NCBI RefSeq assembly: GCF_021631985.1
Contig: NZ_CP070225.1
Coordinates: 6,944,001-7,008,000 of the forward strand
Length of the DNA: 64,000 nt
Reading direction: 5' to 3'
Origin: Sandaracinus amylolyticus
GTDB lineage: Bacteria; Myxococcota_A; Polyangia; Polyangiales; Sandaracinaceae
Shown here piece after piece: positions 1-64,000 of the stretch. The notes below the pieces were generated by a model that had not been told where the DNA came from, did not search any database, and saw only the letters and a list, made by a program, of their open reading frames with translations. The position numbers and the translations under genes were made by a program. The first letter of the stretch is position 1. Each line of letters opens with the position of its first letter.

Positions 1-919
1 GATAGATGTCGAAGTCGTTCGCTGCGGCGTAGAGGTCCCAGGCGCGCACGCCGGGAGGACGACAGCCGATCTCGCTGAACTTCAGCCCCTTGGGCCCGAA
101 GAACCACTCCATGTGGGTGGCGGACGTGCCGATCTCGAGCGCCCCGATCACCTTGCGCCCGAGCGCCTTGAGCTCTTCGTACGCCGGCGCGGAGTCGACG
201 CGATTGGTGCAGACGAATTGCGGGCTGATCCAGCGCGTCCTCATCGCCTCGAGGACGTTCGGATAGTAGTGACAGACGAATTCGTGCACGACGCGACCAC
301 CGATCGTGATCGTGTCGTAGAAGCCCTCGTGGCCCTCGATGAACTCCTCGACTGCCGCGCTCCCGCCGCGCCCGAGTCGATATTCGCGAATGGCATTCTC
401 GAGCTCGGCGTCGGAGTCGACTCGCATCGTCCCCGACGCGCCCGCGCCGTCGCGCGGCTTGACGATCAGCGGGTATCCGACCTTCGCCGCGAACGCGCGC
501 GCCGCGTCGGGATCGTTCGTGCCCAGCGACTGCGCGGTCGGGATGCCGTGCTGGCGCGCGATCTCCTTCATCGACGGCTTGTCGCGGCAGAGGAACGTCG
601 TGCGCACCGAGGTGCCGGGGATGCCGCACGCCTCGCGCACCTGCGCGGCGCACATCACGTGCGCCTCGACGACCGCTTCGAGCCGATCGACGCGCACCTT
701 CTGCTGGATCCAGCGCACGGCCTTCTCGACCTGCGCGACGTCGGTGACGTTGCCGACCTGCTCGTAGTGGAAGAGCCAGTGTCGCAGCGAGTCGTCGAGC
801 GCTTCTTTCGGTCGCTCCCCGATGCCGGTCACCCGCGCTCCGACGGCGTGCAGGGCGCGGACGAATTCGCGCTGGTTGGCGGGAAAGCACGGCTCGAGGA
901 AGACGACGTCGATGGGCAT
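1..919 (-). CDS. ATP-grasp ligase-like protein, 3' end missing
   Basis: The ATG at 919 opens a minus-strand frame of about 306 codons that runs off the left edge, so the C-terminus is missing. The translation starts MPIDVVFLEPCFPANQ and carries ATP-grasp landmarks: GIPGTSVRT, CRDKPSMK, a lysine in LIVKPRDGAGASG, EEFIEGHEGF, and HMEWFFGPKG followed by SEIGCRPPG with the metal-binding acidic residues. ATP-grasp enzymes usually join a carboxylate to an amine or thiol through an acyl phosphate; the substrate cannot be told. It is a close paralogue of the protein at 10347-11564, sharing the N-terminal VGA-V-G-G-P-EAL pattern, and a more distant one of 9060-10274. It diverges from the SRPBCC gene at 1019 across a 99-bp promoter region. 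Family assignment is confident, function is not. Confidence 0.9.
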   Translation of the reverse strand, partial: MPIDVVFLEPCFPANQREFVRALHAVGARVTGIGERPKEALDDSLRHWLFHYEQVGNVTDVAQVEKAVRWIQQKVRVDRLEAVVEAHVMCAAQVREACGIPGTSVRTTFLCRDKPSMKEIARQHGIPTAQSLGTNDPDAARAFAAKVGYPLIVKPRDGAGASGTMRVDSDAELENAIREYRLGRGGSAAVEEFIEGHEGFYDTITIGGRVVHEFVCHYYPNVLEAMRTRWISPQFVCTNRVDSAPAYEELKALGRKVIGALEIGTSATHMEWFFGPKGLKFSEIGCRPPGVRAWDLYAAANDFDIY

Positions 920-957
920 GCGGCGAGCGCGATCGTATCCGAGCGCGAAGATCCGCC

Positions 958-985
958 GCAAGCAACAGCGCTTGCTAATATAAGC
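958..985. promoter_or_regulatory. inverted repeat and AT-rich box between divergent genes
   Basis: GCAAGC (958-963) and GCTTGC (970-975) form a perfect 6-bp dyad with a 6-nt spacer. The sequence taatat (976-981), rare in this GC-rich DNA and resembling a -10 box, follows at once. The site lies upstream of the SRPBCC-ArsR pair, and ArsR-type repressors commonly bind such dyads in their own promoters, so autoregulation is inferred. Confidence 0.4.
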
Positions 986-1018
986 ATCGCCTGTTAGACG
1001 GATGCGAGGAGGTCAGCC

Positions 1019-1648
1019 ATGCGAAACGCGCTCGGCGCAGAGTTCCGTCGGATCGAGGACCGGGAGCACCTCGGCACACGCGCGATGGTCGCGGTCGCGA
1101 TCCGCACCTACGACACGACGATCGAGGATCTCTGGGAGGCGCTCACGAGCCCCGAGCGCCTGCCGCGATGGTTCCTGCCGATCGAAGGCGAGCTGAAGGT
1201 CGGCGGGCGCTATCAGCTCGTCGGCAACGCCGGCGGGACGATCACGCGCTGCGATCGCCCCGAGGCGCTCGACGTGACCTGGGAGTTCGGCGGCGGCACG
1301 AGCTGGGTGAACGTGCGCCTCGCGCCCGACGGCGCGCGCACGAAGCTCACGCTCGAGCACATCGCGCCTCGCGACGGGATCGGCGAGGAGCACCTCGCGA
1401 AGTACGGCCCGGGCGCGGTGGGCATCGGCTGGGATCTCGCGCTCTACGGTCTCGCGCTGCACATCGCGGCCGGCGGCGCGCCGGTCGATCGCGCGGCGGT
1501 CGATGCGTGGATGGCGTCGAGCGACGGGAAGGCATTCGTGCGCGAGAGCGGCGAGGCGTGGGGCGACGCGCACGCCGCGTCGGGTGAAGATCGCGAGTCG
1601 GCCCGCGAGAAGGCGGAGCGCACGATCGCGTTCTACACTGGCGGCTGA
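1019..1648 (+). CDS. SRPBCC (AHSA1-like) domain protein
   Basis: A 209-residue protein of the START/Bet v1-like AHSA1 family, recognised by LWEALTSPERLPRWFLP, the GGRY turn, DVTWEF, and the C-terminal helix with GWDLALYGLALH. These are cytosolic hydrophobic-cavity proteins; this subgroup often travels with an ArsR repressor and has no agreed enzymatic role. The ATG is preceded by gaggaggt with good spacing. An internal ATG at about residue 23 would remove the N-terminal extension, but the ribosome site favours the longer form. The stop codon overlaps the start of the ArsR gene by one base, so the two are co-translated. A second such pair lies at 30151-30946. Confidence 0.88.
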   Translation: MRNALGAEFRRIEDREHLGTRAMVAVAIRTYDTTIEDLWEALTSPERLPRWFLPIEGELKVGGRYQLVGNAGGTITRCDRPEALDVTWEFGGGTSWVNVRLAPDGARTKLTLEHIAPRDGIGEEHLAKYGPGAVGIGWDLALYGLALHIAAGGAPVDRAAVDAWMASSDGKAFVRESGEAWGDAHAASGEDRESAREKAERTIAFYTGG

Positions 1649-1980
1649 TGCACGCCTTCGACGTCCTGGGAGACCCGGTGCGGCGGCGCATCCTCGAGCT
1701 CCTGGCCGCCGAAGGCGAGCACACCTCGGGTGAGATCGTCGCGGTCGTCGGGCGCGAGTTCGGGATCACGCAGTCCGCGGTCTCCCAGCACTTGAAGGTG
1801 CTGCGCGAGAGCGGGTTCACGAGCGTGCGCGTCGAAGGGACGCGCCGTGTCTACGCGGTCGACGCGCGCCCGCTCGCCGAGGTCGACGCGTGGCTCGATC
1901 GCTTCCGCACGTTCTGGGAGCCGCGGCTCGATGCGCTCGCGACCGAGATCGCGCGGGGCAAGCGCAAGCGCTCGCGCTGA
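1648..1980 (+). CDS. ArsR-family winged-helix regulator
   Basis: A 110-residue protein with a classic ArsR winged helix: DPVRRRILELLA, then GEIVAVVGREFGITQSAVSQHLKVL as the recognition helix region, then VRVEGTRRVYAVD as the wing. No cysteine-rich metal site is visible, so it is likely of the ligand-sensing, non-metal type seen with SRPBCC partners. The TGATG overlap with the preceding gene indicates translational coupling. The inferred role is repression of its own two-gene operon through the dyad at 958-975. Its 3' 130 bases overlap, on the opposite strand, the annotated end of the glycosidase gene at 1851-4448. Confidence 0.92.
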   Translation: MHAFDVLGDPVRRRILELLAAEGEHTSGEIVAVVGREFGITQSAVSQHLKVLRESGFTSVRVEGTRRVYAVDARPLAEVDAWLDRFRTFWEPRLDALATEIARGKRKRSR

Positions 1981-4448
1981 CGCACGAGGCAGACGACGAG
2001 CACGAGCAGCGCGATCGTCCACCCGCCGCGCGCAGTGCCGCGACCTGCGACGCCACACGCGCAGCCTCCGGCGCTCGCGGGCTCCTCGATCGACGCGTCG
2101 GAGCGCGTGCCCGCGTCGCGCTCGCCACCGCCATCGCTCGCGCTCCCCGCGTCGTCGCTCACGCCGCCGTCGCTCTCGCACGCGCCCTCGTCGATCGCGC
2201 CGTCGCAGTCGTCGTCGTCGCCGTCGCACTCCTCGTCGCGCGCGACGCACGCCGGGCCGGCGACGCGCATCGTCGAGTAGAAGCGCGCATCGCCCCAGCC
2301 CTGCGCGTCGCGGAACGCGGCGAGCGTGATCGCCGCGCCGAATCCGTCGCCGGTCGACGGCCAGCACGCGTACTCGTCGGCGCCGCGAGCGCAGACGTCG
2401 GCGAGCCCGTCGCCGGTCACGTCGGCGAGGCGGATCGTCGAGTACCGACGCGGGTCGTCCCAGCCCTGCGCGTCGGCGAGCGCGGGACCGTCGATCGTGC
2501 GGAACGCGTCACCTTCGCGGGCGTAGCAGCGGATCCCGGCGTTCGCGCGCGCACAGAGGTCGTCCGCGCCATCGCCGGTCACGTCGGCGACGCGCAGCGT
2601 CGCGTAGTTGTCGTGATCGCTCCAGCCGCTCTCGTCGGCGAGCGGCGCGACGATCGTCGCGCTCGCCGCGAAGCCTTCGCCGGTCGAGAGATGACAGCGC
2701 AGATCGCTCGCGCCGCGGCCGCAGAGATCGTCGCGTCCATCGCCGTCGACGTCGGCGAGACGGATCGTGCTCCAGTGCTTCGTCGCGCCCCAGCCGCTCG
2801 CGTCGGACCATGCCGGACCTTCGATGCGGCGGGTGAGCGCGGTGCCATCGGAGAGGAAGCACTCGATGCCGCTCGCGGTGCGCGCGCACGCATCGGCGCG
2901 ACGATCGCCGTCGACGTCGCCGAAGCGGATCGTGCCGTAGCGCGAGGGCTGATCGAAGCCCGCGGCGTTGCCCCACGCCGGACCTTCGCGCGGCTCGGCC
3001 TCGAGCGCGTCGCCGGTGCTGCGCCAGCATCGGAGCCCCGAGTAGCCGCGCGCGCAGAGATCGTCGCGTCCGTCTCCGTCGACGTCGGCGAGACAGATCG
3101 TGGAGAAGTACATCGCGCGATCCCAGTCGCCCGCGTCGTCGAGCGCGGGGCCCGAGATCGCCGCGCCGTATCCGTCGCCGCTCGCGATCCAACAGCGCAC
3201 GCCCGCGCTGCTCCGCGCGCACACGTCGGCGCGACCGTCGGCGTTCAGATCGCCGGTGCGGATCGTCGAGAAGCGCGAGGGCTGATCGAACCCCGACGCA
3301 TCGGAGAGCGCGTCGATCGCGAACGCCGCGTCGGCGAATCCATCGCCGGTCGACGCACGGCACGCCCAGCCCGCGACGCCGCGCGCGCACACGTCGGCGC
3401 GACCGTCGCCGTCGACGTCGCTGGTGCGCCCGAGATCGCTCGCGCCGAGGATCGCCTCGAGCTCGCCACAGGTGCCGCCGTCCTGCGAGGTGCGGAAGCA
3501 GTCGTCGAGCTCGCGCGGGATGCAGCTCCCGGGCGCGACCGGCCGACCGCCCGCGGTGCCCGCGAAGATGCCCCAGTGGTTCGCGACGACGCGCGGCGTG
3601 CCGTCGGAGGGCGCGTTGATCGTGCCGCGCCCCTCGAGCCACATCTGGCTCGAGCCGCCGCCGTCGAGGTTGAACGCCTGCCACGCGCCGAGCTGATCCA
3701 TGAGCGACGCGAGCTCGGTGCCATACATGCCGGCGGAGACCGACGATCGACCGTCGACGACGAGCAGGATGAACGTGCGGCGATCCTCGCTGAGCCCCAT
3801 CGCGGTGCGCGGATGACGCGCGCGCATGTCGCTGCGATCGGGGAAGCACGACGTCGCGGTCGGGCTCGAGCAGGTGTAGCGACGACCTTCGGTGACGAGC
3901 TCGGGGAACCCGCTGACGAGCGCGGTCGTGCCCTCGGGGATCGCGCCGGTGACGGTGCCCGGCATGAAGCCCTGCGTCGCGCCGCCCGCGCGCTTCACCG
4001 CGCCCGAGTGACCGAACTCGACCCAGCTCGGGCCGAACGCGATCCAGCCGTAGTCGCGGTAGTACCAGTCGTCGCGATAGGCCGCGGCCTCGCCGGTCTG
4101 CGCGACCGGCCACGCCGCGCCGCTGCCCGCGGCCTGTCCGTAGACGATCGGCGTCGACGTGTCGGTGCGGAAGAAGTCGCCGTTCACCGCGGCCTGCACG
4201 CCGACCGACGCGCCCCACGACGCTGCGGTGCGACGGCTCGTCGGGCGCGAGGTCGCGGCGACGTGCACGCGGTCCGCGCAGAGATCGACGTAGAGCGCCC
4301 AGAAGCGCGTCGTCGGCGAGGTGGTGCGACCGGTGAGCAGGCGGATGCCGGGCTGGGGATCGGACCACGAGCGCGACGAGATCGTCTGCGCGCGCGCCGG
4401 GACTGCGAAGAGCGCGACGATGGCGCACGCGATCGAGAGAGCTCGCAT
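1851..4448 (-). CDS. secreted phosphodiester glycosidase (NAGPA-like) with FG-GAP-like repeats
   Basis: An 865-residue exported protein. I take the ATG at 4448 because it gives a clean signal peptide ending PARAQ; a GTG at 4472 would add eight residues. Residues about 20-300 resemble the phosphodiester glycosidase/NAGPA domain (VNGDFF near 90, LLVVDGR, FNLDGGGSS near 262). From about 344, seven repeats of some 55-60 residues each carry a D-V-D-G-D-G-R-(A/D)-D-(V/L)-C-A-R calcium-loop motif plus a second cysteine. A MopE-like CDGDDDDCDGAIDE motif follows, then an acidic linker and a MYXO-CTERM-like end (GGCACG, hydrophobic helix, RQRERLRLPR). After that arginine cluster the frame continues about 36 residues, antisense to arsR, which is unusual for this sorting tail. 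Likely displayed on the cell surface, acting on glycans or glyco-phosphodiesters. Confidence 0.85.
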   Translation of the reverse strand: MRALSIACAIVALFAVPARAQTISSRSWSDPQPGIRLLTGRTTSPTTRFWALYVDLCADRVHVAATSRPTSRRTAASWGASVGVQAAVNGDFFRTDTSTPIVYGQAAGSGAAWPVAQTGEAAAYRDDWYYRDYGWIAFGPSWVEFGHSGAVKRAGGATQGFMPGTVTGAIPEGTTALVSGFPELVTEGRRYTCSSPTATSCFPDRSDMRARHPRTAMGLSEDRRTFILLVVDGRSSVSAGMYGTELASLMDQLGAWQAFNLDGGGSSQMWLEGRGTINAPSDGTPRVVANHWGIFAGTAGGRPVAPGSCIPRELDDCFRTSQDGGTCGELEAILGASDLGRTSDVDGDGRADVCARGVAGWACRASTGDGFADAAFAIDALSDASGFDQPSRFSTIRTGDLNADGRADVCARSSAGVRCWIASGDGYGAAISGPALDDAGDWDRAMYFSTICLADVDGDGRDDLCARGYSGLRCWRSTGDALEAEPREGPAWGNAAGFDQPSRYGTIRFGDVDGDRRADACARTASGIECFLSDGTALTRRIEGPAWSDASGWGATKHWSTIRLADVDGDGRDDLCGRGASDLRCHLSTGEGFAASATIVAPLADESGWSDHDNYATLRVADVTGDGADDLCARANAGIRCYAREGDAFRTIDGPALADAQGWDDPRRYSTIRLADVTGDGLADVCARGADEYACWPSTGDGFGAAITLAAFRDAQGWGDARFYSTMRVAGPACVARDEECDGDDDDCDGAIDEGACESDGGVSDDAGSASDGGGERDAGTRSDASIEEPASAGGCACGVAGRGTARGGWTIALLVLVVCLVRQRERLRLPRAISVASASSRGSQNVRKRSSHASTSASGRASTA

Positions 4449-4626
4449 CGGGGCGCGTCGTGAGCACGACACGTTCCACGCGCATCGAGGTCGGATGCGC
4501 GCACGTTGCGATCTCGGGTCCGCAGCGATCGCGCCGCGGTGTCGCGATCCGTCCGCGGATCGCCCGACGGATGATCAGCCGCGCGCGTGGGTGCTCGCGC
4601 GCAGCAGCGTCGGCTACGATCGCGCC

Positions 4627-5424
4627 ATGCCCGACACGAGAGACGAAGAGGTTCGCTACGACGCCGAGGCGGCGGAGCGAGGGTTCAGGGACACCACGGC
4701 GCTGCGCGCGGCGGTGCGCGATCCGAGCGCACCACGCGGGCTCGATCTCCAGCAGGCAGCGTTGTTCGGCCTGCGGATCGCGCGACACCTCGCCGAGCCA
4801 GCGGTGAAGGCGCGCTTCGATCGGCTGCCCGACGACCTGCTGAGCCCCAGCGTGCGCAACACGATCGGCCCCGCGGCGTGGGCGCTCTGGTACGCGGTCG
4901 CGAGGCGCGCGAGCGCCACTGCCGGCGAGTCGTCGGCGCGCCTCGGTGAGGCGACGCTGCAGCGCGCGAGCGCGATCAAGGCGCGCATGATGAAGGTCGC
5001 CGAGTACGTGCTCGACGGCGACGAGGGCGCCGCGATCGAGCTCGCCTCGATCCGCGCCGGCGCGGGCCACGCCGATCTCGCGGAGGATCTCACCCGCCTC
5101 GCCGCGCTGTACCGGAAGAACGCGGCGCGGGTGGCCGAAGGCGGCGTGCACTACCGGCGCACCGACGCGCGCGCCGCGAAGGACGCGGCGGCGGCGATCC
5201 TCGCCGAGCTGAGCAGCGGCGAGACGCCCGACGTGAGCACGGCGCGCGACGACGCGAACCGCGCGTTCCGCGTGCTCGAGCAGGCCTACGGCTCGGTGCG
5301 CCGCTTCGGCATCGCGCTGTTCCCCGAGGGCGGCGAGGGGCGCTTCCCCGCCATCTACTCGATCCGCCCCGTGGGATCGCGCGGCGCCGAGGAACGCGAG
5401 GACGACGAAGAGACCGAGACCTGA
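4627..5424 (+). CDS. hypothetical helix-rich protein
   Basis: A 265-residue protein starting at the ATG at 4627 (MPDTRDEEVRYDAEAAERG). The frame is open further upstream, but codon quality and the antisense signal peptide of the neighbouring glycosidase argue for this start. The sequence is mostly alpha-helical and charged, with no signal peptide, membrane segment or motif I can name. The C-terminus contains a more conserved-looking FGIALFPEGGEGRFPAIYSI stretch and ends in an acidic tail. It lies between the divergent glycosidase gene and the tandem palindrome array. I do not recognise the family. Confidence 0.75.
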   Translation: MPDTRDEEVRYDAEAAERGFRDTTALRAAVRDPSAPRGLDLQQAALFGLRIARHLAEPAVKARFDRLPDDLLSPSVRNTIGPAAWALWYAVARRASATAGESSARLGEATLQRASAIKARMMKVAEYVLDGDEGAAIELASIRAGAGHADLAEDLTRLAALYRKNAARVAEGGVHYRRTDARAAKDAAAAILAELSSGETPDVSTARDDANRAFRVLEQAYGSVRRFGIALFPEGGEGRFPAIYSIRPVGSRGAEEREDDEETET

Positions 5425-5431
5425 GGATCGC

Positions 5432-5664
5432 GCTCATCTCGCGATGAGATCTCGAGGCCCCGCGCCCTCATCGCTCATCTCGAGATGAGATCTCGGGGCC
5501 CCGAGCGCCCTCCCGCTCATCTCGAGATGAGATCTCGGGGCCCGAGCGCCCTCCCGCTCATCTCGAGATGGGCGCTCGAGGCCCGAGCGACCTCTCGGCG
5601 CATCTCGACATGAGCGTCGGGGCCCTGCGCGCCTCTCGGCTCATCGCGACATGAGGCCACGCAG
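5432..5664. repeat. tandem array of about six 41-42-bp palindromic units
   Basis: Units start at 5432, 5473, 5515, 5556, 5598 and 5639. The best unit (5473-5514) contains a perfect 16-bp palindrome, CTCATCTCGAGATGAG (5474-5489), and a perfect 14-bp palindrome, CTCGGGGCCCCGAG (5492-5505). Divergence rises from unit 2 outward, and the last unit is partial. The array fills the gap between two convergent genes, with no coding signal. Unlike CRISPR, there is no unique spacer. It may act as a bidirectional terminator, protein-binding array or REP-like element. Confidence 0.9.
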
Positions 5665-5680
5665 AAGCGCGCCTCCGACG

Positions 5681-6160
5681 TCACCGCCGGGACAGGGCCT
5701 CGGTGATGAAGCGGCTCTTCGCCTCGCGGTACGCGTCCATCTCGCGGCCGTCCCACTCGCGCTTGAGCGCGTTGTACCGCTCCACGAGCGAGGGGCTCGC
5801 GCGCAGCGCGTCGAGGAACGCCACGAAGTCGTCGTAGGGTCCGCCTCGGACGGTGAGCTGGATCGCGACGTCGAGGTGCGAGGGAACGAGGTAGCCCTGG
5901 TACTGCTCGTTCGAGAGCTGGCGTGGATTGCGCTCGAAGAGGCGATCGACGATCGCGCGCGCATCGTCGAAGCGCTCTCGCGGGACCCGCACCAGCAGAT
6001 CGATGTCGCCCTTGCCGATCACGCCCGGCACCGCGGTGCTCCCGACCTCGAGGGCCTCCGCCCAGCTCGGGAGCGCGCGCGAGAGCTGCGCCAGCACTTC
6101 GTCGCGCACGCGCGCGTGCTCGCTCGGATCGATGGCGCCGATGTGGAAGCGCTCGATCAC
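5681..6160 (-). CDS. GrpB-family nucleotidyltransferase-fold protein
   Basis: A 159-residue cytosolic protein of the GrpB/UPF0157 family, which shares the nucleotidyltransferase fold. The signature VGSTAVPGVIGKGDIDLLVRV region (residues about 40-60) holds the GS helix start and the paired aspartates. The length suits a single-domain GrpB protein; some relatives are fused to dephospho-CoA kinase, but not here. Biochemical function is not settled for the family. The GTG start at 6160 lies one base after the glgA stop codon, so the genes are almost certainly co-transcribed, though no metabolic link is obvious. Confidence 0.88.
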   Translation of the reverse strand: MIERFHIGAIDPSEHARVRDEVLAQLSRALPSWAEALEVGSTAVPGVIGKGDIDLLVRVPRERFDDARAIVDRLFERNPRQLSNEQYQGYLVPSHLDVAIQLTVRGGPYDDFVAFLDALRASPSLVERYNALKREWDGREMDAYREAKSRFITEALSRR

Positions 6161-6161
6161 G

Positions 6162-7604
6162 TCAGGGCGCGATCGCGCGATAGAGCTCTTCGTACGCGCG
6201 CACCCGCCGCGTCCACGAGAAGTCGTCGCGCATGCCGTTCTGCTGGAGGCGGGCCCACTGCTCGCGGCGGTTCCACGTCTCGAGCGCGTAGCCGAGCGCC
6301 CACGCGAGACCGCTCGCGTCGAAGTGCTCGAACGAGAAGCCGTTGCCCTCGCCGGTGCGCGCGTCCCAGGTGCGCACCGTGTCGGCGAGGCCGCCCGTCG
6401 CGTGCACGATCGGCACGGTGCCGTACGCGAGGCTGTACATCTGGTTGAGCCCGCAGGGCTCGTAGCGGGAGGGCATGAGGAACATGTCCGCGCCCGCTTC
6501 GATCAGGTGCGCGAGCGGCTCGCTGAAGCCGCGATGGAACGCGAGCTTGCGCGGGTGCTGGCGCGCGAGGCGCGCGAAGAGCTCTTCGTAGCGGCCCTCG
6601 CCGCTGCCGAGCACGACGACCTGCACGTCGCGCCGCGCGAGCAAGGTCGGGAGCACCGCGTCGCAGAGCTCGAAGCCCTTCTGCCAGACGAGGCGCGACA
6701 CGATGCCGATCACCGGCACGCCGCGCACGTAGGGCAGCTTCATCGCAGACATGAGCGCTTCTTTGTCGCGCTCCTTGTTCGTGAGGTCGTCGCGCGAGAA
6801 GCGAAACGGAATGCGCATGTCGCGCTCCGGGCTCCACTCGCTCGGATCGATCCCGTTGAGGATCCCGAAGAGCACGTCGCGTCGCGCGCGGAGGAACGGA
6901 TCGAGCCCCACGCCGTGCTCGACGGTCGTGATCTCGCGCGCGTAGGTCGGGCTCACCGTGGTGATCGCGTTCGCGTAGAGCAGCCCGGTGAGCAAGTAGT
7001 TGAGGCGGCCGTCGCGCAGCTGATCCTGATGGAACGACGACGCGGCGTCGGCGAGGCCGGTGTCGGGCAGGATGCTCGCGGGGAACGCGCCTTGGTGGCC
7101 GATGTTGTGGATCGTCAGCACCGAGCGCGTGTGCTCGAAGAGACGATCCCACGCGAACACCGTCTGGAGCATCAGCGGCAGGAGCGCGGTCTGCCAGTCG
7201 TTCGCGTGGACGACGTCGGGCGCCCACTGCTGGTATTGGCAGAGCTTCAGCGCGGCCCAGCAGAGGAGCGCGAAGCGCCGGTGCTCGTCGGCGTCCTCGG
7301 TGTAGATCGACGCGCGCTCGTAGAGCGCGGGACAGTCGACGAAGAGCACCGGCACGTCGCTGCCGGGCAGCTCCGACGAGAGCACCGAGAACGTGTAGCG
7401 ATGCGTGCCGAGCGAGAGCTCGCTCGGTGGGAGCACGCGCTCGAACGTGCGGCCGCTGGTGCGAACGCGCTGATAGAACGGCGCGACGACACGCACTTCG
7501 TGACCGAGCGCGCGGAGCGCGCGAGGGAGGGCCGCGGAGACGTCACCGAGGCCGCCGGTCTTCGCGAACGGGGCGACCTCGGACGAGACGAGCAGGATGC
7601 GCAC
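6162..7604 (-). CDS. glgA: glycogen synthase (ADP-glucose, GT5 family)
   Basis: A 480-residue bacterial glycogen/starch synthase that extends alpha-1,4-glucan chains from ADP-glucose in the cytoplasm. The N-terminus MRILLVSSEVAPFAKTGGL contains the KTGGL donor-binding motif at residues 15-19. Further support comes from HANDWQTALLPL, IHNIGHQG, NGIDPSEW, IVSRLVWQKG and the C-terminal MPSRYEPCGLNQMYSLAYG region holding the GT-B E-X7-E type motif. Length is typical of GlgA. The start is GTG. The stop lies 1 nt before the grpB-like gene, and the upstream cysteine-rich lipoprotein gene ends 21 nt away on the same strand, so a three-gene transcript is possible. No other glycogen genes are in the window. 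Confidence 0.95.
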   Translation of the reverse strand: MRILLVSSEVAPFAKTGGLGDVSAALPRALRALGHEVRVVAPFYQRVRTSGRTFERVLPPSELSLGTHRYTFSVLSSELPGSDVPVLFVDCPALYERASIYTEDADEHRRFALLCWAALKLCQYQQWAPDVVHANDWQTALLPLMLQTVFAWDRLFEHTRSVLTIHNIGHQGAFPASILPDTGLADAASSFHQDQLRDGRLNYLLTGLLYANAITTVSPTYAREITTVEHGVGLDPFLRARRDVLFGILNGIDPSEWSPERDMRIPFRFSRDDLTNKERDKEALMSAMKLPYVRGVPVIGIVSRLVWQKGFELCDAVLPTLLARRDVQVVVLGSGEGRYEELFARLARQHPRKLAFHRGFSEPLAHLIEAGADMFLMPSRYEPCGLNQMYSLAYGTVPIVHATGGLADTVRTWDARTGEGNGFSFEHFDASGLAWALGYALETWNRREQWARLQQNGMRDDFSWTRRVRAYEELYRAIAP

Positions 7605-7625
7605 GAGGGCGCGAGACTATCACCG

Positions 7626-8978
7626 TCAGGGAGCAGTCGACGACGACGGAACACACGTGCAGTCGCCCGACGTGATGCACGCGAGGCCGTCGGGCGCGCG
7701 GCAGACCTCGCTCCCGCGACAGTCGACGTCGTGCACGCAGTGCGACGTGCACACGCGCGGCGCGAGCTGCCACGGCTCGATGCACGCGTGGCCGGGCGCG
7801 CACGCGTCGGCGGACTCGCAGGTGTGCACGCAGCGCGCGTGGCCCTCGGTGAGCTGCACGCACGCATCGCCGCGCTCGGGGTCGCAGAGCACGACGTCCA
7901 ACACATCGATGTCGGGGTACAGATCGGCGTCGGGCGCGCACTCGGAGAGCACGCACACGCCGGTTTCGAGCGACGGAGTCGCGCGGAAGCACTCACCGCG
8001 TCCGAACGGCGACCAGCACTCCGCGTCGATCGTGCACGCGGCACCGAGGTTCGGCTCGAGCACGTCGTTGTAGTTGCCGCGCCGGCACGTGCCGTCGGAC
8101 ACGCACGCGAGCCCGGCGTCGCACCGGCTGCCGTGGCCGGAGGAGCCGACACGATCCTCGGGCGCGTCGTCGCCGACCAGGCACTCGACCACGCACCAGC
8201 CCTCGCCGTCGACGCCGGCGCAGCGCGTGTCGAGCGGGCACTGGTGATCGTTCGCGCAGCGATGGGTGCAGGTGCCGAGCGAAATCTGGCACTCGGTGCC
8301 GATCTCGCAGTCCTCGGAGTCGGTGCACGCGGCTCCGATCGTGCTCTGGACGACGCAGGTCCCTGCGCTTCCACAGATCCAGCGCTCGTCGGGCGCGTAG
8401 GCGAGCACGCCGTCGTCGGTCGTGACGTACGCGCACTGCGAGTCCGAGGTGCAGCGCTCGACGCACGCGCCGAGCACGGGATCGCAGGCGTACTCTTCGC
8501 CGCATTCGTCGCTGCTCGTGCAGCGCGGGCGACAGAGGCCCGGCGCGCGGACCGGGCCCGCGAGAAACGCGCGCCCCGCGACGACGTGGGGCACGCACAC
8601 CGTGCACCCGGGGCACGTGGAGGGGTCGTCGGGATCGCACTCCTGCGTGCAGAGACCGCCGGGGAACGCGAGGACCTCGAGCGGCGGCGCCGGCGTGCCG
8701 TCGGGCTGCTCCGCCTGCGCGGTGATCGCGACCTCGCGGCGGCAGATCAGACCGCTGGTGCACACGACGTCGTCGCAGTGCGCGCCGTAGTCGGAGCACA
8801 GGAGCTCGTCGCTCGCGTCGATCACCAGCGAGCCGTCGGGGAAGTCCGGGACCCCGAGGGAGATCGGCGTGCAATCGATGACGGGGCCGCATCCACCGAA
8901 GCACGAGCAACCTGGGTGGAGCGACCCCGCGAGCGCGATCGCGATCACGATGCGCACGCCGTGACGATCGGGGTTCAT
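7626..8978 (-). CDS. cysteine-rich secreted lipoprotein, myxobacterial type
   Basis: A 450-residue exported protein. The ATG at 8978 gives a signal peptide (MNPDRHGVRIVIAIALAGS) ending in a weak lipobox before Cys; a GTG at 9035 would place an unlikely 19-residue extension ahead of it. The mature part is packed with cysteines in repeated short units such as C-TSSDECGEEYACD, C-TSDSQCAY, C-ANDHQCPLDTRC and CESADACAPGHAC. This is the pattern of myxobacterial disulfide-rich surface lipoproteins of unknown role. It sits between the ATP-grasp gene at 9060 and glgA on one strand. Confidence 0.85.
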   Translation of the reverse strand: MNPDRHGVRIVIAIALAGSLHPGCSCFGGCGPVIDCTPISLGVPDFPDGSLVIDASDELLCSDYGAHCDDVVCTSGLICRREVAITAQAEQPDGTPAPPLEVLAFPGGLCTQECDPDDPSTCPGCTVCVPHVVAGRAFLAGPVRAPGLCRPRCTSSDECGEEYACDPVLGACVERCTSDSQCAYVTTDDGVLAYAPDERWICGSAGTCVVQSTIGAACTDSEDCEIGTECQISLGTCTHRCANDHQCPLDTRCAGVDGEGWCVVECLVGDDAPEDRVGSSGHGSRCDAGLACVSDGTCRRGNYNDVLEPNLGAACTIDAECWSPFGRGECFRATPSLETGVCVLSECAPDADLYPDIDVLDVVLCDPERGDACVQLTEGHARCVHTCESADACAPGHACIEPWQLAPRVCTSHCVHDVDCRGSEVCRAPDGLACITSGDCTCVPSSSTAP

Positions 8979-9059
8979 GCGCACGGGCACAGCACGCTCC
9001 GTGCCCGCGAAACCCGCGCAATTCGTGCGCGGCACAGTGTGCCAACGCGTGAGGATCCT

Positions 9060-10274
9060 TCACGCGTAGTGCACACGCACCGTCTCGATGATCGTCTTGA
9101 GCGCGCTCTTCACGGTGTCGGTGTCTCGGGCGCGGACGATCGCGTAGCCGTCGCCCTCGTACGAGTCGCTCTTGGGCGCGCCGATCGTCGGGAGCTTCGC
9201 CTCTTCGACGTACTGGCGCACCCGCGCGTTCGCCTCGTCGACGCCCTCGAGCCGCGCGACCCGACCGCGGCCCATGCCGCGCAAGAACGCGCAGCCGACC
9301 GACCAGCGGCGCTCGTAGGGTCCGTCGAACGCGCCGTCGACCACGGAGCGCGCCCACGCGAGATAGGGATCGAAGTCGTGCGCGAGCCCGGTCATGCGCG
9401 TGATGTTCGCGCCCGGCGGGCGCTGCGCGATCTCGCCGATCGCGATCGATCCGTCGGCGCGGCGGAACCACTCCATGTGCGTGAACCCGTCGTCGAGACC
9501 GAGCGCGCGGATCGCCGCGACGCCGACCTCGCGCGCATCGTCGTGCTCGCGCGTCAGCTCGCGCGGGAGCACGCAGCACCACTGCATCCACGGGTTCTCG
9601 AGCACCTCGAGCGGGGTCGGGAAGTACTCGGAGACCGAGTGGAAGCGCACCTCTCCGCCGGTCGTGATCGTCTCGAAGCTGTGCTCGCGGCCGCGCAGGA
9701 ATTCCTCGGCGAGCATCGGCTTCTGCGCGCTGACGCGCATTCCGTCGATCGCGCCGCGCAGCTGATCGATCGCGCTCACCCGGAACGTCGCCTTCGCGCC
9801 CATCCCGGCGGGCGGCTTGAGCACCATCGGGAAGCCAACCTCGCGCGCGAAGTCCTCCGCGTCGCGCATGCTCGCGAGCAGGCGATGACGCGCGCAGGGC
9901 AGGCCCGCCGCGCGCAGCGCGTCCTTCATGCGCGCCTTGTCGCGGAAGAGATCGGCGGTGCGCACGTCGGTGCCGGGCACGCCGAAGTGCGCGCGCACCG
10001 CGGCGAGCTGCACCTGCACCGCCTCGAGGATGCCGAGCACGCGATGGGGCGCGCCGTGCCGCGACGCGAGCACCTGCGTCGCGTCGATCAGATCGCGCGC
10101 GGAGAGCGCGTCGGTCACGCGCACCACGTCGTCGAACACCTGCACGTCGTCGCCCTTGGGCGGCTCCTGCATGATCGCGAGCACCCGCACGTCCCGCAGC
10201 CGCGGCAGCGCGCGCGCGAAGCGCATCGTGGTCTCGAGCGGGAACGGCGCGACGAAGATCAGGTTCCGCGGCAT
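9060..10274 (-). CDS. ATP-grasp ligase-like protein
   Basis: A 404-residue ATP-grasp protein beginning at the ATG at 10274 (MPRNLIFVAPFPLETTMRFA). Landmarks are FGVPGTDVRTADLFRDKARMK, the ATP-binding lysine in MVLKPPAGMGAKATFRV, LAEEFLRGREHSFETI, and GFTHMEWFRRADGS followed by IGEIAQRPPGANI with the metal-binding acidic residues. It is a paralogue of 1-919 and 10347-11564 but the most divergent of the three in its N-terminal domain. It diverges from the third copy across 72 bp, which must hold both promoters. The likely chemistry is carboxylate-amine or similar ligation; the substrate is unknown. Confidence 0.9.
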   Translation of the reverse strand: MPRNLIFVAPFPLETTMRFARALPRLRDVRVLAIMQEPPKGDDVQVFDDVVRVTDALSARDLIDATQVLASRHGAPHRVLGILEAVQVQLAAVRAHFGVPGTDVRTADLFRDKARMKDALRAAGLPCARHRLLASMRDAEDFAREVGFPMVLKPPAGMGAKATFRVSAIDQLRGAIDGMRVSAQKPMLAEEFLRGREHSFETITTGGEVRFHSVSEYFPTPLEVLENPWMQWCCVLPRELTREHDDAREVGVAAIRALGLDDGFTHMEWFRRADGSIAIGEIAQRPPGANITRMTGLAHDFDPYLAWARSVVDGAFDGPYERRWSVGCAFLRGMGRGRVARLEGVDEANARVRQYVEEAKLPTIGAPKSDSYEGDGYAIVRARDTDTVKSALKTIIETVRVHYA

Positions 10275-10346
10275 CTGAGCGCAGCATCGACGGTCGGCGC
10301 GCAGGACGTCAATCGCGCGCGACGTCGTGTTAGCGTCGAGATCTCG

Positions 10347-11564
10347 ATGCGCGTCGTCTTCCTCTCCCCGTCCTATCCCCCCGAGATGCAGCAGTACACG
10401 CGAGGCCTCGCCGAGGTCGGCGCGCAGGTCTTCGGGGTGGGCGACACGCCGCGCGAAGCGCTGCCGCGCGACGTGCGACCGCACCTGCACGACTACCTGC
10501 AGGTGCCGCGCATCATGGACGAGGACGACGTGATCGAGCGCGTCTCGGCGTGGCTGCGCGGGCGCGAGATCGATCGTGTGCTGGCGAACTGGGAGCCGCT
10601 GGTCGTGCTCGCGGCGCGGATGCGCGAGCGCTGGGGCGTGCCCGGGATGAGCGTCGACACGGTGCGCGCGTTCCGCGACAAGCAGCTGATGAAGGAGCGC
10701 GTCGCCGCCGCGGGATTGAGGGTGCCGCGTGCGTTCCGGATCCGCACCACGTCCGAGGCGCGCGAGGCCGCCGAGCGCATCGGGTTCCCCGTGGTGATCA
10801 AGCCGATCTCGGGCGCGGGCAGCGCCGACACCTATCGTGTGGCGTCGAGCGCGGAGCTCGAGAGCGCGCTCGCGAAGATGGGCCACGTCGTCGAGGCGAG
10901 CGTCGAGGAGTACGTCGAGGGCGAGGAGCACACCTACGACACGATCTGCATCGGCGGCGCGCCGGTGTACGAGAACGTCGCGCGCTACCTCCCGAAGCCG
11001 CTCGAGGCGCGCACCCACGAGTGGATCAGCCCGGTGATCGTCACCGTGCGTGATCTCGGTCAGCGCAAGCTGCAGCCCGGGATCGCGCTCGGTCGCGACG
11101 TGCTGCGCGCGCTCGGCATGGGCGACGGCTTCACCCACATGGAGTGGTTCCTCACGCCGAAGGGCGAGGCGGTGTTCGGCGAGATCGGGTGTCGCCCCGG
11201 CGGGGCGCACCTCGTCGATCAGATGAACTACACGTCCGACGTCGATCTCTTCCGCGAGTGGGCGCGCGCCGTGTGCTGGAACGCCTTCGAGGCGCGCACC
11301 GAGCGCAAGTTCAACGTCGCGATCGTGTTCAAGCGCGCGAAGGGTCAGGGTCGCATCACGCGCATCGAGGGGCTCGAGGCGTGGAAGCGCGCGTGCGCGC
11401 CCTACGTCGTCGAGGACGCGCTGCTTCGCCCCGGCACGCCGCGCCGCAATTGGAAGCAGACGCTGCTCTCCGACGGGCACGTGGTCGTGCGCCATCCCGA
11501 CTGGGACGAGACGGTGCGCATGGCGTCGCTCGCGGCGACCGACGTCACGATGTACGCGGAGTAG
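10347..11564 (+). CDS. ATP-grasp ligase-like protein coupled to a kinase
   Basis: A 405-residue ATP-grasp protein. The ATG at 10347 gives MRVVFLSPSYPPEMQQYTRG, which aligns with the start of the partial copy at 1-919. Motifs are WGVPGMSVDTVRAFRDKQLMK, VVIKPISGAGSADTYRV (ATP-binding lysine), EEYVEGEEHTYDTI, and GFTHMEWFLTPKGE followed by GEIGCRPGGAHLVDQM. The C-terminal 100 residues (FKRAKGQGRITRIEG onwards) form an extra domain also found in the 9060 copy. Its TAG is directly abutted by the ATG of the kinase gene at 11565, so the two are translationally coupled. I infer a ligase whose expression is stoichiometric with a signalling kinase. Confidence 0.9.
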   Translation: MRVVFLSPSYPPEMQQYTRGLAEVGAQVFGVGDTPREALPRDVRPHLHDYLQVPRIMDEDDVIERVSAWLRGREIDRVLANWEPLVVLAARMRERWGVPGMSVDTVRAFRDKQLMKERVAAAGLRVPRAFRIRTTSEAREAAERIGFPVVIKPISGAGSADTYRVASSAELESALAKMGHVVEASVEEYVEGEEHTYDTICIGGAPVYENVARYLPKPLEARTHEWISPVIVTVRDLGQRKLQPGIALGRDVLRALGMGDGFTHMEWFLTPKGEAVFGEIGCRPGGAHLVDQMNYTSDVDLFREWARAVCWNAFEARTERKFNVAIVFKRAKGQGRITRIEGLEAWKRACAPYVVEDALLRPGTPRRNWKQTLLSDGHVVVRHPDWDETVRMASLAATDVTMYAE

Positions 11565-14500
11565 ATGCAGCGCGACGGAGCGTCGATCGCCCAGGTCCTC
11601 CGCTCGGTCGAAGGAGCGGACGGACGCTTCGAGATCGAGCAGAAGCTCGGCGCGGGCGCGTACGCCTCGGTGTTCCGCGCGTTCGATCGCGCGCATCGCA
11701 CGCGCGTCGCGCTGAAGGTCCCGCACGAGCTCGATGCGCGCGCGCTGCTCGCGCTGAAGGACGAGTTCCGCACCCTCGCGTCGGTGAGCCACCCCAACGT
11801 CGTCGCGTTCCACGAGCTCTTCGTGCGCGACGGAGTCTGCTTCTTCACGATGCAGCTGGTGCGCGGCGTGGACGTGCGCACCCACGTGGAGCGCCACGGC
11901 CGGGAGAGCGCGCGCGACGTGCTCGCCGGGCTCACCGCGGGGCTCGCGGCGCTGCACGAGAGCGGGATCGTGCATCGCGATCTCAAGCCCTCGAACGCGT
12001 GGGTGGACGCGCGCGGCACACCGGTGCTGCTCGACTTCGGGCTCGCGCTCGCCGATGCATCGCGCGTCGAGCGCGCCGCGCCCGCGGGAACGCCGGCGTA
12101 CGTCGCGCCCGAGCTGATGCGCGGTCGCGCCCCGAGCCCGGCGAGCGACCTCTACGCGCTCGGCGTGCTCGGGTTCGCGATGCTCACCGCGCGCCGTCCC
12201 TTCGACGGACACGCGCCCGCGGTCCTCGCGAGCGAGCTCGTGCGGCGTGCGCCGCGGGTGCGCGACGTCGCGCCGCACGCCGACGCGGAGCTCGCGAGCG
12301 TGATCGACGCGCTGCTCGATCCCGATCCCGATGCCCGGCCCAGCGCACGCGAGGTGAGCGCGCGGCTGGCCCGTCGTTCGGCGCCGCCCTCGCTCGCGAT
12401 CGCGCGCACGTTCGTGGGGCGCGCGGGGCTCGCGAACGAGCTCGCCTCGGCGCTGGCCCGCGCATCGAGCGGCACGCCCGTGGTGCGCTTCGTCCGAGGG
12501 CCCGCGGGGATCGGCAAGACCACGCTGCTCGATCGCGTGCTCGCGCGCGCCGAGGGCGCGACCACGCTGGTGCTGCGAGGGCGCTGCTCGGAGCACGAGA
12601 CGGTTCCCTACGCGACGCTCGACGCAGTGCTCGACGCGCTCGCGCGCCGCCTCGCGAGCGACGACGCGCTGCGCGACGAGCTCCACGATCTCGGGGACGT
12701 CGCCGCGCTCGTCGAGGCGTTCCCGGTGTTCCACTCGGTGCTCGACGCCGCGGGCGTCGCGACCTCGCAACGAGCGCCCGCCGATCCCAGCGAGCGACGC
12801 CGCCGCATCGGCACCGCGCTCGCGTCGCTGCTGCGACAGCTCGCGTCGCGACGGACGATCGTGGTCGCGATCGACGATCTGCAGTGGGCCGACGAGGACG
12901 GCGCGCGCCTCCTGCACGACGCGCTCGTGGCGCTCGGTGCCGCGCGCGTCTGCGTGATCGCCGCGCATCGCGACGAGCCGCGCGGGCTCGCACCGCTCGC
13001 ACGGCTGGGCGCGATCGCGATGCGCGACGTCGCGACGATCGACGTGCCGCCGCTCGATGCGATCGAGGCCGCTGCGCTCGCCGACGCGCTCGGGATCGAT
13101 CCTTCGCGCCACGCGCGCGAGGTCGCGCGCAGCGGAGGATCGCCGTTCTTGCTCGAGGCGCTCGCGCTGGGCGGCGCCGACGACGATGCGTCCGATCCCG
13201 ATCAGCTCGCGCGCGTCGCGCTGCGACGGCGCATCGCGGCGCTCGATCCTCCGGCGCGCGCGATGATCGAGACGCTCTGCGTCGCGGGTCATCCGCTCGC
13301 GCCCGAGCTCGCGGCGAGCGCAGCCGGCACCCGCGTCGACGTCGGCGTGCTGCGCGCGCTCACGACCTCGCGCCTCGCGCGCTCGCGACCGGGCGCGGGA
13401 GGGTCGAGCGAGATCGAGCCCTACCACGACCGCGTGCGCGAGATCGTCGCGGGCGAGCTCGAGACGCCGCGACGGCGCGACGTGCACCGCGCGCTCGCGC
13501 AGGTCCTCGAGACACGCGCGGGCGTCGATCCCGTGTGGATCTGCCGGCATTTCGAGGGCGCCGGAGAGCTCGAGCGCGCCGCGTCCTTCGCGGAGTCGGG
13601 TGCGCATCGTGCGGCGCAGACGCTCGCGTTCGCGCGCGCCGCCGAGCTCTATCGCTTCGCGATCGCCCATCGTGCGCACGACGAGGCTCACACCCGCGCG
13701 CTGCGGGTCGCGCTCGGCGACGCGCTCGCACACGCCGGCCGCGGGCGCGACGCCGCGAGGTACCTCGAGGCCGAGCGCGGTGAGCACGATCCCGATCGCC
13801 GCCTCGACCTGCGGCGTCGCGCCGCCGAGCAGCTCCTGCGCTCGGGGTTCTTCGAGGAGGGCACCGCGCTCCTCGACGAGGTGCTCGCGCTCACCGGCGT
13901 CGTGGTCCGACGCTCACCGATGCACGCGGTCGCGACGCTGCTCGCGAACCGGGTGCGCATCCGCCACCTCGGTCTCGCGCCGCGCGACGAGCGCGCGCCC
14001 GATCCCGCGGAGCTGCGGCGCATCGACGCGTGTGTCTCGGGCGCGGTCGGGCTCTCGGTCGTCGACTCGATCCGCTCCGCGGACCTGATGACCGAAGCGC
14101 TGCACCGCACGCTCGTGATCGGCGATCGACGGAGGCTCGCCGCGACGCTCTCGTGGCACACCGCGTTCCTCGCCAACGAAGCGGGGCCGGCCGAGGCGAG
14201 CACGCGCGCCGTCCTCGCGCAGGCGCGCGCGCTCACCGAGGCCCACGGCGACGCGTATGCGCGCGGCTGTCTCGAGGCCGCGTCGGCGCTCACCGAGTTC
14301 CACCTCGGGCACAACGCGCGGGCCCGCGCGCACTGCGAGCGCGCCGAGGCGATCTTCGCGCGCGAGACGATCGGGACGACGAAGGAGCTCGTCACCTCGC
14401 AGACGTTCGCGAACGCGACGCTGGCGGTCGAAGGCCGGCTCGATGCGCTCGCGCGCCGACTCGCCGAGCACGAGCGCGTCGCGGAGGAGCGCGGCGAGCG

Positions 14501-15131
14501 CTACGCGCTGACCAACCATCGCCAGGGCCTGATGATCCTGCGCTGGCTCGCGGCCGACGATCCGGCGCGGGCGCGCGCCGATCTCGACGCCGCGATGGAC
14601 GGCTTCGGGGCGCGGGGCTTCGTCGTGCAGCACTGGTTCGATCTCTGGGGCCGCGTCGCGGTCGCGCTCTACGAACGACGCACGCGCGAGGCTCGCGCGC
14701 GCTATGCGCGCACCCGCGGTCGGCTCGCGCGCTCGCTGCTCGCGCGCACGCAGTGGACGCGGGCGCACATCCTCGTGATGGATGCGACGACCTCGATCGC
14801 GCTGGGCTCACCGCCGCGTCTCGCCTGGGCGCGGCTGGTGATCGCGCAGCTCGAGCGCGAGTCGCGCCCCTGGACCAGCGCGCTCGCCTCGATGCTCGGC
14901 GCGTGCGCCGACGCTGCACACGGCTCCGATCGCGCGCTCGCGCAGTTGGAGCGCACGCTCGACGCGCTCGATCGCGCCGAGCTCGGCCTGTGGTCCGCGG
15001 CGGTGCGCATCGCGCTCGCGCCGCACGACGTGCGTCACCGCGATGCCGCGCGCGCTTGGGCCGAGCGAGAGCGGGTCCGCGCGCCCGAGCGGCTCGCGTC
15101 GATGCTCCTGCCGGGAATTCGGATCTCCTGA
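11565..15131 (+). CDS. Ser/Thr kinase-AAA-type ATPase-TPR signalling protein
   Basis: An 1188-residue protein. The kinase domain (about 22-270) is intact: glycine loop LGAGAYASVF, Lys51, HRDLKPSN from 137, DFG at 157-159, APE at 181-183. A STAND/AAA-type ATPase follows, with Walker A GPAGIGKTT (312-320) and Walker B VVAIDDLQWAD (about 433-443). The remaining roughly 600 residues are helical TPR-like repeats. This is the myxobacterial PknK-like layout, where ligand sensing by the repeats is thought to control NTPase switching and kinase activity. It starts at the base after the upstream ATP-grasp stop codon. No membrane segment, so cytosolic. Confidence 0.92.
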   Translation: MQRDGASIAQVLRSVEGADGRFEIEQKLGAGAYASVFRAFDRAHRTRVALKVPHELDARALLALKDEFRTLASVSHPNVVAFHELFVRDGVCFFTMQLVRGVDVRTHVERHGRESARDVLAGLTAGLAALHESGIVHRDLKPSNAWVDARGTPVLLDFGLALADASRVERAAPAGTPAYVAPELMRGRAPSPASDLYALGVLGFAMLTARRPFDGHAPAVLASELVRRAPRVRDVAPHADAELASVIDALLDPDPDARPSAREVSARLARRSAPPSLAIARTFVGRAGLANELASALARASSGTPVVRFVRGPAGIGKTTLLDRVLARAEGATTLVLRGRCSEHETVPYATLDAVLDALARRLASDDALRDELHDLGDVAALVEAFPVFHSVLDAAGVATSQRAPADPSERRRRIGTALASLLRQLASRRTIVVAIDDLQWADEDGARLLHDALVALGAARVCVIAAHRDEPRGLAPLARLGAIAMRDVATIDVPPLDAIEAAALADALGIDPSRHAREVARSGGSPFLLEALALGGADDDASDPDQLARVALRRRIAALDPPARAMIETLCVAGHPLAPELAASAAGTRVDVGVLRALTTSRLARSRPGAGGSSEIEPYHDRVREIVAGELETPRRRDVHRALAQVLETRAGVDPVWICRHFEGAGELERAASFAESGAHRAAQTLAFARAAELYRFAIAHRAHDEAHTRALRVALGDALAHAGRGRDAARYLEAERGEHDPDRRLDLRRRAAEQLLRSGFFEEGTALLDEVLALTGVVVRRSPMHAVATLLANRVRIRHLGLAPRDERAPDPAELRRIDACVSGAVGLSVVDSIRSADLMTEALHRTLVIGDRRRLAATLSWHTAFLANEAGPAEASTRAVLAQARALTEAHGDAYARGCLEAASALTEFHLGHNARARAHCERAEAIFARETIGTTKELVTSQTFANATLAVEGRLDALARRLAEHERVAEERGERYALTNHRQGLMILRWLAADDPARARADLDAAMDGFGARGFVVQHWFDLWGRVAVALYERRTREARARYARTRGRLARSLLARTQWTRAHILVMDATTSIALGSPPRLAWARLVIAQLERESRPWTSALASMLGACADAAHGSDRALAQLERTLDALDRAELGLWSAAVRIALAPHDVRHRDAARAWAERERVRAPERLASMLLPGIRIS

Positions 15132-15133
15132 AC

Positions 15134-15163
15134 GATCGGACGATCCGTTCGGGATCTCCGATC
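15134..15163. terminator. bidirectional terminator-like hairpin
   Basis: GATCGGA (15134-15140) pairs with TCCGATC (15157-15163), and an inner GATCC pairs with GGATC around GTTCG, with one bulged base. It sits between two convergent genes and overlaps the stop codon of the minus-strand gene. No U-tract, as is usual in this DNA. Confidence 0.55.
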
Positions 15164-16337
15164 AGTCCTGGATCCAGGTGATCTGCGCGCCCGGCACGAT
15201 GCGATAGCCGTCGTCGTGCCGCTCGATCACACCGCGCAGGCCCATGTTGCGCAGCCGGCGGATCGTCGCGTACACGCGGTTCGCGCCGGCGTCGGGCTGG
15301 ATCGACTCGCCGGGCCAGCCGACCTCGAGCAGCTCCCACGTCGACGTGGTGCGCCCCGGGTCCTCGGCGTGACGTCGCAACAGGAGCGCGAGCACGTTGC
15401 GCAGCGCGGGGCCGAGCTTCACCCGCTCGCCGCGAGCGGTGTCGATCCACGCGCCCGCGGGGCCGAGCGCGACGCTCTCCTCCGTGGCCTCGCCCCACTC
15501 GTCGAGCTGGAATCCGGGATCGAGACCGAGCGCGACGTCGCCGAGCACACGCGCGAGGTCGTCGGCGTCGGGCTCGATGCCGATCGCAGCACGCAGCGCG
15601 GCCCACCGCCGCTCGCCTTCGTCGCACTCCGCGCGGCGATCCGCGCTCTCGCTCGCCCAGCGCTCCATCTCGCGCAGCGACGACGCGATCGACGCGTCCT
15701 CCTCGCGCGGCTCACCACGCAGCGCGCGGGCGAGCGCGTCGGGCAGCTCGGCGTGCGCGAGCAGCGCCTTCCACATCTGCCAGCACGCGATCAGATCACC
15801 CGACGCGCTCGCCGCACCACCCGCTGCGACCTCGGGCGCCTGGAACACCGCGTGCGCGACCGCGATCGTGCCGCGCTCGTCGTCGACCGCGACCCGATGG
15901 CCGAGCCCGATCAGCGCGAGCTCTCCGCGCGCCGACACCAAGAGGCTCGCGAGCGAGAGCCTTCCTGCGAACACCCCGCACGACGCGGCGGCACGCAGCG
16001 CGTCGGACACCGCGATCACCAGCGCATCGAGCTGCGCGTACTCGAGGGTCCGCCGCTGCGCGATGCATCGCGCGACGAGCTCGATCCCGTCGATGCGCGC
16101 GTCGCACGCGAGCTCCACGAAGAGCTCGCCCGCGTGCGACACCGGCGCGATCGACGGATGGCGCACCTCGCGATGCGCACGCGCGAGCGCGGCGAGCGGT
16201 GCCTCGGCGCCCGTGATCACCACACACGCCGCGCCGTCGTCGAGCCGGCGCGTCGCGAAGCGCGCGAACGCGCCGTCGCTGCGGATCGTCTCGGGCTCGA
16301 GATAACGCCCGAGCCACGCCCCCGTGGTCCCCTCCAC
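15162..16337 (-). CDS. pseudokinase fused to an OmpR-type winged helix
   Basis: A 391-residue protein. I choose the GTG at 16337 (VEGTTGAWLGRYLEPE), with GGAGG 12 nt upstream. Residues about 1-215 follow a protein kinase fold, but catalytic residues are gone: the HRDLKPSN position reads AGRLSLASLL and the DFG position reads LIGLGHR. The APE-like QAPEV and following ASGDLIACWQMWKALL remain. After a helical linker, the C-terminal region has an OmpR/PhoB-like winged-helix pattern: RVKLGPALRNVLALLLRR, STWELLEVGWPGE, ANRVYATIRRLRNMGL and IERHDDGYRI. So a catalytically dead kinase domain probably serves as a sensor or docking module for a DNA-binding domain. It converges on the kinase-ATPase gene at 11565. 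Confidence 0.75.
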   Translation of the reverse strand: MEGTTGAWLGRYLEPETIRSDGAFARFATRRLDDGAACVVITGAEAPLAALARAHREVRHPSIAPVSHAGELFVELACDARIDGIELVARCIAQRRTLEYAQLDALVIAVSDALRAAASCGVFAGRLSLASLLVSARGELALIGLGHRVAVDDERGTIAVAHAVFQAPEVAAGGAASASGDLIACWQMWKALLAHAELPDALARALRGEPREEDASIASSLREMERWASESADRRAECDEGERRWAALRAAIGIEPDADDLARVLGDVALGLDPGFQLDEWGEATEESVALGPAGAWIDTARGERVKLGPALRNVLALLLRRHAEDPGRTTSTWELLEVGWPGESIQPDAGANRVYATIRRLRNMGLRGVIERHDDGYRIVPGAQITWIQD

Positions 16338-16381
16338 ACATCGACGATACCTCCACGCGCGAGCGCGCGGAATCGTTTCGG

Positions 16382-17389
16382 TCAGCGGCGCTCGGGCGGG
16401 CGCTCCTGGCCGCCGAGTCGCCGCACCTGGAACCCGCGCGCCTGGAGCATCGTGAGCACGCTGTCGTCGCCGAGCAGATGGCCGAGCCCCACCGCGACGA
16501 ACGCGCGGCCTTCCTCGATCTGCGGCACGAGGTTCTCCATCCACGCGCGGTTGCGCGCGAGCAGCAGGATCTCGCGCGTCTCCGCGTCCATCTCCGAGTC
16601 GAGCAGCGCTCGCGTCTGCGCGTCGTCGAGCGAGAGGTACGCCTCGCGCAGCCGCGCCTGTCCCGCGCGCGCTTCCTCCGCCTGCTCGAGCACCTCGCGC
16701 AATCCGTCGAGCGCGCTCCCCTGGCTCACGCGCTCGAGCGCATCGAGCGCCTGCTGCGGGGTCTCGAGCGGGATCACGGGGCGTCCCATCGCGACCGCCC
16801 ACTCGAAGATCGACTGATCGAGACGCGCCGTCGACGCCGCGCCGCGCACCGGCGTGCGTCCTTCCTCGCGCGCCTCGACCTCGGCCATGCGCACCTGGGA
16901 GAGATAGAGCACGAGGAGCCCGGGCGGCATGCGTCGCAGCACGTCGGAGGGCACGCGCGCGCCGAGCTCGTCGACGAGGAGCTGCCACGTCGCGGGGGGC
17001 AGCGCGCGATCGAGCCAGTCGCGGCGCGAGACCCGACGCGGCGCGGCGCTCGAGGTCGTCGTTCCTGCGAACATCCCATCGAGCTCGCGCGGATCGATCT
17101 CCATCACGACGACGCGCGACCGGTGGAGGAACTCGTCGAGCGGCGGCGGCAGCGCGCGGCGTCGCGTGACGCCGAGGTGCATCGTGCCGAGCACGTACGA
17201 GGGCGCGAGCGAGCCTCCGCCGCTGACCTCCCAGAGCCACGCGCGCGGCGCCGCGTCGGCGACTGGATCGGGCTCGGGCGCGCGATGCTGCCGCGTGACG
17301 TCGCCGCCCACGCCGAGACGCAGCTGCTCGCCGCCGCACGCGACGACGAAGAGCACCCACGAGAGCACGAGGAGCAGGCGTGTCGTCAT
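16382..17389 (-). CDS. TraB/GumN-family lipoprotein
   Basis: A 335-residue protein with a lipoprotein signal (LLLVLSWVLFVVAC). The TraB/GumN (Tiki-like) fold is recognised by the N-terminal YVLGTMHLG and the C-terminal AFVAVGLGHLLGDD...GFQVRRL, which bring together the GxxH-type putative catalytic elements. Relatives are proposed metalloproteases, mostly uncharacterised in bacteria. The central region (LDQSIFEWAVAMGRPVIPLET) is also typical. The ATG at 17389 is well placed for the signal peptide. It is divergent from the alpha-E gene, with a 120-bp gap. Confidence 0.88.
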   Translation of the reverse strand: MTTRLLLVLSWVLFVVACGGEQLRLGVGGDVTRQHRAPEPDPVADAAPRAWLWEVSGGGSLAPSYVLGTMHLGVTRRRALPPPLDEFLHRSRVVVMEIDPRELDGMFAGTTTSSAAPRRVSRRDWLDRALPPATWQLLVDELGARVPSDVLRRMPPGLLVLYLSQVRMAEVEAREEGRTPVRGAASTARLDQSIFEWAVAMGRPVIPLETPQQALDALERVSQGSALDGLREVLEQAEEARAGQARLREAYLSLDDAQTRALLDSEMDAETREILLLARNRAWMENLVPQIEEGRAFVAVGLGHLLGDDSVLTMLQARGFQVRRLGGQERPPERR

Positions 17390-17509
17390 CGCATTCGGCT
17401 CGCGAGGCGCGGCGGTGCAGCGAGCGAGAGCGGCACCCCGCCGCGATCCTACACGCGATGCGGGCCCTTGTTTCGAGTGTGTTGCGCGTGATCTCGAAGC
17501 TTCCCCGTC

Positions 17510-18637
17510 GTGCTCTCGTCCTCTACGCTCGTCGTCGTGAGCCTGTCGCCGTCCGAGCCCCCTCTGCTTTCGCGCGTCGCCGACGCAGTCCACTGGATGA
17601 ATCGCTACGTCGAGCGCGCGGAGAACGTCGCGCGCTTCGTCGACGTGAACCTCCACCTGACGCTCGACGCGCCGACCGATCACGGCACGAGCCCCTGGGC
17701 CTCGCTCGTCGCGACCACCGGCGACCACGCGCTCTTCACCGAGAAGTACGGCGCGCCGACGCGCGAGAACGTGATGGAGTTCCTCACGTTCGATCGCAGC
17801 TATCCGAACTCGATCGCGTCGTGCCTGCGCGCCGCGCGCGAGAACGCGCGCTCGGTGCGCGAGGTGATCTCGAGCGAGATGTGGAAGCAGCTCAACGAGA
17901 TGTACCTCTCGGTGAAGGAGGCCTCGCGCGATCCGGTCGCCGCGTTCGCGTCGCCGGGCGAGCTCTACGACCGCATCAAGCACGACTGCCACGCGTTCGT
18001 CGGCGTCACGTACCTCACGATGACGCACAACGAGGCGTGGCACTTCGGGCGCCTGGGACGGCTGCTCGAGCGCGCCGACAAGACGTCGCGCATCGTCGAC
18101 GTGAAGGCATTCCTCCTGCTCTCGCAGCGCAGCGCGCCGGCGGGCGCGATCGACGAGATCCAGTGGGCCGCGCTGCTCAAGAGCGCGAGCGCGCTCGAGA
18201 TGTACCGCAAGCGCCACGGGCGCATCGTCCCCGAGCGCGTCGTCGAGTTCCTGCTCTTCGAGTACAAGTTCCCGCGCTCGGTGCGCTACTGCGTGACCAA
18301 GGCCGAGCGCTCGCTGCACGCGATCACCGGCATGTCGCTCGACGAGCTCGCGCTGCCGGCCGAGACGCTCGTCGCCGCGCTTCGCACCGAGCTGGAGCAC
18401 GGCGATGCGAGCGCGGTGCTGGGCGAGGGCGGGGCCGAGCTGCACGCGTGGATCGACGGGCTGCAGTCGAAGCTCAACGCGGTGGGTCAGGCGATCTACG
18501 AGGAGTTCCTCGCGCCGCGCCCGGTCAGCACGCGTGCAGAGTCGCAGCTCCCGCCCGCGTCGCGCGCGGCGTCGCAGTCGCAGTCGGTCGCGATGCCGAT
18601 GGCGCAGTCGCAGTCGCAGCGACAGTCGCAGGGCTGA
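17510..18637 (+). CDS. alpha-E domain protein (DUF403)
   Basis: A 375-residue helical protein of the alpha-E family, starting from GTG at 17510. The recognisable core begins LLSRVADAVHWMNRYVERAENVARFVDVN; a second GTG at 17537 would also fit since most relatives start close to the core. Other family stretches are FDRSYPNSIASCLRAARENARSVRE and the HFGRLGRLLERADKTSRI motif. Alpha-E proteins normally sit with a circularly permuted ATP-grasp protein and a transglutaminase-like protein in a proposed peptide or amide synthesis system; neither is adjacent here. The last 30 residues are a Ser/Gln-rich low-complexity tail encoded by cagtcg repeats. Six bases separate it from the downstream reductase gene. 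Confidence 0.9.
   Translation: MLSSSTLVVVSLSPSEPPLLSRVADAVHWMNRYVERAENVARFVDVNLHLTLDAPTDHGTSPWASLVATTGDHALFTEKYGAPTRENVMEFLTFDRSYPNSIASCLRAARENARSVREVISSEMWKQLNEMYLSVKEASRDPVAAFASPGELYDRIKHDCHAFVGVTYLTMTHNEAWHFGRLGRLLERADKTSRIVDVKAFLLLSQRSAPAGAIDEIQWAALLKSASALEMYRKRHGRIVPERVVEFLLFEYKFPRSVRYCVTKAERSLHAITGMSLDELALPAETLVAALRTELEHGDASAVLGEGGAELHAWIDGLQSKLNAVGQAIYEEFLAPRPVSTRAESQLPPASRAASQSQSVAMPMAQSQSQRQSQG
18570..18634 (+). repeat. cagtcg simple repeat encoding an SQ tail
   Basis: Imperfect reiterations of cagtcg within the 3' end of the alpha-E gene encode a SQSQ-type low-complexity tail. The tail is outside the conserved domain and is a likely slippage site. Confidence 0.7.
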
Positions 18638-18642
18638 TCGCG

Positions 18643-19638
18643 ATGCAGCACGCGTTCGTCGGGCGCACCGGCATCAAGGTCTCGCGCCTCGCGCTCGGGA
18701 CGATGACGTTCGGCGGCGAGGCCGATCGCGAGGCATCCGCGGCGATCTATCGACGCGCGCGCGACGCGGGCATCGACCTCTTCGACACCGCCGACATCTA
18801 CCAGAAGGGCGCGAGCGAGGAGATCCTCGGGGCGCTGATCCGCGGCGAGCGCGATCGCGTCGTGCTCGCGAGCACGGCGTACTTCCCGAGCGGCGCGCGC
18901 GGCCCGAACGATCGCGGCAGCTCGCGGCTGCATCTGGTGCGGAGCGTCGAGGGCTCGCTGCGTCGCCTCGGCACCGATCGCATCGAGCTCTTCTATCTGC
19001 ATCGCTTCGACGAGCGCACCGATCTCGAGGAGTCGCTGCGCGGCCTCGAGCAGCTCGTGCAGAGCGGGAAGATCCTCCATCCCGCGGTGAGCAACTTCGC
19101 GGCGTGGCAGGTGAGCAAGGCGCTCGGCATCCAGCGCATGCGCGGATGGGCGCCGATCAGCGCGATCCAGCCGATGTACAGCCTCGTGAAGCGCCAGGCC
19201 GAGGTCGAGCTGCTGCCGATGGCCGAGGACGAAGGGCTCGCGGTGTTCCCGTACTCGCCGCTCGGCGGAGGGCTGCTCTCGGGCAAGTACGGCGTGCACG
19301 ATCGACCCTCGGCGGGGCGCCTCGTCGACTGGGAGGTCTACCGCGTGCGCTACGGCAACCCGAGCGTGTACGAGACGGCCGATCGCTTCGTCGCGCTCGC
19401 GCGCGATCACGGCTGGCATCCCGCGGCGCTCGCGGTCGCGTGGGTCGCGTCGCATCCCGCGGTCACCGCGCCGCTGCTCGGCGCGCGCAACGTGGCGCAG
19501 CTCGATGCGGTGCTCGGCGCGCTCGACATCGAGATGACCTGCGAGCTGCGCGAGTCGATCTCGTTGCTCTCGCCGGCGCCGCCGCCCGCGACCGATCGCA
19601 CCGAGGAAGGCCTCGTCGCGATCGGCGGGGAACGCTGA
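18643..19638 (+). CDS. aldo/keto reductase family protein lacking the catalytic lysine
   Basis: A 331-residue AKR-fold protein starting at the ATG at 18643. Typical motifs: VSRLALGTMTFGG, GIDLFDTADIY with Asp48 and Tyr53, LRRLGTDRIELFYLH with His120, AVSNFAAWQV, YSPLGGGLLSGKY. The catalytic lysine, which normally ends a V(V/I)LATK strand, is replaced: the sequence reads VVLASTAYF and Thr78 occupies its place. Asp, Tyr and His of the tetrad are kept. AKRs reduce carbonyls with NADPH; this one may be inactive, altered, or a binding protein. It follows the alpha-E gene by 5 nt. Confidence 0.9.
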   Translation: MQHAFVGRTGIKVSRLALGTMTFGGEADREASAAIYRRARDAGIDLFDTADIYQKGASEEILGALIRGERDRVVLASTAYFPSGARGPNDRGSSRLHLVRSVEGSLRRLGTDRIELFYLHRFDERTDLEESLRGLEQLVQSGKILHPAVSNFAAWQVSKALGIQRMRGWAPISAIQPMYSLVKRQAEVELLPMAEDEGLAVFPYSPLGGGLLSGKYGVHDRPSAGRLVDWEVYRVRYGNPSVYETADRFVALARDHGWHPAALAVAWVASHPAVTAPLLGARNVAQLDAVLGALDIEMTCELRESISLLSPAPPPATDRTEEGLVAIGGER

Positions 19639-19646
19639 ACGCGCGG

Positions 19647-19689
19647 AGATCGTGGACGAATCGTTGCTGTAGCAACCGTCTCACGATCT
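19647..19689. promoter_or_regulatory. nested inverted repeat upstream of the TRAP binding protein
   Basis: An outer pair AGATCGTG (19647-19654) / CACGATCT (19682-19689) encloses an inner perfect hairpin GTTGCT-gt-AGCAAC (19663-19676). It lies between the reductase stop and the next start, so it could terminate the first transcript or act as an operator or leader structure for the second. No T-run follows. Confidence 0.5.
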
Positions 19690-19707
19690 TGTGTTACGGT
19701 CGCGCGC

Positions 19708-20712
19708 ATGCGTATCCGCGCCCTGATCGCTCTTCTCCTCGCCTTCGCGTTCGTGTTGCTGCCCCACGCGCCCTCGGGCGCGCAGGACACGCAGACACGC
19801 ACCATCACCTTCGCGACGCTCGCGCCGCCCGGCTCGCTCATCATGCGCGGGCTCGACGCGTGGAATCGCGAGATCCGACGCCGCACCGAAGGATCGCTGC
19901 AGCTCCGCTTCTACGCGGGCGGCGTGCAGGGCGACGAGCCCGAGGTGATCCGCAAGATTCGATCGGGTCGCCTCGATGCGGGCGGCGTGACGTCGACGGG
20001 GCTCGCGCAGATCCATCGGCCCGCGCTGGTGTTCCAGCTGCCGGGCACGTTCCTGCGGTACGAGCAGGTCGAAGCCGCGCGCGCCGCGCTCGCGCCCGAG
20101 ATCGAGCAGGGGATGGTCGGTCAGGGCTTCCGCATGCTCGGCTGGGCCGACGTCGGGTCGGCGCACCTCTTCTCGAACCGCGAGATCCACACGCCGACGG
20201 ATCTGTCGGCGAGCCGGTTCTGGGTGCGCTCGGACGACGTGATCCTGCCGGTGCTCTTCGACTTCGTGCGCAGCAATCCGGTGTCGCTCTCGGTGCCGGA
20301 GGTGCTCGGTGGGCTGCAGACGCGGCGCATCGACACGTTCCTCGCGCCGCCGGCGGTGGCGGTCGCGCTGCAGTGGAGCGCGCACGCGACGCACATGGGC
20401 GACACCGCGGTGGCGATCCTCGTGGGTGGCAGCGTGATCTCGGAGCGCACGTTCCAGTCGCTCACGCCCGCGCAGCAGCAGGTGCTGACGGAGACGGGCG
20501 CGCAGTTCCACGGTCTCGCGCGGCGCAACGCGTCGCGCGCGGAGCAGGAGTCGATCCAGGCGATGGTCGGGCGCGGGATGCAGATCACGCGCGCGACGCC
20601 GGCCGATGTCGCGGCGTGGCGTGCGATCGGTCGGCAGGTGCGCGATCGCGTCGCGTCGCGCATCGCGGATCCGGCGCTGGTCGCGCGCGCGGCGGCGTTC
20701 GGCGAGCAGTGA
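19708..20712 (+). CDS. TRAP-type solute-binding protein (DctP family)
   Basis: A 334-residue exported protein with a signal peptide ending SGAQ near residue 25. DctP-family features are TFATLAPPGSLIMRGLDAWNR, the FYAGGVQGDEPEVIRKIRSG segment, and the LGGLQTRRIDTFLAPP region around the ligand hinge. Such proteins bind carboxylates or related organic acids in the periplasm and hand them to a DctQ/DctM permease, but no permease gene is in the window, so it is an orphan here. A nested hairpin precedes it and a strong hairpin follows 13 nt after its stop. Confidence 0.88.
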   Translation: MRIRALIALLLAFAFVLLPHAPSGAQDTQTRTITFATLAPPGSLIMRGLDAWNREIRRRTEGSLQLRFYAGGVQGDEPEVIRKIRSGRLDAGGVTSTGLAQIHRPALVFQLPGTFLRYEQVEAARAALAPEIEQGMVGQGFRMLGWADVGSAHLFSNREIHTPTDLSASRFWVRSDDVILPVLFDFVRSNPVSLSVPEVLGGLQTRRIDTFLAPPAVAVALQWSAHATHMGDTAVAILVGGSVISERTFQSLTPAQQQVLTETGAQFHGLARRNASRAEQESIQAMVGRGMQITRATPADVAAWRAIGRQVRDRVASRIADPALVARAAAFGEQ

Positions 20713-20725
20713 TCGTGGGGAGAGG

Positions 20726-20751
20726 CTCGAGCCCGCGGATGCGGGCTCGAG
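20726..20751 (+). terminator. terminator-like hairpin
   Basis: A perfect 11-bp stem, CTCGAGCCCGC (20726-20736) with GCGGGCTCGAG (20741-20751) around a GGAT loop. It starts 13 nt after the DctP-like gene's stop. No U-tract, as expected at this GC content. Confidence 0.7.
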
Positions 20752-20764
20752 TGGTTGGTCCCCC

Positions 20765-21012
20765 CGAAACCTCAACCACGGTCGGTTTCGGCGTACGAAA
20801 TCATTGAGGAAAACCTCAACCACGGTCGGCCCGGAGATGGCGCCCGCCTGACGGCCGCCTGGCGCCCGTCACCTCTGCGCCGCACCTCCGCGCGCGCCGA
20901 CCGCACCGCGTGATCACGACACGCGCGACGAAATCTCAACCACGGTCGGTCTTCGCGGCGCGAAACCATTGAGGAAAACCTCAACCACGGTCGGCCCGGA
21001 GATGGCGCCCGC
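20765..21012. repeat. duplicated intergenic module with four CTCAACCACGGTCGG motifs
   Basis: CTCAACCACGGTCGG occurs exactly at 20771-20785, 20815-20829, 20935-20949 and 20980-20994. The first is flanked by CGAAAC and GTTTCG arms. Two paired modules (20765-20872 and 20930-21037) share, beyond the motifs, an ATTGAGG-AAAA-CCTCAA hairpin and the stretch cggagatggcgcccgcctgacgg. The modules are offset by about 165 bp. This region is the 321-bp gap between convergent genes and shows no coding signal. The same 15-mer recurs near 57.4 kb in the opposite orientation. Confidence 0.9.
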
Positions 21013-21037
21013 CTGACGGGCGCCAGGCGCCCGTCAG
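21013..21037 (-). terminator. terminator-like perfect hairpin overlapping a stop codon
   Basis: CTGACGGGCGCC (21013-21024) and GGCGCCCGTCAG (21026-21037) form a perfect 12-bp stem around one base. It overlaps the stop codon of the lipoprotein gene on the minus strand and ends repeat module 2. An imperfect version ends module 1 near 20848-20872. Confidence 0.6.
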
Positions 21038-23283
21038 CGCGCCCGCTGACCGCAGACCGCCGGCACCACCACGAAGCTCGCCTCCTGGTGCGCGAGCACC
21101 GAGACCCGCCGCCCCGCATCTACGAACGCCCGCGGCTGCGCGCTCTCGCTCGCCACCACGATCGCGCCCGGCGCGATCACGCTTCCATCCAGATCCGCGA
21201 TGCGCACCGCGCGCGTGTCCGCCTCGCCCGTCGCGCCCGAGCGCCACGTCGCGACGAACCCGCCGAGCGAGCCCGCGTCGACCTCCACGCCCTCGATCTC
21301 CGCGTTCTCCCGCACCAGCCCCGAGCTCACGTGCGCGATCGCGATCTGATCGGGCGACGCCGACGCGAAGCGCCGCACCGCGCCCTCGGTGATCGCTCCG
21401 CTCGCGGGATCGAGCGTCGCCAGCGCCACCGCGACGCCGTTCGTCTCCTCCCATGCGAGCGCGAGCTCGATCGTCCCGTCCTCGCCGGTGCGCCCGATCG
21501 CGACCGCCACGTCGCCCGAGATCGTCGCGCTCGCGAACCCGGTGATCGCCGCGGGCACCACCAACGCCGAAGTCGCGCGCGCCCGATCGTCGAGCTGCGT
21601 CGCCCGCGGATCGAACTCCGAGACACACGGCCGCAGCTGACAACGCCCCATCCGACAACGCGCGCCGTCCGCGCAGTCTCCGTCGTCGGTGCACGTCTGA
21701 TCTTCGGGTGACGGGCACGTCGGCGCGGGGTCGCTCATCGCCGGCACGACGTGCATCGCGACACCACCGCTCGCGACCGGATACGCCACCACGTACCCGG
21801 CGCGCGCCCCGCTCGTCCACGCGCTCACCGACGCGCGCGTCGCGCCCGCGCCGCTCGACACCCCGAGCCGCACCGGCTCGCCCGACCCCGACGCGTTCAC
21901 CCAACCGACCTGCGCGCCGCCCGCGCTCCCTTCCTCGAGCCACACGCCGACGAGCTCCACGTCGAGCGGCCCATCGGCGCCCGCAGGACGCCGCGAGGGA
22001 TCGCTGCTGCACGTGCCCAGCCCACGACACAGCGGCCCCGCGAGGTACGCGACCACGCCCTGCGCGCGCAGCCGTCCCGCCTCGCGATCCGCGGGAAGCG
22101 CCGCGATCGCAGGCCCGCTCGCGCCGAGCGGCGCCCCGTCGGCACGCCCGGTCGCAGGCCCCGGACAGCGCTCCGCCGCGGTCACGTCGATCCCGAGCCA
22201 GCTCGTCGAGCGGGTCGCCGCCGCGTCGCCGCGCTGCACGACGCGACGCACCGGATACCGCGACTCCGGCGCGACGGGCGACTCCACGAAGTACCCGAGC
22301 CGCAGCGCGCCGGTCGCGCAGCCGCTGTCGGTGATCGCTGCGGTGATCCACTCGCCGGCGCCCGTGCTCGCGATCGTCGCATCCGCGATCGCACACGCGC
22401 TCGCGTCGGGCGACACGCGCGTGCACAGGCGACCCGTCTCGACGCAGGTCTCGCCGGTGGTGCACGGCGTCGAGCGCTCGGGTGCACGACACCCGAACGA
22501 GTCCGACGCAGGGCTCGCCGGATCGCAGCTCTCGTGTCCGTTGCAGAACACTCCGTCGTCGCACTCCGCGTCGTGATGGCACTTGCCCGCGACCGGCGCG
22601 CTCGCGAGCGGCTCGTCGCAGAGCTCGTCTCCCGCGCGCGACGTGACGCAGTCCTCTCCCGCACCACACGTGTCGCCCTCGCCGCAGCGCGGCAGCGGCT
22701 GCGCGCTCTGCACCTCGTTCGCGCACCCGTCGACCACTTCGGCGTTCGACGTCTCGTACGGCGGCTCGGTCGTCGCGAGCACGAGCGGCGACCCCGCGGT
22801 GATCGGCGACACATCGTCGATCACCTCGACGCCCGCGCCGCCCGACGTCTGGTACGCCGCGATCAGCCCACCCTCGACCGTCGCGCTCGAGACCCATCGC
22901 GGCGTCGATGCCGCATCGAGCACCGCGACCGGCTGCGCCGCATCGATGCTCGCGTCGTCGACCCAGCCGTTGCAGTCGTCGTCGACGCCGTTGCAGATCT
23001 CGCTCGCGCCCACGTACGCGCTCGCGACGGTGTCGTCGCAGTCGTCGCCGCCGCAGCGAAGCGGTCCGTGCTGGTCGCCGTCCTGATCGAGCGGCCCGAA
23101 GCGGCACTCGTCGGTCTGCAGATCGCACTGCCAGCGCTCGCAGTCCTCCGCGTCGATGCGATCGCGCTCGTTCAGCAGCTCGCACTCGTCGCAGTCGGGC
23201 CAGTCGAAGCGGTCGAGCCCGGTCAGCGAGCAGCTTGGAACGAAGACGCAGAGCGCGAGGACGAGCAGGACGGTTCGGCGCAT
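21034..23283 (-). CDS. large lipoprotein with MopE-like metal-binding motif
   Basis: A 749-residue exported lipoprotein. The ATG at 23283 gives MRRTVLLVLALCVFVPSC, a good signal peptide with lipobox; the frame stays open upstream without coding character. The N-terminal third has the DCDDTVASAYVGASEIC and NGVDDDCNGWVDD motif typical of the MopE-like putative metal-binding motif of myxobacteria. Several cysteine-rich stretches follow (CGEGDTCGAGEDC, CHHDAECDDGVFC, CTDDGDCADGARC). The rest looks beta-rich, perhaps a propeller. Probably an outer-membrane or surface lipoprotein; function unknown. Confidence 0.85.
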   Translation of the reverse strand: MRRTVLLVLALCVFVPSCSLTGLDRFDWPDCDECELLNERDRIDAEDCERWQCDLQTDECRFGPLDQDGDQHGPLRCGGDDCDDTVASAYVGASEICNGVDDDCNGWVDDASIDAAQPVAVLDAASTPRWVSSATVEGGLIAAYQTSGGAGVEVIDDVSPITAGSPLVLATTEPPYETSNAEVVDGCANEVQSAQPLPRCGEGDTCGAGEDCVTSRAGDELCDEPLASAPVAGKCHHDAECDDGVFCNGHESCDPASPASDSFGCRAPERSTPCTTGETCVETGRLCTRVSPDASACAIADATIASTGAGEWITAAITDSGCATGALRLGYFVESPVAPESRYPVRRVVQRGDAAATRSTSWLGIDVTAAERCPGPATGRADGAPLGASGPAIAALPADREAGRLRAQGVVAYLAGPLCRGLGTCSSDPSRRPAGADGPLDVELVGVWLEEGSAGGAQVGWVNASGSGEPVRLGVSSGAGATRASVSAWTSGARAGYVVAYPVASGGVAMHVVPAMSDPAPTCPSPEDQTCTDDGDCADGARCRMGRCQLRPCVSEFDPRATQLDDRARATSALVVPAAITGFASATISGDVAVAIGRTGEDGTIELALAWEETNGVAVALATLDPASGAITEGAVRRFASASPDQIAIAHVSSGLVRENAEIEGVEVDAGSLGGFVATWRSGATGEADTRAVRIADLDGSVIAPGAIVVASESAQPRAFVDAGRRVSVLAHQEASFVVVPAVCGQRAR

Positions 23284-23372
23284 CTCGACGCGACGGTACA
23301 CCAAGCGCGACGTGCGTGCGCGCTCGTGGCCGGGCTGTTGACGCGACGGCGCGCACGCGAGAGAACCACGTC

Positions 23373-24368
23373 GTGCGACTCCTGTCTCGGCTCGCTCTCG
23401 TCCTCGCGTTCGTCCCCGTGCTCGCGATGCCATCGCGCGGGCATGCGCAGGACGCAGTCGCTCCGAGCGAGGCCGCGCCCGAGGAGCCGCCGCCCTCGCC
23501 CGAGCTCGCGGAGGCGATGGAGCGCTACGAGGGCGCGGAGCGCCTCTTCGAGCAAGGTGACTACCGCGGTGCGCTCGCCGAGTTCCAGCGCATCTACGAG
23601 CTGCTCGAGGGGCACCCGAACCAGTTCTTCGTCCTCTACAACCTCGGTCGCGCGTACGAAGAGCTGCATCGCTACGACCTCGCGATCGACATGTACCGCC
23701 GCTACCTCGACGAGGGCGGTGAGGGCGCCGAGGATCGCGCCGAGGTCGAGGCGAGCCTGCGCGCGCTCGAGCGCTTGCTGGGCACCGTCGCGATCACGAT
23801 CGCGGAGGGCGGCCCCGACACCGCCGAGGTGTGGCTCGGCGAGTGGCAGGTCGGCGTCGCGCCCGGCGAGGTCCACATCCCCGGCGGCCAGCACACGATC
23901 GAAGTGCGCGCGCAGGGGTACGAAGTGCTGCGCCGCGAGATCCAGGTCGCGTCGCGGCAGCGCATCGAGCTCGAGCTCGAGCTCGCGCGGCTCTCCGACT
24001 TCCGCGGCGTCACGCCCGCGCTCTTCGTCACCAGCACCGCGCTCGCGGTCGCGTCGCTGGGCGTCGCGATCGGCCTCGGCGTCAACGCGATGATGCTCAA
24101 CCAAGACGCCGAGGAGTGCCGCGACACCGCGGGATGCGGCCTCGATCCCGGGGCGCGCCGCGCGGAGATCCGCGACTTCGCGCTCGCCGCCGACGTGATG
24201 TACGGCGTCGCAGGCCTCTTCGCGGTCAGCTCGGTCGTGCTGATCTTCGTGACCGACTGGGGCTCGATGCCCGAGCCGGAGCTCATGGAGGCGCAGCCGA
24301 CCGCGCTGCGCGTGCTTCCCGCGATCGGGCCGCAGCACGTCGGTCTCGTGCTCGACGCGCGCTTCTGA
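23373..24368 (+). CDS. TPR-PEGA membrane protein
   Basis: A 331-residue protein starting at GTG 23373, chosen because it gives a signal peptide ending RGHAQ. Residues about 45-125 form TPR-like repeats (AERLFEQGDYRGALAEFQR, VLYNLGRAYEELHRYDLAI). A PEGA-like beta domain follows (AEVWLGEWQVGVAPGEVHIPGG). Two hydrophobic helices come near 225-245 and 275-295. This layout is common in myxobacterial envelope proteins of unknown function. The next gene starts 4 nt after its stop, so they form an operon. The 89-bp gap to the divergent lipoprotein gene holds both promoters. Confidence 0.85.
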   Translation: MRLLSRLALVLAFVPVLAMPSRGHAQDAVAPSEAAPEEPPPSPELAEAMERYEGAERLFEQGDYRGALAEFQRIYELLEGHPNQFFVLYNLGRAYEELHRYDLAIDMYRRYLDEGGEGAEDRAEVEASLRALERLLGTVAITIAEGGPDTAEVWLGEWQVGVAPGEVHIPGGQHTIEVRAQGYEVLRREIQVASRQRIELELELARLSDFRGVTPALFVTSTALAVASLGVAIGLGVNAMMLNQDAEECRDTAGCGLDPGARRAEIRDFALAADVMYGVAGLFAVSSVVLIFVTDWGSMPEPELMEAQPTALRVLPAIGPQHVGLVLDARF

Positions 24369-24372
24369 TCCG

Positions 24373-25872
24373 ATGGCCTTCCGCGACGACACCGACGCGC
24401 TGCGCGCACGCATCGAGGTCCTCGAGCGCGAGCTCGAGTCGCTGCGCGACGTCGCCGAGGAGCGCGATCGCCTGAAGGCCCGCGTGGCCGAGCTCGAGGA
24501 GCAGCTCGGCGTCGCGGAGCAGCGCAAGCGCAAGGAGCTCGAGGCCAAGGCCGAGGCCGCGCGCGAGTCGCAGCGACGTCGCATCGAGATGCTGCGGCGC
24601 GCGAAGAAGTCGCCCTCGCAGATCCCGAAGTACCTCGTGATCGCGCTCGGCGTCGGGGGTGCGATCTTCGCGTTCGTGCGCCTGACCGGGCTCGGATGTG
24701 GCCCCTCGCACGACGCGGCGCCCTCGCTCGGGCTCGTCGATCTCGACGTCACGCCGGAGCCCGCGCTGCCTCCGCTCACCACCCGCGGCATCACGAGCGC
24801 GCCCGATCAGTGCCGCGGGTACGTGCCCGACGCGCCGCAGCTCGTGCTGCGATCGTCGCGCCCGATGTCGCTGCGCATCGCGCCCCAGGCGGTCTCGGGT
24901 GATCTCGTGATGCTCGTGGTCGCGCCCGACGGTCGCGTGCTCTGCGACGACGACGGCGGCGGATCGCTCAATCCGCTGATCTCCGCGGTGGTGCCGCCCG
25001 GCGACACGCGGGTGTGGGTCGGCACGTATCATCACGCCGAGTCGATCGACTTCACGCTCGCGATCAGCGGACGCGAGGCGAGCGCGATGCCCGACGCGAG
25101 CGGCCTCGCGTCGCACGGCACGCCGAGCACGCCGGTGATCGACGGCCCCGACGTGACCCACGCGATCACCGGCACCGTGCAGCCGGTCACGGCCGCGAGC
25201 ACCCAGGACGCGAGCTGCCGCGGCTACCTCCCGATCGAGCCCCAGCTCACGCTGCGCCTCGCGCGCGACGCGGCAGTGCGTCTCCACGCGAGCGGCCAGA
25301 GCGATCTCGTGATGCTGGTGCGCGAGCCCGACGGCACCGTGAAGTGCGACGACGACTCGGGCCACGGCAACGAGCCCCAGATCGCGACGCTGCTGCGCGC
25401 GGGCGATCACCCGGTGTGGGTCGGCAGCTTCTCCGAGACCGCGAGCGCCGTGCCCTACTCGCTCGAGGTGAGCGCGCACGCGCTCGATCGCGACGCCGCG
25501 CCGGAGCACGGCACGCGCGAGCTCGGCGCGAGCGAGATCGCGATCGAGGGCACCGCGCGCGACGAGATCTCGGCGAGCGCGATCGGCGCGGAGTGCGCCG
25601 GCGGGCTCGTCGGCGTGCGCCCTCACGTCGCGCTGCAGCTCGCGGAGACGCGCGACGTCGTGTTCGCGCTCGCGGGAGAGAGCGCGCCGTTCGCGGTCGT
25701 CGAGCATCCCGATCGCACGTTCGAGTGCGTGCGCACCGCGCGCGAGCGACACCTCTGGAGCGCGGGCACCCACCGCGTGTGGATCGGCGTGCCCGACGAA
25801 GCGACGGCGGGACCGTTCACGCTGACGGTGCGCGGCGAGGCGTCGAGCCTCCTGCCGTGGAACCCGCGCTAG
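24373..25872 (+). CDS. coiled-coil, single-pass membrane protein with three beta repeats
   Basis: A 499-residue protein. Residues about 8-75 are a charged coiled coil, followed by a transmembrane segment near 85-102 (YLVIALGVGGAIFAFV). The periplasmic part has three homologous beta-rich repeats of about 110 residues, each opening with a cysteine (CRGYVPDAPQL, CRGYLPIEPQL, CAGGLVGVRPH) and carrying a second one after PDG (VLCDDD, VKCDDD, FECV), then a VWVG strand. The third is degenerate and lacks the acidic DDD. The pattern suggests a disulfide-stapled beta-sandwich with possible metal binding. Family unknown to me. Confidence 0.8.
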   Translation: MAFRDDTDALRARIEVLERELESLRDVAEERDRLKARVAELEEQLGVAEQRKRKELEAKAEAARESQRRRIEMLRRAKKSPSQIPKYLVIALGVGGAIFAFVRLTGLGCGPSHDAAPSLGLVDLDVTPEPALPPLTTRGITSAPDQCRGYVPDAPQLVLRSSRPMSLRIAPQAVSGDLVMLVVAPDGRVLCDDDGGGSLNPLISAVVPPGDTRVWVGTYHHAESIDFTLAISGREASAMPDASGLASHGTPSTPVIDGPDVTHAITGTVQPVTAASTQDASCRGYLPIEPQLTLRLARDAAVRLHASGQSDLVMLVREPDGTVKCDDDSGHGNEPQIATLLRAGDHPVWVGSFSETASAVPYSLEVSAHALDRDAAPEHGTRELGASEIAIEGTARDEISASAIGAECAGGLVGVRPHVALQLAETRDVVFALAGESAPFAVVEHPDRTFECVRTARERHLWSAGTHRVWIGVPDEATAGPFTLTVRGEASSLLPWNPR

Positions 25873-25874
25873 GT

Positions 25875-27323
25875 CTACTCGCTCATCTCTGCGCGATACC
25901 GCGCGAGCTCGGCATCGAGCTCCGCGTCGGTGCGCAGGTACGCGCCGAGCGGCGCGCGTTCCGCGAGCTCCGCGACGGTGCGTGCTCCGATCAGCTCCGC
26001 GACGTCGTCGGGCGCGGTCCCGCTCGCGCGCGTGATCGCGACTCGGTCGCCGTCGACCGCGACGTCCAGCGCGAAGTCGTGCGAGGTGTCGAGCGGTGAC
26101 GTCTCCGCGCGCTGGTCCTGCGGCTCACCGTTCTCGTCGGTGCACCACACGCTCCAGCTCGCCGGCTCGGTCGCGCGGTGGGCACGCGTGATCTGCGCGC
26201 ACCGAACGTCGCCATCGGTCGGCACGCAGAGGATCGTCCTGCTGGTACACCCCGCAGCGTACGAGTCGTCCCGATAGCACGCCCAATCGGGATGCTCGTC
26301 GACCGTGGTCACCTCCTGCGACGACGAGTCCCAGCACACGTCGAGCTCGATGCGGAGCATCGTCGCGCTCGCGTGCACGCTCGTGATCGTCCCCGAGTCG
26401 GCGCTCGAGATGCCGTGGTCGGTGTTGTCGTACTCGCCGAAATCCGTCGGGAGCACGAGGTATCCGTCGCGTACGCGGAACGCGAGCACCAGGCGCACGG
26501 CCCCGAGCGGATTGCCGTTGTCGTCGGCCGTGAGCAGCACGACCTCGCTCGCGCTCGCTGCATCCCACGCGAGCGGCGCGCGCTGGATCACCTCGACGCC
26601 CGCACGATTCCACTCGTCGGGCTCGAACTCGTCGATCCCCGAGAGCGATCGCTCGAGCGCACGCACCAGCGTCGCCTCGTCGGTCGCGAGGACGACGGAG
26701 CGCGCGACGTCGAGCGGCACATCATCGATCGTCGCCCCTTCGCGCGGCCGCGCCTCGCGCACCTCGAGGCTCGCGAGCCGTCGCTCCACCGTCGCGTTCC
26801 GACGCATTCGCAGGGAGCGCGCGTAGGAGTCGCGCGCGAGCTCCACCGCGCCGCTCGCCTCCGCGACGAGCCCGCGGTTGTAGAGGCACATCGCGATCGG
26901 CGCGTGCAGCGCCTCGGGCGCGGCCTCGATCCCCGGGAAGAACGAGATCCCGAGCTCGATGCGGCGCGCCGCGATCGCGAGCTTTCCCGCGCGAAACGCG
27001 ACGAATCCTGCCTCGCACAGCAGCCTCGGCGCGCGCGGCGAGATCGCGAGCGCGTGCTCGAACTCGTCGAGCGCCTCGTCCCATCGTTCGGCGCGCACGG
27101 CACGCCGCCCGGCGCGCACCCGACGGATCACCTCCGCACGCTGCGCCTCGTCGATCGTGGGCCGCGGGGGTGTCTCCTCGCGCGGTGTCGGCGTCGGCGC
27201 CGGAGTCGGATCCGGGCTCGGCGCCGCGCCGGTCGTCACCGTCGTGCGCGTCGTGCCCCCGCACTCGCACGCCTGCAGCGCCAGACACGCCGCCAGCACC
27301 GCGCCCACCCTCGCGATCCTCAT
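25875..27323 (-). CDS. TPR-containing lipoprotein
   Basis: A 482-residue protein starting at the ATG at 27323; the signal peptide has the lipobox LALQAC. A proline/threonine-rich linker (about 28-55) precedes TPR-like helices (RRAVRAERWDEALDEFEHALAISPRAPR). The C-terminal half looks beta-rich, with several cysteines (CWDSSS, CYRDDSY, CTSRTILC, CTDENG) probably in disulfides. It converges on the coiled-coil gene with only two bases between stop codons. Outer-envelope location is inferred; the role is unknown. Confidence 0.85.
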   Translation of the reverse strand: MRIARVGAVLAACLALQACECGGTTRTTVTTGAAPSPDPTPAPTPTPREETPPRPTIDEAQRAEVIRRVRAGRRAVRAERWDEALDEFEHALAISPRAPRLLCEAGFVAFRAGKLAIAARRIELGISFFPGIEAAPEALHAPIAMCLYNRGLVAEASGAVELARDSYARSLRMRRNATVERRLASLEVREARPREGATIDDVPLDVARSVVLATDEATLVRALERSLSGIDEFEPDEWNRAGVEVIQRAPLAWDAASASEVVLLTADDNGNPLGAVRLVLAFRVRDGYLVLPTDFGEYDNTDHGISSADSGTITSVHASATMLRIELDVCWDSSSQEVTTVDEHPDWACYRDDSYAAGCTSRTILCVPTDGDVRCAQITRAHRATEPASWSVWCTDENGEPQDQRAETSPLDTSHDFALDVAVDGDRVAITRASGTAPDDVAELIGARTVAELAERAPLGAYLRTDAELDAELARYRAEMSE

Positions 27324-27365
27324 CGCGCGAGCGTACCCGACCGCGCCCGCGGTCTTGATCCGCGC

Positions 27366-28928
27366 GTGCCGCACCGCTACGCACCGGTCGTGCTCGACCC
27401 CGGCCACGTGCTCCGCGAGATCGCGCGCGACCGCATCCGTCGCAACGCGTTCCTCCGCCTCCGCCAGCACCATCGCGCGATGCCACGCGCCGCGTTCCTC
27501 GGCGTGCTCGCGGTCCTCCTCGCGCTGCGCGTGCACAGCATCGTCTGCATGCTGATCGCGTGGCACGGCGGGCTCGCCGATCCGACCACGTGGGCCACCG
27601 GCGCGCAGGTCGTCACCGAGCACGTCACGCCCTTCCACCATCACCCGAACCCGTTCGGATGGAGCTGGGGCTTCCAGCTCTTCGTCGGCCTGCACGACCT
27701 CACCGGCATCCTGCTCTTCGCCACGTGCCTGATCCCGCTCTTCGCGACGCCGGGCAGCGCGGTGCACGTGCGCGCCGGGCGCGTCTTCGTCGTCGTGTGG
27801 CTGCTCCACCTGACCGACGGCCTGATCAACAGCGGGCACATCCTCATCGCACGCGGGTTCGAGCCGACTCGCTACTACGACGTCACGAACCAGGGCTTCT
27901 CGCTCTATCTCTATCTCCAGTTCGCGTTCATCTCGTCGCTCGTCATCGACTTCCTCGCGCACGGCCTCGCCGCGCTCCGCTACAAGAACCGACCGCCGCC
28001 GCGCCCGATGCGCGCGGTGATGCTCTTCCTCCCGCTCTCGAGCCTCGTGCTCGGCATCGGGCTCACGATCTGGGCGGTGATGCGCCTCGTGCGCGGAGGG
28101 CCCGCGGAGACGCCGAACACGTACCCGTTCGCGATCGTCTACCTCGTGCAGATCCCCGCGTACGTCTATCTCGTCGCGCGCAACGTCTCGTACTGGCTGC
28201 GCCCGACGCCGCGCGCGTGGCTGCAGGGATGGGTCACCGAGCACCAGCGCAACATGATGTTCTGCGTGCAGGTGACGCTCTACACCGGCCTCGCGAACGT
28301 CTGCTCGCGCTTCGCGCCCGCGCTCGCGCCCTTCGTGTTCGCGGCGATCGACCTCGGATTCCTGCTCTGGCTCGTGACCAAGGAGCGCTCGCTGCGCGCG
28401 CAGGTCGTGCGCTCGCGGCTCGGTCTCGCGGTCGTCGCCTCGCTGCGCACGCTGCGCCTGTCGCGCCCGCCCCAGCCCCGACGCGTCGACGTGAGCGCGC
28501 CCGACGCGCGGTGGATCGCAGGCTTCTTCGAGCTCGATCGCCCGGGCGAGCTCGGCCGCGACGATCTGCGCGCGCTGCTCGCGCGGCAGGGCATCGAGCT
28601 GCGCGATCACGAGCTCGATCGCCTCATGGGCGCGCTCGATCGCGATGGCAGCGGGCGCATCGAGCCGCGCGAGCTCGCCGCGTTCCTCACGACGTGGTTC
28701 GCGCCCGAGCCCGACGACGAGCACGCGCTCGCGCTCGCGTTCCGCGCGCTCGACGACGACGGCGACGGTCAGGTCACGCGCGACGAGCTCCAGCGCGCGC
28801 TGCAGGACGGCGCCGACGCGCTGCGCGCGGTCGAGCTCGATGCGCTGATGGACGCCGCCGATCTCGACGGCAGCGGTGCGATCGACTGGGACGAGTTCTG
28901 CGCGTCGATGCGCCCCACCAAGCATTGA
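27366..28928 (+). CDS. polytopic membrane protein with C-terminal calmodulin-like EF-hand domain
   Basis: A 520-residue protein. GTG 27366 is the first good start; ATG 27480, just before the first membrane helix, is an alternative. Residues about 40-345 hold roughly seven hydrophobic helices with histidine-rich connecting segments (TPFHHHPNPF, LLHLTDGLINSGHIL). After a basic linker, residues 380-515 hold four EF-hand units: one degenerate (near 389) and three canonical 12-residue loops at 425, 463 and 499 (DRDGSGRIEPRE, DDDGDGQVTRDE, DLDGSGAIDWDE). The protein therefore probably couples cytosolic calcium, or another divalent ion, to membrane function. I do not recognise the membrane domain. 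Confidence 0.85.
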   Translation: MPHRYAPVVLDPGHVLREIARDRIRRNAFLRLRQHHRAMPRAAFLGVLAVLLALRVHSIVCMLIAWHGGLADPTTWATGAQVVTEHVTPFHHHPNPFGWSWGFQLFVGLHDLTGILLFATCLIPLFATPGSAVHVRAGRVFVVVWLLHLTDGLINSGHILIARGFEPTRYYDVTNQGFSLYLYLQFAFISSLVIDFLAHGLAALRYKNRPPPRPMRAVMLFLPLSSLVLGIGLTIWAVMRLVRGGPAETPNTYPFAIVYLVQIPAYVYLVARNVSYWLRPTPRAWLQGWVTEHQRNMMFCVQVTLYTGLANVCSRFAPALAPFVFAAIDLGFLLWLVTKERSLRAQVVRSRLGLAVVASLRTLRLSRPPQPRRVDVSAPDARWIAGFFELDRPGELGRDDLRALLARQGIELRDHELDRLMGALDRDGSGRIEPRELAAFLTTWFAPEPDDEHALALAFRALDDDGDGQVTRDELQRALQDGADALRAVELDALMDAADLDGSGAIDWDEFCASMRPTKH

Positions 28929-29008
28929 AGGGCTCTCGCCCGTCGCGTCCGCGGCCCATCGCCGAGCTCGCGCTCGACCGGAGCGACGACCGTCGCTACC
29001 GTCGCCCC

Positions 29009-30064
29009 ATGCGCTCCCGAGCTGCCGTCGCGATTGCCGCGGGTGCCCTCTGGGCGTGCGCTCCTGCGCCCGATGCGATCGATGCTGGGGCCGACGCCGA
29101 GATCAGCCAGGACGCCGGCGCGGATGCTCCTGCCGATGCACGGCCGACGCCCGGACAGGCGTTCGTCGGGCCGTCCGTGCTCTCCGAGACCGGCCTCTAC
29201 GAAGACCTGGCTTCGGCCGCGCTGGCGCCGGGCGTGATGCCGTACCGCGTGCGCTTCGAGCTGTGGGCCGACGGCGCCGAGAAGCAGCGGTGGATCTACT
29301 TGCCTCCCGGCACGCGCATCGACACGCGTGATCCCGACGTCTGGGTGTTCCCGATCGGCACCCGCGTGTGGAAGGAGTTCCGTGTCGATGGCGTCCGCGT
29401 CGAGACGCGGTTTCTCCACAAGGTCGAGGCCGATCGCTGGGAGAACGTCGCCTACGTCTGGCGCGCCGACGGATCGGATGCCGACGCTCGCCCCGAAGGC
29501 GCCACCGACGTGCTGGGCACGCCGCACGATGTGCCCGCGATCGACGACTGCTTCACCTGCCACCGAGGCGCGATCGATGGCCTGAACGGCGTCGGCGCCA
29601 TTCAGCTCGCCACCGGAGCGCCGGACGACTTCCTCGTGCACCTCGAGGCAGCGGCGCTCGTCACCCAACCGATCATCCCGCGGCCTGCGATCCCCGGCAC
29701 CGAGCTCGAGCAGTCGGCGCTCGGCTACCTGCACGCCAACTGCGGCCACTGCCACGACTCGGCTCACCCGCTCTCGCACTTCCGCGCGCTCCGGTTGCGC
29801 ATCCCGGTGGGCCTCGTGGATCCGCTGGATGCGCCCGCGGTGCGGACGACCGTCGGCGCCGAGATGCACCACGCTGCCGACGGCACGACGATCGCCGTCG
29901 TTCCCGGCGAGCCGCTGTCGAGTCAGCTCTACGTCCGCATGCTGCATCGGGGCGACGAGTGGGACATGCCGCCGGACCCGACGGACGCCAGCGACTTCGT
30001 CGATGAAGCAGGCGCCGAGCTCGTGCGCGCGTGGATCGAAGGACTCCCGGCGACGCGGCCCTGA
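29009..30064 (+). CDS. diheme c-type cytochrome-like lipoprotein
   Basis: A 351-residue protein; ATG 29009 gives a short lipoprotein signal ending LWAC. Two haem-attachment motifs are present: CFTCH (181-185) and CGHCH (245-249). The middle region (LWADGAEKQRWIYLPPGTRI, FPIGTRVWKEF) resembles the SO2930-type diheme c-type cytochrome proteins of unknown function. A metal or haem ligand is likely in the C-terminal half. It would sit in the periplasm, anchored by lipid. No redox partner lies directly next to it. Confidence 0.85.
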   Translation: MRSRAAVAIAAGALWACAPAPDAIDAGADAEISQDAGADAPADARPTPGQAFVGPSVLSETGLYEDLASAALAPGVMPYRVRFELWADGAEKQRWIYLPPGTRIDTRDPDVWVFPIGTRVWKEFRVDGVRVETRFLHKVEADRWENVAYVWRADGSDADARPEGATDVLGTPHDVPAIDDCFTCHRGAIDGLNGVGAIQLATGAPDDFLVHLEAAALVTQPIIPRPAIPGTELEQSALGYLHANCGHCHDSAHPLSHFRALRLRIPVGLVDPLDAPAVRTTVGAEMHHAADGTTIAVVPGEPLSSQLYVRMLHRGDEWDMPPDPTDASDFVDEAGAELVRAWIEGLPATRP

Positions 30065-30082
30065 CCGGAGGCACGCGCAAAG

Positions 30083-30146
30083 CGCAATTGAACGGTTGCG
30101 TGTCAGCGCGACCTCGCCTATCTGTTGATGCAACCCGGAGGTTGCA
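30083..30146 (+). promoter_or_regulatory. two dyads upstream of SRPBCC-ArsR operon
   Basis: TGCAACC-cgga-GGTTGCA (30129-30146) is a perfect 7-bp dyad overlapping the ribosome-binding site and ending 4 nt before the start codon. A weaker dyad, CGCAA/TTGCG (30083-30100), lies 28 bp further upstream. The overlap suits an ArsR-type repressor controlling its own operon. Confidence 0.55.
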
Positions 30147-30150
30147 CATC

Positions 30151-30606
30151 ATGTCGAGCACCGATCGCATCGAGAAGAAGCGCCTGCTCCGCGCCCCCCG
30201 TGACCGCGTGTGGCGCGCGCTCACCGACCCTGCCGAGTTCGGCTCGTGGTTCGGCATGCGGCTCGACGCGCCCAGGTTCGAGCCCCGCGCGCACGTCCGG
30301 GGGCGCATCACGATCCCCGAGTACGCGCACGTCGTCGTCGACATGTGGATCACGAAGCTCGAGCCGCAGCGCCTGTTCTCGTACCGCTGGCACCCGTACG
30401 CCGTCGATCCCGCGGTCGACTACTCGAAGGAGGAGCCGACGCTCGTCGAATTCGTCCTCGAGGACGCACCCGGCGGTACGCTGCTGCTCGCCAGCGAGTC
30501 CGGCTTCGATCGCATCCCGATCGCGCGCCGCGCCGAGGCGTACCGCATGAACACCGGTGGCTGGGAGGCCCAGCTGGAGAACATCGCGAAACATGTCGAG
30601 GGCTGA
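30151..30606 (+). CDS. SRPBCC (AHSA1-like) domain protein
   Basis: A 151-residue cytosolic SRPBCC protein starting at ATG 30151. Motifs: RAPRDRVWRALTDPAEFGSWFG, the HVRGRITIPEYAH strand, YRWHPYAVDP, and a C-terminal helix with GGWEAQLENIAKHVE. Its 3' end overlaps the ArsR gene by 14 nt, so expression is coupled. This is the second such pair in the window; the pairs are only distantly similar and so probably sense different ligands. Ligand unknown. Confidence 0.9.
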   Translation: MSSTDRIEKKRLLRAPRDRVWRALTDPAEFGSWFGMRLDAPRFEPRAHVRGRITIPEYAHVVVDMWITKLEPQRLFSYRWHPYAVDPAVDYSKEEPTLVEFVLEDAPGGTLLLASESGFDRIPIARRAEAYRMNTGGWEAQLENIAKHVEG

Positions 30607-30946
30607 GCGTTCCACCGCGCGCGAGCTGCGCGCCGCCGCGCCGGTGTTCGCCGCGCTGGGCGACGAGACGCGGCTGCGCATCGTCGCCCGTCTCGGCACC
30701 GGTGGTCCCGCGTCGATCGCGCGCCTCACCGAGGGCTCGGGCGTCACGCGCCAGGCGATCTCGAAGCACCTCCTGGTGCTCGAGGGCGCAGGGCTCGTGC
30801 GCAGCGCGCGCCAGGGCCGCGAGAGCGTCTACGAGCTCCACCCGCGCGAGCTCGAGACCGCACGCCGCGCGCTCGATCGCATCTCGGCCGCGTGGGACGA
30901 CGCCCTCGATCGCCTCGCCGCACACGTCGAGCAGAGCGACGAGTGA
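30593..30946 (+). CDS. ArsR-family winged-helix regulator
   Basis: A 117-residue ArsR protein starting at ATG 30593 inside the preceding gene. The winged-helix is clear: FAALGDETRLRIVARL, then RLTEGSGVTRQAISKHLLVLEGAGLV and the wing ARQGRESVYELH. No metal-binding cysteines are seen. It most likely binds the TGCAACC dyad at 30129-30146 to regulate its own operon. Transcription would stop at the long hairpin 8 nt after its stop codon. Confidence 0.93.
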   Translation: MSRAERSTARELRAAAPVFAALGDETRLRIVARLGTGGPASIARLTEGSGVTRQAISKHLLVLEGAGLVRSARQGRESVYELHPRELETARRALDRISAAWDDALDRLAAHVEQSDE

Positions 30947-30953
30947 AACGCCG

Positions 30954-30991
30954 ATGAAACGACGTTTCACACCGGTGAAACGTCGTTTCAT
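30954..30991. terminator. bidirectional terminator-like palindrome, GTTTCAC family 1
   Basis: A perfect 17-bp stem (30954-30970 with 30975-30991) around ACCG. The inner arms read GTTTCAC/GTGAAAC. It lies between two convergent genes and includes the minus-strand gene's stop codon. Confidence 0.75.
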
Positions 30992-32088
30992 CCCTGCGGG
31001 GACGCGGGATACGCCGCGATCGGGCGCCGCTCGATCGGCAGCTTCGCCGCGTTCCATGCCGTCATCCCGCCGCGGATCGACGCCACGTCGCGGAAGCCCA
31101 TCTCGCGCAGCTGCAGCGCCGCCTTCCCCGAGCGACCGCCCGATCGACAGACCAGCACGATCGGACGATCACGCGACCAGCGCCGAGCGACGCTGGGCAC
31201 CGCCGCGAGCGGCACGTGCTCGACGCCCGGGATGTGCCCGAGCTCGCTCGAGAGCTCGATCGGCTCGCGCACGTCGACCACCCGCGCCGCGCTGCGGTTC
31301 GACGCGACCCACTCCGGCGTGACCTCGGGGATCCCACCCGCGCTCGTCTCGACGGGCGCCCAGGCCTGCCCCGACGCGGGCTCGGCGTGCGCCGGCTCGG
31401 GCAATCCGCAGTGCAGGTTCGCGGGCACTGCGACATCGATCTTCTTCGGATACGCGAGCTGCAGGTGCTCCATGATGTCGACGAACTCGGGCTCGCTCTT
31501 GCCTCCACCGAGCCGCGGATTGAAGCGCTTCTCCTCGGCGACGCTGGTCACCGTCCGACCCTTGTAGTCGTGGGCGGGATAGAGCAGGCACGCGTCGGGG
31601 AGCGAGAAGATCTTCTCGTGCACCGAGTGATAGAGCGTGTGCGGGCTGCCCTGCTGGAAGTCGGTGCGTCCCGACCCGCGCACCAGCAGCGCGTCGCCGG
31701 TGAACGCCATCGCGTGATCCGCGGTCACGTAGGTCAGGCAGCCGTTGGTGTGGCCAGGTGTCTCGCGCACCTCGAGGGCGTGGCGACCGAACCGGATCAC
31801 GTCGCCCTCCTTCACGAAGACATCCGCGCAGCCCGCGCCCGAGCGCTCGGACAACACGGACTTCGCGCCGGTGCGCTCCCGGACCGCGCCTGCGCCCGTC
31901 ACGTGATCCGCATGCACGTGGGTGTCGAGCACGTAGACCAGGCGCAGATCGAGCTCGCGCACCAACGAGAGATCGCGCTCGACCTGCTCCAGCACCGGAT
32001 CGATGAGCACCGCCTCGCGAGTGTCCTCGTCGGCGAGCAGGTACGTGTACGTCGACGACTCGAGGTCGAAGAGCTGTCGGAAGAGCAT
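30988..32088 (-). CDS. persulfide dioxygenase-rhodanese fusion
   Basis: A 366-residue fusion. ATG 32088 is the start ([18 protein letters not shown]); a TTG further up is less likely. Residues 1-230 are an ETHE1-type metallo-beta-lactamase fold with THVHADH (His57, His59, Asp61, His62), His113 in PGHTNG, Asp132 in TGDAL and His173 in PAHDY. ETHE1 oxidises glutathione persulfide to sulfite using iron and oxygen. Residues about 255-355 are a rhodanese domain with active-site Cys314 in the loop CRSGGRSG. Natural fusions of these two domains handle persulfide/thiosulfate interconversion in sulfide detoxification. Confidence 0.93.
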
Positions 32089-32240
32089 GGCGGCGGTGTC
32101 CTCCCGCGCTTCCTCGAGCAACGCGGGTGCCAGAGCCGCACAGTGCTCCGATCGATGCGACCGATGATCTCGCGCCTCGAGATCCGTCCAAGCCTCATCG
32201 CGGCGTGCTCGCCGCGGCTCTACGAACGCTGGAGGATCGG

Positions 32241-32690
32241 ATGAAGAAGACGTATCGGGGCAGCTGTCACTGCGGCGCGGTCCGGTTCGAGTGCGACCTC
32301 GATCTCGCGCCTGCGGGGGAGCGATCGGCGCCGGAGCTGCCCGGCGTGTGGTGGACTTCGACCTTCCGATGCGACTGCACGTACTGCCTGAAGACGCGCA
32401 TGTGGAAGGGTTTCGTGCGCGCGAAGGACTTCCGCGCGATCGCGGGAGACGAGGTGCTCGGCGACTATCTCTTCGGCACGCGGGCGATCCACCACCGCTT
32501 CTGCAAGGCGTGCGGCGTCACGACCTACGCGAGCGCGTCGATGGAGCAGCTCGGCGGGGACTTCTACGCCGTGAACATCGCGTGCTTCGACGATGCGACG
32601 CCGGAGGAGCTCGAGCGCGCGCCGATCACCTACGAGGACGGCGCGCACGACGCGTGGGATCGTCCACCGGCGCGCACCCGCCACCTCTGA
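32241..32690 (+). CDS. GFA (CENP-V-like) family zinc protein
   Basis: A 149-residue protein with the GFA/CENP-V zinc-binding pattern: [12 protein letters not shown], then RCDCTYC, then [16 protein letters not shown] lies 5 nt before ATG 32241, which settles the start. The family is named for glutathione-dependent formaldehyde-activating enzyme, but most members, and that activity itself, are not well supported; binding of glutathione adducts is often proposed. It is divergent from the persulfide dioxygenase fusion, about 150 bp away, which makes a shared thiol-related role plausible but unproven. Confidence 0.88.
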
Positions 32691-32701
32691 TCGGCCGCGC
32701 T

Positions 32702-32747
32702 GAAACGTGTGTTTCACGTGTTTCACCGGTCGTGAAACACACGTTTC
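32702..32747. terminator. bidirectional terminator-like palindrome, GTTTCAC family 2
   Basis: A perfect 17-bp stem (32702-32718 with 32731-32747) with a 12-nt loop. Inner arms carry GTTTCACG/CGTGAAAC. It lies between the stop of the GFA gene and the stop of the truncated minus-strand fragment, again a convergent pair. Confidence 0.7.
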
Positions 32748-32757
32748 GGTCACCGGC

Positions 32758-32885
32758 TCAGCGCGCCGCTTCGAGGCGCGCGTCGGACTCCTGCCGCACG
32801 CGCTCGTGCTCGTCGCGCGCGAGCATCGTCGCGCGCGTCTCGGGCGTGTCGACGATCACGAGCGACGACGTACCGCGATACGAGT
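32758..32885 (-). pseudogene. 3' fragment of an unknown gene
   Basis: The last 40 or so codons of a minus-strand gene end at a TGA at 32758. Codons almost all end in G or C and read SSLVIVDTPETRATML then ARDEHERVRQESDARLEAAR. Upstream of about 32885 the coding signal vanishes, and the opposite strand becomes coding. There is no credible start codon or 5' part, so this is a 5'-truncated remnant. It retains a normal terminator-like palindrome after its stop. Original function unknown. Confidence 0.5.
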
Positions 32886-32892
32886 GCGCGAC

Positions 32893-33501
32893 GTGCTGAC
32901 GTACACTCGCGAGGTCGAGATCGTCGGGCGTCCCGACGGTCGCTTCGGCGCGCTCGCGACCAACCGCGATCGGGCCGGCTTGCAGGTGATCGAGAGCGAC
33001 GGCTCGAGCCCGAGCGGGATCGTGCGACCGACGACGCGCGAGACGATCCACCAGGTGCTCTGGGACGGCTGGACCTGGATGATGCCGGTCACGACGTACG
33101 GCACCAGCGGGACTTGCTCGTCACGCGCGCAGGTGGCGCGAGGCGACGCGCTGACGAGCCTGTTCGCGGTCGGCGCCTCCACCACCGGCAGCGCCGAGAC
33201 GTCGAGCATCGCAGCTCGCGGCGACGAGGCCGTCATCGTGCTCACGATGCCGCCGCCGCCCGGGACCACGGACCCCGCATCACTGCGAATCCTGCGCGCC
33301 GGGATTCCGGCGAGCGCGACGGGCGCGCTCACACTTCGCGCGCCCGCGACGCCGCTCGGCGACGTCACGACGGCGGTCGCCGGCATGCCCGTCGCGACGG
33401 TCTTCACCGGTGACGAGCAGATCGTCGCGGTGTGGAGCGATCGACGCTGGGGTCAGACCGAGATCTACTCGATGGTCGTCGACGTGCCCGACTGCGACTG
33501 A
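32893..33501 (+). pseudogene. 3' fragment of a probable secreted repeat protein
   Basis: About 200 codons with strong coding signal, ending at 33501. The first usable start is GTG 32893, but there is no signal peptide or ribosome site, and the sequence begins in what looks like mid-domain (TREVEIVGRPDGRFGALATNR). The end (IVAVWSDRRWGQTEIYSMVV) resembles the last blade of beta-propeller-like myxobacterial exported proteins. The frame is open upstream to about 32707, but codon quality is poor there. I interpret it as a 5'-truncated gene facing away from the fragment at 32758-32885. A short intact cytosolic protein cannot be excluded. Confidence 0.5.
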
Positions 33502-33505
33502 GCAC

Positions 33506-33533
33506 ATCGTGTTTCACGCGCGTGAAACACGAT
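33506..33533. terminator. bidirectional terminator-like palindrome, GTTTCAC family 3
   Basis: A perfect 28-bp palindrome (two 14-base arms, no spacer) whose inner arms contain GTGTTTCACGC/GCGTGAAACAC. It sits in the 38-bp gap between convergent stop codons at 33501 and 33540. Confidence 0.75.
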
Positions 33534-33539
33534 GAAACG

Positions 33540-34211
33540 TCAGGGCGTCACCTCGACGGTCGTGCGCACCCTGCGCTGCACGATCCGACCGTCGGCGTCC
33601 GGGCCGAGCCACGGCGTCCAGATCACGAGGTCGTAGCGTCCCGGTGGGATTGCCTCGCCGTCGTGCATCTCGGGCTCGGTGGTGCCACGCCGGATGCGGA
33701 CGCGCGCCGACACGTCGACGACTGCATGGAGCGCTCCTCCGGGCTCGAGCACGACCCGGACCCAACGGCACGGGATCGCGCATCCCATCGCGAACGCGGG
33801 ACCCGAGTACTCGTTCCGGAAGTCCACGAGCTCGCCGTCGCGCTCGATGTCGGTGCCCCCGATCCCCACCGAGGGCGGGAGCACGACCTCGAGGGGCTCG
33901 GCCGTCGCGTTGCGGAACGTGACCGGGACGCGCGCTCGCTCACCGCTGCGAACCGAGACCGGCTCCACGCTCGCGACGAGCACGTTCGCGTCGGCAGCGC
34001 GATCGACACCGTTCCGAGTGGTCTCGACCCGGCACTCCGCGGCCACGCGATCGAGCTCGAGCGCCGAGCCCCGGCACGGATCCGTGGAGGCCACCTCGGC
34101 CCCGCTGGTCTCCTCGACCGCGCTGGTCTCCGCGGCCGCCTGCTCGCGCGTGGGCGCGCACCCGAGCGCGATCATCGCGATCACCATCGCGTGCGTCGTC
34201 GTGTTCGACAT
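33540..34211 (-). CDS. hypothetical lipoprotein, beta-rich
   Basis: A 223-residue protein starting at ATG 34211. The signal peptide ends in the lipobox MIALGC. A short Ala/Glu/Thr linker is followed by an Ig-like beta-sandwich pattern: VPVTFRNATAEPLEVVLPPS, AMGCAIPCRW and IPPGRYDLVIWTPW. These features resemble envelope proteins with a single immunoglobulin-like domain, for example intracellular protease-inhibitor-like folds, but the match is only structural in style. It converges on the truncated fragment at 33501. Function unknown. Confidence 0.8.
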   Translation of the reverse strand: MSNTTTHAMVIAMIALGCAPTREQAAAETSAVEETSGAEVASTDPCRGSALELDRVAAECRVETTRNGVDRAADANVLVASVEPVSVRSGERARVPVTFRNATAEPLEVVLPPSVGIGGTDIERDGELVDFRNEYSGPAFAMGCAIPCRWVRVVLEPGGALHAVVDVSARVRIRRGTTEPEMHDGEAIPPGRYDLVIWTPWLGPDADGRIVQRRVRTTVEVTP

Positions 34212-34301
34212 CGCGCGAATGTAGCGGCTCACCGCGACCGCGCCGCGAGCGCGAAGCATCGGTAAGCCGAGCGCGACTCGCACCGGTGTTACACGCACGT
34301 C

Positions 34302-34856
34302 GTGAGCACGTGGTCCGGGATGGTCGTGCGGCCGACCGAAGAGGTCTGCGCCGCACTGTGGAAGACGAAGATCGAGCTGAGCCCTGCCGACGGCTTCGCG
34401 GTCGTCGCGATCCGAGGTGGGCTCGAGGCCGCGAGCGCGCTCGCCGCCGAGGTCGCGCGTGAGAGCCGCTCGGAGGTGCTCGCGCTCTTCATGCAGACCT
34501 CGGTCGACGCGTATTCGATCGAAGAGCACGGCCCGAGCGGCCCGCTGCGACGGCTCGTCTACGCGCGCGAGGGCGCAGGCTGGGCGACCATCGAGGGCGA
34601 GGCACGCCCGTGGGAGGTCGACCTCCACTTCCACGGCGACCGTGAGGGGTTCCTCACGAATCTCCACGAGCACGAGTGGAGCGACGCCGAGATCGACGCG
34701 GCCGCAGCGGCGTGGGATGCGCGCTCGGTCGCCATGCTCCCGCGCCTGCCGCCCCTCACGGCGCGCGCGTTCTCGTCGTTCGTCGCACGCTACGGGAAGA
34801 CCGCCGCGGTCGCCGATCGCCGTGGCTTCCTCGCCCGCCTCCTGCGCTTCGGCTGA
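34302..34856 (+). CDS. hypothetical soluble protein
   Basis: A 184-residue protein from GTG 34302 (VSTWSGMVVRPTEEVCAALW). No signal peptide or membrane segment. The middle segment EVLALFMQTSVDAYSIEEHG and the strand REGAGWATIEGEARPWE suggest an alpha/beta fold, and the tail is helical with basic residues. It ends 3 nt before the convergent ketosynthase stop codon. I do not recognise the family. Confidence 0.75.
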   Translation: MSTWSGMVVRPTEEVCAALWKTKIELSPADGFAVVAIRGGLEAASALAAEVARESRSEVLALFMQTSVDAYSIEEHGPSGPLRRLVYAREGAGWATIEGEARPWEVDLHFHGDREGFLTNLHEHEWSDAEIDAAAAAWDARSVAMLPRLPPLTARAFSSFVARYGKTAAVADRRGFLARLLRFG

Positions 34857-34859
34857 CGC

Positions 34860-36095
34860 CTACTCGCCCCAGGCGCGCAGGACGAGCGACGTGTTCACTC
34901 CGCCGAACGCGAAGTTGTTCGTCATGATCGTCCTCGGACGCTTCTGCACCACTTCGCGCAGATAGCCGAGCTTCGCGCAGCGGGGATCGATCTCGTCGAG
35001 GTTACGATTCGGCGCGAGGAATCCGTCGCGCATCATCTGCAGGCAGAACACCGCTTCCATCGCGCCGCACGCGCCGAGCGTGTGGCCCGTGTAGCTCTTC
35101 ATCGTCGAGATCGGCACATCGCGCTTGAACACCGAGTACGTCGCGTTGGTCTCCGCGATGTCGCCGATCTCCGTGCCCGTCCCGTGCGCGTTCACGTAGT
35201 CGATGTCGTTCGGGTGCGCCTTCGAGTCGCTCAGCGCGAGCTCCATCGCGCCGCGCATCCCGTCCTCGCTCGGCGCGGTGATGTGCAGTCCGTCGCAGTT
35301 CGTGCCGTAGCCGATGATCTCCGCGAGGATCTTCGCGCCGCGCTTCTTCGCGTGCTCGAGATCCTCGAGCACCAGCGTCGCCGCGCCCTCGCCGATCACC
35401 AGCCCGTCGCGCTTCACGTCGAAGGGACGCGGCGAGCGCTCCGGCGTCTCGTTGTACCGGATGCTCGTCGCCATCAGCAGATCGAACGTGACCGCCGTCG
35501 CGTAGTGCAGCTCTTCCGCGCCGCCCGCGATCATCACGTCCTGCATGCCGTACTTGATCGCCTCGTACGCCGCGCCGACCGACTGCGAGCCGCTCGTGCA
35601 CGCGCTGATCATCGGCAGCACGCGCCCGCGGATCCCGAAGAACGACGCGAGGTTCGCGGCGCACGTGTGCGTCATGAACTTCAGGTACGAGCTCGAGTCG
35701 AGCCCGCGCATCGTGAACTGCGTGAAGAGCGGACCGCAGAACTCCTCGAGCGCCTGCGAGCTGCCCGTCGTCGATCCGTACGCGATGCCGCAGCGCCCGC
35801 TGGCGAGCACCTCGGCGCCGACGTTCGCCTGCGCGATCGCCTGCTCGCTCGCGTACGCCGCGTAGAGCGCGACGAGGCCCATCGTGCGGCGCTTCCGCCG
35901 CGGGAAATGCGCTTGCAAATCGAGCCCGGTCACGGCGCCGCCGATGCGCGTCTGGAGGTCGGGGATGTGCCCCCACTCCGGCATCTTGCGGATGCCGTGT
36001 CGACCTCGCTTGAGCGACTCCGTCGCTTCGGCGTCGCTGTTGCCGATCGGCGAAGCGAGGCCGAGCCCGGTGACGACGACGCGCCGGCCGCTCAC
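34860..36095 (-). CDS. beta-ketoacyl-ACP synthase (KAS II type)
   Basis: A 411-residue condensing enzyme. The catalytic triad is intact: Cys166 in SACTSGS, His304 in NAHGTGTEIGD and His338 with Lys333 in KSYTGHTLGACG. It would extend acyl chains on an acyl carrier protein by decarboxylative condensation. The sequence style (THTCAANLASFFGIRG, PRPFDVKRDGLVIGEGAA, NNFAFGGVNTSLVL) recalls ketosynthases of aryl polyene-type loci more than housekeeping FabF, but that is by eye. Its GTG start overlaps the ACP stop by four bases (GTGA), so the two are translationally coupled. It belongs to an operon with a halogenase-like gene upstream. Confidence 0.92.
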   Translation of the reverse strand: MSGRRVVVTGLGLASPIGNSDAEATESLKRGRHGIRKMPEWGHIPDLQTRIGGAVTGLDLQAHFPRRKRRTMGLVALYAAYASEQAIAQANVGAEVLASGRCGIAYGSTTGSSQALEEFCGPLFTQFTMRGLDSSSYLKFMTHTCAANLASFFGIRGRVLPMISACTSGSQSVGAAYEAIKYGMQDVMIAGGAEELHYATAVTFDLLMATSIRYNETPERSPRPFDVKRDGLVIGEGAATLVLEDLEHAKKRGAKILAEIIGYGTNCDGLHITAPSEDGMRGAMELALSDSKAHPNDIDYVNAHGTGTEIGDIAETNATYSVFKRDVPISTMKSYTGHTLGACGAMEAVFCLQMMRDGFLAPNRNLDEIDPRCAKLGYLREVVQKRPRTIMTNNFAFGGVNTSLVLRAWGE

Positions 36096-36430
36096 TGCTT
36101 GGTCTCGCCTTCCGCCGCCCCCGGGTTCGTCGGAGGCTCGGTCGGTCCTTCCGGCACACCCGCCTTCGCCTTCTCGATCTCGGCGAGGACGAAGTCGATC
36201 AGCTCGTCGACGGTGCGCACCTTGCGCGCGTCGGCCGGGTCGGGGCGTCGCCCCGTCATCTCGCGCAGCTGCGTGAAGATGTCGATCGCGTCGATGCTGT
36301 CGAGATCGAGCTCTTCGTAGAGCGTCGACTCCTTGGTGATCTTCTTCGGATCGAGCTCGAACGAGTCACTGAGGATCTCGACGATCTTCCCGAAGATCTC
36401 GTCGCGGCTGAGCGTGGCAGTCTCGGACAC
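36092..36430 (-). CDS. acyl carrier protein with extended C-terminus
   Basis: A 112-residue protein. The phosphopantetheine attachment site is Ser45 in LDLDSIDAIDIF, in a normal four-helix ACP context (FGKIVEILSDSFELDPKKI at the start). After the ACP fold ends near residue 90 there is a Pro/Gly/Glu-rich tail of about 20 residues not found in AcpP. The start is GTG 36430. It lies 46 nt downstream of the halogenase-like gene and overlaps the ketosynthase. This suggests a dedicated carrier for the locus, loading the substrate for the flavoenzymes. Confidence 0.93.
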   Translation of the reverse strand: MSETATLSRDEIFGKIVEILSDSFELDPKKITKESTLYEELDLDSIDAIDIFTQLREMTGRRPDPADARKVRTVDELIDFVLAEIEKAKAGVPEGPTEPPTNPGAAEGETKQ

Positions 36431-36476
36431 GGTGCTCTCTTACAGATGAAGTCTCGGAACCACGAATCCGCGCAGC

Positions 36477-38087
36477 TCAGCCGAGCTGCACGGGCTCCAT
36501 GAACTGGTGGAGATCGAGCGGCGCGCCGCCGGTCTCGCCGAGGATCCGTCGCGCCTCGGTCAGGCAGAAATTGAAGATCTCCTCGGTGCGGGCATTGACG
36601 CCGCCCTTCTTGCGCTCGCGTCCGATCTCGTCCTGGAAGTGCAGGAGATCGGTCCCGTCGTTGTATTGGCCGAGGTTCGAGCGGTGATAATTCCCGCTCG
36701 CCTCGAGCTCGCGCACCAGGCGCCCGAAGAGCTGCCGGAAATTCTCGAGCGCGTTGAGCACGTACTCCTTGCGGCGGAGCTGCTCACGCACCTTGCGCAG
36801 ATCGAGGTGATGATCGCGCAAGAAGAAGTCGAGCCAGAGGTTGTAGTAACAGCTGATGTCGAAGTTCCACTTGAGACGCATCGTCTCGAAGCTGCCGAGC
36901 ACCGGATACTGCTCGCGATACAGCTTCATCGTGGCTTCGTATCGGAAGCGCATGAACTCGTCGTAGAGACGGCTGCGCTCCGCGAGCTCGGCGTCGCTCT
37001 CGCCCGCGAAGTCGCGACGGACCATGTCCGTGATCATGTCGCTCTCGAGCGAGATGTAGTCGGAGCCCGGCGAGTAGAACGGATCGCTGAACGCGGCTGC
37101 CTCGCCGATCATCGCCCAGCGCTCGGCGCCGTCCCAGAACTGCTTGGTCGCGTACGTGTATCGAGCGTAGTGCTCGACGTCGACCATCTCGGCCTTCTCG
37201 ATGAGCGACGCGACCGCGCGGTGCTGGCGGAGGAACTTCCAGAAGCCCTCCTCGGTGCGCATCCACGGCTCGAACACCTCGCCGACGACACCGAGCGACG
37301 TGACGCCGCGCGCGATCGGGATGAACCAGATCCAGTAGCCGCGATAACAGAAGTGGTTCGTGCTCAGCACGCGCGCGGTGTGGCGTGCCCGCGCCTTCCA
37401 CGCGTCGGCGCCCGGCCACTGTTTCTCCCCCGCGCCGCCACCCTCGCCGAGGCCGTCCATGTCGGTGATGCCGGTGAAGCGGCCCCACACCGCGCCGCAG
37501 CCGTGGGGCTCGCGCACGCGCAGCTCGCGCTGGTTGCTGATCAGCTGGCGGCGACCGCTCGCGTCGATCACCCAGCGCGCCGCGTAGCGTGTGCGCGTCC
37601 CGTCGGGCGCCTCGACCGTGAACGCATGCCGGTGGCTGCGCGCCTCGTCGGTGCCGCTCTTCAGGTCGAGATCGCGCACGGTGACGCCGACCTGGACGTC
37701 GACGGCGTCCGCGCGATTCATCTCGAGCAGATCGGCCTCGAAGCGCGCGCGATCGATCTGGAAGGTCGGGAACATCGGCAGCTTGTTGCTGCCGACCTCG
37801 CTCATCTCGAAGAGGTGCGCGTTCTTCTCGGGGGTGTCGAAGAAGAAGCGGAGGCCGTTCTTCGGGAGCTGCTCGTCGTACATATACGTCGACAGCCCGA
37901 GCTTCCGGATGAAGAAATTCGAGGCGATCTCGACGCTCGACTCACCCACCTTGAAGCCGCGCTCGACGTCCTTCTCGAAGAGCGCGATCGAGACGTCGGG
38001 CAGGGTCCGGCGCAGCTGACGCGCGACGAGGTTGCCGGCGAGACCGCCGCCGAGGATCGCGACGTCGACCTTCTTCTCGGGGTGCAC
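36477..38087 (-). CDS. flavin-dependent halogenase-like oxidoreductase A
   Basis: A 536-residue flavoprotein starting at GTG 38087, with ggag 6-7 nt upstream. The FAD-binding loop is ILGGGLAGNL (13-18), then FKVGESSVEIA, Lys76 in LPKNGLRF at the place of the halogenase lysine, the WVIDASGRR loop, and WIWFIP at 252-257, the halogenase WxWxIP motif. IGEAAAFSDPFYSPGSD closes the FAD site. Together these indicate the flavin-dependent halogenase family; some relatives are dehydrogenases or hydroxylases, so halogenation is likely but not sure. Being upstream of an ACP gene, it may act on a carrier-bound substrate. Confidence 0.87.
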   Translation of the reverse strand: MHPEKKVDVAILGGGLAGNLVARQLRRTLPDVSIALFEKDVERGFKVGESSVEIASNFFIRKLGLSTYMYDEQLPKNGLRFFFDTPEKNAHLFEMSEVGSNKLPMFPTFQIDRARFEADLLEMNRADAVDVQVGVTVRDLDLKSGTDEARSHRHAFTVEAPDGTRTRYAARWVIDASGRRQLISNQRELRVREPHGCGAVWGRFTGITDMDGLGEGGGAGEKQWPGADAWKARARHTARVLSTNHFCYRGYWIWFIPIARGVTSLGVVGEVFEPWMRTEEGFWKFLRQHRAVASLIEKAEMVDVEHYARYTYATKQFWDGAERWAMIGEAAAFSDPFYSPGSDYISLESDMITDMVRRDFAGESDAELAERSRLYDEFMRFRYEATMKLYREQYPVLGSFETMRLKWNFDISCYYNLWLDFFLRDHHLDLRKVREQLRRKEYVLNALENFRQLFGRLVRELEASGNYHRSNLGQYNDGTDLLHFQDEIGRERKKGGVNARTEEIFNFCLTEARRILGETGGAPLDLHQFMEPVQLG

Positions 38088-38360
38088 GACTTCTCCGGGC
38101 TCCGATTGGATGGCTCTGGGATCGACTTCGCCGCCGCGACGGACCCTTCGGTGCGCTACGGCGGCGTGGGTGCTCTTCTCCCCCGAGAGGGGGCCTAGGA
38201 TATCGGCGCCATGTTCCGTACGCCACCCCTTCCGCGGACGCTGGAACGCCGGACATTTGCACGCGCAAGGACCTGCCGCAGCCGTCTGTTTCGCTAGGGG
38301 ATCTCGCACTCTCCCGCGGGTGCGTGGGCGGGGGCCCACGGGTAGACTCGGCGCGCCTCT
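38088..38360. other. 273-bp divergent intergenic region
   Basis: No gene seen. Between the two halogenase-like genes, it must carry promoters in both directions. It has a perfect CCCCC-gaga-GGGGG hairpin (38180-38193) and a GTGGGC/GCCCAC dyad just upstream of the right-hand gene. A 28-codon ATG frame near 38211 has poor codon usage and is not credible. Confidence 0.5.
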
Positions 38361-40169
38361 ATGAAGCGCTACGACGTCGTGATCTGTGGTGGTGGGCTCG
38401 CGGGCCTGACGTTGGCCCGGCACCTGCGGCGCGAGATGCCCGCGGTGAGCGTCGCGGTGGTCGAGCCGACGAAGCGCCCGCTGCCCGACGCCTGCCACAA
38501 GGTCGGCGAGTCGAGCGTCGAGATCGGGGCGCACTTCTTCGAGCACGTGCTCGACCTGAACGCGTACCTGCACGAGCGCCAGCTCGTGAAGAACGGCCTG
38601 CGCTACTTCACCGGCGACACCCGCGGGCCGCTCGCGGCGCGTCGCGAGATCGGCCCGAGCGAGCACCCGGTGGTGCCGAGCTTCCAGCTCGATCGCGGGC
38701 GCTTCGAGAACGATCTGCGCGAGTTCGTCGAGCAGGACGGCGCCGCGCTCTACGAGGGCTGGCACGTGTACGGCGTCGAGCTCGCGGCGCGGCAGGAGGG
38801 CGTGCAGCCCGAGGACGCGCTGCTCGACGGCGGCATGCGACACCAGGTGATGATCTCGGCGGACGGCGGCCGTCGCGAGGTGCTCGAGGCGCGCTGGGTG
38901 ATCGACGCGAGCGGTCGCCGCCGCATCATCCAGAAGAAGCTCGGCCTGACGCGCGACAGCGATCACCCGCACAGCGCGGCGTGGTTCCGCGTGACCGGCA
39001 AGCTCGACGTCGCGTCGCTGGTGCCGGAGAGCGAGCGCGCGTGGCATGCGCGCGACGTCGATCACAACCGATGGCTCTCGACCTGCCACCTGTGCGGCGT
39101 CGGCTATTGGGTGTGGCTCATCCCGCTCTCGACCGGATACCACTCGCTCGGCATCGTCGCGGGCGAGGAGCACCATCCCTTCGAGACCTACGCGCGGCCC
39201 GAGCGCGCGATGAAGTGGCTCGAGGAGCACGAGCCGGTGCTCTTCGAGAAGATCAAGGATCTGCCGCTCGACGACTTCAAGGTGCTGCGCCGATATGCGT
39301 ACACGAGCGAGCAGGTCTTCAGTCAGGACCGCTGGGCGTGTGTCGGCGAAGCGGGTGTGTTCGTCGATCCGCTCTATTCGCCGGGCAGCGATCTGATCGC
39401 GATCGCGAATGTGCTCGCGACCGAATTGGTGCGCTCGGAGATGCGCGGTGACGCGGACTTCGCGCAGCGGGTGACCGACTCGAACGACTTCATGCTCGGG
39501 TTCACCGAGGTGACGACGACGACGTTCCGGCGGCACAGCCACATCAACGGATCGCCGGGCGTGCTCCCCGCGAAGCTGTACTGGGACAACTTCCACTACT
39601 GGTCGTTCATCTGTCAGTACTTCTTCAACCGCGTCTATCGCGTCTCGCCGGCCGATCATCGCAAGTTCCGCGAGCTGCACCGGCAGTTCGCCGCGCTGAA
39701 CGTGAAGGCGCAGTCGATGCTCAAGGCGTGGGCGCACCTCGCGCCCGGGCGCGCGAAGGGTGATTTCCTCCCGCTGCCGCAGTTCCCTTCGCTCCTCGCG
39801 GATCTGCACCTCGATCTCCAGAACCGCCGCACGCCCGACGAGACCTACGAGGTGATGAAGAAGAACCTCGAGGGCGCGAAGGAGGTCGTCGCGGAGCTGA
39901 CGTTGCGCGCGCTCAAGGCGGTCGGCCCGGAGCAGGTGCGCGAGCTCGTCGCGAGGACGGGATTCGTCGACTGGGATCTCGTGTTCGACGACGCGCGCCT
40001 CGACTACGACGCTTCGAGTGAGCGTGCCAGTCTGCGGAAGTCGCTCCCGCGCATCGCGCGCGACATGTTGCGCTGTCTGCCCGAGGTCGAGAACGACGGC
40101 TCGGGGCCGACGATGCGCGAGCTGCTCGCGATGGCACGCGGCGTCGACGCACCGCGCGTCGCGGTCTAG
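38361..40169 (+). CDS. flavin-dependent halogenase-like oxidoreductase B
   Basis: A 602-residue paralogue of the protein at 36477-38087. Motifs: VVICGGGLAGL, HKVGESSVEIG, Lys77 in LVKNGLRYF, WVIDASGRRR, and WVWLIP at 250-255 (the WxWxIP motif). Also VGEAGVFVDPLYSPGSD. It is about 65 residues longer, with an extra helical C-terminal region ending in GPTMRELLAMARG. Both enzymes keep the lysine and the motif, so they may act in sequence on the same ACP-bound intermediate. Its TAG and the TAG of the opposite gene share the four bases CTAG (40166-40169). Confidence 0.87.
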   Translation: MKRYDVVICGGGLAGLTLARHLRREMPAVSVAVVEPTKRPLPDACHKVGESSVEIGAHFFEHVLDLNAYLHERQLVKNGLRYFTGDTRGPLAARREIGPSEHPVVPSFQLDRGRFENDLREFVEQDGAALYEGWHVYGVELAARQEGVQPEDALLDGGMRHQVMISADGGRREVLEARWVIDASGRRRIIQKKLGLTRDSDHPHSAAWFRVTGKLDVASLVPESERAWHARDVDHNRWLSTCHLCGVGYWVWLIPLSTGYHSLGIVAGEEHHPFETYARPERAMKWLEEHEPVLFEKIKDLPLDDFKVLRRYAYTSEQVFSQDRWACVGEAGVFVDPLYSPGSDLIAIANVLATELVRSEMRGDADFAQRVTDSNDFMLGFTEVTTTTFRRHSHINGSPGVLPAKLYWDNFHYWSFICQYFFNRVYRVSPADHRKFRELHRQFAALNVKAQSMLKAWAHLAPGRAKGDFLPLPQFPSLLADLHLDLQNRRTPDETYEVMKKNLEGAKEVVAELTLRALKAVGPEQVRELVARTGFVDWDLVFDDARLDYDASSERASLRKSLPRIARDMLRCLPEVENDGSGPTMRELLAMARGVDAPRVAV

Positions 40170-40642
40170 CTCGGCTCGGGGAGCGCGGCGCGCAGCGTCT
40201 CGATCCACGCTCGCACGTCGGCGCGCCCCGACGACGGATTCTCCGGCTCGAGCCGCCGCAGCAGCCAGACCACGGCTTCGTCGGCGTCGGCGAGCACCTT
40301 GAGCGGCTGGCGGCGCGGTCGCGTCATCGAGTGGATCTCGGCCGCCGCGTCGACGAGCACGTCGGTGCGCTCCTCGAGCACCACGGCGATCGCGGCGAGC
40401 GGCACGAGCCGATCGAGCACGCCCGCGACCCACGGCAGGCTCGCCGCGTCGGGCGGCGGCGATCCGGGCTCGACGATCACGACGAACCCGACGCCGGGCC
40501 CCGCGCGCTCCATCGCTCGCGCGGTCACCTCGAACGAGCGCTGGAGTCGCTCGTACGTCGGCTCACCGCGCCAGATCGCCGCCACGATGCGCTCGCGAGA
40601 GCCCACCACGAACGCCGCCTCGGAATGCTCGACCCACCCCAC
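40166..40642 (-). CDS. hypothetical protein, paralogue of the gene at 41656
   Basis: A 158-residue protein from GTG 40642 (VGWVEHSEAAFVVG). I picked this start because it matches the length and opening of the paralogue at 41656-42135 (159 residues). Shared landmarks: EH-EAAF, WRGEPT-ERL, VEPGSPPPDAASLP, and QPLKVLADADEAVVWLLRRLE. The alternation of strands and helices could be a STAS/SpoIIAA-like fold, but that is a guess. The frame is open further upstream to 40888. Function unknown. Confidence 0.75.
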   Translation of the reverse strand: MGWVEHSEAAFVVGSRERIVAAIWRGEPTYERLQRSFEVTARAMERAGPGVGFVVIVEPGSPPPDAASLPWVAGVLDRLVPLAAIAVVLEERTDVLVDAAAEIHSMTRPRRQPLKVLADADEAVVWLLRRLEPENPSSGRADVRAWIETLRAALPEPS

Positions 40643-40952
40643 CCGGGAACGTTGGCGAGCGGACGTGCTCGCGTCAACGGTGCGCGTGCATCGGGAGGCT
40701 CTTTGTCGCGCGGAGGTCGCGGCGCTGCGGCGCGAGAGCACGTCCGAGATCGTCACGATCTCCCGCCCGGCGCGATCAATCCACCGACGGTCGAGGCGCA
40801 GCGCGTCGCTCGTGTACGTCGCTGCGGCGCACGGTGCGACCCGCGTCGCCACCGCGCGACGGAGCGCCTCGACGATCTCTGCGCGCACGACTTGGAACGC
40901 GGAGTGCGGAGCACGTCACGCGGCGCCGCGTGGACGTGCGCAGGAGGACACG
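40643..40952. other. 310-bp divergent intergenic region with coding-like stretch
   Basis: Separates the paralogue gene (minus) from the outer-membrane-like gene (plus). On the minus strand, 40735-40888 has G/C-ending codons in the same frame as the downstream gene, reading LRLDRRWIDRAGREIVTISD; then come unlike codons (AGA, CAA, CGA), so this may be a gene remnant rather than an extension. A TTGACG hexamer lies on the minus strand about 30 nt ahead of GTG 40642. Confidence 0.4.
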
Positions 40953-41654
40953 ATGCTCGACGAAGGCAACAGGTGGCGCGTCGCTCTCGGGTGCGCGGCG
41001 TGGAGCGTCTCGCTCGCGATCACGTCGAGCGCATCGGCGCAGGTCGACGTCGCGGAGCCGCTCGAGCAGCCCGTCGTCGTGACGGAGCAGCCGCCGCCGA
41101 CCTACACGCCGCTCACGCCGCGCGAGCTCGAGGGGTACGACATTCCGCCGCGCGATTTCCTACGCCCGCGCGCCGGCTTCTCGCTGATGGGCGGCTACAC
41201 GCTGGGCGAGCCCGAGGGCTGGCTGATGGGCGGCAGCGCGCGCATCGGAATGCAGATCGGTGATTGGTTCGCGGTCTACTACCAACCGACGGCGCTCTAC
41301 GCGAACCTGCAGACGCCGAACGATCGGCAGGACGGCGCGTTCACGTTCTGGAGCTCGTTCATGATCGAGACGACGCTCGCGAGCTGGGTGTCGATCGCGG
41401 CCGGCCCTTCGGTCGATCTGTGGACCGGGTGCGACGAGGGCGCGCTGCCGGACACACAGGCCCGCGAGGGCCAGGGGTGCGACTCCGACGAGCCGTTCTT
41501 CGGTGTGCACGGGCGCGTCGCGCTGAACATCCCGACGTACGCGGTCGGCGATCGCAATGCGATCCAGGTCTCGGTCGAGGTGCATCCGACGTGGCTCGGC
41601 GATGGCTTCGAGACCATCGCGATCCTCGGCGGGCTCGGCTACGACACGATGTGA
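40953..41654 (+). CDS. secreted/outer-membrane-like beta protein
   Basis: A 233-residue protein; aggagg 5 nt before ATG 40953 fixes the start. A signal peptide ends near SASAQ (residue 30). After a short Pro/Glu linker, alternating hydrophobic strands with aromatic ends (GFSLMGGYTLG, WFAVYYQPTALYANLQ, FTFWSSFMIETTLASWVSIAAGP, IQVSVEVHPTWLGDGF) suggest a small beta-barrel. Two cysteines (CDEGA, CDSDE) could bridge. Function unknown; it converges with a 1-nt gap on the second paralogue gene. Confidence 0.82.
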   Translation: MLDEGNRWRVALGCAAWSVSLAITSSASAQVDVAEPLEQPVVVTEQPPPTYTPLTPRELEGYDIPPRDFLRPRAGFSLMGGYTLGEPEGWLMGGSARIGMQIGDWFAVYYQPTALYANLQTPNDRQDGAFTFWSSFMIETTLASWVSIAAGPSVDLWTGCDEGALPDTQAREGQGCDSDEPFFGVHGRVALNIPTYAVGDRNAIQVSVEVHPTWLGDGFETIAILGGLGYDTM

Positions 41655-41655
41655 T

Positions 41656-42135
41656 TCAGGTCGTCGGCAGCGACACGCGGAGCTCCTGCACGAACGCGGT
41701 CACCGCATCGGCGAGCTCGGGTCCTCCCTCGAGGCGCCGCGCGAGCCACGACGCGCCCTCGGCGAGATCGGTGCACACCTTCAACGGCTGAGCACGACGG
41801 CGGCGCAGCACGAAGATCGTGGTCGCCGCGTCGACGAGGAGGCGCGCGAGCGGACCACGATCCTCGGCGACTCCGACGGTCGCGCAGAGTCGGTCGAGCG
41901 CGTCGAAGCGCCGCGCCACGTCGGGCAGATAGGCGACGTTCGGCGGGGGCGAGCCCGGCTCCCACACCGCGAACATCGCGTATTGCGGGATGTCGCGCGT
42001 CACGCGCTCGAACGCGAGCGTGCAGCGATCGATGCGCTCGGCGGTCGGCTCGCCTCGCCAGAGGAGCACTCCGACCGGGCCGACGACGCCGCATCCGAAC
42101 GCGGCCTCGACGTGCTCGATGCGCGAGGGGAACAC
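41656..42135 (-). CDS. hypothetical protein, paralogue of the gene at 40166
   Basis: A 159-residue protein from GTG 42135 (VFPSRIEHVEAAFGCG). Shares EHVEAAF, WRGEPTAERI, VWEPGSPPPNVAYLP and QPLKVCTDLAEGASWLARRLEGG with the protein at 40166-40642. The order and spacing of motifs are the same, showing duplication with divergence. No signal peptide or membrane segment. It diverges from the lyase-like gene by only 46 bp. Confidence 0.78.
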   Translation of the reverse strand: MFPSRIEHVEAAFGCGVVGPVGVLLWRGEPTAERIDRCTLAFERVTRDIPQYAMFAVWEPGSPPPNVAYLPDVARRFDALDRLCATVGVAEDRGPLARLLVDAATTIFVLRRRRAQPLKVCTDLAEGASWLARRLEGGPELADAVTAFVQELRVSLPTT

Positions 42136-42181
42136 GTGCAAGATGGTGCCCGAGAACGCGGCATTGGAGGAGAAAAGAGCG

Positions 42182-43168
42182 ATGCGACGACACGTCGTGC
42201 TCGGGCTCGTGTCGGTGCTGGCGGTGACGGCGATCGCGGAGCGCGCGAGCGCGCAGGTCGTGTGGCGCGGTGATTTCGAGACCGGCGACACGTCGCAATT
42301 CAGCTTCCGACTCAACGAGATGGTGGAGGGGCGTCGCTACATCACGGTGCAGAGCGAGACCGTGGTGGAGGGAACGCGCGCAGCGCGCATCGAGCTGCAC
42401 GACGACGCGGTGTGGCCCAATGGGCTCAAGCGCGTGGAGCTGAGCCACGAGCCCCAAGCGGCGCGCACTGCAGAAGGCGCAGAGACGTATTTCGCGTGGA
42501 GCTTCTATTTCCCCGAGACGCTCTCGAGCGATCCCGCGCAGACGATCGGATATTGGGAGTCCGGCAGCAGCTTCAGACAGATGATGGCGTTCGATCTCGC
42601 GGGGACGACACTGACGTTCACCACGCGACAGCCGTCGAACGTCGAGCAGTGGCGCGGTGAGGGCGCGATCACGCCGGGCGAGTGGCACCGCATCGCGATG
42701 CACGTGCGCTGGTCGAAGGACGCGGCGATCGGGCGCGTGAGCGTGTGGCTCGACGGCGAGCCGGTGGTGACCGACGCGCCCGCGCGGACTCTGAACGACG
42801 ACAATCCGCACTTCGTGCAGATCGGACTGCTGCGCGGCGCGATCTCGTTCTCCGACGTGCCGGTGATCGTGATCGACGACGTCGTGGAGGGGAATTCGCT
42901 CGACGACGTGCGGCCGGGTGATCTGCCGGGCGAGATGCCCGATGCCGGCGTGATGCCGAGCGATGCGGGCACGGAAGTCGACGCGGGGCGTACGGACGCG
43001 AGCGAGCCCGATGCGTCGACGTCGGATGCCGACGCGGGGCGGATGTCGCGCGAGGACGAGATCGTCGGTGGCAGCTGCGCCGTGGGACGAAACGCGCGCG
43101 GTGACGCGCTCGGGCTCGCCGCCGTCGCGGCGTGGCTGCTGATGTTCGCGCGACGACGCGCGCGGTGA
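42182..43168 (+). CDS. polysaccharide lyase-like MYXO-CTERM protein
   Basis: A 328-residue exported protein; ggaggag upstream and a signal peptide ending RASAQ set the start at ATG 42182. The main domain (30-235) resembles the heparin lyase/alginate lyase-like jelly roll of polysaccharide lyase family 20-type proteins: VWRGDFETGDTSQF, TVVEGTRAARIELHDD, RVELSHEP, YFAWSFYFPE, GEWHRIAMHVRWSKD, GRVSVWLDGEPV. It then has an Asp/Ala/Gly-rich linker and a MYXO-CTERM-like end: GGSCAVG, a hydrophobic helix and a final RRRAR. The tail is expected to direct cell-surface anchoring or release. Substrate unknown. Confidence 0.87.
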   Translation: MRRHVVLGLVSVLAVTAIAERASAQVVWRGDFETGDTSQFSFRLNEMVEGRRYITVQSETVVEGTRAARIELHDDAVWPNGLKRVELSHEPQAARTAEGAETYFAWSFYFPETLSSDPAQTIGYWESGSSFRQMMAFDLAGTTLTFTTRQPSNVEQWRGEGAITPGEWHRIAMHVRWSKDAAIGRVSVWLDGEPVVTDAPARTLNDDNPHFVQIGLLRGAISFSDVPVIVIDDVVEGNSLDDVRPGDLPGEMPDAGVMPSDAGTEVDAGRTDASEPDASTSDADAGRMSREDEIVGGSCAVGRNARGDALGLAAVAAWLLMFARRRAR

Positions 43169-43870
43169 TCACGCGATGCGGATCCACGTCGCGACGCCGA
43201 CGGCGAGCACGTCGCCGTTCGTCGTCGCGAGCGCGGTGCCGCAGCGCGCTTTGCGCCCTTCGGTGCCGAGCGCCCAACCGACGATGACGTGCGGTCCGGG
43301 CCCGACCGGCGCGCGCACGTCGACCGCGAGCTCGCCGAGCAACATCGGCTGCACCGTGCCGCCGACGATCGCGAAGTAGCCGGGGCAGTCGAGCGCGGCC
43401 CACACGATCTCGGAGCGCAGCGCCGATCCCGCGAAGAGATCCGCGCTCGGCTCGAAGGGCGCGGCGACGATCCCGTCGGCGATCGCGCCCGCGAAGATGC
43501 GCAGTCCGTCGCCCACCGCGCGCGAAGGGCCGCAGACGAAGCAGGTCGGGAACACGTGATCGCGCGGATCACGCGCGACGTATCGAGCGCTCGCCTCGCG
43601 CGCGCGATCGAGCGTCGGGATCGCGGGCACCTCGACGTCGACGCTCGCGGGCACGCCGGTCGCGACGAGCGACTCCCCGTCGAGGAGACGCACGCCGTGG
43701 GTCGCCGCGTCGTCCTCCACGTGCATCGCGCGATCGAGCGGCGGCGGCTTGTGCAGGCGCACCCGTGAGGCACCGGCGATCGCGCGCGCGACGCAGCCAC
43801 ACGAGTACCCGCCGTTGCCGGAGTCGGGCGGACCATTGAAGCGCGGAGCGATGACCACGTCGGCGTGCAT
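43169..43870 (-). CDS. hot-dog thioesterase-like protein
   Basis: A 233-residue protein from ATG 43870 (MHADVVIAPRFNGPPDSGNG). The opening GGYSCG helix motif, plus the second HVFPTCFVCGPSRAVGDGLRI and the strand SEIVWAALDCPGYFAIVGG, match a double hot-dog, PaaI-like fold. Such proteins hydrolyse or bind acyl-thioesters. A CFVCG pair may be structural. Its stop codon directly abuts that of the lyase-like gene (TGATCA shared). It diverges from the kinase gene at 43949. Confidence 0.8.
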   Translation of the reverse strand: MHADVVIAPRFNGPPDSGNGGYSCGCVARAIAGASRVRLHKPPPLDRAMHVEDDAATHGVRLLDGESLVATGVPASVDVEVPAIPTLDRAREASARYVARDPRDHVFPTCFVCGPSRAVGDGLRIFAGAIADGIVAAPFEPSADLFAGSALRSEIVWAALDCPGYFAIVGGTVQPMLLGELAVDVRAPVGPGPHVIVGWALGTEGRKARCGTALATTNGDVLAVGVATWIRIA

Positions 43871-43948
43871 GACGAGAGCATGAGCGCGGCGTGAGCCACG
43901 CGCTCGGCGGCGTCGCTCGCGATCGCGGGCACTGGTATCGTCGGATCG

Positions 43949-46900
43949 GTGCGCGCTCCGATCGCGGTTGGTCCTTTCGTGGTCCACACGCCTCTCGGGT
44001 GCGGCGGCATGGGCGAGGTCTGGGCGGGCGCCCACGTCGCGCAGGGCGTGCCGATCGCGATGAAGATGTTGCGGGGCGAGCGCGCGCTGGCGCGGCCCTA
44101 CGTCTGGGCGTTCCGTCGCGAGGCCGAGCGGCTCGCAGCGCTCGATCACCCGGCGATCGTGACGATCTTCGACTACGGGACGCTGCCCGACGAGGTCGCC
44201 GCGGCGAGCCGAGGTGCGCTGGTCCCCGGGAGCCCGTACCTCGCGATGGAGCTCTGCGACGGCGGGGCGCTCGCCACGCGCGGTCGGCTCGCGTGGTCCG
44301 AGGTCGCGTGGGTGCTCCGGGTGTTGCTCGACGCACTCGCCCACGCGCACGCGCGCGGCGTGCTCCATCGCGACATCAAGCCGGCGAACGTGCTCGTGTC
44401 GAGCTCGGTGGATCCGTCGCGGCCCGGCATCGTGCTCAGCGACTTCGGGATCGCGTGCGCGCTCGACGCGGACGACGAGCCGGTGCGCTTCGATTTCGCG
44501 GGGACCCACGGATACATGGCGCCGGAGCAGGTGCGCGGTGACGTTCGTGAGTTCGGTCCGTGGACCGATCTCTTCGCGCTCGGCTGCTCGGCGTGGGCGC
44601 TGCTCGCGGGTCACGCGCCGTTCCGCGCCGCGCCCGCCGGCGAGGCTCGGCGCCCCGCGATCGAGCGCGATCTCCCGAGCTTGCCCGACGACGTGTCGGT
44701 GCCCCACGAGGCGCGCGCGTTCCTCGAGCAGCTCACACGTCGCGATCCGCGCGAGCGATTCCAGCGAGCGGCCGATGCGGCCTCGGCGCTCGAGTCGATC
44801 GCGAGCACCACACCCGCGGCGCTGCCGCGCCGCTTCCTCGATCCCCAGACCGCGCCCACCCTCGATTCGTTGCGCACGCGCGTCGCATCGACGTCGAGCC
44901 TGCCGACGCTCGAGATCACGTCGGTGCGCGATGCGGCGCCCGCGCGTGTCGCGGCCGCGGCTCCGGCGCTCGCCACCACGCCCACGTCGTGGCGCACCGC
45001 GCGCACGCCACCCGCGCGCATGCAGCTCCTCGGCGCCGGCCTCTCGCTCTACGGCGCGCGCGAAGTGCCGCTCGCCGATCGCGACGAGGAGCGCGATCGC
45101 CTCTGGCGCGCGCTCGTCGACGTCCAGACGCAGCGCCACGCTCGCGTGGTCGTGCTCCGGGGCCCCTCGGGCGTCGGGAAAACTCGACTGCTCCGATGGG
45201 TCCTGCATCGCGCCCACGAGCTCGGTGCGGGCACGACGTTGCTCGCGACCCACGCGCCCGAGCGCAGCGTGCGCGACGGATTCGCGCCCGCCCTCGCGCG
45301 CCATCTGCGGTGCGTCGGGCTCCCGGCCGACGCGCTGCGCGCGCGGATCGCGCGCTTGCTCGACACGTCGCCGGACCCGATGGAGATCGACGCGCTCTTC
45401 GCGCTCCTCGCGCCCTTCGCGTGTCCCGAGGGCGCGCCGCAGGGCACGTCACGCGACACCACGCTCCATGCGCTCCGCCGCGCGATCGCCCGTGAAGCGA
45501 GCGCGCGAGCGCTGGTGATCGGTCTCGACGATCTCCAGTGGGGCGACGACACGGTCCGCATCCTCCGAGCGCTGCGCGAGGGTGATTCGCTGCCGATGCT
45601 CGTCGTCGCCACGGTGCAGGACGAGGCGCCGCTCGTCGCGCCCGACACGCGCGCGGCGCTCGAAGCCCTCGAGCGAGATGCGATCTCGATCGCGCTCGGG
45701 CCGCTCGGTGCCGAGGATCATCTCCGGCTGATCGAGCAGCTGCTCCGTCTGGAGCCCGCGCTCGCACGGGAGCTCGCGCGCCGCACTGCGGGGAATCCTC
45801 TCTTCGCCGAGCAGCTCGTCGGCGACTGGGTGCGGCGCGGCGTGCTCGAGGTGCGCCCGGCGGGCCTCACGCTGCGCGAGGGCGTCGCGATCGAGCTGCC
45901 CGACGATCTGCACGCGGTGTGGATCGCGCGGGTCGAGCGGTTGCTCCACGATCGCTCGGATCACGACCGCGAAGCGCTCGAGCTCGCGGCGCTGCTCGGA
46001 CATCGTGTCGACGAGGACGAGTGGGCGCGCGCGTGCGCGTTCGCAGGGCTCGGATCTCCGCGCGAGCTCGGCGCGGCGCTCACGCGAGCGAGGTTGCTCG
46101 AGCGCGATCACGAGGGCGGCCTCTCGTTCGTGCACGGCATGCTGCGCGAGAGCGTGCTCCGCGCGTCGCGCGACGCGGGTCGACGCGACCGACAGGCGCG
46201 CACGATCGAGGTGCTGCTGCGCGGGCGGATCGCGCTGGGAACGCGCGATGCCGGCGAGCGTCTCGGGAGGCTCCTCGCCGAGCACGGCCGCGGTCTCGAG
46301 GCCGCGCCACTGCTCGTGAGCAGCGCCGACGCGCGGCGCGAGGCGTGCGAGCACGGGACGGCCCTCGCACTGCTCGACGAAGCGGAGATGGCCCTCGACG
46401 CGGCAGGAGTCGGCCCCGAGGACGTCGCGCGTGCCGCGGCATGGGTGGGGCGCGCGTCGGCGCTGCGCATGCTCGGCGACTACCCCGCGGCGATCGCCGC
46501 CGCCGAGCGCGTCCTCGCGCACCAGCGCGATCCCGCATGGACCGAGCACGTCCCGTGGGCGCGCTTGCGACGTGCCGAGGTCGTCGCGCGACAAGGGCGC
46601 ATGCACGTCGCAGATCCCGATCTCGCCGCCGCGGAAGCCGAGCTCGCGCGCCGCGGCGAGCTCGGTGGCGTCGCGCAGATCGCGTCGCTGCGGGCGTGGG
46701 CCGGCCTCTTCGCAGGAGATCTCGACGGCTCGCTCGCGGTGTTCGCGCGGCTGCGCGCGCTCCTCTCGGGCCCCGAAGCGCCTCCGCCGGGCCCGCTCCA
46801 CGTCGACTGGTCGATCGGGTTCGCGCACGTCGCGCGCGAAGAGCCCGAGCTCGCCGAGGCCGCGTTCGCGCGGGCAGACGAAGGCGCGCGGCGGCTCCGG

Positions 46901-47380
46901 AACCGGCTCGGGCTCGCGCACGCGTGCTGCGGCCGCGCGTCGATCGCACTGATGCGCGACGATCCGACGAAGGCCGTGGAGCTCGCGCGGGAGGCGCTGG
47001 CGCTCTACCCCGAGTCGTTCGGCGCGCAGGAGTCGCACTTCGCGCTGTTCAACCTCGGCGTCGCGTGGCGTCGCCTCGGTCGCCTCGACGACGCGCGCGC
47101 GGTGCTCGTCGACGGGATCTCGAGCCTCGTGCGCGGTCATCGCCCCGGCTTCGCATCGCGACTGCAGATCGCGCTCGCGGTGGTCGAGGCGCAGCGAGGC
47201 AGTTGGGACGATGCGCGCACGCAGCTCGACGCCGCGTCGGCGTTCGCGCGCGAGTACGGCGTGCGCGAGACGGTCCTGGCGCGCGAGCTCGAGCACCTCG
47301 TCCCGGTCGCCACGTCGGCGTCGCGAGACGATCTCGCGCGAGACGCGCGCGACCTGGCGCGACGGCTGCGGGCGCGCTGA
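43949..47380 (+). CDS. Ser/Thr kinase-AAA-type ATPase-TPR signalling protein
   Basis: An 1143-residue protein from GTG 43949. Kinase domain about 5-285: LGCGGMGEVW, Lys39, HRDIKPANV from 140, DFG 165-167, APE 191-193. A 90-residue Thr/Ala/Pro-rich linker precedes an ATPase with Walker A GPSGVGKT (405-412) and Walker B ALVIGLDDLQWGDD (near 530). About 500 residues of TPR-like helices follow (AEVVARQGRMHVADPDLAAAEA, LGRLDDARAVLVDGI). Same plan as 11565-15131, but with the longer linker. Cytosolic, with no membrane segment. It is followed after 49 nt by a radical SAM gene on the same strand. Confidence 0.93.
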   Translation: MRAPIAVGPFVVHTPLGCGGMGEVWAGAHVAQGVPIAMKMLRGERALARPYVWAFRREAERLAALDHPAIVTIFDYGTLPDEVAAASRGALVPGSPYLAMELCDGGALATRGRLAWSEVAWVLRVLLDALAHAHARGVLHRDIKPANVLVSSSVDPSRPGIVLSDFGIACALDADDEPVRFDFAGTHGYMAPEQVRGDVREFGPWTDLFALGCSAWALLAGHAPFRAAPAGEARRPAIERDLPSLPDDVSVPHEARAFLEQLTRRDPRERFQRAADAASALESIASTTPAALPRRFLDPQTAPTLDSLRTRVASTSSLPTLEITSVRDAAPARVAAAAPALATTPTSWRTARTPPARMQLLGAGLSLYGAREVPLADRDEERDRLWRALVDVQTQRHARVVVLRGPSGVGKTRLLRWVLHRAHELGAGTTLLATHAPERSVRDGFAPALARHLRCVGLPADALRARIARLLDTSPDPMEIDALFALLAPFACPEGAPQGTSRDTTLHALRRAIAREASARALVIGLDDLQWGDDTVRILRALREGDSLPMLVVATVQDEAPLVAPDTRAALEALERDAISIALGPLGAEDHLRLIEQLLRLEPALARELARRTAGNPLFAEQLVGDWVRRGVLEVRPAGLTLREGVAIELPDDLHAVWIARVERLLHDRSDHDREALELAALLGHRVDEDEWARACAFAGLGSPRELGAALTRARLLERDHEGGLSFVHGMLRESVLRASRDAGRRDRQARTIEVLLRGRIALGTRDAGERLGRLLAEHGRGLEAAPLLVSSADARREACEHGTALALLDEAEMALDAAGVGPEDVARAAAWVGRASALRMLGDYPAAIAAAERVLAHQRDPAWTEHVPWARLRRAEVVARQGRMHVADPDLAAAEAELARRGELGGVAQIASLRAWAGLFAGDLDGSLAVFARLRALLSGPEAPPPGPLHVDWSIGFAHVAREEPELAEAAFARADEGARRLRNRLGLAHACCGRASIALMRDDPTKAVELAREALALYPESFGAQESHFALFNLGVAWRRLGRLDDARAVLVDGISSLVRGHRPGFASRLQIALAVVEAQRGSWDDARTQLDAASAFAREYGVRETVLARELEHLVPVATSASRDDLARDARDLARRLRAR

Positions 47381-47429
47381 GCCGGCGCGCCGTGCTCCCA
47401 CGAGCACACGCTGCTACCTCTCGGCCCCG

Positions 47430-49091
47430 ATGTCGCCGCGCGTGCTGGTGGTCACGGGAGGGCTGGTCTCGGCCGAGGACACCGATCTGCTGGAGGCGCT
47501 GCGAAAACAGATCGCAGCGCTCCGGGGGTCGGAGGCGGTCTGGCTCGATCTGCAGATCAAGCTGCACGCTGCGGAGCGATTGCTCGCCGCGGATCGACAC
47601 CGTCGCTCGCGCGCGTTCCAGATCGCGCCCTATCGCGCGGCGGTCGAGCGCTTCGACGGGCATGCGCCGATCGGCGAGATCCCCGAGCTCACCGAGGTCG
47701 CGCTCGCGACGCTGCTCGAGCGCGAGGGCTTCGAGGTCGAGTGCACGACCTACTCGAAGCTCCACGCCGACGCAGCGCTTCGCGAGCGCCTGCTCGCGCG
47801 CACCGACGCGGTGTTCGCGTCGACGACGCTGCTCCACGATCGCGCCGAGATGGATCCGATGCTCGCGATGCTGAAGCGACCGCACAACAAGGTGGTCGCC
47901 GGCGGCGCGCTCGCGTCGATGCTCCACGCGACGTGGGACGGATCGAGCGCGATCGATCTGCTCGCGGTGGGCTACGGCGAGATGCTGGTGCCCGCGATCG
48001 CGCAGTGGCTGCGCACCGGTGAGCTCGTCGCGCCGGAGCGCGGGCGGCTCGAGGAGCGGGGCGGCACGCCGATCGTCTTCTCCGGCGTGCCCGAGGGGCG
48101 CGTGCTCGATGCGCTGCCTGCGCCCGACTGGCGCATTGCCGAAAGGGTGCACGGACGTCGATTCCGGATGGCGCACTACGAGTCGGTGCGTGGCTGTCCG
48201 TATCGATGTGCGTTCTGCAATTATCCGTATCTCTTCGACGACACGAAGTTCCGATATCGCAGCGCCGAGCGCATCGACGCGGACTGGGCCGCGCTCGAGG
48301 CGCAAGGCATCGAGTACGTCAGCTGTCTCGACAGTCTGTTCACGATGCCGCGCAAGCGATTGCAGGAGCTGTGTCGGCGCCTGATCGCGCGCGGCAGTCG
48401 GCTCAAATGGATCTGTTATGCGCGCGCCGACGATCTCTGTGATCTGCCGACTGCGCAGCTCATGAAGGACGCGGGCTGCGTGCAGGTCCAGATCGGGGTC
48501 GAGTCGGGCAGCGACGTGATCCTGAAGAACATGAACAAGGCGTGCACCGCCGACGAGAACCGGCGCGCGCTGATCAACTGTCGCAAGGTCGGGCTCACGT
48601 CGCTGGTGACGGTGATCGTCGGGTTCCCCGGCGAGACCCGCGAGACCGTCGACGAGACCTACGCGCTGCTCGCGAGCGCGCCGCCCGACGTGTTCTACGT
48701 CGTCGCGTTCTCGACGTGGGTCGAGGGCGTTCCGATCCTGAAGGACGAGACCAAGAAGAAGCACGGCCTGGTCACGCTGAGCGGGGTGCCCTCCCCTGCT
48801 CCGTACTGGCGTCATCCCGGCATGTCGTGCACCGAGGTCTCGCACGAGGTGAAGCGGCTCAACGAGAAGCTCATCGAGAGCCGCGTGGGGCTCGAGGGGT
48901 TCCTCTTCTATCGCGGCCTCCTGGGCTACGACCCCGCGGATCGTGAAGCGTTGCTCGACTTCCAGCGCGACGTGATGCGCGGACAGCCGATCCTGCGCGG
49001 CCTCGTGCGCGGGCTCGATGCATTCGTGCACCGCCAGCTGGTGCGCGACGTCGAGGCCCGCCTCGGCGCTGCGCGCGCGATGTCGGCCTGA
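47430..49091 (+). CDS. B12-binding-type radical SAM enzyme
   Basis: A 553-residue protein starting at ATG 47430. Residues about 80-200 resemble the cobalamin-binding Rossmann domain of B12-dependent radical SAM enzymes (LLEREGFEVECTTYS, ADAVFASTTL, VVAGGALASML, DLLAVGYGE). The [4Fe-4S] motif is CPYRCAFC (Cys256, Cys260, Cys263), followed by QGIEYVSCLDS and VQIGVESGS with VTVIVGFPGE. Many such proteins are methylases or tailoring enzymes; the substrate is not evident. The His ligand for cobalamin (DxHxxG) is not seen, so the cofactor is uncertain. It may be co-transcribed with the upstream kinase. Confidence 0.88.
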   Translation: MSPRVLVVTGGLVSAEDTDLLEALRKQIAALRGSEAVWLDLQIKLHAAERLLAADRHRRSRAFQIAPYRAAVERFDGHAPIGEIPELTEVALATLLEREGFEVECTTYSKLHADAALRERLLARTDAVFASTTLLHDRAEMDPMLAMLKRPHNKVVAGGALASMLHATWDGSSAIDLLAVGYGEMLVPAIAQWLRTGELVAPERGRLEERGGTPIVFSGVPEGRVLDALPAPDWRIAERVHGRRFRMAHYESVRGCPYRCAFCNYPYLFDDTKFRYRSAERIDADWAALEAQGIEYVSCLDSLFTMPRKRLQELCRRLIARGSRLKWICYARADDLCDLPTAQLMKDAGCVQVQIGVESGSDVILKNMNKACTADENRRALINCRKVGLTSLVTVIVGFPGETRETVDETYALLASAPPDVFYVVAFSTWVEGVPILKDETKKKHGLVTLSGVPSPAPYWRHPGMSCTEVSHEVKRLNEKLIESRVGLEGFLFYRGLLGYDPADREALLDFQRDVMRGQPILRGLVRGLDAFVHRQLVRDVEARLGAARAMSA

Positions 49092-49110
49092 TCGCTCGCG
49101 CTCACCACCC

Positions 49111-49393
49111 CCCTCGGTGGCCGCATGGTGTGCGGTCTTCGAGGGCGGCACGCTGCGCATGCAGGTGCTCTCGGTCGCGCACCTGCCGCCGCGCACCTCA
49201 CGTACGTCGATTGCGGCGCCGATCCGACGACCGGCGCGCTCGGCGGCACCGAGTGGGAGGACGAGACCGACTCCTGCGACGTGCACGCGCGCGCGATGAC
49301 GCTGCGCCTCGAGCCCGCCGACGAGGAGCGCGTGGACGGTCGGGGGAGACGCCGAGCGCGCCGCAGCAGCTCGAGGCGCAGCCCTCGCCGTGA
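49111..49393 (+). pseudogene. frameshifted gene remnant
   Basis: Strong coding signal switches frame twice. From 49111 it reads AAWCAVFEGGTLRMQVLSVA; from about 49194 another frame reads TYVDCGADPTTGALGGTEWE then DETDSCDVHARAMTLRLEPA; from about 49335 a third reads RSGETPSAPQQLEAQPSP and stops at 49391-49393. No start codon with ribosome site is seen. So this is the damaged 3' part of a gene or a sequence with two indel errors. It fills the 305-bp gap before the CBS gene. Original function unknown. Confidence 0.5.
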
Positions 49394-49396
49394 CGC

Positions 49397-49786
49397 TCAG
49401 AGCCGCTCGACGAGCAGTCGCAGCGCGTCGGTCGACGTGAAGATGCCGAGCAGTCGATCGTGCTCGTCGGTGATCAACACCGAGCCGAGCTTGTGCTCGT
49501 GCATGCGCGCGACCACCTCGCGCAGCGACGTCTCGGGCCGCGCGCAGTAGGGCTCGGGGCTCATCGCGTCCTCGACGCGCACGCGCTCGGCGTCGGCGAC
49601 CGACTCGACGAGCCGCACGTCGCGATCGCTGATCAGCCCGACGAGGCGCCCTCCTGCGAGCACCGGGAGGTGGCGGATCCCGTGCGCCCGCATGCGCTCG
49701 GCCGCCACGGAGATCGGCTGATCTCCACCGATCGTGTAGGGATGAGGGACCATGACCGAGCCGACCTGCGCCACGACTGCCTCCAC
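49397..49786 (-). CDS. two-CBS-domain protein
   Basis: A 129-residue protein from GTG 49786 (VEAVVAQVGSVMVPHPYTIG). It consists of two CBS motifs: ISVAAERMRAHGIRHLPVL-GGRLVGLISDRDV and LREVVARMHEHKLGSVLITDE-RLLGIFTSTDALRLL. Stand-alone CBS pairs bind adenosine nucleotides and often regulate partner proteins. No partner domain is fused. It is divergent from the VWA lipoprotein gene, with 54 bp between starts. Confidence 0.93.
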   Translation of the reverse strand: MEAVVAQVGSVMVPHPYTIGGDQPISVAAERMRAHGIRHLPVLAGGRLVGLISDRDVRLVESVADAERVRVEDAMSPEPYCARPETSLREVVARMHEHKLGSVLITDEHDRLLGIFTSTDALRLLVERL

Positions 49787-49840
49787 GTGATCGTCAGGTA
49801 CGCACGCTCGGAGCACGCGCCATGCGACGATGCGAGGACC

Positions 49841-51082
49841 GTGACGAGCCACTGCTACAGAATTCGTAGCGCACTGCTCGTGCTCGTGTGCATCGCGTGC
49901 ACCGAGTCGAGGGACGCGCCCGACGCGGGCCCATCGTGCGAAGGTGTCGTGTGCCGCGAGCGCGAGGTCTGCGAGCTCGGGGCGTGCCGCTGCGATCCCG
50001 CGCAGTCGACCACGACCGACGCGCTCGACCTCGTGCTGATGATGGACTCGTCGGGGTCGCTGGAGGCCGAGCAGACCCGCTTCGTCGCCGCGCTGCCGCG
50101 CTTCTTCCGCGCGCTCACGAGCGGCGATCACGACGAGGACGGCACGCCCGAGCACACGCCGGTGCGCTCGCTGCACGTCGGCGTGGTGACGAGCGACATG
50201 GGCAGCGCGGGCTTTCCGATCCCGACGTGCGGCACGGAATTCGGGGACGACGGGCGCTTCGTCCGCAGCGCGAGCGCGTCGCTCGGAGGATGTCCCGCGA
50301 CCTACCCCACGTTCTTCGAATTCGCCGCCGGCGACGACGTCTCGGCGCTGGCGAACGACGTGAGCTGCGTCGCGCAGACCGAGCACCTCGAGGGGTGCGG
50401 CTTCGAGCAACCGCTCGAGTCGGTGCTCAAGGCGCTGTCGCCCGCGGTGCCGACCGAGTGGACGGCCGAAGGGTTCGAGCCGCCGACGTTCCTCGACGGG
50501 ACGCTCGGGCACGGCGCGGGGATGCACGCCGGCTTCTCGCGGCGCGATGCGGTGCTGGCGATCCTGCTGCTCACCGACGAAGACGACTGCTCGGTGAGCG
50601 ACGTCGAGCTCTTCGATCAGACGAGCCCGCGCTACGGGGGCGAGCTCTCGTTCCGCTGCGTCGCTCACCAGAGCGCGCTGCACCCGTTCGCGCGTTACGT
50701 GGGCGGGCTCGCATCGCTGCGCCGTCATCCGGGGCGCGTCGTGCTCGGCGTGCTCGCGGGCATCCCGGCCGAGGTGATCCCGAGCGCGCCCGGCGAGCCC
50801 GAGGACTACGACTGGATCCTCACGCACCCCGACATGCAGTCGGCGATCGACGCGACCACCGGGCGCATCCGCCACTCGTGCGAGGACGCGGCGCTCGGCG
50901 CGACGCATCCGCCCGCGCGCATCGTGCAGGTCGCGCAGGGGCTCTCGTACTCCGGCGCACGCACGTTCGTGCGCACGATGTGCAGCGCCGAGGGCGCGCC
51001 GGCGGAGATCCACGTGCAGCCGGCGCTCGACGCGCTGCTCTTCGAAGTCGATCGTGCGATGGCGACGCCGACGTGCGACTGA
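49841..51082 (+). CDS. VWA-like secreted lipoprotein
   Basis: A 413-residue protein from GTG 49841. The lipobox is near residue 20 (VLVCIAC). A short cysteine-rich EGF-like stretch (CEGVVCREREVCELGACRC) precedes a von Willebrand A-like domain: DLVLMMDSSGSLEAEQ provides the DxSxS metal-ion site, LHVGVVTSDMG, and VLAILLLTDEDDCS supplies the other metal-binding Asp. Typical of myxobacterial surface lipoproteins with an adhesion-like fold. Function unknown. It converges with the helicase gene 3 nt away. Confidence 0.88.
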   Translation: MTSHCYRIRSALLVLVCIACTESRDAPDAGPSCEGVVCREREVCELGACRCDPAQSTTTDALDLVLMMDSSGSLEAEQTRFVAALPRFFRALTSGDHDEDGTPEHTPVRSLHVGVVTSDMGSAGFPIPTCGTEFGDDGRFVRSASASLGGCPATYPTFFEFAAGDDVSALANDVSCVAQTEHLEGCGFEQPLESVLKALSPAVPTEWTAEGFEPPTFLDGTLGHGAGMHAGFSRRDAVLAILLLTDEDDCSVSDVELFDQTSPRYGGELSFRCVAHQSALHPFARYVGGLASLRRHPGRVVLGVLAGIPAEVIPSAPGEPEDYDWILTHPDMQSAIDATTGRIRHSCEDAALGATHPPARIVQVAQGLSYSGARTFVRTMCSAEGAPAEIHVQPALDALLFEVDRAMATPTCD

Positions 51083-51085
51083 CCG

Positions 51086-53134
51086 CTACGATCTCCGTAG
51101 CAGCGCGAGCAGGTCCTGCTGTCCGCGCCAGAAGTCCTCGACCTCGGCGAACGTGTGGCATCGACGTGCGTCGGGGAGCGAGCGCAGGAGCACCTTGCCG
51201 TAGCCCTTCTTGCGCACGCGCGAGTCGAGCAGCGCGACGACGCCGCGATCACGCGCGGTGCGGATGAGGCGCCCGAAGCCCTGCTTCAGCGAGAGCGCGG
51301 CCGCGGGCACGAGGTACTCCATGAACGGGCTGCCGCCCTGCTCCTCGATGCGCGTGCAGCGGGCCTCGACGAGCGGATCGCTCGGCACCTCGAAGGGCAG
51401 CTTGTCGATCACCACGAGGCGCAGCGCGCGCCCCGGCACGTCGACGCCCTCCCAGAACGACTGCGTCGCGAAGAGCACGGCGTCGCCCGCGACGCGAAAG
51501 CGCTCGAGCAGCACGTTCTTCGGCGCATCACCCTGGGTCATCGTCGTGACGCGTCGCGCCGCGAGCGAGGGGCGCAGCCGGCGCGCGAGCTCGTTCATCA
51601 CGCGCACGCTGGTGCACAGCACGAACGCGCCGCCGCCGGTGAGCGCGATCAGCGCGTCGAGCTCGGCCGCCGCGAGCGAGAGGAACGCGGGATCGCGCGG
51701 GTCGGGGAGATCGGGGAGATAGAGCGCGGCCTGCTTCGCGTAGTCGAAGGGCGAGGGGAGCACTTCCTCGTCGACCTCGAAGTCGATGCCGAGGCGCTGC
51801 TTGGTGAACGCGAAGGGCGTGCTCGGCGGCGTGGGCGCAGGCGCGGGCACGTCGCCGTCGGGCACGACGATCGTGGACGGCACGGGCTCCATCGCGTTCG
51901 TCGCGGCGCGTCCGGTCGCGAGGGTCGCGGACGCGAACACGATCGACTTGAGGCGATGCAGCACCTCGTCGCGGAAGAGCGAGCTCACGTCGACGGGGCT
52001 CGCGCCGATCGACACGGTGCGCCCGCGCTGCTGCGTCCAGGTGACGTGGGAGTGGCTCGGCTCGGCGATGGTGCCGATCGCGCTGCGCACCTGCTCGGCG
52101 CGTCGCGCGGTGTGGGCCATCGCCTCGCCCATCACGATGCGCAGGCGCGCGTGCTCGGCGAGCGCCTCGAGCGCGACGTCGAGCGCGAAGAGCGCGTCGC
52201 GCACCTTCGAGGTGAGCGCGCTCTCGGGGAGCGGATTGCGACCTCCCTCGGGACCGGTGCTGCGCGGGATCGCAGCCCAGAGATCGTCGGCGCGCAGGAT
52301 GATCACGCGGAGGAGGCGCTGCGACTCCTCGTCGAGCGCGCCCACCGACGCGAACGCACGCTCGGCGTCGCGCACCAGCACATCGATGCGCTGCGAGCCG
52401 AGCTGCACGCCGAAGAACGCCGTCGCGACGTCTTCGATCTGATGGGCCTCGTCGAAGATCACCGCGTCGTGATCGGGGAGCACGCCGCCGCCGTGCGCGC
52501 GCAGCGCGAGGTCGGCGAAGAAGAGGTGGTGGTTCACGACGACGAGGTGCGCTTCGTCGGCGCGGCGTCGCGCCTTGGTCACGAAGCAGTCGTCGTAGTG
52601 ACGGCACGCGCGCCCGATGCGGGTGTCGGAGCCGCTCTGGATCGCGGTCCAGATCGCGGCGTCCTCGGGGAGATCGACGAGCTCGGCGCGATCGCCGGTC
52701 TCGGTGCGCTCCTTCCACTCGCGCACGATCGGCAGCATGCGCGCGATCTCCGGCTTGGTGAGCGAGTCCGCGGAGCGCGTGAGCTCGCCGTAGCGGCGCA
52801 GGCAGAGGTAGTTCGGCAGTCCCTTGAGGACGGTGATCGAGAGCGGCCGACCGAGCGCGCGCTCGAGGCGCGGCACGTCGTGCTCGACGAGCTGATCCTG
52901 CAGCGTGCGCGTGCCGGTCGAGATGATCACGCGACGCCGCGACGAGAGCGCGGCCGGCACCAGGTACGCGAGCGTCTTGCCGGTGCCGGTGCCCGCCTCG
53001 ATCAGCGCGACGCCGTCGTGGTCGAGCGCGCGCTCGACCAGCTCGGCCATGCGGAGCTGCGACGGGCGGCGCTCGTATCCCTCGATCGCCGCCTCGAGCA
53101 GGCCTCCTTCACCGAGCACGTCCCGCGCGCGCAT
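51086..53134 (-). CDS. DinG/YoaA-type ATP-dependent helicase
   Basis: A 682-residue superfamily 2 helicase starting at ATG 53134; a longer frame upstream lacks coding character. Motif I is AGTGTGKT (47-54), motif II DEAH at 228-231, and motif VI QGFGRLIRTARDRG. It unwinds 5'-tailed duplexes using ATP. The Fe-S cluster region shows Cys111, Cys177 and Cys183; the fourth cysteine expected in YoaA-like enzymes, before Cys177, reads SGSDTRIGRAC with Thr171, so the cluster may be altered. KGLPNYLCLRR and VVVNHHLFFAD are hallmark stretches. It follows the histidine kinase gene on the same strand. Confidence 0.93.
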   Translation of the reverse strand: MRARDVLGEGGLLEAAIEGYERRPSQLRMAELVERALDHDGVALIEAGTGTGKTLAYLVPAALSSRRRVIISTGTRTLQDQLVEHDVPRLERALGRPLSITVLKGLPNYLCLRRYGELTRSADSLTKPEIARMLPIVREWKERTETGDRAELVDLPEDAAIWTAIQSGSDTRIGRACRHYDDCFVTKARRRADEAHLVVVNHHLFFADLALRAHGGGVLPDHDAVIFDEAHQIEDVATAFFGVQLGSQRIDVLVRDAERAFASVGALDEESQRLLRVIILRADDLWAAIPRSTGPEGGRNPLPESALTSKVRDALFALDVALEALAEHARLRIVMGEAMAHTARRAEQVRSAIGTIAEPSHSHVTWTQQRGRTVSIGASPVDVSSLFRDEVLHRLKSIVFASATLATGRAATNAMEPVPSTIVVPDGDVPAPAPTPPSTPFAFTKQRLGIDFEVDEEVLPSPFDYAKQAALYLPDLPDPRDPAFLSLAAAELDALIALTGGGAFVLCTSVRVMNELARRLRPSLAARRVTTMTQGDAPKNVLLERFRVAGDAVLFATQSFWEGVDVPGRALRLVVIDKLPFEVPSDPLVEARCTRIEEQGGSPFMEYLVPAAALSLKQGFGRLIRTARDRGVVALLDSRVRKKGYGKVLLRSLPDARRCHTFAEVEDFWRGQQDLLALLRRS

Positions 53135-53213
53135 GAGCGCTGTGCATAGCGCTCTTCGGATCGCGCGGGAAGCGCTCAGCTGGAGTGCTCGCTTGCGGCG
53201 GGCCCGCACGGGA

Positions 53214-53228
53214 GCGTGCTGCGCACGC
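53214..53228 (-). terminator. hairpin between histidine kinase and helicase genes
   Basis: GCGTGC-tgc-GCACGC (53214-53228) sits in the 139-bp gap, flanked by GGGCCC blocks. It may end the kinase transcript, but no T-run follows. Confidence 0.3.
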
Positions 53229-53273
53229 GGACGGGAGGGCCCGTCGCAGGCGAGCCGATTTTGTCGACGCCTT

Positions 53274-56123
53274 TCAGGCGCGCGTCGCCGCGACCGCGGC
53301 GAGGTGCTTGCGGATCGTCGAGATCAGGAGCTCTCGATCGACCGGCTTGGTCAGGTAGCCGTCGCAGCCCGCGGCGCGGGCGCGCGCCTGGTCCTCGCGG
53401 CTCGCGTGGGCCGTGAGCGCGATCACCGGGATCGATGCGAGCGCGCTCGCCTTGAGGCGCCGCGTCGCTTCCCATCCGTCGAGCCGCGGGAGCGAGAGAT
53501 CCATGAGGATCAGGTCGGGATGATCGCGGTTCGCGCGGTCGAGACCGTGCTCGCCGTCCTCGGCCTCGATGATGTCGAACGTGCCCGCGAGATAACGCCG
53601 CACGACGTCGCGGTTCTGTGCGGAGTCCTCTACGTAGAGCACGCGCGGGAGCTTCGTCGCGCCGAGGCCCTTCTGCTCGAGCAGGAGGCGCTTCGCCTCG
53701 GCGACGACCTTCTCGATCGAGACACCGTTCTTCTTCACGACGGTGGCGATGCCGTCGCGCAACACGCGCTGCTCGTCGTCGGAGAGCTCCTTGCCGCTCA
53801 GCACGACGACCGGCGAGGTGATGCCCTCGCGGCGCAGCTGATCGAGCAGCGCGAAGCCGCTCATGCCCGGCATCACGAGGTCGAGCACGATGAGCCCGGG
53901 GCGAGTCACCCGCGCGCGCAGCAGCGCGTCCTCCCCGCTGCGTGCCTCTGCTGCCGAGAAGCCCGCGGCGCGGAGGTGACGGCACACCAGCTCGCGCGTC
54001 GGCGGGTCGTCATCGACCACGAGCACCTCGCCGCGATCGGCGCCGACGCTGCGGCTCACCACGTCGACGAGCCGCGCCGCCTCGAAGGGCTTCACGAGGT
54101 ACTCGCACGCGCCGAGCGAGAGCCCGCGCGTGCGCTGTTCCTCGACCGAGATGATGATCACCGGCGTCGTCGCAAACGCGGGATCGCTCTTCAGCTCCGC
54201 GAGCACCGACCACCCGTCGAGCTTCGGCAGGTGCACGTCGAGCACGATCGCGCTGGGACGATGCTCGCGCGCGGCGGTGAGCGCGGCGACTCCGTCGGTC
54301 GCGAGCTTCACCGTGACGCCCTCGCGCTCGAGCTCCGCCTTGAGCAGCTGGTGGATCAGCGGATCGTCGTCGACGACGAGCACCGTGGTGCCGGGCACGA
54401 TCTCGTAGCGATCGGAGCCGCGTCCCGTCTTCACGGTGGTGCGCGACTCGCCCGCCGCGAACACCCCGGGGAGCCTCACCCGGAACACCGAGCCACGACC
54501 AAGCGTGCTCGTCGCGTCGACGTTGCCGCCGAGCACGCGACACAGCTCGCGCACGATCGCGAGGCCGAGGCCGGTGCCGCCCACCTTGCGCGTGCTCGAG
54601 CCGTCGACCTGGCGGAACTTCTCGAACACGAAGGGCAGCTGATCGGGCGGGATGCCTGCGCCGGTGTCTTCGACCGAGAGCACGAGCGCGTCGACGTCGC
54701 GCTTCACGTCGACGACGACCTCGCCCGCCTCGGTGAACTTCGCCGCGTTCGAGAGGAGGTTGAGGAGGATCTGACGGAGCTTGAGCCCGTCGGTGTCGAT
54801 CGTGTCGACCTCGGGCGGGATGGACGCGTAGATCTCGACCTGCTTGCCCTGCGCGTACTCGCGCACGGTCGCGATGCACTCGTCGATCAGCGGGCGCAGC
54901 TCGACCTGCTCGCGCACGACGTCGACATGGCCCGACTCGATCTTGGAGAGATCGAGGATGTCGTTGATCAGGCCGAGCAGTGCCTTCGCGTTCGCTTTGA
55001 CGACGTTGAGATCGCGCCGCCCGTGGGGCGTGAGGCGCGAGCCCTCCTCGCGCATCAGGAGATCGCAGTAGCCGAGGATGCCGTTCAGCGGCGTGCGGAT
55101 CTCGTGCGAGAAATTCGCGAGGAATTCGCTCTTGAGGCGCGCGGCGGACTCGATCTCGCGGGCGCGCTCTTCCTCGATGCGCTTGGCCTTCGCGAGGTCC
55201 TGCGCGAGGCGATCGAGATCCTCGTTCTGCTGGCGGATGATCTCCATCTGCAGCGCGCGCTGCTGATAGCTCGCGAGGGTGCGCGCCGAGACCGCGCGCG
55301 ACTTCTTGAGCTCGTCGAGGCTCGCCTCGAGTCGGCGGTTCGCCTCGCGGAGCGCTTCCTCGGCCTGGCGTCGCTCGGTGACCTCCTCGGTCACGCCCAT
55401 CACGTAGCGACGACCGTCGCGATCGGTGATCGGGACCTTGCGGGTGCGCCACCAGAGATCGACGCCGTTCGCGCGCGCGACCTCGTCCTTGATGGTCACC
55501 TGACCGCTCGCGAGCACCGCGCGATCGTCGGCGGCGAACGCGTCGGCCTGCTCGGGCGGGAGGTACTCGTGGTCGAGCTTCCCGAGCAGCTGCTCGCGCG
55601 GCATGCCCATGAAGTCGACCATCAGCTGGTTCACGACGCGGAGCCGCAGCTCGTCCGCGTCCTTCACGAAGAGGACGAAGGGCATGCTGTCGACGATCGC
55701 CTGGACCAGCGAGCTCGAGGTCGCGTCGGGCGCGGGCCAGTCGTTGGTGCGGCCCGCAATGCGCGAGAGCTCGCGAAGGAGCGCGGGCCCGAGGCGCGCG
55801 AGCTGATCGAGGCTCACGTAGTCGAGCGCGCCGCCGCGGATCATCGCGTCGCGCATCTCGCGATCGTCGTGGGCGGACGCGAGCGCGATCATCGGCAGCG
55901 AGAGGCCGCGCGAGCTCCACGCGTGGCGCGCGGTGGGCGCGTCGAGCGTGGGCAGCGAGAGCACGATCGCATCGGGCGGATCGGCGAGCGCGGCGATGAA
56001 CGCCGCTTCGGTCGAGACGGTCTCGGGGGTGACGCGGAGCTCGGCGCGCGCGAGCTCGGCGACGACCTGCGACGCCACGTCGGGCGCGGCGACGATCAGG
56101 ACGCGAAGGGCGCGCTCAGTCAT
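53274..56123 (-). CDS. hybrid histidine kinase with PAS and three receiver domains
   Basis: A 949-residue cytosolic protein. Layout: a degenerate receiver-like N-terminus (1-120; Ser56 where the phospho-Asp would be), a PAS domain (135-255), a coiled coil (255-330), HisKA with His340 in FSHEIRTPLNG, HATPase (430-550; DTGAG at 486-490, VGGTGLGL), then receivers with Asp629, Asp748 and Asp875. The second receiver reads VVKKNG where others read LVKP or LTKP. With no transmembrane helices, its signal probably comes from the FIST protein encoded upstream, whose stop codon overlaps this start by eight bases. It would pass phosphate among its receivers or to a separate regulator. Confidence 0.94.
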   Translation of the reverse strand: MTERALRVLIVAAPDVASQVVAELARAELRVTPETVSTEAAFIAALADPPDAIVLSLPTLDAPTARHAWSSRGLSLPMIALASAHDDREMRDAMIRGGALDYVSLDQLARLGPALLRELSRIAGRTNDWPAPDATSSSLVQAIVDSMPFVLFVKDADELRLRVVNQLMVDFMGMPREQLLGKLDHEYLPPEQADAFAADDRAVLASGQVTIKDEVARANGVDLWWRTRKVPITDRDGRRYVMGVTEEVTERRQAEEALREANRRLEASLDELKKSRAVSARTLASYQQRALQMEIIRQQNEDLDRLAQDLAKAKRIEEERAREIESAARLKSEFLANFSHEIRTPLNGILGYCDLLMREEGSRLTPHGRRDLNVVKANAKALLGLINDILDLSKIESGHVDVVREQVELRPLIDECIATVREYAQGKQVEIYASIPPEVDTIDTDGLKLRQILLNLLSNAAKFTEAGEVVVDVKRDVDALVLSVEDTGAGIPPDQLPFVFEKFRQVDGSSTRKVGGTGLGLAIVRELCRVLGGNVDATSTLGRGSVFRVRLPGVFAAGESRTTVKTGRGSDRYEIVPGTTVLVVDDDPLIHQLLKAELEREGVTVKLATDGVAALTAAREHRPSAIVLDVHLPKLDGWSVLAELKSDPAFATTPVIIISVEEQRTRGLSLGACEYLVKPFEAARLVDVVSRSVGADRGEVLVVDDDPPTRELVCRHLRAAGFSAAEARSGEDALLRARVTRPGLIVLDLVMPGMSGFALLDQLRREGITSPVVVLSGKELSDDEQRVLRDGIATVVKKNGVSIEKVVAEAKRLLLEQKGLGATKLPRVLYVEDSAQNRDVVRRYLAGTFDIIEAEDGEHGLDRANRDHPDLILMDLSLPRLDGWEATRRLKASALASIPVIALTAHASREDQARARAAGCDGYLTKPVDRELLISTIRKHLAAVAATRA

Positions 56124-57285
56124 CGTTCTTCCCGAACGCGAGCGCGGTGAGCGTCGTGTTGATCTGGAAGCCCGAGTAGATCTCGAAGAAGACGTTGAGG
56201 CCGGCGGCGGGCGGGGCCTTGGTGAACGCCTTCGAGAGCGCGGCGTGCTCGCCCTTGCCCTTCGCGTACCAGTCGCGCGCGGTGCAGTGGAAGAGCAGCG
56301 CGGCGGTGGGATCGCCGCCGACGCGGCGCGGGAGCTCTTCCTCGAAGAAGCGCTGGGTGGACGCGGCGAGATCGTCGAGCTGCATGAGCTCGAGCTCGAC
56401 GCCTTCGTCGATGAGGTTCGCGAAGAGGATCGAGCCGTCGTCGAGGGGCTTCCAGGGCGCGCGGATGAAGTGCTCGCGGCCGACCTTGAGCGCGGTGGGA
56501 CGGCGCGCGAAGCCGTCGGGCTTGCCGAACTCGAGGTCGTCGACGCTCACGCCGAGCAGCTCCGCGTAGCGCTTGGCGGCGGGCTTGCCGTCGATCTCGA
56601 GGGCGCGCGTGCAGGTCTCGTCGATCTTGGTGACGCGCAGCGTCTCGCCGGTCGGGCGGTACCAGTGCGAGCGCAGCGCGGCCCAGGGCGCGCTGGTGCG
56701 GAAGAGCGCGAGGACGACGGCGTCGGTGACGACCTCGCCATCGACGTGGAGCAGCGCGGTCTGCTTGGCGGGGTCGGCCTCGGCGCAGTTCGCGCCGCCG
56801 CCGACGAGCGTCAGCGCGGGGTTGCGATCGAGCACGCCGAGGAGGAGCTCTTCCTTCTTGAAGCGGAAGCCGTCGTCCATGACGAGGCCGACGTGGCGGC
56901 GCGGGTCGACGTCCTGAGGGCGGACGCCGAGCTCGTCGCAGGCGCGCTGCATGGCGCGGGCGCCGGCGCCGATCGCGTCGGCGGAGAGATCGGTGCCGAG
57001 GCCGAGCGCGACGTCGAAGTCGCCGGTGAGCGCGGAGAGGACGACGGTGCCGTCGTGGATGCCGTCGCGATCGATCTCGCCCGCGGTGCTCGCGCCGATG
57101 ATGCGCGTGCCGCGAGGGAGGCGCGCGCGGAGCGCGGCGTTGAGCGCGCGGTGGTCGCGATCGCTCGACGCGAAGACGGTGACGAGCTTCGGGGTCGCCG
57201 AGCCGAGCGAGGTGAGGAGCGCCTCCGCGGCGCGCTCGGGGTCTCGCTCGGACGTGCGGGCGCTGTTCAGATCGATGCGTGCCAT
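56116..57285 (-). CDS. FIST domain sensory protein
   Basis: A 389-residue protein with FIST_N (LVTVFASSDRDHRALNAALRARL, IIGASTAGEI, and the GLVMDDGFRFKKEELL to LVGGGAN segment) and FIST_C (DFALLFHC-like ALLFHCTARDWYAKG, and GLNVFFEIYSGFQI) regions. FIST domains are proposed small-ligand sensors, perhaps for amino acids. An aggag 5 nt before ATG 57285 fixes the start. The last eight bases overlap the histidine kinase start, so the pair is stoichiometric and FIST probably controls that kinase. A CGGACGG hairpin and two CTCAACCACGG motifs lie in the upstream region. Confidence 0.92.
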   Translation of the reverse strand: MARIDLNSARTSERDPERAAEALLTSLGSATPKLVTVFASSDRDHRALNAALRARLPRGTRIIGASTAGEIDRDGIHDGTVVLSALTGDFDVALGLGTDLSADAIGAGARAMQRACDELGVRPQDVDPRRHVGLVMDDGFRFKKEELLLGVLDRNPALTLVGGGANCAEADPAKQTALLHVDGEVVTDAVVLALFRTSAPWAALRSHWYRPTGETLRVTKIDETCTRALEIDGKPAAKRYAELLGVSVDDLEFGKPDGFARRPTALKVGREHFIRAPWKPLDDGSILFANLIDEGVELELMQLDDLAASTQRFFEEELPRRVGGDPTAALLFHCTARDWYAKGKGEHAALSKAFTKAPPAAGLNVFFEIYSGFQINTTLTALAFGKNDD

Positions 57286-57300
57286 GCCGCTCCTGGCGCG

Positions 57301-57316
57301 CGGACGGTTCCGTCCG
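57301..57316 (-). promoter_or_regulatory. hairpin in the FIST gene leader
   Basis: CGGACGG-tt-CCGTCCG (57301-57316), a perfect 7-bp stem, starts 15 nt before the FIST start codon. It could form an operator or a leader hairpin. Confidence 0.45.
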
Positions 57317-57348
57317 GCTTGGGAAGTTCCGGCAACAGAGTACCAGGG

Positions 57349-57436
57349 ACCGTCCGTGGTTGAGCTTCCGTCGCGGTTTGTTTCCGTCGGACGGCAGACC
57401 TGCAGTGATACGGCCCCGAAACCGACCGTGGTTGAG
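57349..57436 (-). repeat. two copies of the CTCAACCACGG intergenic motif
   Basis: On the minus strand, CTCAACCACGGTCGG occurs exactly at 57422-57436, with a following TTTCGGGG that matches the copy at 20771. A one-mismatch copy (CTCAACCACGGACGG) lies at 57350-57364. The 190-bp gap has no coding signal. The same element is duplicated near 20.8 kb. Confidence 0.8.
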
Positions 57437-57475
57437 TTTCTCGGCCCGCTCACATCACCAAACGGCGACGTCCCC

Positions 57476-60400
57476 TCACCGCGACAGCCGCCCCACTGCC
57501 TCCGCGTGCTCCGCGATCCCGAGGTACGCCTCCCGCACCCGCTCGTCCCGCATCGCCGCCGCCCGCGACCGCACCCGCGCCGCCGCCTCCGCGATCGCGC
57601 GCTGCGCGTCCTCCCCGCGCCCCGCCGCGATCAGCGCATCCGCGCGCACCAAGCGCAGCGCGACGTCCCCCGCGACCGATCCCGCGCCCGCGAGCGCGAG
57701 CCCTCGCTCGCAGATCTCCAGCGCGCCTTCGGCGTCCCCTCGCGCCAGCCGCGCCCGCGCGAGCGTCACGCACGCCTCGGCGCGAATCCCCGGCGGGAAC
57801 CGCTCCCCGGCGACCACGCTCTCCGCCTCGCGCGTCGCGCCCTCGACGTCGCCGCGCATCAGCGAGATCGTCGCACCGCTCACCCGCGCCCGCGCCTCGG
57901 TCACCGGATCTCCCGAGACCATCGCCTCCGCGAGACACGCACGCGCGATCGCCTCCGCCTCCGCGATCTCACCACGCCGCGCGAGCGGCAACACCAGCTG
58001 CGCGCGCGCTCGCTCCGCGTACGCCACGAGCCCCATCGCCCGCGCCCGATCGTTCATGCGTCGCGCCTGCTCGACCGCGCGATCGCTCCATCCGATCGCG
58101 GCCAGCGCGATCGCGAGGTGCACCCCCGCGATCACCGCGTAGCGCAGCTGCCCGCACTCCTCGAGCGCATCCACGATCGCCTCGCCCTCACGCACGTAGG
58201 GCTCGGGATCCCCGGTGAAGAGCGCGCGCACCGCATGCAGCCACGAGCGCACCGCGATCACCAGCGCACGATCCTCCTCGTGCGCCGCGTCGGCACCGTC
58301 CATCGCGCGCAGCATCGGCTCCGCGAGATCCGCGCGCCCCGCGACGAGCATCTCGATCACCGTGCGCGCCACCGCCAGCGCATGCGTCGCGCTGGTCGTC
58401 CCCCGCGCGCGCGGCAGCTCCTCGAGCAAGCTCTTCGCGGCGAGCTCGAGCTTCGCGTGATCACCGAGACGACACCCCGCGACCGCGAGCTCGGCCGCGG
58501 CACGCGCGCGCGGTCCACTTCCCGGAGGCGACAGCGAGAGCGCCTCCTCGGCGAGCCGCGAGTGGTCCTCGCTCTTGGCGCCCCATCCCAGCGCTTCCGC
58601 CTGCAGGAGCCGGAGCTCGCCGAGCATCGCGCCGCTCGCGCCGCACTCCACACCACGCTCGGCGCGCGCGATCACCGACGCGAGATCGTCGCCCTCGAGC
58701 GCCTGCTCCGCGGCCCACAGGTACCAGACCACCGCACCCTGCGGCTCGCCTCCGCGCTCGAGGTGCTGCGCGAGCACGATCGCATCGCGCTCACCTGCCG
58801 CCTCGAGCCACGCGCCCGCGAGCCGATGCGCGAGCTTCGCGTCGCGCGTCGTGAGCATCCCGTACGCCGCGTCGCGCACCAGCACGTGTCGGAACGAGAG
58901 CTCGCGCTCGTCGCGGAAGCGCGATCCCGGATGGCGCGTCACGAGCTCGCGCTGCGCGAGATCGTCGAGCGTCGCCTCGAGCTCTTCGCGTCGCTCCTCC
59001 GAGAGCAGCGCCGCGACACCGCCGACCCAGAAGACGCCACCGAACACGCTCGCTGCGCGCAGGATGCGTCGCTCGCCCTGACCGAGCCGCTCGAGGCGCG
59101 CCTGCGCCATCGCGAGCACGGTGTCGGGCAGCTCGTTGCCGCGGCCCTCGGCGACCGCGCGGATCAGCTCCTCGAGATAGAACGCGTTGCCGCCCGCGCG
59201 CTCGATCAGCGCGGCGGTGGTCGCGTCGTCGGCCCGATCACCGAGCACCTCGCGCACCAGCTTGCGCGCCGCGCGCTGCGTGAGATCGGAGAGACGCACG
59301 TGCTGCATGCGTCGCTCGCTCCAGAGGTCGGGGAAGATCGTCGCGACCTCGGGGCGCGCCAGCGCGAGCGCGAGGAACGGACGATCGCGCAGCGTGCGCA
59401 GCGTCGCATCGACGAAGCGCACGGTCGGCAGATCGCCCCAGTGCAGATCCTCGAGCACCACGACGACCGGCTGCACCGCGCACTCGGCGGCGACGAACGT
59501 CTCCCACGCGCGGAGCATCTGCTCGCCGAGCAGCGCGCCGTCGTCGCGCGCCGCGCGCAGCGCCGGCCTTCCTTCGTCGGGGAAGCGCGCGCCGACCATC
59601 TCACCGAGGAACTCCGCGACGCGCTGCGACTCGCTCGCCGGCACGTGACGCGCGACGCGCGCGACGAGCTTGTGCCGCCACACCTCGGGCCGCTCGCCGT
59701 CCACAAGGCCCGCGACGTGGCGCACGATCTGACCGAGCATGCCGAACGACGAGCCCGCCGCGATCGGCTCGCCGCGCGCCATCCACACCGAGACCGGCTC
59801 ACCGCGCGCCTCGATCGCCCGCAACAGCTCGTGCGCGAGCCGCGACTTGCCCGCGCCCGCCGGCGCGGTGACGAGGATCGCGCTCGCGAGCGGCTCGCCG
59901 AAGCACTCGTCGATGGCCGCCTCGAGCATCGCCATCTCGCGCTCGCGTCCCTCGAACGGCGCCGGCTTGCCGAGGAGGTTGCGCGCAGGCTCGGCGCGCG
60001 TGCGCTCCGAGACGAGCTCGAGCCCATCGGCGTCGCCACCGAGCTCGAAGCGCGTGTCGAGCAGGCCCGCGGTGGTCTGATCGATGCGGATCGCGCGCTG
60101 CTCTCCGGGCGCGAGCTCGAGCAGCGCCTCGGCGCGCGTGACCACGTCGCCGAGCTTCGCGGCGGCGGACGCGTCACCGCGACCCATCGCGATCGCGATG
60201 CGTGCCCGGGGAAGGATGCGCCGCATCGCGAGCGCACATCGCGCGGCGCGCGCCGCGAGATCGATCGCCACCCCGCTGCCTGCGAGCACGACGATCGGAC
60301 AACCGTTCGCGAGGATGTCGAGACGCCCCCCGAACGTGTCGGCCGCGGCCGCGAGCTCGCGCGTGCCGCCCTGATCGGGATCGGCGAGCACGGTCGGTCG

Positions 60401-61363
60401 CGTCGCGCGCGCGCGCAGATCTTCGTCCGCGAGCACGACCGACATGAGCCTCTGCTCGTCGTCGCTCACCGCGGGCCCTTCGTCCTCCGCGGCACGCACG
60501 ATCTTCGCGCGCAGCTCGTCGCCGAGATCGGGATCCGACGCGATCGAGTCGAGCGCAGCCGCGATCTCGAGCATGGCGGGTCGCTCGCTCGGCTCCTTCT
60601 GCATCATGCGATGCACGAGGTTGTCGAGCGCGATCGGGACGTCCTCGCGCACGTCGCTGATGCGCGGCGGATCCGCGAGCAGGATCTTCGCGAGCACCTC
60701 CATCAGTCGATCGCCCGCGAACGGCGCGCGACCGGTGAGGCACTCGAAGAGCACGCAACCGAGCGAGAACACGTCGGCGCTCGCGTCGATGTCGCGTCCT
60801 TCGCCCGCTTGCTCGGGCGCCATGTAGCCGATCGTGCCGACGACCTGGCCCGTCATCGTGACCGCGCGCGTGGCCGCGTGGAGCTGACGCGCGATGCCGA
60901 AGTCGAGCACCTTCACGCGCGCGACCTCGCCGCCCACGAGGAACACGTTGCTCGGCTTCACGTCGCGATGGACGACCCCGCGCTGGTGCGCGGCATCGAG
61001 CGCCTCGGCGACGCGACGACCGAGCTCGAGCGACTCGCGGAGCGTGAGCGGTGCGCGCGCGAGGCGACGCCCGACGTCTTCGCCTTCGAGCCACTCCATC
61101 GCGAGGTACGCGGTCGGCGCGGTGGCGTGCGCGACGTAGCGGACGATGCCGGGATGCTCGAGGCGCGAGAGGAGATGGCCCTCGCGGAGGAAGCGGCGCT
61201 CGTGCTCTTCGCCGCTCCAGTAGAGGAGCTTGAGCGCGACGCGCTCGCCGGTGCGCCGATCACGCGCGCGATGCACCTCGCCCATGCCGCCCGCGCCCGC
61301 GAGCTGCTCGAGCACGAAACGATCGTCGAGCACCGTGCCCGGGCGTGCTTCTTCGCGCCTCAA
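57476..61363 (-). CDS. Ser/Thr kinase-degenerate cyclase-ATPase-TPR signalling protein
   Basis: A 1295-residue protein. I choose TTG 61363 (then RREEARPGTVLDDRFVLEQL) with gagg 8 nt upstream; no ATG or GTG lies between it and the glycine loop except the GTG in TVLDDR. Kinase about 11-275: LAGAGGMGEV, Lys45, HRDVKPSN from 132, DFG 154-156, APE 182-184. Residues about 300-450 resemble a class III cyclase fold (EQRLMSVVLADE; FGGRLDILANG; AIAMGRGD) but the metal-binding aspartates are not conserved, so it looks non-catalytic. Walker A APAGAGKS is at 500-507, Walker B VVVVLEDLHWGD near 625. TPR-like helices fill the rest. Confidence 0.92.
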   Translation of the reverse strand: MRREEARPGTVLDDRFVLEQLAGAGGMGEVHRARDRRTGERVALKLLYWSGEEHERRFLREGHLLSRLEHPGIVRYVAHATAPTAYLAMEWLEGEDVGRRLARAPLTLRESLELGRRVAEALDAAHQRGVVHRDVKPSNVFLVGGEVARVKVLDFGIARQLHAATRAVTMTGQVVGTIGYMAPEQAGEGRDIDASADVFSLGCVLFECLTGRAPFAGDRLMEVLAKILLADPPRISDVREDVPIALDNLVHRMMQKEPSERPAMLEIAAALDSIASDPDLGDELRAKIVRAAEDEGPAVSDDEQRLMSVVLADEDLRARATRPTVLADPDQGGTRELAAAADTFGGRLDILANGCPIVVLAGSGVAIDLAARAARCALAMRRILPRARIAIAMGRGDASAAAKLGDVVTRAEALLELAPGEQRAIRIDQTTAGLLDTRFELGGDADGLELVSERTRAEPARNLLGKPAPFEGREREMAMLEAAIDECFGEPLASAILVTAPAGAGKSRLAHELLRAIEARGEPVSVWMARGEPIAAGSSFGMLGQIVRHVAGLVDGERPEVWRHKLVARVARHVPASESQRVAEFLGEMVGARFPDEGRPALRAARDDGALLGEQMLRAWETFVAAECAVQPVVVVLEDLHWGDLPTVRFVDATLRTLRDRPFLALALARPEVATIFPDLWSERRMQHVRLSDLTQRAARKLVREVLGDRADDATTAALIERAGGNAFYLEELIRAVAEGRGNELPDTVLAMAQARLERLGQGERRILRAASVFGGVFWVGGVAALLSEERREELEATLDDLAQRELVTRHPGSRFRDERELSFRHVLVRDAAYGMLTTRDAKLAHRLAGAWLEAAGERDAIVLAQHLERGGEPQGAVVWYLWAAEQALEGDDLASVIARAERGVECGASGAMLGELRLLQAEALGWGAKSEDHSRLAEEALSLSPPGSGPRARAAAELAVAGCRLGDHAKLELAAKSLLEELPRARGTTSATHALAVARTVIEMLVAGRADLAEPMLRAMDGADAAHEEDRALVIAVRSWLHAVRALFTGDPEPYVREGEAIVDALEECGQLRYAVIAGVHLAIALAAIGWSDRAVEQARRMNDRARAMGLVAYAERARAQLVLPLARRGEIAEAEAIARACLAEAMVSGDPVTEARARVSGATISLMRGDVEGATREAESVVAGERFPPGIRAEACVTLARARLARGDAEGALEICERGLALAGAGSVAGDVALRLVRADALIAAGRGEDAQRAIAEAAARVRSRAAAMRDERVREAYLGIAEHAEAVGRLSR

Positions 61364-61473
61364 GCGAGGGGCCTCGGAATGAAAGGAACGCGGGCGCTCA
61401 CGACGCTCGCATCGTCGGCCGCCGCGCGGAGCGCGGTCAAGCGTGCGCAGCGTCGAGTACTCTCGTCGCTCTC

Positions 61474-63666
61474 GTGCGCCCCCGCCCGGTCCCTCCGCAG
61501 CTCGCGATCGTCGTCCTCGCGCTGGTGATCGCGGCGGTGGCGGAGGTCGCGAGCTTCGCAGGGCTCGCACTGTCGTACGTCGTCGCGTGGGGCGTGGTGA
61601 ACGCCGCGCTCGCGCTGGGGATCGCGCTCCCCGCGCTCGACTCGAAGCGGTTGGTGGTGACGGTCGCGCTGATCGTGATCGCACCGGCGATCGCGATCGG
61701 GTCACGGATGCGGGCGCTCGCCGAGCACGAGGGGCTGCTCGGGGTCGAGGCGCACCTCGCGGATCGGCTGCGGCTCGAGCAATCACCGGCGATCCATCCC
61801 GACCTCGTGCGCGGCGATCACCCACAGCGTTACTTCGTGCGCGCCGAGGACGCGGCGGCGGTGCGCGTGACCCTCGCGCCGGGGGTGCGCCCGATCGATG
61901 CGGTCTCGCTCGGGCATGGAGTCTTCCGCGTCGACTACGACCCGCGCGCCGAGGGCGCGCCGAGCACGACCGGCGATGTGCAGGCGCGCATCGAGGTCGA
62001 CGGCGACGTGCACGAGCGCGCGATGGAGGTGATCGCGCCGCTCGCTCATCCGCGCTGGCTGCGCGCGAGCGCGGATCGCACGAAGGCGTGCACGACGAGC
62101 GAGGAGACCGACGAGCTCGTCGTGATCGGTGCGCACGGGCTGGTCGCGCGGCGGGTGATCGACGATGCGCCGAGCGACTGCGCGTGGATCGGCGAGCGTG
62201 TCGTCGTGGTGTTCCGGCACGCGCCCACGCTCGCGATCGTCGATCCGTCGAGCGATGCGATCGAGCGCGTGGAGATCGGGCCGTGGGGACATCGCGTCGC
62301 GGTGAGCGACGATTCGGCGCGCATCGCGATCGCGCACGAGGACGGGCGCGTCTCGATCGTCGACGTCGCGTCGCGCGCGGTGACCCGCGCCGAGGTGCGC
62401 GGGCTCGCGGACTGGATCGTCTTCGACGAGGACGCGGTGATCGTCGCGCGGCGTGCGCCCGCCGCGCTCTTCCGGATCGTGAACGGTCGCGTCGCGCGCA
62501 CCCGCACGCTCGCGGCGCCCGCGGTCACGATGACGCGCGGCGTCGATCCCACGATCGTGCTCGCGACGACCGACTGGACCGAGGAGTTCACGCCGCCTGC
62601 GCACCTCGGCAATCACTACGTCCAGGATCAGATCGCCGAGCTCGACGCCCGCACGTTCGAGACACGTCGCGTGCTGCCGACGGCGCACCGCAGCCCGCGT
62701 CAGGATGCAGCGGGAGGGCTCGATCGAGGCATCTCGCCGATCGGCGTCGACGTCACGCCCGATGGGCGTTGGATCGTCGCGTTCGCGGGCTCGGACGAGA
62801 TCGCGATCCTCGATCCGACGCGGGGCCTCGCGCCGCGAACGATCGACGTGACGTCGCTCGGGCTCGGCGCACCGATCTCTGCGGTCGTGCTCGAGGGCGG
62901 GACGATCGCCGCGAGCTCCGCGGCCGGGGGGCGCATCGTGCTGCTCGATCCGCGCACCGGACGGGCGCGCGACACGATCGCGCTCGCGCCCGACGACGCG
63001 ACGCTGCTGCGCGACGATCCCGACGCGCTGCGTCGTCGGTTCGGAGAGCGCGCGTTCTACGAGGGCACGCGGGCCGGGATCTCCTGTCAGAGCTGTCACC
63101 TGCACGGCGCGAGCGACGGGCTCGCCCACAACATCGGTGGCCAGGTGCTCGCGCCGACGCTCGACGTACACGGCGTGCGCGGCACCGCACCGTACCTGCG
63201 CGACGGCAGCTACCCGCGCATCGGCGATCTCCACGAGGTCGCTGACACGCTCTATCGCGGGTTCCGCGAGCCGGCGGGTGATCGCGCGGCGACGCTCGAG
63301 GCGTGGATCGCGTCGCTGCCGCCGCCCCTGCCGCTCGCGCGCGGCGATCTCGAGGCCGAGCGGCACGGGCTCGACGTGTTCGTGCGCTCGGGATGCCCCG
63401 ACTGCCACGCACTGCCCGCCGCGAGCGGGCTCGGACGTCATCCGATCGCGAGCGTGTTCCCGGACGCCGACGCGCCCGCCGACCTCTCGCTCGACACGCC
63501 GTCGCTGCGCGCGACCGGGCGGCGCAAGCGATGGCTGTTCGACGGCCGCGCCCGGACGCTCGGCGCGATCTTCATCCGCGAGAACGGCGCGGATCGCCAC
63601 GGCCACACGCGAGGGCGCTCGTCCGTGGAGATCGCCGATCTCGTTCGGTTCCTGGAGTCGATGTGA
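61474..63666 (+). CDS. membrane-anchored diheme cytochrome with propeller-like domain
   Basis: A 730-residue protein from GTG 61474. The first 80 residues hold two or three hydrophobic helices (LAIVVLALVIAAVAEVASF, LVVTVALIVIAPAIAIG). The middle 100-530 is beta-rich with recurring VAVSDDSARIAIAHEDGRVS-type blades, propeller-like. The C-terminal 200 residues have two haem c motifs, CQSCH (538-542) and CPDCH (641-645), and elements like VHGVRGTAPYLRDGSYPRIGD, also seen in MauG/di-haem peroxidase-like proteins. It is probably periplasmic, held by the N-terminal helices. Its last four bases overlap the start of an MsrQ-like gene, a redox membrane partner. Confidence 0.87.
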   Translation: MRPRPVPPQLAIVVLALVIAAVAEVASFAGLALSYVVAWGVVNAALALGIALPALDSKRLVVTVALIVIAPAIAIGSRMRALAEHEGLLGVEAHLADRLRLEQSPAIHPDLVRGDHPQRYFVRAEDAAAVRVTLAPGVRPIDAVSLGHGVFRVDYDPRAEGAPSTTGDVQARIEVDGDVHERAMEVIAPLAHPRWLRASADRTKACTTSEETDELVVIGAHGLVARRVIDDAPSDCAWIGERVVVVFRHAPTLAIVDPSSDAIERVEIGPWGHRVAVSDDSARIAIAHEDGRVSIVDVASRAVTRAEVRGLADWIVFDEDAVIVARRAPAALFRIVNGRVARTRTLAAPAVTMTRGVDPTIVLATTDWTEEFTPPAHLGNHYVQDQIAELDARTFETRRVLPTAHRSPRQDAAGGLDRGISPIGVDVTPDGRWIVAFAGSDEIAILDPTRGLAPRTIDVTSLGLGAPISAVVLEGGTIAASSAAGGRIVLLDPRTGRARDTIALAPDDATLLRDDPDALRRRFGERAFYEGTRAGISCQSCHLHGASDGLAHNIGGQVLAPTLDVHGVRGTAPYLRDGSYPRIGDLHEVADTLYRGFREPAGDRAATLEAWIASLPPPLPLARGDLEAERHGLDVFVRSGCPDCHALPAASGLGRHPIASVFPDADAPADLSLDTPSLRATGRRKRWLFDGRARTLGAIFIRENGADRHGHTRGRSSVEIADLVRFLESM

Positions 63667-64000
63667 GCGAGCTCGACGTGCTCCGGGCGAGCGGGTGGGC
63701 GGTCGCGCTGCTGCTCGTCGCGACCCTCTCGATGACGCCGCTCGCGCGCGTCCTGCCCCGGGCGCGCTCCGTGCGCCGGCCGCTCGGCATCGCGAGCGCG
63801 TTCGTCGCGTGCGCGCACGCCACGGTCGCGACACGTACGTACCTCGACTGGCAGGGACTTCCGTCCGAGGTCGCCGGCGTCGCGTGGCTCCGATCGGGTG
63901 CGCTGGCGCTCGCGCTGCTGCTGCCGCTGCTGATCACGTCGTTCCCGATCGCGACGCGGGCGCTGCGAATCCGCGCGTGGAAGCCGCTGCACCGGCTCGT
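63663..64000 (+). CDS. MsrQ/YedZ-like ferric reductase-type membrane protein, 3' end missing
   Basis: A frame starting at GTG 63663 (GTGA overlap with the preceding stop) runs 112 codons off the right edge. Translation shows a hydrophobic helix (WAVALLLVATLSMTPLA), then RRPLGIASAFVACAHATVAT, matching the RxLGI...H haem-binding helix, another helix (SGALALALLLPLLITSFPI), and RAWKPLHRL, matching the LHRL motif of the ferric reductase-like transmembrane domain. It is expected to carry b-haem and transfer electrons across the membrane. In MsrPQ the partner is MsrP; here the overlapping gene is a diheme cytochrome. Confidence 0.75.
   Translation, partial: MSELDVLRASGWAVALLLVATLSMTPLARVLPRARSVRRPLGIASAFVACAHATVATRTYLDWQGLPSEVAGVAWLRSGALALALLLPLLITSFPIATRALRIRAWKPLHRL

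Follow-up and report, generated by a model that had tools for sequence, protein, structure and literature searches.

Two divergently oriented flavin-dependent halogenase-like enzymes (Hal1 and Hal2), an acyl carrier protein (ACP) and a ketosynthase (KS) are encoded side by side in the 64,000-nucleotide stretch of a Sandaracinus genome analysed here (the window). What would such a small set of genes make? The reading that we favour, with a probability of about 0.7, is that the locus is one of five fragments of an aryl polyene pathway that is dispersed over the chromosome and makes a halogenated, perhaps polyhalogenated, pigment lipid. Membership of the window genes in an aryl polyene pathway is well supported by their sequences; halogenation in this pathway is the part that we infer. 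An initial annotation had read the four genes as a compact locus that may tailor a short carrier-bound acyl chain. Its view of two divergent halogenase-like enzymes tied to a dedicated ACP and KS stands; self-sufficiency finds no support, because the KS and ACP are of the ApeR and ApeF types and the remaining pathway genes lie at four other places.

Organisation of the window locus

Hal1 heads an operon with the ACP and the KS, and Hal2 is divergent from it, with coordinates and strands as first annotated (Table 1). The stop of the ACP gene and the start of the KS gene overlap by exactly four bases (36092-36095), again as annotated. The GTG start of Hal1 is our choice; a GGAG lies five bases upstream of it and the frame stays open further upstream. 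The Hal1 and Hal2 promoters presumably both lie in the intergenic region; aligned to its counterpart in the second genome of the genus (G181), it shows identity in 257 of 299 columns. A scan of 34000-41000, this region included, gave no RNA element reaching the Rfam gathering score. Comparison of the two genomes of the genus gives dN/dS values of 0.115-0.152 for the four window genes, all of which look to be under purifying selection.

Table 1. Features of the window and aryl polyene (ape) gene homologues of the same genome. The five loci lie at 6.98 Mb (the window), 8.60, 8.37, 5.32 and 10.49 Mb; identities are to the E. coli CFT073 proteins.
Feature	Location	Strand	Basis
KS, ApeR type	34860-36095	-	NCBIfam, PDB matches, identity to E. 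coli ApeR, motifs
ACP, ApeF type	36092-36430	-	NCBIfam NF003757, identity to E. coli ApeF
Hal1, flavin-dependent halogenase-like, 536 aa, first operon gene	36477-38087	-	Pfam, PDB, motifs, model
Hal1/Hal2 divergent intergenic region, 273 bp	38088-38360		putative site of both promoters
Hal2, second flavin-dependent halogenase-like enzyme, 602 aa	38361-40169	+	Pfam, PDB, motifs, model
ApeO	L071, 8.60 Mb		42% identity, TACSSS
ApeC	L071, adjoins ApeO, short PF13723 ORF		27% identity, weak (42 bits)
ApeE	L071		46% identity
ApeH	L071		about 29-30% identity
ApeG	L071		
ApeQ	L052, 5.32 Mb		50% identity
ApeP	L052, 5.32 Mb		34% identity
ApeI	L052, 5.32 Mb		43% identity, short, weak (38 bits)
ApeJ, ApeK, ApeL, ApeM	L073		
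ApeD	L051		25% identity, generic family
ApeN			Pfam DUF3261 only, 31 bits (cut-off 22.3)

The ketosynthase and the carrier protein

The KS matches NCBIfam NF006587 with 534.6 bits (cut-off 470), is 48% identical to E. coli ApeR compared with 28% to ApeO, and carries the ACTSG, NAHGT and GHT motifs of a Cys-His-His set. Its best PDB matches are 4ewg (426 bits) and 7f27 (418 bits), named PpApeR and AbApeR, respectively, in PMC8358021. On this sequence evidence it is an ApeR-type enzyme, the second KS of aryl polyene pathways and a homodimeric one, and an ordinary fatty-acid KS is a worse fit than the ApeR-type model and the ApeR structures. It is the only ApeR-type KS above the cut-off in this genome, and G181 likewise has a single one. 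The ACP matches NF003757 (87.3 bits, cut-off 65) and is 40% identical to E. coli ApeF, with no match to ApeE at E<=0.01; by sequence it is an ApeF-type carrier. At E<=1e-8 it is the sole NF003757 match in this genome, and there is also a sole match in G181 and in G182. Its phosphopantetheine site reads DSI, and it carries a variable tail rich in Pro and Glu. This tail had been singled out as unusual, yet its length and sequence vary among ten aligned ACPs, so it is not a conserved signature.

An aryl polyene gene set in five loci

Where, then, is the rest of the pathway? All 18 E. coli CFT073 Ape proteins (gene table from PMC8253772) were searched against the five loci, and homologues of 16 were found, 15 by sequence search (E<=0.01) and ApeN by Pfam (Table 1). 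They include ApeO-ApeC, ApeR, both ACPs, both dehydratases, the ketoreductase, the ligase, the acyltransferases and the export set, with ApeD, ApeG, ApeJ, ApeK, ApeL, ApeM and ApeN covering attachment and export. The ApeO and ApeC assignments draw also on matches to the separate chains of two ApeO-ApeC structures, 6qsp and 7f28, the ApeC candidate matching 6qsp_B (E 4e-5) and 7f28_A (E 4e-4). As members of large generic families, ApeQ and ApeD were assigned by neighbourhood. Within the five loci, the ApeA lipoprotein and the ApeB methyltransferase had no match at E<=0.01. A PRK09185 protein at 8.60 Mb was considered as a chain-length factor and rejected, because an active-site Cys is present and its match is to ApeO. 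The earlier remark that the set for fatty acids or polyketides is incomplete holds for the window and fails for the genome, where ape homologues occupy other loci.

Halogenase-like flavoenzymes, five in total, are found in four of the five loci: besides the window pair, one paralogue each of Hal1 and Hal2 accompanies the fragments at 10.49 and 5.32 Mb, and a third type, FDH3, stands beside ApeO-ApeC at 8.60 Mb. E. coli CFT073 differs in keeping its ape genes together, with no flavin halogenase in the stretch examined; Sandaracinus also has an aromatic amino acid lyase. Such single clustering is usual and not required for aryl polyene chemistry. The pathway has reportedly been reconstituted with Xenorhabdus doucetiae enzymes. 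Flexirubin-type clusters offer a more distant likeness: the lyase, ketoreductase and LolA proteins of Sandaracinus match FlxA, FlxB and LolA2_flexi, all below cut-off (303/700, 295/340 and 52/125 bits), and HutH-type models score above FlxA for the lyase.

Relatives and the question of a stand-alone locus

The same five loci recur in G181, whose genome is a single contig. In another relative (G026), a 34.9-kb contig carries most of these genes within ~20 kb: ApeR, FDH3, ApeO, DUF3261, ApeI, ApeD, a second ApeR, Hal1, Hal2, ApeF and ApeP are joined by ApeM, ApeK, ApeJ, ApeG, ApeQ and ApeE, and neither ApeH nor ApeC was matched in this genome. The ape genes of a third relative (G180) form two clusters.

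Could Hal1, Hal2, the ACP and the KS nevertheless be a pathway of their own, tailoring a short carrier-bound acyl chain apart from the aryl polyene genes? No other ape genes were found in the window, and the four genes stay together in several Polyangiales even where the rest of the ape genes are carried by different contigs, both of which would suit such a pathway. We nonetheless consider it improbable: the KS and ACP are the sole proteins of their types found in the genome, fuller cassettes in relatives add ApeP, ApeD, ApeM and DUF3261, and in G026 ape genes surround Hal1 and Hal2.

The company of Hal genes and an ApeO-type KS was also followed across 183 genomes of the order, in searches that scored the best few candidates per genome only. 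An ApeO-type KS is present in 20 of the 23 genomes with a Hal1 match of at least 430 bits, compared with 14 of the 160 others. The co-occurrence is not strict: of the 41 genomes that have a Hal1-family match (E<=1e-20), 17 have no ApeO-type KS (E<=1e-100), and of the 34 that have this KS, 10 have no Hal match. In three f11 loci of 20 kb (L068-L070), no ape query matched.

Might the halogenases serve a different Sandaracinus product and stand beside ape genes by chance? Indiacen B, a chlorinated prenylindole, would be an example. Indiacens A and B are produced by S. defensii (PMC9306752), which lends the idea some substance. It is set against the pairing of Hal1 or Hal2 with ape genes across several genera and also in Nitrospirales, and against the presence of other Trp_halogenase-family candidates in the genome (for example C1:1583537, 99 bits), and we regard it as very improbable.

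Are Hal1 and Hal2 halogenases?

Pfam Trp_halogenase is matched by Hal1 (43.1 bits, covering the N-terminal part only) and Hal2 (43.8 bits), and both have GGGLAG, of the FAD-binding GxGxxG type, at the N terminus. As first annotated, both carry the WxWxIP motif and the halogenase lysine, and these are kept in relatives. The window proteins have K76, WIWFIP (252-257) and FSDPFYSPG (333-341) in Hal1, and K77, WVWLIP (250-255) and FVDPLYSPG (334-342) in Hal2. In an alignment with MalA', Hal1 K76 falls on the K of KDGLSFYF, which we take to be the catalytic lysine of halogenases. The lysine is present in 51 of 52 Hal1 rows (the exception is a gap, and one row is a fragment beginning past this position), in all 22 Hal2 rows and in all 15 FDH3 rows; the Hal1 and Hal2 sets each include the window protein twice. 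The fold, FAD site, lysine, WxWxIP and FxxPxxSxG are shared with PltA, ChlB4, Mpy16, Bmp2, CndH, RadH, MalA', PltM and CtcP, from which Hal1 and Hal2 differ by an identity of only ~14-22% and by their occurrence with aryl polyene genes.

AF2 models of Hal1 and Hal2, built on 42 of the 52 and 14 of the 22 rows, have pLDDT values of 91.4 and 89.3. Foldseek places the Hal1 model best with halogenases, and the Hal2 model best with MalA', 3nix, RadH and PltM. VIA-align Z scores with Hal1 are 29.5 for PltM, 29.5 for 3nix, 25.9 for p-hydroxybenzoate hydroxylase and 25.8 for CmlS, a proven halogenase. The fold alone does not settle the predicted Hal1 reaction, as it is common to hydroxylases.

It is therefore worth asking whether, in a genuine aryl polyene locus, the two enzymes could instead be flavin monooxygenases or desaturases that oxidise, for instance hydroxylate, the aryl head or the chain. 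The superfamily shared with p-hydroxybenzoate hydroxylase-type enzymes, whose Z score is level with that of CmlS, would allow this, as would the low identity to the listed halogenases and the NCBIfam matches of the flavoenzymes, among them GG-reductase and hydroxylase families, none of which reaches its cut-off. The conserved features point the other way: the halogenase-position lysine, WxWxIP and FxxPxxSxG are conserved across the Hal1, Hal2 and FDH3 families, of the 17 distinct PDB sequences that Hal1 matches at E<=0.001, 16 come from halogenases (several being variants of one enzyme) and one is the uncharacterised flavoprotein 3nix, and halogenases and 3nix are again the top Foldseek rows. 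These PDB matches gave no sign of a place among non-halogenating dehydrogenases, the outcome that would count against the initial annotation. Oxidation in place of halogenation thus appears unlikely, although it is the most serious of the alternatives. The five halogenase-like enzymes offer candidate flavin halogenases whose substrates may be aryl polyenes bound to a carrier.

How do they relate to the halogenases of other aryl polyene systems? In Xanthomonas and others, halogenase genes are reported close to ORF16-ORF17, a CLF-KS pair (PMC3691225). The xanthomonadin cluster and its relatives resemble Sandaracinus in joining a halogenase gene to aryl polyene biosynthesis, and FDH3 likewise adjoins ApeC-ApeO. 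Hal1 and Hal2, in contrast, group separately from the FDH3-type flavoenzyme of other aryl polyene loci in a tree of hand-picked rows (22 labelled Hal1, 12 Hal2, 12 FDH3-type and 2 other halogenase-like from this genome) whose root may be misplaced, the last two rows being on long branches. A J. lividum enzyme labelled Hal1 fell beside Hal2 in this tree. A plasmid search with Hal1 gave three records, none covering 80% of it; one, from J. lividum, adjoins a type I PKS and not ape genes.

A proposed pathway and its meaning

What was obtained here comprises homology-based gene identities, the five-locus layout, conservation, and halogenase motifs and fold; the reaction steps in this organism, with their substrate, timing, halide and product, are proposed from comparison. 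The aromatic amino acid lyase and the ApeH-type ligase (8.37 and 8.60 Mb) would supply an aryl acid and load it onto the ApeE-type ACP. ApeO-ApeC (8.60 Mb) and the window ApeR would elongate it with malonyl units on the window ApeF-type ACP, and ApeQ, ApeI and ApeP (5.32 Mb) would form the polyene by reducing and dehydrating each keto group. Hal1, Hal2, their paralogues and FDH3 would add halogen to the aryl head or the chain, probably with the substrate still attached to a carrier protein. Transfer of the product to a lipid and its export to the outer membrane would fall to ApeD, ApeJ, ApeK, ApeL, ApeM and ApeN (10.49 and 8.37 Mb). With five halogenase-like enzymes in a single pigment pathway, the product is predicted to show a clear isotope signature. 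A bolder version is tentative, at slightly less than even odds: that the five loci with their five halogenase-like enzymes give a multiply halogenated aryl polyene lipid, that Hal1 and Hal2 form a new subfamily whose substrates are aryl-polyenyl intermediates on an ACP, and that other Polyangiales and Nitrospirales make the same class of pigment.

A pathway in five loci is easily overlooked. The S. defensii genome paper gives 21 predicted clusters, and its main text does not contain 'polyene' or 'arylpolyene' (PMC9306752); a limited literature search on aryl polyenes, halogenases and myxobacteria found no report of a scattered halogenated aryl polyene system. With one cluster in G026, two in G180 and five loci in Sandaracinus, these genes are a case of a cluster dispersing or assembling while its parts are conserved. 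The colonies of S. defensii are described as yellowish-orange (PMC9306752).

A probable aryl polyene pathway split over five loci

The window probably holds one fragment of a dispersed aryl polyene (ape) pathway with halogenation. The initial annotation described a compact locus of two divergent halogenase-like genes (Hal1, Hal2), an ACP gene and a ketosynthase (KS) gene, the last two in four-base overlap; all four genes are borne out, as is the 4-base overlap. Hal1 lies 46 bases from ACP and 273 bases from the divergent Hal2. What kind of KS and ACP are these? Among NCBIfam models, KS reaches 534.6 bits with NF006587 (cut-off 470) and ACP 87.3 bits with NF003757 (cut-off 65). The top two PDB sequences for KS, 4ewg (426 bits) and 7f27 (418 bits), are named in PMC8358021 as the ApeR proteins from P. 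phymatum and A. baumannii, respectively. Compared with the Ape proteins of E. coli CFT073, KS is closer to ApeR (48% identity, 388 bits) than to ApeO (28%, 126 bits), and ACP matches ApeF (40%) and not ApeE. The motifs ACTSG, NAHGT and GHT are all present, and KS should therefore be active, as predicted from sequence. dN/dS between the window and G181, a genome of the same genus, is 0.149 for KS, 0.152 for ACP, 0.115 for Hal1 and 0.144 for Hal2, and a 79% identical Hal1 homologue lies on a contig of another Sandaracinus (L039). Elsewhere in the window, a B12-binding radical SAM protein (47211-49091, forward strand) has the PhpK-type P-methyltransferase family as its top NCBIfam match, far under the cut-off (164.8 of 600 bits).

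The genome comprises one chromosome of 10,754,065 bases, on which the window occupies C1:6944001-7008000, and a second contig of 209,732 bases. Eighteen E. coli Ape proteins were searched against five of its loci, picked through family searches and Hal paralogues and not blindly.

Window genes and ape loci of the Sandaracinus amylolyticus genome, with percentages for matches to E. coli Ape proteins
Feature	Position	Strand	Content
KS	34860-36095	-	ApeR-type ketosynthase
ACP	36092-36430	-	ApeF-type acyl carrier protein
Hal1	36477-38087	-	halogenase-like
Hal2	38361-40169	+	halogenase-like
Window locus	6.98 Mb		ApeR, ApeF
L071	8.60 Mb		ApeO 42%, ApeC 27%, ApeE 46%, ApeG 35%, ApeH 29-30%; halogenase-like FDH3
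L073	8.37 Mb		ApeJ in two parts 44/35%, ApeK 34%, ApeL 29%, ApeM 27%, DUF3261; aromatic amino acid lyase
L052	5.32 Mb		ApeQ 50%, ApeP 34%, ApeI 43% over 61 residues; Hal2 paralogue
L051	10.49 Mb		ApeD 25%; Hal1 paralogue

The L071 ApeO matches the long chain of the ApeO-ApeC structures 6qsp and 7f28, and the L071 ApeC their short chain. BLAST with ApeN, ApeA and ApeB of E. coli found nothing within the five loci; the DUF3261 protein belongs to the Pfam family of ApeN. The putative ApeQ and ApeD are members of large families, and their assignment leans on gene company in relatives. The lyase, which carries an ASG motif, lies between ApeJ- and ApeK-like genes (L073:2088-3650), as in the Pseudoalteromonas locus L093; the lyase suggests a cinnamic or coumaric starter. 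The genome and G181 each have one ApeR-type KS over the cut-off, one NF003757 ACP (E<=1e-8), one ApeO-type KS (E<=1e-100) and one DUF3261 protein.

Layout in relatives

The five-locus layout is real and has INTERMEDIATES. It is no assembly fault, because the single-contig G181 repeats it: its five loci, at 0.82, 2.24, 7.76, 9.65 and 9.80 Mb, hold an identical set of ape and hal genes. The relative G026 carries, within ~20 kb of one 34.9-kb contig, two ApeR genes, FDH3, ApeO, DUF3261, ApeI, ApeD, Hal1/Hal2, ApeF, ApeP, ApeM, a LolA-like gene, ApeK, ApeJ in two parts, ApeG, ApeQ and ApeE; ApeH and ApeC found no match on that contig. G180 has a ~22 kb core on contig C65; on its contig C27 the Hal cassette is accompanied by ApeF, ApeP, ApeR and ApeD. 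Hal1, Hal2, ACP and KS stay together across relatives in varying order: in L053 and L057 ACP lies inside the run from Hal1 to KS, and in L060, L062-L065 and L082 it adjoins Hal2. In G039 and G019, Hal2 sits amid ape genes with no further Hal match at E<=1e-20. On a single contig of G174 (C127; L059, L088), a tandem Hal1 pair lies ~27 kb from an ApeF/ApeP/ApeR set.

The Nitrospirales loci L042 and L049 hold two Hal1 genes each amid ape genes. On four Nitrospirales MAG contigs (L042, L043, L045, L049) two tandem Hal1-family genes adjoin an ApeO-type KS, and L042 and L049 also carry an FDH3-type gene and further ape-like genes. Nitrospirota may have aryl polyene pathways rich in halogenases.

Proposed pathway

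Every step in Sandaracinus is assigned by homology. PMC8358021 and PMC8253772 describe the Ape roles, worked out in vitro with enzymes of X. doucetiae and A. baumannii and through deletions in E. coli. The aryl starter would sit on ApeE, and ApeO-ApeC and ApeR would extend the chain, ApeF serving as the malonyl carrier; the chain would be reduced and dehydrated, attached to a lipid and exported. The Hal enzymes would halogenate the head or the chain, and since their genes adjoin ApeF and ApeR, our guess is that they act on carrier-bound intermediates.

Aryl polyene clusters have been reported from marine myxobacteria (PMC6226438) and Minicystis (PMC8436480), and halogenases from xanthomonadin clusters (PMC3691225). 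The five-locus split and the Hal1/Hal2 set are apparently new; no description was found in the aryl polyene literature, searched largely at survey level.

Halogenase evidence

Are Hal1 and Hal2 halogenases? At E<=0.001, Hal1 matches 17 distinct PDB sequences, the uncharacterised 3nix and 16 halogenase sequences, which include five MalA', two Bmp2 and two CtcP versions. Hal2 matches 21, 17 of the same kinds and four weak sulfide:quinone oxidoreductases. Hal1 K76 aligns with the lysine of KDGLSFYF in MalA', which we take to be catalytic. After removal of matches with <250 matched residues and of rows identical over residues 40-300, this lysine is kept in 51/52 rows for Hal1, 22/22 for Hal2 and 15/15 for FDH3 (the query counted twice per set), with WxW conserved throughout and the FxxPxxSxG frame almost throughout. 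AlphaFold2 models (pLDDT 91.4 for Hal1, 89.3 for Hal2) find halogenases best in Foldseek, with 3nix close behind. As modelled, the fold by itself does not settle the Hal1 reaction, because VIA-align gives p-hydroxybenzoate hydroxylase a Z of 25.9 and the halogenase CmlS only 25.8 (PltM and 3nix, 29.5 each).

In a tree of 48 hand-picked sequences, Hal1 and Hal2 split from FDH3 (support 100/100). Hal2 forms one group (100/99), Hal1 is not demonstrated to be a single group, and the 5.32-Mb paralogue falls with Hal2 of G039 and G019. Plasmids of Pseudoalteromonas and Roseomonas carry FDH3-type enzymes (32-36% identity) amid ape-like genes (two plasmid loci examined), so we take FDH3 to be a usual aryl polyene flavoenzyme and Hal1/Hal2 to be additions. 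On a Janthinobacterium lividum plasmid (NZ_CP139977.1; L094:7992-9590), the surroundings of a Hal1/Hal2-like flavoenzyme gene include a type I polyketide synthase gene and one for an aspartyl/asparaginyl hydroxylase; the flavoenzyme falls next to Hal2 in the tree. The 209.7-kb second contig of the window's genome has Trp_halogenase-family matches and a KS match close together (C2:80133-84482), perhaps the sandarazol genes, mentioned as plasmid-borne in PMC9306752.

Co-occurrence with the ApeO-type ketosynthase

Among 183 genomes of the order, 41 have Hal1-family matches (E<=1e-20), 34 an ApeO-type KS (E<=1e-100) and 24 both, with the two matches <=10 kb apart in four of these (G019, G026, G039, G176). 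The KS occurs in 20 of the 23 genomes with a Hal1 match of at least 430 bits (the exceptions being G005, G017 and G113) versus 14 of the 160 others. The Fisher p values, 1e-11 and 8e-15, take no account of shared ancestry and do not count as independent evidence. The tie is not strict, because 17 genomes, 14 of them in family f11, have Hal1-family matches without the KS. Three f11 loci of 20 kb (L068-L070) gave no match to the ape queries used. In these and L032-L038, also from f11 genomes that lack an ApeO-type KS at E<=1e-100, the Hal1 relatives are ~40-46% identical, and they may form a halogenase-like family that serves a different function.
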